This document shows positions 1 through 21,732 of a DNA stretch of 21,732 nucleotides, one piece after another. Below the pieces are notes generated by a model. That model did no database searches and was not told where the DNA came from. It saw only the letters and a program-made list of their open reading frames with translations. This stretch comes from a virus. A program made the position numbers and the translations under genes. Where the stretch lies: the IMG/VR virus record IMGVR_UViG_3300008954_000314, positions 1 through 21,732 of that record; one strand, written 5' to 3'. Position 1 is the stretch's first letter; each line of letters begins with the position of its first letter.

Positions 1-255
1 ACGAATCTTTGTTCGGAGTGTGTCGATGTTTCCATCTTCCGAACAGTTAATCATAATATAATCAGTATCAAGTTCATTGCAAAGTGCTTTTGCAATAGTA
101 GTTTTACCACAACCTGCACCACCTGAAAGTAATATGTTTTGTGATTCTCCTGAATCCACCATTTGTTTAAAGGTGGTCTTGATGGACTCAGGAAGAATAC
201 AATCATCTATTGTCTTTGGTCTATATTTTTCAACCCATAAATATTCGTTATTCAT
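1..255 (-). CDS. 44: Clamp loader large subunit gp44 (partial, N-terminal 85 residues)
   Basis: This is the ATPase subunit of the T4-type clamp loader (gp44/gp62), which opens the gp45 ring and places it on primer-template DNA. The visible part starts MNNEYLWVEKYRPKTIDD, the standard opening of gp44/RFC-type AAA+ clamp loaders. A Walker A loop GGAGCGKT lies at residues 45-52, followed by a segment with NCSEDGNIDTLR. The gene runs off the left edge, so the Walker B and SRC motifs are outside the window. The ATG at 255 is one base after the gmd stop codon. A GAGG ribosome-binding site lies in the last gmd codons, so translation is probably coupled to gmd. In T4 gene 44 directly follows gene 45; here fcl and gmd lie between. 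Confidence 0.95.
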   Translation of the reverse strand, partial: MNNEYLWVEKYRPKTIDDCILPESIKTTFKQMVDSGESQNILLSGGAGCGKTTIAKALCNELDTDYIMINCSEDGNIDTLRTKIR

Positions 256-256
256 T

Positions 257-1273
257 TTACCTCACTGCATCATATGGTGTATGGACATCTTTATATGCTT
301 TATAATAATCTTCATGATTCACCATCATATCGTCCATCAAATCTTCAAAATTGTACTCTGGCTCCCATCCCAACTGTTCACGAATTTTAGATGAATCTCC
401 TTTTAAGTCGTGCAATTCTTCTGGTCTTAAATACTTTTCATCTAATACTACATAATCTTTATAATCTAATTGAAGTCTATCGAACACATATTCACAACAA
501 TCACGAACACTGTGTGATATACCTGTTGCACAAACATAATCTTCTGGTTTTTCTGCTTGCAACATCATCCACATTGCCTTAACATAATCTTTTGCATGAC
601 CCCAATCTCTACGAGCATCTAAATTACCCATACGAAGTTCTTTTGCTTCACCTGCTTTAATTGAAATCGCACCCTGTACGATTTTACTGGTTACAAAGTT
701 AGAACCTCGTCTTGGTGATTCGTGATTAAATAAAATACCATTACTGATAAACATATTGTAAGAATTTCTGTAATTCCTTGCAAGATGAAAAGAATAAACC
801 TTTGCACAACCGTAAGGACTTACTGGTCGCATTGCTGTTGTTTCTCTTTGGAATCCGTCATCATCAATGCTGTTTCCAAACATTTCTGAAGAAGATGCTT
901 GATATATCTTTGTATATGGACACGAAATACGGCACGCTTCAAATACATTCAACACACCAATTGCATCTGTCTGTGATGTATAAATTGGAATATCAAAACT
1001 GATTCGGACATGAGATTGTGCCGCAAGATTATATACTTCGTATGGTTGAACTTCTTGAAAAATATGAATCAACGATGATAAATCTGTTAAATCACCATAG
1101 TGCAGTGTCAGTCGTTCATGTCCATAAATCTTTTCCAATCTTGCGGTTTGGTTTTCTGCAACCGAGTTTCTTCTGAGAATACCATGAACATAATATCCTT
1201 TATCTAATAAAAACTCTGCAAGATAAGAACCATCTTGACCACTTATTCCTGTAATTAATGCTATCTTTTTCAT
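257..1273 (-). CDS. gmd: GDP-mannose 4,6-dehydratase
   Basis: This short-chain dehydrogenase/reductase converts GDP-D-mannose to GDP-4-keto-6-deoxy-D-mannose, the first step to GDP-L-fucose. The 338-aa protein begins with the NAD(P)-binding glycine motif TGISGQDG (residues 8-15). It has the SSSEMFG active-site strand (127-133) and the YxxxK pair in YGCAK (Y154, K158). The family motif LRMGNLDARRDWGHAKDY also appears in the second half. Length is close to bacterial Gmd (about 340-370 aa). Its ATG overlaps the fcl stop by 4 nt (ATGA), and it ends one base before gp44. Gmd and Fcl catalyse consecutive steps, so the pair is a complete GDP-mannose to GDP-fucose module. Such genes occur in T4-like cyanophages; a role in modifying host surface sugars or phage glycans is inference. 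Confidence 0.95.
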   Translation of the reverse strand: MKKIALITGISGQDGSYLAEFLLDKGYYVHGILRRNSVAENQTARLEKIYGHERLTLHYGDLTDLSSLIHIFQEVQPYEVYNLAAQSHVRISFDIPIYTSQTDAIGVLNVFEACRISCPYTKIYQASSSEMFGNSIDDDGFQRETTAMRPVSPYGCAKVYSFHLARNYRNSYNMFISNGILFNHESPRRGSNFVTSKIVQGAISIKAGEAKELRMGNLDARRDWGHAKDYVKAMWMMLQAEKPEDYVCATGISHSVRDCCEYVFDRLQLDYKDYVVLDEKYLRPEELHDLKGDSSKIREQLGWEPEYNFEDLMDDMMVNHEDYYKAYKDVHTPYDAVR

Positions 1274-2169
1274 TTTCTCGCCTTATCATAATTTTCAATA
1301 AACCAATCGATACTCTTTTGCAGTCCTTCTTCTATTGGTGTAAACTTGAAGTCAGGAAGTAAAGATTTTAACTTACTATTGTCTGATGGTTTTTTCAACT
1401 GTCCATCTGGATAATCGTGGTTATAAATTATCTTATCAACATCCATTCTCCATGCAATTTCCTGTGCCAATGTAGCAATACAAATTTCTTCATCTGGTGA
1501 AACAATTAGAGGTTCAGAAGAATCGTAATTCTCCAATGCCCACTGAGAAATATTACCAACATCTCTTGAGTATATAAATTCACGATATGCTCGTCCTGTT
1601 CCCCAAATCTCAAAATCTGTATTGTTCTGTTTTGCTAAATAACATTTATGAATCAATCCTGGTATTACATGACTACTATTCAAATCAAAATTGTCATTTG
1701 GTCCGTAAATGTTACAAGGTATTACTGTAACGAAATTGCATCCGTACTGTTCCCGATATGCTCTACTTTGGACTTCTAACATTCTCTTTGCATACGCATA
1801 TGCATAGTTAGATGAATGTGGTTCTCCATTATGGATTTGGTCTGGTGAAAGTGGATATGTTGCATCGTCTGGAAATACGCAAGTACTCATAAACGATACT
1901 ACTTTCTTAACACCTGTTATTCTAGCGGCTTCAAGAACATTGGAATTCATTATTGTATTTTCATAAAAGAATTCACCAAGACGGTCAGAATTTGCTTTTA
2001 TACCACCCACCTTTGCGGCGCAATGTATGATTGAATCAATTTTATTTAATGTGATATGTCTGATGATATCTTCCACATGCATCAAGTTTAATTGTTTGCT
2101 TGTAGGTTTGAAATTGGAGTCAATAGTTGAACCTACTAATCCATTACCACCTGTAACTAAAGTATTCAT
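1270..2169 (-). CDS. fcl: GDP-L-fucose synthase (epimerase/reductase)
   Basis: This is the NADPH-dependent 3,5-epimerase/4-reductase that turns GDP-4-keto-6-deoxymannose into GDP-L-fucose. The 299-aa protein has the Rossmann motif TGGNGLVG (residues 6-13) and the segment CAAKVGGI typical of Fcl. The active-site region STCVFP has S95 and C97, the YxxxK pair is Y124/K128, and the His of SSHVIPG is H167. These correspond to the catalytic Ser, Cys, Tyr, Lys and His of the E. coli enzyme. Length is slightly below the bacterial norm of about 310-320 aa, with no missing core motif. The ATG lies one base after the gp45 stop, and the 3' end overlaps gmd by 4 nt. Both sugar genes are therefore embedded in the replication operon. 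Confidence 0.95.
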   Translation of the reverse strand: MNTLVTGGNGLVGSTIDSNFKPTSKQLNLMHVEDIIRHITLNKIDSIIHCAAKVGGIKANSDRLGEFFYENTIMNSNVLEAARITGVKKVVSFMSTCVFPDDATYPLSPDQIHNGEPHSSNYAYAYAKRMLEVQSRAYREQYGCNFVTVIPCNIYGPNDNFDLNSSHVIPGLIHKCYLAKQNNTDFEIWGTGRAYREFIYSRDVGNISQWALENYDSSEPLIVSPDEEICIATLAQEIAWRMDVDKIIYNHDYPDGQLKKPSDNSKLKSLLPDFKFTPIEEGLQKSIDWFIENYDKARK

Positions 2170-2170
2170 A

Positions 2171-2863
2171 TTAACCTCCGTATGTGGAGTCAGATTCTAA
2201 TGCAACCCAATATGTTAGGTCGTCATTGACTCTGTTAAATTCACTAACTACCTTGTCACTAATATTAATATCATAATCTCCTGGCAACATTTTAAGATTT
2301 TCTGCTTTAAAATTAAAATTAAAATCTGCATTGGTTGTATTATCACCAATAGTGACGGAATAGTTATTTGTTGTAGAATCTGATTTGTCTAATGCAACGA
2401 TTTCTATATCTTGTCCGTTTGAACGAATGGCAATATCTGATACCTGCAAGACAGATGCCGCACGAAGAATATCACTAAACACAGACTGTGTTAATGTGCA
2501 ACTTACCACTGTTTCTGGCATATTAATCTTTTTATTTACTGTTGTCAACAATCTTGGTTCTGAATAGTAATAAGTAACCTCTGTTGAATTATTTTCTTCT
2601 CGTATTTTAACATAATTTTCATGAAATTCATATTCTGGTTTATTAAATAATGAAACTGTTCCTAAGAACTTGCTCAAATCCCAGATACCAAATTCTGTGT
2701 CGAAATCTTCTTCTACAGTTGCTTCTGCCATAACATTCTTGATTGGGGAAATTGTATTTATTACATTTCCTGGTCTAACAAGAATGTTTGAATTAATTGT
2801 AGAGAAGTTTTTAAGAACTTCTAATGTTCTATTTGAAAGGGTTATCGCTGTTTGCGTTGTCAT
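2171..2863 (-). CDS. 45: Sliding clamp gp45 (DNA polymerase processivity factor)
   Basis: This is the trimeric sliding clamp of T4-like replisomes. It tethers DNA polymerase and, in T4, also activates late transcription through gp33 and gp55. Its 230 aa match the T4 clamp length (228). Typical family features are the N-terminal segment LSNRTLEVLKNFSTINSNI and the region VEEDFDTEFGIWDLSKFL, followed by the LFNKPE strand. A second half repeats the clamp fold. A GGAG ribosome-binding site lies 8 nt before the ATG. The preceding gene is a small basic protein; the following gene is fcl, one base after the gp45 stop. Identification rests on remembered family motifs, on length, and on RNase H and gp44 nearby. 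Confidence 0.93.
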   Translation of the reverse strand: MTTQTAITLSNRTLEVLKNFSTINSNILVRPGNVINTISPIKNVMAEATVEEDFDTEFGIWDLSKFLGTVSLFNKPEYEFHENYVKIREENNSTEVTYYYSEPRLLTTVNKKINMPETVVSCTLTQSVFSDILRAASVLQVSDIAIRSNGQDIEIVALDKSDSTTNNYSVTIGDNTTNADFNFNFKAENLKMLPGDYDINISDKVVSEFNRVNDDLTYWVALESDSTYGG

Positions 2864-2881
2864 AATATATACTCCATTGAC

Positions 2882-3070
2882 TTAATATTCATCATTCACA
2901 TAATCTTGATATGCATCCACATCAACTGTACCATCCATTATACCACGCAAAGCATCTTTGTCAAAATGTCTTTTTGATTTTCTTTGGTGTTTTTTCCTTT
3001 TGCCCCTTGACTTCATCGCCCTATAATCTTCGGCATCAACTTTGTTGCCTTTTTTCTTCTTTTTGCTCAC
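2882..3070 (-). CDS. Small basic protein, function unknown
   Basis: This is a 62-aa protein with a Lys/Arg-rich N-terminal two thirds (SKKKKKGNK, then RGKRKKHQRKSKRH at about residues 23-36) and an acidic, Tyr-containing tail (VDVDAYQDYVNDEY). It starts at a GTG codon. A GAGGAG sequence lies 10 nt upstream within the end of the RNase H gene, and the GTG is 4 nt after that gene's stop. A basic body with an acidic tail suggests a nucleic-acid or protein-binding accessory factor. Its place directly before gp45 makes a link to the clamp or to late transcription conceivable, but T4 gp33 is larger and I see no diagnostic motif. I do not assign a function. The gene call is supported by tight spacing on both sides. 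Confidence 0.7.
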   Translation of the reverse strand: MSKKKKKGNKVDAEDYRAMKSRGKRKKHQRKSKRHFDKDALRGIMDGTVDVDAYQDYVNDEY

Positions 3071-3074
3071 AATT

Positions 3075-3908
3075 TTAAAACTCCTCTATGTGTTGCATTA
3101 AGTTTTTCAATCTATTATCGATAAAATAATTTAAAATATTATTTCTACTACCTGTAGGCTCTTTTTCAAATTCATTAATTATCATATCTCTAATTTCGTC
3201 AGGTATATAATTAAAATCAATCATTTGTTGGTTTCTTTTCCAGTTTGGACTGTCTGTTAATTCGTCCAAATTCTCTTTTAGTTGACAAATCTTTTTTGCT
3301 CCACAAGGCTTTTGTCTTTTTTCTTTATTTACGAAAGTATCATCGTCAGAAAGAATATTTGGTATTCCGTCTGAAGAATCTCCTTTTATTATATGTTCTA
3401 GGATGAAATTCTCTGGTTCTTCACATGCAATATAACTTTTCTTTAATGGGCTATATTGTTTCACATTTTCATATCTTTGTAATTGTTGAAAGTCTTTATC
3501 ACTTGAAACAATTAATATTTTTTCTTCCTTATTATACTTTTGGCATAAAACTGCGATGATATCATCTGCTTCTACCTTATTAAGTTTTAAGTTTTTATAT
3601 GGAAAATTCAAAGATATTTCATTATACAATGTATTCATAATATCATGTATACTATTCCAATCTAAATCAGATTTATCCCTGTTTCTTTTTCTGTTTGCTT
3701 TATAATATGGATATAAATCTCTGCGCCAATATTTACCACCATCATGACAAATTACTATTTCTCCATACTGGTTTCCAAATTTACTTCTATACATTCGATA
3801 TGTGTTTAATATCAAATGACGGATTATGTCTTCGTTTATTTCCATATTCATTTTTAAAGATTGGTATAAACTTGCTATAATCAACTGATTATTGTCTAAT
3901 AATATAAT
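3075..3908 (-). CDS. rnh: RNase H / 5'-3' exonuclease (T4 Rnh, FEN family), probable ATT start
   Basis: This enzyme removes RNA primers and adjacent DNA from Okazaki fragments. FEN-family motifs, numbered from the proposed start, are: LLD with D5; the HLILN segment; CHDGG (D56) followed by YWRRDLYPYYKANRK; EADD (113-116); SSDKDF (135-140); the VKQYSP segment; and KGDSSDGIPNI (from 175). The first in-frame conventional start is TTG at 3884. That start would remove the N-terminal strand and its metal-binding Asp (the LIDFSQ strand of T4 Rnh). The frame stays open upstream to the stop of the preceding gene at 3924-3926 and contains no ATG or GTG. An AAGGA ribosome-binding site at 3920-3916 is 7 nt before an ATT codon at 3908. 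I therefore start the 277-aa protein there. Function is secure; the start is inferred. Confidence 0.88.
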   Translation of the reverse strand: MILLDNNQLIIASLYQSLKMNMEINEDIIRHLILNTYRMYRSKFGNQYGEIVICHDGGKYWRRDLYPYYKANRKRNRDKSDLDWNSIHDIMNTLYNEISLNFPYKNLKLNKVEADDIIAVLCQKYNKEEKILIVSSDKDFQQLQRYENVKQYSPLKKSYIACEEPENFILEHIIKGDSSDGIPNILSDDDTFVNKEKRQKPCGAKKICQLKENLDELTDSPNWKRNQQMIDFNYIPDEIRDMIINEFEKEPTGSRNNILNYFIDNRLKNLMQHIEEF

Positions 3909-3923
3909 AACGAAATCCTTACT

Positions 3924-4232
3924 TTAAATTTCTGCCCACTGTGTATTACCATCATCTGATTTTATAAAAACAAACAATTTACCACTGTTTGTATTAAACC
4001 ACTCGTCACCCTCTTGTGCCATTTCTGGTACAGAGGTACTCTTAGAGAATTTGGTTATTCTTGTTTTGTTTATTTCTTTCCATCCTCGTTTTTCTCCGTG
4101 TTCGGGAGAATATCCTCGAATGGTTTTAGAGGCAACATATTCTTTACCGTTTTTTCTAACGATATCACCCTTTTTATATTCTTTCAAATTTCCGTTGGGT
4201 TCACGAATTTTAAAATCTTGTATGTTTTCCAT
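3924..4232 (-). CDS. Small two-part protein: carbohydrate-binding-like plus phage virion 'WFNTNSGKLF' motif
   Basis: The 102-aa protein appears to have two short modules. Residues about 16-54 (KEYKKGDIVRKNGKEYVA, then GYSPEHG and GWKEI) follow the pattern of small chitin/carbohydrate-binding modules of the CBM5/12 type: GDIV, then xGKxYVA, then a terminal Trp. Residues about 71-102 (EGDEWFNTNSGKLFVF, ending TQWAEI) match a short motif common in tail-fibre and neck-type structural proteins of marine T4-like phages. A decoration or adhesion protein is plausible, yet the gene sits in a replication/accessory operon. An AGGTAA sequence lies just before the ATG. The gene is followed by rnh, whose frame is the same and begins after this TAA. 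Assignment is by pattern memory only. Confidence 0.6.
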   Translation of the reverse strand: MENIQDFKIREPNGNLKEYKKGDIVRKNGKEYVASKTIRGYSPEHGEKRGWKEINKTRITKFSKSTSVPEMAQEGDEWFNTNSGKLFVFIKSDDGNTQWAEI

Positions 4233-4237
4233 ATTAC

Positions 4238-4621
4238 CTATGACTTCTTCATGTTTTCAAATAACTTTTGTGTGTTACCTATAATTGTGGATTTAGTCTT
4301 TCTGTTCGTCTTTTTTATTGGTTTCTTCTTAACCATAGCATTTTTACATGCATTAATTTTGAGGTCTGCATGTTTTCTCATATAGATTCTATCTTCTTTA
4401 TTGGTGTTTTTTTGCACCCAAAGAGGTTTCTCTGTAATCCACTCCCATATACAATCACCCTTCCAACAGATTTGAATTCTTAGGTCTTTACCCCTCTCAA
4501 ATCCAATCCAATCTTCTTGATTTGCGGTTTTGTATGTCCTTAAAGAAAAATTTGAAGACATTATACCTAACTGGTCTTTCATATAAGTTTCATATGAACT
4601 ATTTGATAATTGATTTTTCAT
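4238..4621 (-). CDS. Hypothetical protein, 127 aa, Trp- and Lys-rich
   Basis: I do not recognise this protein. It has a central Trp-rich stretch (DWIGFERGK, then CWKGDCIWEWITEKPLW, about residues 37-68) with two cysteines four residues apart. A lysine-rich C-terminal part follows (VKKKPIKKTNRKTKS), suggesting nucleic-acid or anionic-surface binding. No signal peptide or membrane segment is visible. The first ATG is at 4621, just after the stop of the thioredoxin-glutamine synthetase gene, but I see no good ribosome-binding site there. An internal ATG at residue 21 has AGG 4 nt upstream and is an alternative start. The 3' end is 5 nt before the next gene's ATG. It may work with the synthetase upstream, but only adjacency supports that. 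Confidence 0.6.
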   Translation of the reverse strand: MKNQLSNSSYETYMKDQLGIMSSNFSLRTYKTANQEDWIGFERGKDLRIQICWKGDCIWEWITEKPLWVQKNTNKEDRIYMRKHADLKINACKNAMVKKKPIKKTNRKTKSTIIGNTQKLFENMKKS

Positions 4622-4625
4622 TTTA

Positions 4626-6125
4626 TTATGTAGTTATAAGAAGTTCTTCGTTTATTTTAATTATTGTATCATATAAGTAATTAAATGCTTCATATGGGTC
4701 AATATTAGCCGCTGGTCTTCTATCCTCTAAATGACCTTTTCCCCCATTCTGAATTGTTGATTGGGGTATTCGGATAGAACTGCTTCTGTCCATTTCACCC
4801 CATGTGAATTCTTCTATAGAGGAAGTTTCGTGATTACCTGTCAGTCTTCTGTTATTTTCTTCACCATAAACATCTATTGATTCGTTATGGTATCTTTGCA
4901 TACTGACACATAATAGATTGAGGTATGCAACATCAGATTCTCTCCTCATATAGTCTGTGGAGAAATTAATGTGTCCACCAGAACCATTCCAATCACCATC
5001 TACTGGTTTTGGATTGTAAGAAATTGCTAATCCCATATCTTCCGCAATTCGTTGAAGTAAAAACCTAGAGATAATTACATCATCCGCTGCCTGAAGTGCT
5101 AACTTTGGAGTGGTTTGATATTCCCATTGTGAAAGCATTACTTCTGCATTTGTGCCTGCTATACCTATTCCAACTTTATTGCATAGTGTAGCATGTGTTT
5201 CTGCTAACTTTCTTCCTTTAGTTACCTCTGCTCCAACTCCACAGTAATATTTTCCTTGTGGTGGTGGAGTATCTCCTTCATAATCTGACCAACCTATGGG
5301 ATTTCCTGTAATTGGGTCTACTATGGTATATTCTTGTTCAAACCCAACGAGTAGCATATCACTTTGTTCTTCTCTTTGTTTTAGTTCTACTTCTCTTTTA
5401 TTTACTGTGTTTGCTAATTTTGACCTAGTATTTGTTTCATGTGCATTTCCTTCAATATTAACAACCTCACATAAAACAATGTATGAAATTGGTTTTCCGT
5501 TTGTTCTTGAAGGTGGGTCTAGAGGATTCTCCACAATCTTAATTGGGGACAACCCACAATCACTATTCTCTGTTGTTGCTTGCATTGTACTAGAACCATC
5601 ATAAGACCATTTTGGCACCATCCTCATTAACATCTGAGGGTTGTCTGGAATCCTTGCGAGTGGCATTCTTTGATATCTTGTTTTGCTTCTAATATTCTTT
5701 GGTGAATCTCCATCCAACCAAACATATTCAAACTTTAAAGTTTCTATTTCATTTTGTTGTGGTTGTTGTGGTCTTGGAGGTGGTGCTGGCATTTCTTCAC
5801 CCTTTGCCCATTTTTCTAAATCACCCTTTTCTTTAAATCCACAAGCCATGTTTCCTGTTTCAGCATCAAGAAATAGTGGAGTACCACATTGTGCTTTATA
5901 TTTTGTTTTTGCTTCGTTTGCTCTTTCTGCCTGTTCGGGTTTGGTTATGTCTAGTGTGGTTATTTCATAACCTTCTTTTACTAATTCTTCGACAACTGGG
6001 TCAGCCTTTTTACACCAACCACAGCCAGGATTCATGATATAAAGTAGGTCATGCTTTTCCTTTTTCTTTTTATTAGTCTTTTTAGACTTTTTAGTCTTAT
6101 CTTTACCACAGTTTTTACAAGCCAT
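4626..6125 (-). CDS. Thioredoxin/glutaredoxin-like domain fused to type II glutamine synthetase
   Basis: Glutamine synthetase joins glutamate and ammonia using ATP. This 499-aa protein has a CKNC knuckle (residues 3-6) and a Lys-rich segment. A thioredoxin-fold domain follows at about 25-110, with active-site CGWC (35-38) and cis-Pro in CGTP (P83). A Pro/Gln linker (112-126) leads to a full type II synthetase (about 130-499). Visible synthetase motifs are WSYDGSST (D176), GFEQEY (E263, E265), YYCGVGAE, AGTNAEVM, the WEYQ motif, GHINFST (H385), RRLTGNHETS and GHLEDRRPAAN (E467, R469-R470). These align with the Glu, His and Arg residues known from eukaryotic GSII, so activity is expected. The synthetase part (about 370 aa) has normal family length. 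AAGGAAG precedes the ATG by 7 nt. A fused redox domain is not typical of GSII; redox control or targeting is inference. Confidence 0.92.
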   Translation of the reverse strand: MACKNCGKDKTKKSKKTNKKKKEKHDLLYIMNPGCGWCKKADPVVEELVKEGYEITTLDITKPEQAERANEAKTKYKAQCGTPLFLDAETGNMACGFKEKGDLEKWAKGEEMPAPPPRPQQPQQNEIETLKFEYVWLDGDSPKNIRSKTRYQRMPLARIPDNPQMLMRMVPKWSYDGSSTMQATTENSDCGLSPIKIVENPLDPPSRTNGKPISYIVLCEVVNIEGNAHETNTRSKLANTVNKREVELKQREEQSDMLLVGFEQEYTIVDPITGNPIGWSDYEGDTPPPQGKYYCGVGAEVTKGRKLAETHATLCNKVGIGIAGTNAEVMLSQWEYQTTPKLALQAADDVIISRFLLQRIAEDMGLAISYNPKPVDGDWNGSGGHINFSTDYMRRESDVAYLNLLCVSMQRYHNESIDVYGEENNRRLTGNHETSSIEEFTWGEMDRSSSIRIPQSTIQNGGKGHLEDRRPAANIDPYEAFNYLYDTIIKINEELLITT

Positions 6126-6137
6126 TATATTACTTCC

Positions 6138-7739
6138 TTATTCTGGTTTCCAAAATATAAATACAGGTTCATACTTTAAGTATTTCCCATCAACTTGACA
6201 GTAATTTTTACATGTGGGTTTACCATCTTCACCCATTCTATTTTGTCCTGGCATTCCTTCTAATGCCATCTTCATCGTATATTTATACATCATACCACAA
6301 GATTCGAGGATGTCAATACTATCTTTCTCTATAGGTAGATATTTTCCACTCACCAACAAATCCGCAACATTCCATGCCATGTATCTGCCTGGTCGTAAGT
6401 ACTCCGCACAAGTTTCTAATGTTGGTGCAAGAAATCCATGGCGCCATGAATCGTATGATGAGCCAAATTTCTTGTATGATTGGTTTTCATCTTCGCTATA
6501 TGCTTCCCGATTAAAATATGGCGGAGATGTAAAAATGAAGTCCAACTTACCCTTATACTTTTTAAAATCTGGGTGAACATGAATTACTTCTGAACCTTCT
6601 TGGAAGATTTCATAAGTATTTGTTTCGGAAAAGAATGGATTTCCTCTATAAGTTTTGGTATTGTAAAAATCTGCCAAAGAAGCATACTTGCTGTAATCAC
6701 CATCATCGAGAAAATTGTCAGGATTAGGGTCAGTACCAACATAATGGACCCTGCGGTCATCCCTAACACCCATAGCACCGAGTATACGACCACCCCAACC
6801 AGCCGATGGGTCATAGATGTTAATGACTTCTTGGTCTTTGAGGTCTTCTGTAAATCTCTCATATAAGTATTTAGCAGTCATTGGAGGGAAGTTTACCGCA
6901 GGTTGAATATATCCAATACGATATGCGGCAAATGCTTTTGGAAACATCTTCTTTCCCTTTTGATATACACGAATATTGTATCGTTTATCGTCTGACATAT
7001 TCTCGATATCAAATGTAGAATAGTGTCTATACTCCAACCATCCTTTATCTTTATATTCTTGTACTTCATCCTTTGTTAAATTAAGAATTTCACTTTGTTC
7101 TACTTGGAAGTATCCACTATTTAACCCTTCTCGTATCTTTACTTCTTCTAACATAAAATCATATCCCTTAAAGATATTACGATTATTATGAAATGCATCC
7201 ATCCAAGCATGTGCATCTTCTGTTGCAACTATTGCATACTTCTTATTGTTTGTAAACGCACTCTTTGCGTGTTCATACAGAGAATCCCTACGAAAATGGC
7301 GCATTCCACCCCTCACCATCTTGTCGAGGTGTCTATCATCTGCAAATAAATCATATATGGAATATCCGTTATCTTTTTCTGTATAGTTGATGCGTGTCTG
7401 CATCATATTACTGAACCATTGGTCTGCTTCGCCACCAATTCTGGACTTGTTGATAATCACATCATCTTCAACATCGGAAAGTTCATCACTATATGCAAAC
7501 TTATGTACAGGGTATTCTGCAATCTTATTAAATTGCTCTATAATTGCTTCTTCGTTTTTGCCTGTTCTTGGTGGGCAGCCATACTCGTCCCATGATTCCT
7601 TTACCACTTTTCGGAATTTAATTACCCATTCCTTAAACTGGTCGGGTGTCATTTCCAAAAGGTCTTCAAAATTGCAATTAATATCTGAATTAATCACATG
7701 GTCGTTTCGTTCGTAAAAATGTTTTGTATCTGTCATCAT
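6138..7739 (-). CDS. DNA methyltransferase-like protein with a large novel N-terminal region
   Basis: This 533-aa protein has a C-terminal methyltransferase-like fold. DPSAGWGGRILGA (from residue 310) fits the S-adenosylmethionine-binding motif I, GTDPNP (335-340) follows, and TSPPYF (404-409) is the catalytic motif IV of amino-methyltransferases acting on adenine N6 or cytosine N4. A late segment RPGRYMAWNVAD fits a further strand of the fold. Motif I precedes motif IV. About 280 N-terminal residues match nothing I know; they contain a GGMRHFRRDSLYEHAK segment and could hold target recognition or another activity. Translation starts at an ATG overlapping the gp46 stop (ATGA), so the gene is coupled to gp46. 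No restriction endonuclease is adjacent, which suggests genome self-modification or a regulatory role. A base or nucleotide modification enzyme other than a methylase is possible. Confidence 0.75.
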   Translation of the reverse strand: MMTDTKHFYERNDHVINSDINCNFEDLLEMTPDQFKEWVIKFRKVVKESWDEYGCPPRTGKNEEAIIEQFNKIAEYPVHKFAYSDELSDVEDDVIINKSRIGGEADQWFSNMMQTRINYTEKDNGYSIYDLFADDRHLDKMVRGGMRHFRRDSLYEHAKSAFTNNKKYAIVATEDAHAWMDAFHNNRNIFKGYDFMLEEVKIREGLNSGYFQVEQSEILNLTKDEVQEYKDKGWLEYRHYSTFDIENMSDDKRYNIRVYQKGKKMFPKAFAAYRIGYIQPAVNFPPMTAKYLYERFTEDLKDQEVINIYDPSAGWGGRILGAMGVRDDRRVHYVGTDPNPDNFLDDGDYSKYASLADFYNTKTYRGNPFFSETNTYEIFQEGSEVIHVHPDFKKYKGKLDFIFTSPPYFNREAYSEDENQSYKKFGSSYDSWRHGFLAPTLETCAEYLRPGRYMAWNVADLLVSGKYLPIEKDSIDILESCGMMYKYTMKMALEGMPGQNRMGEDGKPTCKNYCQVDGKYLKYEPVFIFWKPE

Positions 7740-9448
7740 TTTATTCTACTAAAGTTATTTTTCTTTTCAAACACAATATGGTTCTCAAACTTATCCGTCA
7801 TTGTATCAGATTTATGGGAAATTACAAATATATTTGCTCGATTTCCGAAAGATGTTAAGATTTTTAGAAATTCTTCAGTGCCAACTGCATCTAGGCTGGA
7901 ATCAAATACCTCATCCAGAACCAATAAGTTACAATTAACACTATTCTTTAATCTGGCAATTTCTCTCCATGCTAAAAGCAAAGACAAGTCAATTCTTAGC
8001 CGTTCTCCTTCACTGAAACTGTTGTATGTAAATTCATCTCTATGTCGGCTTTTTATAGTTTCTACAAAATTCTCATCTAAATTAAACTGACAAAAGAAAT
8101 CCATGTCTGTAAGGTACTTATTAATAAGTCTATTCATTATTGGTAAATAATGTTTGATAATCTTTGCTTTAATGCCACTATCTTTTAAAAGAGTAGAAGC
8201 AATGCTATAATAATGCTTATCCTCCACCAATTCTTTTCTTCTTTCGACATGTTCTTTACCTTCACCAATTAATTTATTTAATTCATCTTTTGTTTCTTGT
8301 ACTTCTGTTCCTTCGTTCAACACTTCTTCGATTTTATTTTGTATTGTATTGATATATTTCAGTGCTACATTTGTTTTGGTTTGTTTTTCATTTATTTCAA
8401 CTTCAAAATTATCTATAGAATTCAATATTTCATTAATTTCCGTCATTCTTTCACCAGTAATTTTTATGTTTTCTGTCAAGTCTGAAATACCATCTTCTAC
8501 TTCTTTTCGTTCACTTGCTTTATCATCAAACATAGATTTTTTGTGATGTTCTTTAATATCTTGTTTACATGACGGACATGTATCATTTTGTTCATAGAAC
8601 TTTACATTCTTTTCTATGGTTTTAACTTTATTCTTTAATTGCTGTTCCAACCCTTCCATTTTTAAAAGTCTTTTTGGAACATCATCTTTATCTTCTATTT
8701 TATTAAAAAGAGATTCAATCTTATCTTGTAATTCTTTAATTCCTTCTTGTAGTTTTGAAACCTCTTTATTGTTGGTTTCTATTTCGTTTTTATATCCTTC
8801 TATTGAATCAGAAGATTTCTTTTCTAGTGTATCAATTAATTTTTGTTTTTCGTCTATCTTACTTTTTGCAATTTCAATTTTAGTATCAATATCTTTGATA
8901 TATTCTTTTACCATCTGTAGTCTTGAACGAACCAAAGTATTCATAATAGAGAATACATCAATATCTAAAAGGTTTTCTACAACCAATCTTCTATCTGTTG
9001 TGGATAATTTCATAAACGGAACATAATTAGATGAACCAAGAATAACCACCTGACAAAAGGATTTATAGGTCATTTTTAAAATCTGTTCTTCTAAAATCTT
9101 TTGATAATCTCTAGATTTGGCATCTTGGTCTAATAAATCACCATTCTTATAAATTTCAAATATCTTTGGTTTTATTCCACGAATTATTTTATATTCATCT
9201 CTACCAACTGAAAATTCTATTTCTACTACACAATCCTTATTATTAATAGAATTAATTAATTGGGGTATCTTTGTCCCTCGAAAAGACTTTCCAAATAAGG
9301 AATATGTTAATGCATCAAGCATTGTTGATTTACCTGCACCATTATACCCAGATATTAATGTGTTGTTACTCTTTATGAGATTTATAGTTGTTTTATAATT
9401 TCCTGTTGAAAGGAAATTTCTATAAGAAAGTGTTTTAAATATTATCAT
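7736..9448 (-). CDS. 46: Recombination nuclease ATPase subunit gp46 (Rad50-like)
   Basis: This SMC-type ATPase works with gp47 to process DNA ends for recombination-dependent replication and, in T4, host DNA degradation. The 570-aa protein has a Walker A motif GYNGAGKST (residues 34-42) and long predicted coiled coils rich in Lys/Glu/Ile (about 175-285 and 305-415). A zinc hook CPSC (291-294) lies at the apex. The ABC signature FSEGERLRIDLSL (478-490) and Walker B LLVLDEVFDSSLD (508-520) are near the C-terminus, with a following His-containing switch (ISHKSDTM). Length matches T4 gp46 (560). The start overlaps the gp47 stop by 4 nt, and the stop overlaps the methyltransferase gene by 4 nt. 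Confidence 0.97.
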   Translation of the reverse strand: MIIFKTLSYRNFLSTGNYKTTINLIKSNNTLISGYNGAGKSTMLDALTYSLFGKSFRGTKIPQLINSINNKDCVVEIEFSVGRDEYKIIRGIKPKIFEIYKNGDLLDQDAKSRDYQKILEEQILKMTYKSFCQVVILGSSNYVPFMKLSTTDRRLVVENLLDIDVFSIMNTLVRSRLQMVKEYIKDIDTKIEIAKSKIDEKQKLIDTLEKKSSDSIEGYKNEIETNNKEVSKLQEGIKELQDKIESLFNKIEDKDDVPKRLLKMEGLEQQLKNKVKTIEKNVKFYEQNDTCPSCKQDIKEHHKKSMFDDKASERKEVEDGISDLTENIKITGERMTEINEILNSIDNFEVEINEKQTKTNVALKYINTIQNKIEEVLNEGTEVQETKDELNKLIGEGKEHVERRKELVEDKHYYSIASTLLKDSGIKAKIIKHYLPIMNRLINKYLTDMDFFCQFNLDENFVETIKSRHRDEFTYNSFSEGERLRIDLSLLLAWREIARLKNSVNCNLLVLDEVFDSSLDAVGTEEFLKILTSFGNRANIFVISHKSDTMTDKFENHIVFEKKNNFSRIK

Positions 9449-10500
9449 ATACTCAAACTTTCCATATACAAATCTTTGATAATCTTCTTCATTTTTGTTT
9501 TATCTTTTACTTCTTCAATTAAATCTATTTCGTTATTGATTAGTGTAACAGTATCTTGCGCCAAGTCAACAATTTCTTCCTGAGTCCATTCGGAATTAAT
9601 TAGTTCTTCTACTACTGTAATTTTTGCCACACCACAATCATAGAGTTTATCCATAAACCTTTCAAAAGAATAAGGATGTTTTTTATTTTCCACATATAAT
9701 TTTACATAAGCACCCTTTAAATATCCACAATCCAACTTGTCGCTATCAACTGGTCCATCTTCATCGTTATATGTTACTGAATGGAACATTTTATGGGGGT
9801 TTTGAATAAATTCAACATCTCTTGTTTCTGTATCTAATACATGAAACCCCTTTTGTTCTTTTAAATCTGCAAAGGTTATTTGATATTGTGTTCCTAAATA
9901 ATAAATGTTTCCGTGTTCTTGACGACAATGAAAATGTCCTGTGTATACCTTCTCGTATCTACCAAATAAATTTGCATCCATTCCACCGTCATATTTAACC
10001 CCTCTCATCACATCATAACCACGAAGTTCAAGATGTCCAATAAGAATTGGTGCCGCTGCAGTCTTGATAAACTCTATAGATTTATCATAATTTTCTTTAT
10101 TTACCCAAGGAAGAAGTGCAATATCTAATCCATCGAAATTTACCACAGCAGGTTCTTCATATAATATTAAATCATTACCAAACAATTCTCGAATTGAATT
10201 GATTGTATTTGTATTGCGATAATACACATCATGGTTGCCAAGAATACAATGTAACTCTACACCTTCCTCTCTTAGTTTGTCCATGAATCTGGTTCGGACT
10301 TGATTGAGGATGTTGAAGTTTACAAACTTCCTTCTATCCATCAAATCGCCTGCATGGATTATCGTCTTTATGTTATTCTTTTTGATGTATGGGAAAAATA
10401 CATCGTCAAAAAACTCCATAAAATAATCTAAAAATAATTGGCTATCGCCTCTTGCACCGAAGTGCGTATCATTTATCAGTGCTATCTTCACTCTTTTCAT
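9445..10500 (-). CDS. 47: Recombination nuclease subunit gp47 (Mre11-like)
   Basis: This is the metallophosphoesterase nuclease subunit paired with gp46. The 351-aa protein has the Mre11 phosphoesterase motifs in order: NDTHFG (D11, H13), HAGDLMDRR (D52), ILGNHD (N89-H90-D91), GHLE (155-158) and TGHFHCR (187-193). Length is close to T4 gp47 (339). The listed ATG at 10500 lies 32 nt inside the gp55 gene, with AGGA touching the ATG, a poor spacing. A GTG at 10491 (codon 4) has AGGA 8 nt upstream and gives MKIALINDTHFG, an equally natural N-terminus, so the real start may be 10491. The end overlaps gp46 by 4 nt. Confidence 0.95.
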   Translation of the reverse strand: MKRVKIALINDTHFGARGDSQLFLDYFMEFFDDVFFPYIKKNNIKTIIHAGDLMDRRKFVNFNILNQVRTRFMDKLREEGVELHCILGNHDVYYRNTNTINSIRELFGNDLILYEEPAVVNFDGLDIALLPWVNKENYDKSIEFIKTAAAPILIGHLELRGYDVMRGVKYDGGMDANLFGRYEKVYTGHFHCRQEHGNIYYLGTQYQITFADLKEQKGFHVLDTETRDVEFIQNPHKMFHSVTYNDEDGPVDSDKLDCGYLKGAYVKLYVENKKHPYSFERFMDKLYDCGVAKITVVEELINSEWTQEEIVDLAQDTVTLINNEIDLIEEVKDKTKMKKIIKDLYMESLSI

Positions 10501-11095
10501 CCTGTAAAACTTTGTCTAAATTATTTTCTTTTACTACTTTCTTTTTAGATTTCTTTTTAGGGGTAAACTTTTCTATATCGTTTTCATTTAATTTAAAATG
10601 CTTGGCAAGAAGTTTATCAGAAGATAATTCTTCACTATTGTCATCTTCTGTTGTCTTTTCTTTTTCAAAATAATTATCTTTAAACCAATTTCTAATTTGA
10701 GAATCTTCGGCTGTTTCTAATATTTTAAATTTGATATAGTTTTGTTTCTTTTCTTTCTCTATTCTTCTCAAAAAAGCATAATAAATTATCTGAGTAAAAT
10801 ATGAGAATGGATTTTTTGATTTTTCTGGATTAAAGTTGTGAGCATACATTAAACAGTTTTCTATACCATCGCCAATCATTTCTTCTCTAAATGGATAATT
10901 TATAAAATTAGGTCGATAAGATAAATGCTCTGCAATCTTCAAGAAACATTCACCAATATAATCTGTAACTGGTGGTCTTGATTCATCACACGATTCTGCT
11001 TCTACTACAATTCTTTTCCATTCAACCATGCATTTAAAGAATTCTTTATTATCTACATAATGTGGTTTAACAGGTTTTTTATCTTCTTTACTCAT
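10469..11095 (-). CDS. 55: Late-transcription sigma factor gp55
   Basis: This is the phage sigma factor that directs host RNA polymerase to late promoters, with gp33 and the gp45 clamp as co-activators in T4. The 208-aa protein contains a region-2-like segment with NYPFREEMIGDGIENC (about residues 66-81), then AHNFNPEKSKNPFSYFTQIIYYAFLRRIEK split across about 85-114. This is the conserved core-binding and -10-recognition region of T4-type gp55. The tail is Lys/Glu-rich and longer than in T4 gp55 (185 aa). Its last 32 nt overlap the gp47 start. A perfect TATAAT lies 10 nt before the ATG, and no clear Shine-Dalgarno is present. A nearly leaderless transcript is therefore possible. Confidence 0.92.
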   Translation of the reverse strand: MSKEDKKPVKPHYVDNKEFFKCMVEWKRIVVEAESCDESRPPVTDYIGECFLKIAEHLSYRPNFINYPFREEMIGDGIENCLMYAHNFNPEKSKNPFSYFTQIIYYAFLRRIEKEKKQNYIKFKILETAEDSQIRNWFKDNYFEKEKTTEDDNSEELSSDKLLAKHFKLNENDIEKFTPKKKSKKKVVKENNLDKVLQDEKSEDSTDK

Positions 11096-11104
11096 ATGTC
11101 ACTT

Positions 11105-11110
11105 ATTATA
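11105..11110 (-). promoter_or_regulatory. Possible -10 box upstream of gp55
   Basis: Read on the minus strand, ATGTATAATAAG contains a perfect TATAAT 10 bases before the gp55 ATG, in a non-coding AT-rich gap. No good -35 hexamer is placed 16-18 nt upstream (GTGTAC is the 17-nt option). Transcription would begin about 3 nt before the ATG, giving an almost leaderless message. I regard this as suggestive only. Confidence 0.35.
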
Positions 11111-11133
11111 CATTGATTTTTTAAAATGTACAC

Positions 11134-11149
11134 AAAAATATATATTTTT
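11134..11149. repeat. 16-nt perfect AT palindrome in the gp55 upstream gap
   Basis: The sequence AAAAATATATATTTTT is its own reverse complement. It lies in the longest gene-free gap (11096-11207), just before a TTGACA on the plus strand. It could act as an AT-rich UP-element-like stretch, or be a consequence of low GC content. Confidence 0.5.
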
Positions 11150-11152
11150 TAC

Positions 11153-11181
11153 TTGACAAAATTGCATTTATAGTTTACACT
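11153..11181 (+). promoter_or_regulatory. Sigma70-like promoter facing the plus strand (antisense to all genes)
   Basis: TTGACA (11153-11158) is followed by a 17-nt spacer and TACACT (11176-11181), with an AT-rich stretch directly upstream. That is a consensus -35, ideal spacing and a 4-of-6 -10 box. Start of transcription would be near 11188, running antisense into the 3' end of the Sm-like gene. No plus-strand gene follows, so it would make an antisense or small RNA, unless it is a chance match. Confidence 0.4.
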
Positions 11182-11207
11182 TATCTGTGCCAGGGGAATA
11201 AAATAGT

Positions 11208-11891
11208 TTATAGATAGTCTTCTGGGTCTGGACTCCAATCTTTCCAGTCCATACCGAAGTCTTCTTCTGTTTGTCTTTTATTATCGTTGCCTTTATAATT
11301 ATCATCTCTCATCGAATCTATTAATCCATTTACATCATCTACATCTAATAGTCCTGCATCTACCAAAGACAGAAGTGCTTCTGGTGGCAGAAATATCGAC
11401 ATAGTTATAAAATTTTTCATATCGGGAGGCATCAATGATTGTTCATCTTCAAATGCGTCTGGATTTTCTTCCATTTCTTGTTTTACCCTATTTAAAAAAT
11501 CATTTAAATCTTCTGGTGTCATATCATCTAGTTTTTTTGGTTCTTTACTAGAAAACGGATTATCTCTTTTTGTATCTATTATTTTTCTTTTGGGGTTTGA
11601 ATCCGTATCTTGTTTTTCTTTTTCTAGGTTATAAAGTTCCACAACATCATTATCTGGTGTCAGATATGTTGCAATAAAGTCTTTTGGTATTTTAGTTTGA
11701 ATTTCATTTGTATGAGATAGCCAATTTTTAAGAATTGTTATTTCTTTTTGTCTTCCGAACGGGTCTGGAATAACTATACTTTTGAAAATCATTGGTCTTT
11801 CTAAAATTAGTTTATTGTTGGATTCACCACGAAGTTCAGCAATAAGTTCTTCTCCACTTCTTAATTTTAATATTCTATATGAATTTTTCAT
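11208..11891 (-). CDS. Hypothetical protein with Sm/Hfq-like N-terminal domain
   Basis: The 227-aa protein opens with YRILKLRSGEELIAELRG, a pattern like the first strands of Sm-like folds seen in small proteins of marine T4-like phages. It continues with strand-rich sequence to about residue 90 (LERPMIFKSI, then FIATYLTPDNDVVELYN). The rest is charged and probably flexible (KPKRKIIDTKRDNPF), with short helices (MTPEDLNDFLNRVKQEMEE) and an acidic, Trp/Pro/Asp-rich end (DWKDWSPDPEDYL). There is no catalytic motif. It lies between uvsW and gp55 with an AAGGAAA ribosome-binding site, starting 12 nt after the uvsW stop. An RNA-binding or polymerase-associated role would fit the domain and the neighbouring gp55, but is inference. 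Confidence 0.65.
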   Translation of the reverse strand: MKNSYRILKLRSGEELIAELRGESNNKLILERPMIFKSIVIPDPFGRQKEITILKNWLSHTNEIQTKIPKDFIATYLTPDNDVVELYNLEKEKQDTDSNPKRKIIDTKRDNPFSSKEPKKLDDMTPEDLNDFLNRVKQEMEENPDAFEDEQSLMPPDMKNFITMSIFLPPEALLSLVDAGLLDVDDVNGLIDSMRDDNYKGNDNKRQTEEDFGMDWKDWSPDPEDYL

Positions 11892-11902
11892 ACTACATTT
11901 CC

Positions 11903-13393
11903 TTATAGTTTTATTTTTAGTATATTAAAAACAAAGTTCTCTCTATTATATATCTTTATTCTTTCATCGAAGTGTCGCATAGTGTGATTCTTATACTTTT
12001 TAAAGTTCAAATTATCACTAATATCATATAATTTTACATGGTCTTTATCATTTGACTTCCTCAAACCCCTACCAATAGACTGTAATACCCTTATAACTGA
12101 TTTAGAAGGTGAAGAAAAAATTATATTATGAATATTTTTGATATTAATTCCAGTAGAGCAAGTCCCATATGATGCAATTAATATGGCATTCTTTTCTTTG
12201 TCTATAATCTTTCTTATATACTCTCTTTGTTCGGTTTCTGTTCCACCATGAATAAAAAATACCTTTCTGTCACCACATTCACTCCTAATTCTATTGAATA
12301 GTGGTTTACCATGATGTTCTACAAAATTAAATAAGAGTAGAGTATTACCTTTCATATTGGAACATAAAGAAGTAATAAATTTATTTCTTTTTTCATGTGT
12401 AATTATCCATTTAATCTCATCTTGGTATGTTGCTCTTTTTATAGATTCTATATCCTTCATCGGATATTGTAAATTTATACAATCTATTTCTAATTTAGAA
12501 AGCAAATCCTTTTCCATTAATTTTGTGGTGGTGGTAACATTATGGACTCCACCAAACAATCCTTCTACTACCAACTTATGTGTATGTGTTCCATCTAGAG
12601 TACCTGTTGTCCCTATACGGTATTTGCAATCCTTTAATTTTGTCATGAGAGTAGTTAAGGACTTGGATTTGAATAAATGACATTCGTCACCAAATATTGC
12701 ACCATATTGAGAAAAATATTTCTCAGACATCTTATATAAACTTTGCCATGTAGATATTACTACCTTTTTCTCTGTTACTTTATCCTGTCCTGCATATATT
12801 ACATGACATTTACTATCAACATTCCAACTGTTATTTGATGAGTAATCTTTAAAATCATTATACATTTGAGAAACCAATCCTGTTGTTGGTACAATAATTA
12901 ATATCTTTTTATCTTTTGGTAATATAGATTCATAATACCTAACAAGACTGTAAATTATTAAAGATTTACCACTTCCAGTTGGAGAAAGAAGAAGACACCT
13001 TTCTTTGTTTATTGCATGAGTAATGGCATCTATTTGATGGTCGTGTGGTTGTATTTCTTTTCCATTTACAGTTGGTTGTATCTTATCTAGAATATAAGAA
13101 TTTACATCTTTGTGTGGTATGGCACTTTGTGGTTTTTTAATATCTGTTTCAACCGTATAGTTTCTTTCCTGTGCAAACTTATAAACATAATCAAGCAACC
13201 CAGAATATAATAATTGGGTGTGAACACTATAAAGTCTGATTTGTCCGTCCCATATTTTATTTTTATATGCAGGGGTATATTGATAATTAGGAACAGTGAA
13301 AGTAAAAAAATCACTCAGTTCCTTTGCAATCGACCTTTCACATCTAATTTTGATATGAACAGAATCTATTTGTTGTATGTCTAAATCACTCAT
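11903..13393 (-). CDS. uvsW: UvsW RNA-DNA / branch-migration helicase
   Basis: This superfamily 2 helicase unwinds R-loops and drives branch migration and fork regression; in T4 it switches replication from origin to recombination mode. The 496-aa protein has motif I SPTGSGKS (residues 137-144), motif Ia IVPTTGLVSQM (167-177), motif II DECH (236-239), motif III GTTGTL (261-266) and motif VI QSIGRGLRKS near the C-terminal third. A UvsW-type N-terminal domain with PNYQYTPAYKNKIWDG (35-50) precedes them. Length fits T4 UvsW (about 500 aa). The ATG overlaps the uvsY stop by 4 nt with no separate ribosome-binding site, so translation is coupled. A DECH rather than DEAH box is normal for the family. 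Confidence 0.96.
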   Translation of the reverse strand: MSDLDIQQIDSVHIKIRCERSIAKELSDFFTFTVPNYQYTPAYKNKIWDGQIRLYSVHTQLLYSGLLDYVYKFAQERNYTVETDIKKPQSAIPHKDVNSYILDKIQPTVNGKEIQPHDHQIDAITHAINKERCLLLSPTGSGKSLIIYSLVRYYESILPKDKKILIIVPTTGLVSQMYNDFKDYSSNNSWNVDSKCHVIYAGQDKVTEKKVVISTWQSLYKMSEKYFSQYGAIFGDECHLFKSKSLTTLMTKLKDCKYRIGTTGTLDGTHTHKLVVEGLFGGVHNVTTTTKLMEKDLLSKLEIDCINLQYPMKDIESIKRATYQDEIKWIITHEKRNKFITSLCSNMKGNTLLLFNFVEHHGKPLFNRIRSECGDRKVFFIHGGTETEQREYIRKIIDKEKNAILIASYGTCSTGINIKNIHNIIFSSPSKSVIRVLQSIGRGLRKSNDKDHVKLYDISDNLNFKKYKNHTMRHFDERIKIYNRENFVFNILKIKL

Positions 13394-13824
13394 GCGCCAT
13401 TAGTGAATTTTAACCAATCAATGGCAGCACGAATATTCCACTGCCTGTTGTTGATAATTTTAATTACACTTTCGAGATAGTTTACCTTTTCTTTTTGAAA
13501 TAGTATTCTATTTGTCAGCCTAATCAAATCTTCATCAGCACCTAAAAATTTATCTATGTCTGTTTTCAAAATATTTAGGTCAAAGGTGTCCCATCCCCTA
13601 TCCTCTAATTGTTCTGGACTCATTTTTCCTGTATAATATAGCCATTTGTCCCTTTTAAGAATGTTTAAATCTGATTCGAGTTTTCCTAATATTAATTTTT
13701 CATCACTATACATTACAAGATATTTGTTATGTATTTGTGGCGTTTTCATAGATTCTATATCTAATTCAGTTTTATCCATAACCAAATCACCCTTAACCAT
13801 CGTTCTTAATTCTTCCATGTTCAT
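13390..13824 (-). CDS. uvsY: UvsY recombination mediator
   Basis: UvsY loads the UvsX recombinase on gp32-coated single strands. The 144-aa protein has the size of T4 UvsY (137 aa), an all-helical charged composition and a central YYTG segment (about residues 63-66) like the YYSG of T4 UvsY. The C-terminal part (about 107-144) includes YLESVIKIINNRQWNIRAAI, resembling the T4 ending. Direct coupling with uvsW supports the call. Translation begins at the first of two nearby ATGs, with GGAGA 6-7 nt upstream. It is the first gene after an extended -10 promoter, which suggests early or middle expression separate from the capsid genes. Confidence 0.85.
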   Translation of the reverse strand: MNMEELRTMVKGDLVMDKTELDIESMKTPQIHNKYLVMYSDEKLILGKLESDLNILKRDKWLYYTGKMSPEQLEDRGWDTFDLNILKTDIDKFLGADEDLIRLTNRILFQKEKVNYLESVIKIINNRQWNIRAAIDWLKFTNGA

Positions 13825-13841
13825 AATAAATCTCCAGACTG

Positions 13842-13869
13842 ATTATAACACAAAAAACAGTAAAGTCAA
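13842..13869 (-). promoter_or_regulatory. Extended -10 sigma70 promoter of uvsY
   Basis: On the minus strand, TTGACT (13869-13864) is followed by a 16-nt spacer and a perfect TATAAT (13847-13842) preceded by TGT, giving the extended -10 TGTTATAAT. Start of transcription is expected near 13835, about 10 nt before the uvsY ATG, with GGAGA in the leader. It fits host-sigma-factor (early) control of the uvsY-uvsW block. Confidence 0.7.
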
Positions 13870-13874
13870 GGTAA

Positions 13875-14456
13875 TTAAAGTGCCGTAACACTATATGATG
13901 TATATGTAAATGTTGCAGAAGCCATCACAGGTTCGTTGTCTGTGGATGCAGAATTAAAATCTATACCAGTAAGTGCTATAGGAAATGAATCTTTAAATCT
14001 TATGTGATATTTTGGTTTATATACACTGTTGGTAACCACAAGAAGAATATCAGAAAAGAATTCCATAGTTTGTTTTCTGTCTATGGTATTGTTAAGGTCT
14101 TCCATAGTGCCAATATCTTTCATCCAATTGAAAACTTCTAACCAGTTCAGCATATTTTCATCTACTATAAAATTAACAGTTAAATCGTCAAAGTTATATT
14201 TACCACCTATAAATTTTGGATTTAATCCCAAAGGAGTAGGCTGTTCAACGGGTGTTAAAGTCAATGCAGGCAGACTCGCACTTTGGCAGAAATATGTTAC
14301 AGTGGGAAGTCTTGTAACCTCTAATCTAAAGTAATTGGTAGAAAGATAATTGTTTGTATCAGGCTGCCTAGGATTATAAACCCTAGTAACATCGGGTATT
14401 CCCGGACCAGTGTATCCACCAGTAGTTCCCTGTGCATTTGGATTTGAATATACCAT
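13875..14456 (-). CDS. gp19-family tail tube-like protein (second copy)
   Basis: The 193-aa protein resembles the T4 gp19 tail tube family. A Gly/Pro-rich leader (GTTGGYTGPGIPDVTR) is followed by NYFRLEVTRLPTVTYFC and ASLPALTLTPVEQPTPLG (about residues 41-76). The segment NFIVDENMLNWLEVFNWM (about 95-112) is the typical FxVDE..NW/YxxxxxW motif, and a beta-rich end is shared with the family. It is not the main tube protein, which lies next to the sheath gene at 20866-21399. It could form a tail terminator, baseplate-tube junction or initiator ring. In marine T4-like phages a gene next to gp23 is sometimes called gp3; I see no way to choose from sequence alone. It has its own late-type promoter box and AGGAG. 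Confidence 0.75.
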   Translation of the reverse strand: MVYSNPNAQGTTGGYTGPGIPDVTRVYNPRQPDTNNYLSTNYFRLEVTRLPTVTYFCQSASLPALTLTPVEQPTPLGLNPKFIGGKYNFDDLTVNFIVDENMLNWLEVFNWMKDIGTMEDLNNTIDRKQTMEFFSDILLVVTNSVYKPKYHIRFKDSFPIALTGIDFNSASTDNEPVMASATFTYTSYSVTAL

Positions 14457-14466
14457 AAACTTCTCC

Positions 14467-14480
14467 TACTATATGTATAA
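14467..14480 (-). promoter_or_regulatory. Late-type promoter box before the gp19-like gene
   Basis: Minus-strand TTATACATATAGTA contains the octamer TATACATA (14479-14472). The same 14 nt occur before gp20. A start about 6 nt downstream would give a leader of about 10 nt that begins at the GGAG ribosome-binding site. The box touches the T-tract of the terminator upstream. Confidence 0.6.
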
Positions 14481-14512
14481 AAAGATAGGGGAGTCCCAAA
14501 GGACTCCCCATC
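14479..14512 (-). terminator. Intrinsic terminator after gp23
   Basis: On the minus strand a 9-bp stem GGGGAGTCC / GGACTCCCC with a 4-nt loop TTTG is extended by GAT/ATC around a bulged base and followed directly by TTTTT. It lies 37 nt after the gp23 stop and before the gp19-like gene. It would separate the highly expressed capsid genes from the next transcription unit. Confidence 0.88.
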
Positions 14513-14548
14513 TATTACCTAGTAGATTGCTCTACATTAATTTAGGGT

Positions 14549-15928
14549 TTATGATGAACCACTAGTGTTACCATGTAGGTTAGTGATTGCAAAGAGTCTG
14601 TAGTAGACATTCTTACTTGCAACTAGTTCACCACTTGACATTACGGCAGAACCGTCATCATGTGCGAATGGGTTTGCTACCATACCGTATCGAGTCTTGA
14701 ACCCGATTTTTGGTTGGAAGGTGTTTTCCCCAACGGCACGAACCATTTGTAGTGGAACATATGGACAGTAGAACAGTCCAGCATCGTATGGGTTGCTACC
14801 TCTGTAACCAACACATGCGAAGTTTACATCACTACCACCAGTTGTTGTTGCACTGTATGGGTCGATATAAACTTTCAACTTACCATTTAGTGTACCTACA
14901 AAGGTGTTACCAGTATCATCAACATCAAGATTGGTGTTGAGTGCTGGCGAGAGTTGCAACCAACCACCCATTGCGAGTGCGGAAGCAACATCTGAGGAAC
15001 AAAGAATAAAGTTACCTTTACCTCTACGAGTTTGCTTTGAGATTACATTGGCTTCTCGTTCTAGTTGGAACATTAAGCCACGGAATCGTTCTGCACTCCA
15101 TCGTCCGTCAGAGTCAACATTTAAGTCATAAGTACCCGCAGTCGTTAAGTCTGTGTGTTGGGCACCATCTTTAGCAGTTACATAAATGCTTCGTACAACT
15201 TCTCGGTTGATTTCGGAAAGGATTTCTGTGCTAAGAATATTAGCAAGTTCACTTTCTGCATCTAAACCATGAACTGCTTTCAAGTCTTGAGCAAGTTCAG
15301 TGGTGTATTCTGCTTTCAATGCACGAGTTCTGGCTTCTACAGCAACTCGTTCGATGCTGAATGCCATTTCTCGGAATGTAGTTGAGTCACCAAGGCCTTC
15401 AGCACTTGCTGTTAGCAATGCACGGAAACCTGTTAGTGCGGCACTTGTTGGATTGATACCACCTGTTGAAAGTGTTGCACCACCAACTGAAGTGTTACCT
15501 GCACCAGAGAATTTCGAGAATGCTTCTTGATACAATGCTTCCGCTCCACTTTGTGAATCGTACTTGGAACGCATTGCAAAAATCAAACCTGTTGGTGCTG
15601 ACATTGGTTGAACACCAATAAGGTCATATGCAAGTAGGTTTGGCATCGCACGACGGACCAAACTGATTAGAATTGGGTCGTAACCTGCGAGGTTTGTAGA
15701 ACCTGTTTGTGCGGCTTGAGTAACGGTAAAACCACCAGCACCCATTGCGTTTGCAGGTGCTTCTGCTAAGTGTTGTTCCCTCAATGCTTGTTCTTGATTT
15801 TCCAGAAGAACGGCAGTTACTTTTTGTTTGTAATTGTCGTTAATATCTGGTAAATCGGGATGCTCCAAGACAGGAGCCCATTTCTCAGCAAGTACATCTG
15901 CTGTGCTGTTTTGTTTATTAAAATCCAT
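14549..15928 (-). CDS. 23: Major capsid protein gp23
   Basis: This is the precursor of the main head subunit. The 459-aa protein has a helical N-terminal propeptide ending in HLAE (residues 53-56), a match to the [L/I]xE cleavage rule of the gp21 prohead protease; cut after E56, the mature chain begins APANAMG. Following family features are GFTVTQAAQ, DPILISLVRRAMPNLLAYDLIGVQPM (split across about 85-110) and MRSKYDSQSGAEALYQEAFS. The C-terminal half contains FILCSSDVASALAMGG and the VPLQMVRAVGENTFQPKIGFKTRYG region. Length is shorter than T4 gp23 (521 aa) and typical of marine relatives. AAGGAG lies before the ATG and a TATATATA box about 35 nt upstream. A terminator follows. Confidence 0.97.
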   Translation of the reverse strand: MDFNKQNSTADVLAEKWAPVLEHPDLPDINDNYKQKVTAVLLENQEQALREQHLAEAPANAMGAGGFTVTQAAQTGSTNLAGYDPILISLVRRAMPNLLAYDLIGVQPMSAPTGLIFAMRSKYDSQSGAEALYQEAFSKFSGAGNTSVGGATLSTGGINPTSAALTGFRALLTASAEGLGDSTTFREMAFSIERVAVEARTRALKAEYTTELAQDLKAVHGLDAESELANILSTEILSEINREVVRSIYVTAKDGAQHTDLTTAGTYDLNVDSDGRWSAERFRGLMFQLEREANVISKQTRRGKGNFILCSSDVASALAMGGWLQLSPALNTNLDVDDTGNTFVGTLNGKLKVYIDPYSATTTGGSDVNFACVGYRGSNPYDAGLFYCPYVPLQMVRAVGENTFQPKIGFKTRYGMVANPFAHDDGSAVMSSGELVASKNVYYRLFAITNLHGNTSGSS

Positions 15929-15962
15929 TATAGATTCTCCTTGTTATGTTAATTTACTTTCT

Positions 15963-15970
15963 TATATATA
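15963..15970 (-). promoter_or_regulatory. Late-type promoter box before gp23
   Basis: The minus-strand sequence GATTTTTATATATAAG includes TATATATA in the 54-nt gap between gp22 and gp23, about 35 nt before the gp23 ATG. It matches the TATA(C/T)ATA boxes before gp20, gp22 and the gp19-like gene. Confidence 0.5.
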
Positions 15971-15982
15971 AAAATCTTATTT

Positions 15983-16945
15983 TTAAGATGTTTTATCTGC
16001 TTTACTATGTCTGTGAATTGAGTTCATGTAGATGTCCATTGGACTTCCTGCTTCTGGAGTAGGTTTACTTTCACCGGCGCTCTCAACTAATTCTTCTGTT
16101 GTTGAAGGAGCATTTGTGAAGTAACTTTCTCTTAGAATGTTAATCTTTTCTCGATATTGATTTTCATCTTCAAACTCAATACCTTCAGATAATGAAGCAA
16201 GTTTATCAACTTCTACATCAGTTAAACCATCTGTTTCCTCTGCAAAGATTTCACCACATCGATGTGCAATTATTTCTTTACGAAGTGCAATATTTTCCTC
16301 TAATGCTAGGTTTAAATTTTCTTCTAGTTGTTCGTTTGAATCTGTAATGTTGCCAAGAACATCATATTTTTCGTCTGGCATATCAATATATGAATTTTCA
16401 AACAATTCTTTCAAACCAGCAATGAAGTTTTCTGCAACATCTGTTCGGATACCATTTTCAACAGCAAGTGCGTTTTCTTCCATCCACTGTTCAACAACAT
16501 AACCCAAATAGTCATCTAATTTTTCTATTAGTTCTTTAGTTGTTTCTTCAATAGATTCTGTAAGGTGTGATTGATATTGTTCAATAATAGCATCTTCAAA
16601 TGCACCAACTCGTTCATTAATTGCGGCTTCAAAGATTGTAGCGGCCTTACCTTGAAATTCTTCAGAAAGTTCTTCACCATCAAAAAGAGCAGTTAAATGT
16701 TGTTCTAATCTTTCTTTGGAAGAACCACTTGCTTTTGGTTTTTCGATGGTAGCAGATGCTTTTGCTTTACCTTTTAACTCATTACCACCTTGAGAAGTAC
16801 CTTTATCTGTGTCAATTTTAGCATGACCGCCTTCAGCGTCCTGATAGAGTTTTGGGTCTTCTTCACTTGATGTATCAAGAGTGGGAGTTTCAGGTTTCTT
16901 CCCTGCCTCTGATAATTCTGTTGTATAATATTCTGTTTCGGACAT
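15983..16945 (-). CDS. 22: Prohead core scaffold protein gp22
   Basis: This is the main scaffold of the prohead core; in T4 it guides gp23 assembly and is later degraded by gp21. The 320-aa protein is acidic and largely helical, with a disordered first 75 residues. A conserved segment FDGEELSEEFQGKAATIFE lies at 88-106, and LDDYLGYVVEQWMEEN at 143-158. A long heptad-like stretch follows (about 200-235, EQLEENLNLALEENIALRKE). Several [L/I]xE sites fit gp21 cleavage. It is longer than T4 gp22 (269 aa), mostly from the N-terminal extension. It lies immediately before gp23, has an AAGGAG ribosome-binding site and a TATATATA box about 48 nt upstream. Confidence 0.92.
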   Translation of the reverse strand: MSETEYYTTELSEAGKKPETPTLDTSSEEDPKLYQDAEGGHAKIDTDKGTSQGGNELKGKAKASATIEKPKASGSSKERLEQHLTALFDGEELSEEFQGKAATIFEAAINERVGAFEDAIIEQYQSHLTESIEETTKELIEKLDDYLGYVVEQWMEENALAVENGIRTDVAENFIAGLKELFENSYIDMPDEKYDVLGNITDSNEQLEENLNLALEENIALRKEIIAHRCGEIFAEETDGLTDVEVDKLASLSEGIEFEDENQYREKINILRESYFTNAPSTTEELVESAGESKPTPEAGSPMDIYMNSIHRHSKADKTS

Positions 16946-16992
16946 GTTTACTTAACTCCTTGTTGTAGTCTTGTTTATTTAAACTATCTAAT

Positions 16993-17000
16993 TATATATA
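16993..17000 (-). promoter_or_regulatory. Late-type promoter box before gp22
   Basis: The minus-strand AAATATATATAATTAG holds TATATATA in the 91-nt gap upstream of gp22. Its position relative to the ATG (about 48 nt) fits a late promoter. The low complexity of the stretch weakens the call. Confidence 0.4.
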
Positions 17001-17036
17001 TTTTTTGATTCTTCTACCGACCTTTTGGTAGACGAT

Positions 17037-17384
17037 TTATCCCTTTGGTTTTAATTTATCCCCAATTCTACCTATCCAAGCCCCTCCGACTTCTTTTGCC
17101 TTTTCGATTGCAGTGTCTTTGAGGGAACTGCCAATTTTCTTGTAGGTATCTTTATGTTTAGACACATGTGTTTTTACTGCTGAAGTAATTCGGTCTGATG
17201 TCTTTGGACCTACAGTTGATTTCTTTTTCTTGTCTGGAAGTGTTGACGGACCTATTCTACCAGCCGTACCTTCTCTCTTTTTTGGTTTTGCTTCTGGTTT
17301 TGCTTTTGGTTCTGTCTTTAAATGCGGTAAAGAAGATAATTCAGTAAGAGATTCTTTTGAAAGTTGTAATATAGATTTTTCCAT
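17037..17384 (-). CDS. Small basic protein between gp21 and gp22
   Basis: I do not recognise this 115-aa protein. It is rich in Lys, Pro and Ala, with a likely disordered middle (KTEPKAKPEAKPKKREG, about residues 23-39) and a C-terminal helix-prone part (AIEKAKEVGGAWIGRIGDKLKPKG split at the end). The frame extends upstream to 17426 inside gp21, but GGGG at 17395-17392 lies 7 nt before the ATG at 17384 and 4 nt before the adjacent ATG at 17387, so one of these is the true start. In the prohead cassette a basic, disordered protein may be an internal or DNA-binding core protein processed during maturation; this is inferred from position only. Confidence 0.7.
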   Translation of the reverse strand: MEKSILQLSKESLTELSSLPHLKTEPKAKPEAKPKKREGTAGRIGPSTLPDKKKKSTVGPKTSDRITSAVKTHVSKHKDTYKKIGSSLKDTAIEKAKEVGGAWIGRIGDKLKPKG

Positions 17385-17394
17385 CATGTATCCC

Positions 17395-18042
17395 CTACAG
17401 TTTCGACATGAAATCTTTAAATGCATTAATGGCTTTTTCTTCTAGTTCCCTAGCAGACGCCTTTTCAATCATTTTACAATATTCATTAATTACTTTTTCT
17501 TTAATAACACCATTATCCCAAATCCACTCTTTACCTTCCATGATACCATTTACAAATGCGCCAGGTGCGGATGGGTCTGCAACAATGTCTACTGCGGAAA
17601 GCATGAAATCGTCTTTTACATAATTCACACCATCCTTTTCTTCGAGTGAACCCATACCTCTAGAGGAAACACCAAGTTGTGCGCCTTCATTTACTAGATT
17701 CTTTGCAATGTTACCCATAGGAGTATCAAGTAGTTTAGCCTTACCGACTACATCATTACCTTCAACTTTTAGGTCTTTAATCATGTGGGAAACACGGTCT
17801 AAATTTACAGTAGGACCTTGAGGATGATTAAGTTCACCCATTGCACGATTACGAGATACTAAATCTTTATTATATCTTGCAACTTCATTTTCCATAATTC
17901 CGAGAGGATACACTCTACCATTTCGGTTCTTTTGCTCTGCTTGCATAAAGACACCCTGAATGTAATGGTTCTTAGTACCAGTACTCTTATCTTCTTCGAT
18001 AAGAACCTGAATATCTTCTGTCATTTCGGTAATGAGTTTCAT
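17395..18042 (-). CDS. 21: Prohead core protease gp21
   Basis: This serine protease matures the prohead by cleaving gp22, gp23 and core proteins after [L/I]xE. The 215-aa protein matches T4 gp21 (212 aa). It has the segment NGRVYPLGIMENEVARYN (41-58), the catalytic His in GELNHP (H73), and the nucleophile region LGVSSRG (S126/S127). A further conserved stretch is AVDIVADPSAPGAFVNG (150-166). The start ATG overlaps the stop of the acidic protein by 4 nt. The stop codon TAG directly precedes the ribosome-binding site of the next gene. A helical tail (residues about 183-215) may be removed in self-activation, as is known for the family. Confidence 0.96.
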   Translation of the reverse strand: MKLITEMTEDIQVLIEEDKSTGTKNHYIQGVFMQAEQKNRNGRVYPLGIMENEVARYNKDLVSRNRAMGELNHPQGPTVNLDRVSHMIKDLKVEGNDVVGKAKLLDTPMGNIAKNLVNEGAQLGVSSRGMGSLEEKDGVNYVKDDFMLSAVDIVADPSAPGAFVNGIMEGKEWIWDNGVIKEKVINEYCKMIEKASARELEEKAINAFKDFMSKL

Positions 18043-18653
18043 GCTTGAACCTTTTCCTTTTCTTTTTCTGCTTTACCAGAATGCCATTTTTGTTTTAGTT
18101 TTGCTTTTAAAGTATCACTTAATTTGTCGTACTTATCAACTTTTATTCCATAAATGTATTCTGCTCTAGCGTCACCCTTACTACCTTCATCTAAATCTTC
18201 ATCTTCAGTGGTTGTATCTTGATACAAAGCCTTGGCTGCTTTTCTTCCTTTACCTTTGGGAGCAAGCATCATATTTTCATCAACTTCTTCATCTTCGATT
18301 TCTTTCTTACGAACCTTTCTTCGGTTCTTTAGATATTCATCAGATTCATCAGAGTCACCATCATTATCAACATCACTATCTGCGTCACCTACAGCGTCAA
18401 GTGTTTCACCAGAATCATCTTCTGAATCATTTTCTGCACCACTATCTTTGGCGTATTTGGTTTCTTCTTCGTCTTCTTCGTCATCATCTTTCTTTTTCTT
18501 TCCTTCACATATACCATATACAGACTCAGTTATATCTTCCTTTATACCAGTAAGCATTTCATTTACTTTAGAATATAAAAGATTTTCTGTTGCAGATTTA
18601 GCATCTGAGATGTTTCCACCTAATAGGTCTTTGATGATGTTTTCTGTTGACAT
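18039..18653 (-). CDS. Highly acidic prohead-core-type protein
   Basis: The 204-aa protein opens with a helical segment IIKDLLGGNISDAKSATEN (residues 6-24), which resembles the first part of small prohead-core proteins in other T4-like phages. Then comes a long Asp/Glu/Ser tract (about 54-106, with DDDEEDEEE and DSDVDNDGDSDESDEY) and a basic C-terminus (KLKQKWHSGKAEKEKEKVQA). It sits between the gp68-position gene and gp21, where core proteins are encoded in T4. An acidic core filler that is processed by gp21 is a reasonable idea, since T4 core proteins are also charged. No enzyme motif is present. AAGGG precedes the ATG; the end overlaps gp21. Confidence 0.75.
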   Translation of the reverse strand: MSTENIIKDLLGGNISDAKSATENLLYSKVNEMLTGIKEDITESVYGICEGKKKKDDDEEDEEETKYAKDSGAENDSEDDSGETLDAVGDADSDVDNDGDSDESDEYLKNRRKVRKKEIEDEEVDENMMLAPKGKGRKAAKALYQDTTTEDEDLDEGSKGDARAEYIYGIKVDKYDKLSDTLKAKLKQKWHSGKAEKEKEKVQA

Positions 18654-18664
18654 GTTTAATACCC

Positions 18665-19099
18665 TTATTCGTTAAATTGATTATTACAGAAGTTTAATAC
18701 TTTCGTATAGTCTTCTTCTGATTCTTCTAACAATGCTCTCATCTTCTTCTGATTATCTTCATTTAAAGTATCATGTACAGAAGTAAGATTAGTTGCATCT
18801 TCCTGTGTAATATGTATATTTGTTCCGTCTTTGGGTTCAAATTTTACGCCATTTTCATTATCTAGTGCTTCTTGTATTGATGATATGATGTCGTTCATAG
18901 TAGTTTCTTCCTTTACTGCTTTCATCTCATGTGATAAAAAGTCCATCATAGTTATCATTTCTTTATCTTTTATGTTTGAAATAATAACGGTCTTTGATGT
19001 TGTTTTAATGTTTCGTTTATTAACACCGGCATTTGATATAGAAGATGCAAATTTTTTAGCATCAGATAAACTTTTAAATTTATATTTTATCGGTTTCAT
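18665..19099 (-). CDS. gp68-position prohead core protein (hypothetical)
   Basis: This 144-aa protein occupies the place and has nearly the length of T4 gp68 (141 aa), a prohead core protein, but I see no motif that proves homology. The N-terminus (KYKFKSLSDAKKFASSISNA, residues 5-24) looks like a small alpha/beta fold. The C-terminus (KMRALLEESEEDYTKVLNFC, about 119-138) is a charged helix. Its ATG lies 20 nt inside the preceding gene with GAGGAAG 6 nt upstream, a typical overlapping arrangement. A core or assembly role follows only from synteny. Confidence 0.65.
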   Translation of the reverse strand: MKPIKYKFKSLSDAKKFASSISNAGVNKRNIKTTSKTVIISNIKDKEMITMMDFLSHEMKAVKEETTMNDIISSIQEALDNENGVKFEPKDGTNIHITQEDATNLTSVHDTLNEDNQKKMRALLEESEEDYTKVLNFCNNQFNE

Positions 19100-19274
19100 T
19101 TGATTCTTCCTCTGAATTATTTAGCAATTCTGAAGCAATATTTATTTCTTTATCAGTTAATTTTTCACCAATTCTTTCACCAACTTCAGATTTAAACGCA
19201 GAATAAAATTCTTCTTTATTTCCATCAAATACAGAAGCAACCATATCATCCATGTAATCTTTTTTATCATCCAT
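19080..19274 (-). CDS. 67: gp67-like prohead core peptide
   Basis: A 64-aa acidic helical protein follows the portal gene directly, as gene 67 does in T4 (80 aa). The segment MVASVFDGNKEEFYSAFKSE (residues 11-30) matches the pattern of gp67-type core proteins, in which a short helix precedes VFxGxKxxFxxxF. In T4, gp67 is an abundant core protein that influences head shape and is cleaved by gp21. Start and portal stop overlap by one base (TAATG), with GGAGA upstream. The end overlaps the next gene by 20 nt. Confidence 0.7.
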   Translation of the reverse strand: MDDKKDYMDDMVASVFDGNKEEFYSAFKSEVGERIGEKLTDKEINIASELLNNSEEESNETDKI

Positions 19275-20797
19275 TAATATTCTCCTTCTTGAACTTCTTC
19301 TTCAGATTCTAGATTAGAACCTTCTTTTTGTATTTCTGCATCAATCTGTGCAATTTCTTCTTCTGATTGTTGCAAGATATTCTTTCGTATCCAATCTGTA
19401 GAATAATATTTACCAACATATTCTTCCATTTGAGTAAGAACATCTAGTCTATCTTTCATTAATTCTGTTTGCTTTAGTTCCGAGAAATATGAATCTTGAT
19501 TGAATGTAAAGGAAATATCTGGCGATATTTTATCCCAATCTTCCTGTGACATTACACCCTTGAGTATTAGTTGAACTCGTAGTAATTGTAGGAACATATC
19601 AGAAAATCTCATTCTTAGTTTTTCAATAAACTTATAGAACTTTACTTCATCTCTAGTAATCTCAGCAGAACGACCCATATTAAAGCCACTTTCTGATTCC
19701 ATTCTACTAATAGGAACATTCAAAGAACGGTAAACTTTCTTGAGTAGATATTCTACATCTTCCATTTCACCTAGATTTTGTCCACCATCGAGTGTAGTAA
19801 TCTCTGTTCCTCTACCACCTTCTCGTCTTGGTAGCCAGAAGTCTTCTAACATATGAAGATGGTTTCTTCCATCCTTAATTTCGCCAGTTCCTGCATCATA
19901 TGTTAGTTTATTACGATAACGATTCATAATATCACGAAGATATTGTTCTGCTTTGTTCTTTGGTAGATTACCCACATCGATATAAAATATTCTTCTTTCT
20001 GGGGCACGAGATATTCGATAGATAACTACCGCATCTTCAATTTGTCGAAGCATATTTGTTGGTCGTATGGCTTTTTGTAGATATCCAACAACTCTTTTAG
20101 TGGATAAGTCTATAAGACCAGAATGAACATAACAGATAGAATCTGTTGAAATTTTAATACCTGATGTTGGTGTAGTATATACTGAATCCTTACTGGTGTC
20201 TGTATATACATAAAATTCTTCTACCTTTTTCACAAAAGGAACTCTACCAGTACCAATATGTCTTTGTTCTTTTTCTACTTTTCTAACTTTTTTAATTTTA
20301 ACTGGGTCTATTGCACGAAGTTCTTTAATTCCCTTTTGAGGATTATCAGTATCGATAACAATATGGTAGTATAATTTACTATCGACATACCACCTTCGGA
20401 ATAAATCTACACCCTTCCTATGGAATTCTAACATTCGTAGAATACCATCATACTCGTCATATATTTTATGTTTGATAGCATCGGATAAATTAACAGATTC
20501 TAAATCCAATTTGATTGGTTTACCATCTTTATCTAATATAATAGAATCGTTAATAATATCTTCAATTGCTTGGTCTACTTCAGGGAATAGTGACATATTC
20601 CGATATTGCATTATAAGGTTGTTTTCATCACGAACAGAACCAGAGAAGTCTACGAGTGTTCCGAAGACTCCGCCGGTTTCTAGTGTGTAAGTACCATCGT
20701 AACTATCTGGTGCTACAAATGATGCTTGTTTCTTTGATTCTTGTGGTTCAACTGGGTTAGTTTTCCCTATGCTGTAACCAAAAAGTTGTATGGGCAT
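19274..20797 (-). CDS. 20: Portal vertex protein gp20
   Basis: This is the dodecameric portal through which DNA is packaged and to which the neck attaches. The 507-aa protein has length and sequence typical of T4-like gp20 (T4: 524 aa). Conserved parts are LVDFSGSVRDENNLIMQYRN (split near residues 48-68), FPEVDQAIEDIINDSI (72-87) and FHRKGVDLFRRWYVDSKLYYHI. Further motifs are RAIDPVKIKKVRKVEKE, RAPERRIFYIDVGNLPK, the TLDGGQNLGEMEDVEYLLKK region, and SGFNMGRSAEITRDEVKF. The C-terminus is acidic (ESEEEVQEGEY). An AAGGAA ribosome-binding site and a TATACATA box lie upstream. The gene overlaps the gp67-like start by one base. Confidence 0.97.
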   Translation of the reverse strand: MPIQLFGYSIGKTNPVEPQESKKQASFVAPDSYDGTYTLETGGVFGTLVDFSGSVRDENNLIMQYRNMSLFPEVDQAIEDIINDSIILDKDGKPIKLDLESVNLSDAIKHKIYDEYDGILRMLEFHRKGVDLFRRWYVDSKLYYHIVIDTDNPQKGIKELRAIDPVKIKKVRKVEKEQRHIGTGRVPFVKKVEEFYVYTDTSKDSVYTTPTSGIKISTDSICYVHSGLIDLSTKRVVGYLQKAIRPTNMLRQIEDAVVIYRISRAPERRIFYIDVGNLPKNKAEQYLRDIMNRYRNKLTYDAGTGEIKDGRNHLHMLEDFWLPRREGGRGTEITTLDGGQNLGEMEDVEYLLKKVYRSLNVPISRMESESGFNMGRSAEITRDEVKFYKFIEKLRMRFSDMFLQLLRVQLILKGVMSQEDWDKISPDISFTFNQDSYFSELKQTELMKDRLDVLTQMEEYVGKYYSTDWIRKNILQQSEEEIAQIDAEIQKEGSNLESEEEVQEGEY

Positions 20798-20811
20798 AAT
20801 ATAAATTCCTT

Positions 20812-20851
20812 ATGATGATAGTTACTATATGTATAACACTTTAATCATCAT
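20812..20851. repeat. Inverted repeat around the gp20 promoter box
   Basis: Eight-base arms ATGATGAT (20812-20819) and ATCATCAT (20844-20851) face each other across 24 nt that contain the TATACATA box. It could be an operator-like or RNA hairpin element before gp20, or chance in AT-rich DNA. Confidence 0.3.
20823..20836 (-). promoter_or_regulatory. Late-type promoter box before gp20
   Basis: Minus-strand TTATACATATAGTA (octamer TATACATA at 20835-20828) is identical over 14 nt to the sequence before the gp19-like gene. It lies in the 68-nt gap between the tail tube and portal genes and would give a leader of about 25 nt ending in AAGGAA before the ATG. Confidence 0.6.
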
Positions 20852-20865
20852 ATTTCGGGAAGTCT

Positions 20866-21399
20866 TTATACAATTTCTTCTAGATAATCGTATGCAAGAG
20901 TGACTGAATATTCTGTCAATGTATCTGCTACATCAAAACTCAAATCAATTGCGCCAACTTCCACAGGCCATGTTCGCATCAGTCGTTTACCTCTTATGAA
21001 TTCACCACTCATGTCTATTTGGGATACAGTAGCAGTACCGTAATAATTACCTGTACCAGTTAAAACCGATGGGTCTGCAACAATATTTTCTTTATGCAGA
21101 TTGAAGTCACTGTGCCATCTCTCAAGGTGGTCACGGAGTCCATATGTATTTTCATCAATCATTGTAAATGTCCATTCTGGATATGCTCTGTCACCAGGAA
21201 GTTTAGCAACCCGGCCACGAAATGGAACTTGAAGTATACCAACAGTTTCAGCAGGCATTGATGCGGCTTTACAATGGTATTCAAATTTATCAAACCCATT
21301 TCCGTATGGTCCCATTTCTATTGAAACTACAAACCTATTTGGTCGAGTTCCACCATCAAAATTAGTCTTGAAGGTGTCTATGTCCATTTTATGTGTCAT
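20866..21399 (-). CDS. 19: Tail tube protein gp19
   Basis: This is the inner tube subunit of the contractile tail. The 177-aa protein (T4: 163 aa) has the family layout: FDGGTRPNRFVVSIEMG near the start (13-30), FEYHCKAASMPAETVGILQVPFRGR (split, about 38-62), and WTFTMIDENTYGLRDHLERW (75-94). A beta-rich end with AYDYLEEIV follows. It lies between sheath gp18 and portal gp20, as in T4. The ATG has AAGGAG 9 nt upstream. I saw no TATA(C/T)ATA box in the 33-nt gap, so it is likely co-transcribed with gp18. Confidence 0.95.
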   Translation of the reverse strand: MTHKMDIDTFKTNFDGGTRPNRFVVSIEMGPYGNGFDKFEYHCKAASMPAETVGILQVPFRGRVAKLPGDRAYPEWTFTMIDENTYGLRDHLERWHSDFNLHKENIVADPSVLTGTGNYYGTATVSQIDMSGEFIRGKRLMRTWPVEVGAIDLSFDVADTLTEYSVTLAYDYLEEIV

Positions 21400-21432
21400 A
21401 TGCTATTACTCCTTAGTGCGTAATCTTATCTA

Positions 21433-21732
21433 TTAGGGTGTGAGTCCTGATTCAGAGAATGAACCAATTAGGTCATCACCTGTTGATTTGTTTGTAAATG
21501 TTAGTTTGATGAAGTTGATACTTTTTGCTGGTTTAATATAAACATCAGCAACAAACTGATTTGAATCTATGATATTTGCGGTGTTGTTAGTTTCGTCACA
21601 AACAACCTTAAAATCATAAAGTCCTCTACGACTCTGTATCGTTTGAAGTACTGGAACGACTGCATTTACAAACGATGCTCTTGTTATTTCATCGTTAAAT
21701 TCAAAGAGTTTATCTCTTGCAGCCGCACCAAT
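21433..21732 (-). CDS. 18: Tail sheath protein gp18 (partial, C-terminal 99 residues)
   Basis: This is the C-terminal end of the contractile sheath subunit. The frame is open from the right edge and ends at TAA (21435-21433). Visible family motifs are NDEITRASFVNAVVPVLQTI, then GLYDFKVVCDETNNT and FVADVYIKPAKSINFIKLTF. The last two form the C-terminal domain that joins neighbouring sheath subunits. The remainder lies outside the window. The next gene downstream is gp19, as in T4. The chain ends FSESGLTP. Confidence 0.93.
   Translation of the reverse strand: MGAAARDKLFEFNDEITRASFVNAVVPVLQTIQSRRGLYDFKVVCDETNNTANIIDSNQFVADVYIKPAKSINFIKLTFTNKSTGDDLIGSFSESGLTP

Follow-up and report, generated by a model that had tools for sequence, protein, structure and literature searches.

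What might a phage gain from joining a thioredoxin-like (Trx) domain to a glutamine synthetase (GS) within a single protein? The question is posed by one gene on a 21.7-kb piece of an uncultured marine T4-like phage genome, available as a virus record and called the window hereafter (the whole stretch of 21,732 nucleotides that was analyzed). The phage origin and T4-like context proposed by the initial annotation of this DNA are borne out by recognizable genes for the capsid protein gp23, the portal, the gp45 sliding clamp, RNase H, and gp46/gp47-like proteins. The gp23 of the window has its closest counterparts, at 60% to 62% identity, in Methylophilales phage Melnitz and Pelagibacter phage HTVC008M.

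Gene order around the fusion gene

The Trx-GS fusion gene occupies positions 4626 to 6125 on the minus strand (read from 6125 to 4626) and, judged from the open reading frame and its homologues, encodes 499 amino acids plus stop from an ATG start. Nine nucleotides before this ATG, reading of the sequence reveals a Shine-Dalgarno-like AAGGA element (6135 to 6139, minus strand) that is overlapped by the stop codon of the gene upstream. The latter (6138 to 7739, minus strand) encodes a DNA-methyltransferase-like protein of 533 amino acids with a TSPPY motif and lies directly upstream of the fusion in most contigs that carry it; the C-terminal half of this protein alone resembles known phage methyltransferases (25% to 31%). 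Farther upstream and again on the minus strand follow a gp46-like recombination ATPase (7736 to 9448; AAA_23 and SMC_N) and a gp47-like nuclease (9445 to 10500; Metallophos), each assigned as gp46 or gp47 by its position.

Directly downstream of the fusion, the same strand encodes conserved proteins of 127 amino acids (4238 to 4621) and 102 amino acids (3924 to 4232) for which neither Pfam nor PHROG gave a match at E ≤ 0.001 and whose genes are kept between the fusion and RNase H in most relatives. They are followed by a T4 RNase H-like 5'-3' exonuclease (3075 to 3884, minus strand) and the gp45 sliding clamp (2171 to 2863, minus strand). Because these genes share one strand with small gaps between them, the fusion and its neighbors very likely form a single transcription unit. 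Rfam gave no match to structured RNAs in the window, glnA riboswitches included.

Adjoining gp45, positions 257 to 2169 of the window encode a GDP-mannose dehydratase and an epimerase of the GDP-fucose synthase kind. A 123-kb relative (L259-L260) carries an apparent nucleotide-sugar/glycosyltransferase cassette of around 14 kb, recognized by eye, between gp43 and a clamp-loader gene, and its gp46 and gp47 genes have between them an open reading frame of 155 amino acids (L260:18571-19038) that is absent from the window.

The glutamine synthetase and thioredoxin halves

Residues 128 to 499 of the fusion protein (4629 to 5744, minus strand) constitute a type II GS (GSII) with intact catalytic residues according to profiles, alignment, and structural model. 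The GSII match spans residues 128 to 489 (E = 8e-78 to maize GS 2d3a with phmmer), and the Pfam profile Gln-synt_C scores 69.1 bits at a gathering cut-off of 24; all 15 of 15 aligned relatives match Gln-synt_C and 13 of the 15 also Gln-synt_N (E ≤ 0.01). With 297.8 bits, the score of the NCBIfam GlnII profile NF041605 far exceeds those of the profiles for type I (TIGR00653, 56.8 bits), type III, and gamma-glutamylputrescine synthetase, with TIGR03105 at 42.7 bits. The fusion lies under the GlnII naming cut-off of 500 bits, a value that fails to split members from non-members because all four scored cellular GSII, which are bacterial and include one from SAR86, miss it too (354 to 496 bits).

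Eighteen catalytic or strictly conserved positions of maize GS (D56, G57, S58, E129, E131, E192, Q197, E199, G245, H249, N251, S253, R291, E297, R311, R316, E330, and R332) are identical in all 27 aligned fused GS rows, in agreement with the active-site Asp, Glu, His, and Arg motifs described initially. Neither the alignment nor the overall fold shows a displacement of active-site residues. The best GSII match of the full-length AlphaFold2 model (mean pLDDT 83.9, from a 32-row alignment) is S. coelicolor 4bax, with a TM score of 0.92 by target length and an E-value of 4.7e-38. The phage enzyme thus shares its fold and catalytic residues with bacterial GlnII/GSII (NF041605 and 4bax) and maize 2d3a, at 37% to 38% identity to 4bax and maize in structural alignments, but differs from the bacterial enzymes in forming a separate viral clade and in possessing an extra loop around residues 240 to 256 as well as the N-terminal thioredoxin-fold domain. 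To call it "eukaryote-type", as had been done, is misleading, since the cellular GSII genes closest to it are those of bacteria and archaea. Three cysteines (C219, C295, and C315) are invariant in phage GS, both fused and unfused, and a comparison of the two forms for candidate redox targets revealed no GS cysteine peculiar to the fused one. We infer that the GS half is catalytically active, which its sequence supports well, and the fusion gene is probably functional.

The N-terminal part begins with a Cys/Lys-rich leader (MACKNCGK...; residues 1 to 25; 6051 to 6125, minus strand), which reads MACKCGKNxxCKC in many relatives. It is followed by the thioredoxin-fold domain, delimited by alignment and AlphaFold2 model as residues 26 to 110 (5796 to 6050, minus strand), and by a Pro/Gln-rich linker as initially proposed, located at about residues 111 to 127 (5745 to 5795, minus strand). 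Leader and linker are consistent with flexible segments because model confidence is low there (low pLDDT in the linker). The CxxC motif ascribed to this domain is recovered as CGWC at residues 35 to 38 (6012 to 6023, minus strand) in both sequence and alignment, and C35, C38, C80, and C95 are invariant in 44 aligned Trx-domain sequences, as is the cis-Pro motif TP (T82-P83).

The separate AlphaFold2 model of the Trx domain (pLDDT 92.7, pTM 0.85) is ordered beta-alpha-beta-alpha-beta-beta-alpha; among PDB entries, it matches thioredoxins with TM scores of about 0.62 to 0.69 by query length. By structure prediction, the N-terminal part thus has a thioredoxin fold. Profile searches clearly recognized only the synthetase half, with the Trx domain staying below the Pfam cut-offs for Glrx-like (22.0 versus 26), Thioredoxin (PF00085; 18.1 versus 23.5), and glutaredoxin (PF00462; 14.0 versus 22.9), and the PHROG "thioredoxin domain" giving a sub-threshold match to this part (E = 2.5e-4). 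Phage thioredoxin/glutaredoxin proteins of the T4 NrdC type (PHROG 22) share the fold and a CxxC motif, but the domain of the fusion is distinguished from them by its CGWC, the additional invariant C80 and C95, the Pro/Gln linker, and its Pfam scores below cut-off.

Recurrence and evolution among phages

The uninterrupted frame of 499 amino acids noticed initially is confirmed on the minus strand of the window and recurs beyond it, with at least 29 further IMG/VR contigs encoding the same fusion without interruption (loci of one contig merged). A first scan gave nine loci, and more were obtained from scans with the Trx-like domain and with alignments. GS identity of these relatives to the window ranges from 87% down to around 43% to 44%. 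The commonest gene order is gp47-gp46-methyltransferase-TrxGS-127aa-102aa-RNase H-gp45, often with fcl-gmd following, and the position of the fusion between gp46 and gp45 of the T4-type replication cluster is conserved. At this same locus, around 25 further contigs have a GSII without Trx domain. GSII relatives are encoded by at least 553 viral stretches overall, so that GSII is common among phages in environmental data.

Of 50,697 phage records, only 4 contain GSII, all of them from uncultured huge phages (LR756501-3 and LR745206) with matches limited to the GS part. Their enzymes are GSII as well (41% to 42% identity), but all 3 of the 4 genes that were inspected are devoid of a Trx domain. 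The same 50,697 records hold no relative of the Trx domain at E ≤ 0.01, and no cultured phage relatives of either the fusion or the Trx domain were found. Likewise, the domain is absent from all 80 of the closest cellular GSII loci, one of which (L168) has a masked N-terminal stretch. GS has been reported in nine moraphages (PMC12619734) and in viruses of SAR86 (PMC10721903), which resemble the gene studied here as viral auxiliary metabolic genes, GS type aside; phage GS also features in PMC13037316, and the legend of Fig. 7C in PMC1821046 mentions type II GS in a "GOS viral" sequence group. No description of a phage thioredoxin-GS fusion was found in the open-access literature. The novelty claimed by the initial annotation therefore holds for the fusion, which is absent from annotated phages and appears undescribed so far, and not for the GSII half alone, a phage gene that is already known and occurs in many T4-like contigs.

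A FastTree phylogeny of 153 GS sequences places the phage GS of the T4-type locus and six more viral sequences in a group of 57 (SH support 100) that excludes all 79 near cellular GSII. The phage GSII described here is thus a clade distinct from its nearest cellular counterparts, and the GSII of huge phages is placed outside of it. Unfused forms occupy the earliest branches of a careful 54-row tree with six changes of the fused/unfused state, showing that the Trx domain was gained within the GSII clade and then changed repeatedly through gains and losses. Within fused groups, two members without the domain (L008 and L051) look like cases of Trx-domain loss because they still have a linker-like stub and a leader that contains Cys. 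For another pair (L017 and L018), nearly identical Trx domains (dS 0.37) are joined to far more diverged GS parts (dS 2.2), which suggests domain exchange by recombination between the Trx and GS parts. Both halves are under purifying selection, with dN/dS in informative pairs of 0.07 to 0.21 for GS and 0.08 to 0.22 for Trx.

The Trx domain is also encoded without GSII at 47 loci, where a Pro-rich linker leads to other C-terminal tails. Some of these are modules of about 60 residues with a helical look, others are of a KMRYDMYKHVESRM type, and others end in LDRLLNHLGVK. One GS-less type has as neighbors gp32, a gene of RecA/UvsX type, and a 5'-3' exonuclease, and another is found near an IMPDH/GMP-reductase gene. 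Because these copies sit on other tails near replication or purine genes, the Trx domain is, as far as gene content tells, a portable module of marine phages that is tied to replication and nucleotide metabolism. No GS was detected in 18 partial Trx-only contigs, a set without positive control. At loci L211-L258 (without L216), L023, L027, and L028, a CGWC/QCGTP Trx-like domain with Pro-rich linker is attached to several unrelated short tails.

Possible functions of the fusion protein

We consider it fairly probable that the fusion gives these uncultured marine T4-like phages a bifunctional protein, in which an active GSII is combined with a tethered dithiol/disulfide module. Its C-terminal 370 residues would act as an ordinary GSII (L-Glu + NH4+ + ATP -> L-Gln + ADP + Pi) that, made together with replication proteins, would provide more glutamine to the synthesis of purines, CTP, and amino acids in the infected cell. 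GSII is free of the adenylylation control found in many GSI enzymes, and the phage GSII would escape control by adenylylation and PII, to which many hosts subject their GSI; the phage enzyme would therefore run whatever the nitrogen status of the host. No glutamine amidotransferases (PF00117 and PF13522) were found in nine GS-bearing contigs, and the glutamine would therefore feed host enzymes.

The N-terminal module would be a dithiol/disulfide thioredoxin fold on a flexible Pro/Gln linker, and ten such modules would encircle the GS if the usual GSII decamer forms. Its target is the least certain part of the proposal. As a first guess, the module may keep its own GS or that of decamer neighbors reduced and active, a role for which thioredoxin acting in trans on some algal and plant GS would be a precedent. 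Overexpression of Trx m in tobacco raises GS activity and stability (PMC8219043), and the same paper cites thioredoxin-linked activation of Chlamydomonas GS. Thioredoxin meets a type II GS in these systems too, but as a separate protein, while the link is covalent here and regulation hypothetical. A redox switch or protection of GSII in cis, which would couple glutamine supply, and with it nucleotide synthesis, to redox conditions within infected cells, is a tentative reading that we keep hypothetical because the GS cysteines are alike in fused and unfused forms. For the same reason, the redox-sensing role suggested initially has gained no specific support. The proposal has against it that the GS shows no dedicated cysteine target for the Trx domain and that the same domain is found on non-GS tails and may thus have a task unrelated to GS.

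Such a task could be that of an independent reductase for other clients, e.g., the host ribonucleotide reductase, with GS merely as its carrier. In T4, ribonucleotide reductase is served by a phage-encoded thioredoxin, and both the unrelated tails of the domain and its occurrence near a purine-metabolism gene would fit this scenario. We nevertheless find it rather doubtful, as the large subunit of ribonucleotide reductase was not found in eight partial fused-type contigs and phages with GS have the Trx domain in fused form only, with a separate gene in 0 of 17 partial contigs with unfused GS. The location of the fusion gene inside the gp46/47-RNase H-gp45 cluster could instead hint at tethering, i.e., that the Trx domain anchors GS to the replication complex or to a host protein with redox chemistry being secondary, much as T7 DNA polymerase employs host thioredoxin. 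Some GS-less Trx proteins with Pro-rich linkers and coiled or helical tails are indeed encoded beside gp32-uvsX-exonuclease, and the apparent swap of the domain between the GS backbones of L017 and L018 points the same way. However, all 44 sequences retain four cysteines, the two of CGWC included, which is more than a pure adaptor would need, and we view tethering as unlikely.

The initial annotation had also considered that the ligase may use a different amine or carboxylate. The nearby methyltransferase-like gene and gmd/fcl as well as the glycan-type cassette of the 123-kb relative could be read in this sense, for instance as pointing to DNA or glycan modification, but every catalytic residue is that of a glutamate-ammonia ligase and the GlnII profile stands far above its alternatives, leaving this idea unsupported and highly improbable. 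A join of two genes by chance or assembly, or a decaying gene, has a negligible probability given the 29 other contigs with conserved synteny, open frames, and purifying selection; recurrence in separate assemblies rules out an artefact or chance fusion.

Nitrogen is scarce across much of the ocean, and phage DNA needs glutamine nitrogen. The presence of GS among replication genes, its purifying selection in a broad group of uncultured T4-like phages, and its redox domain in many of them suggest that the replication programme of these phages includes nitrogen assimilation. With fused and unfused GS at one locus, they offer a natural comparison for the thioredoxin control of type II GS, which has been studied in algae and plants where the two are separate proteins. 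The fusion thereby provides a testable link of nitrogen supply, redox state, and virus replication.
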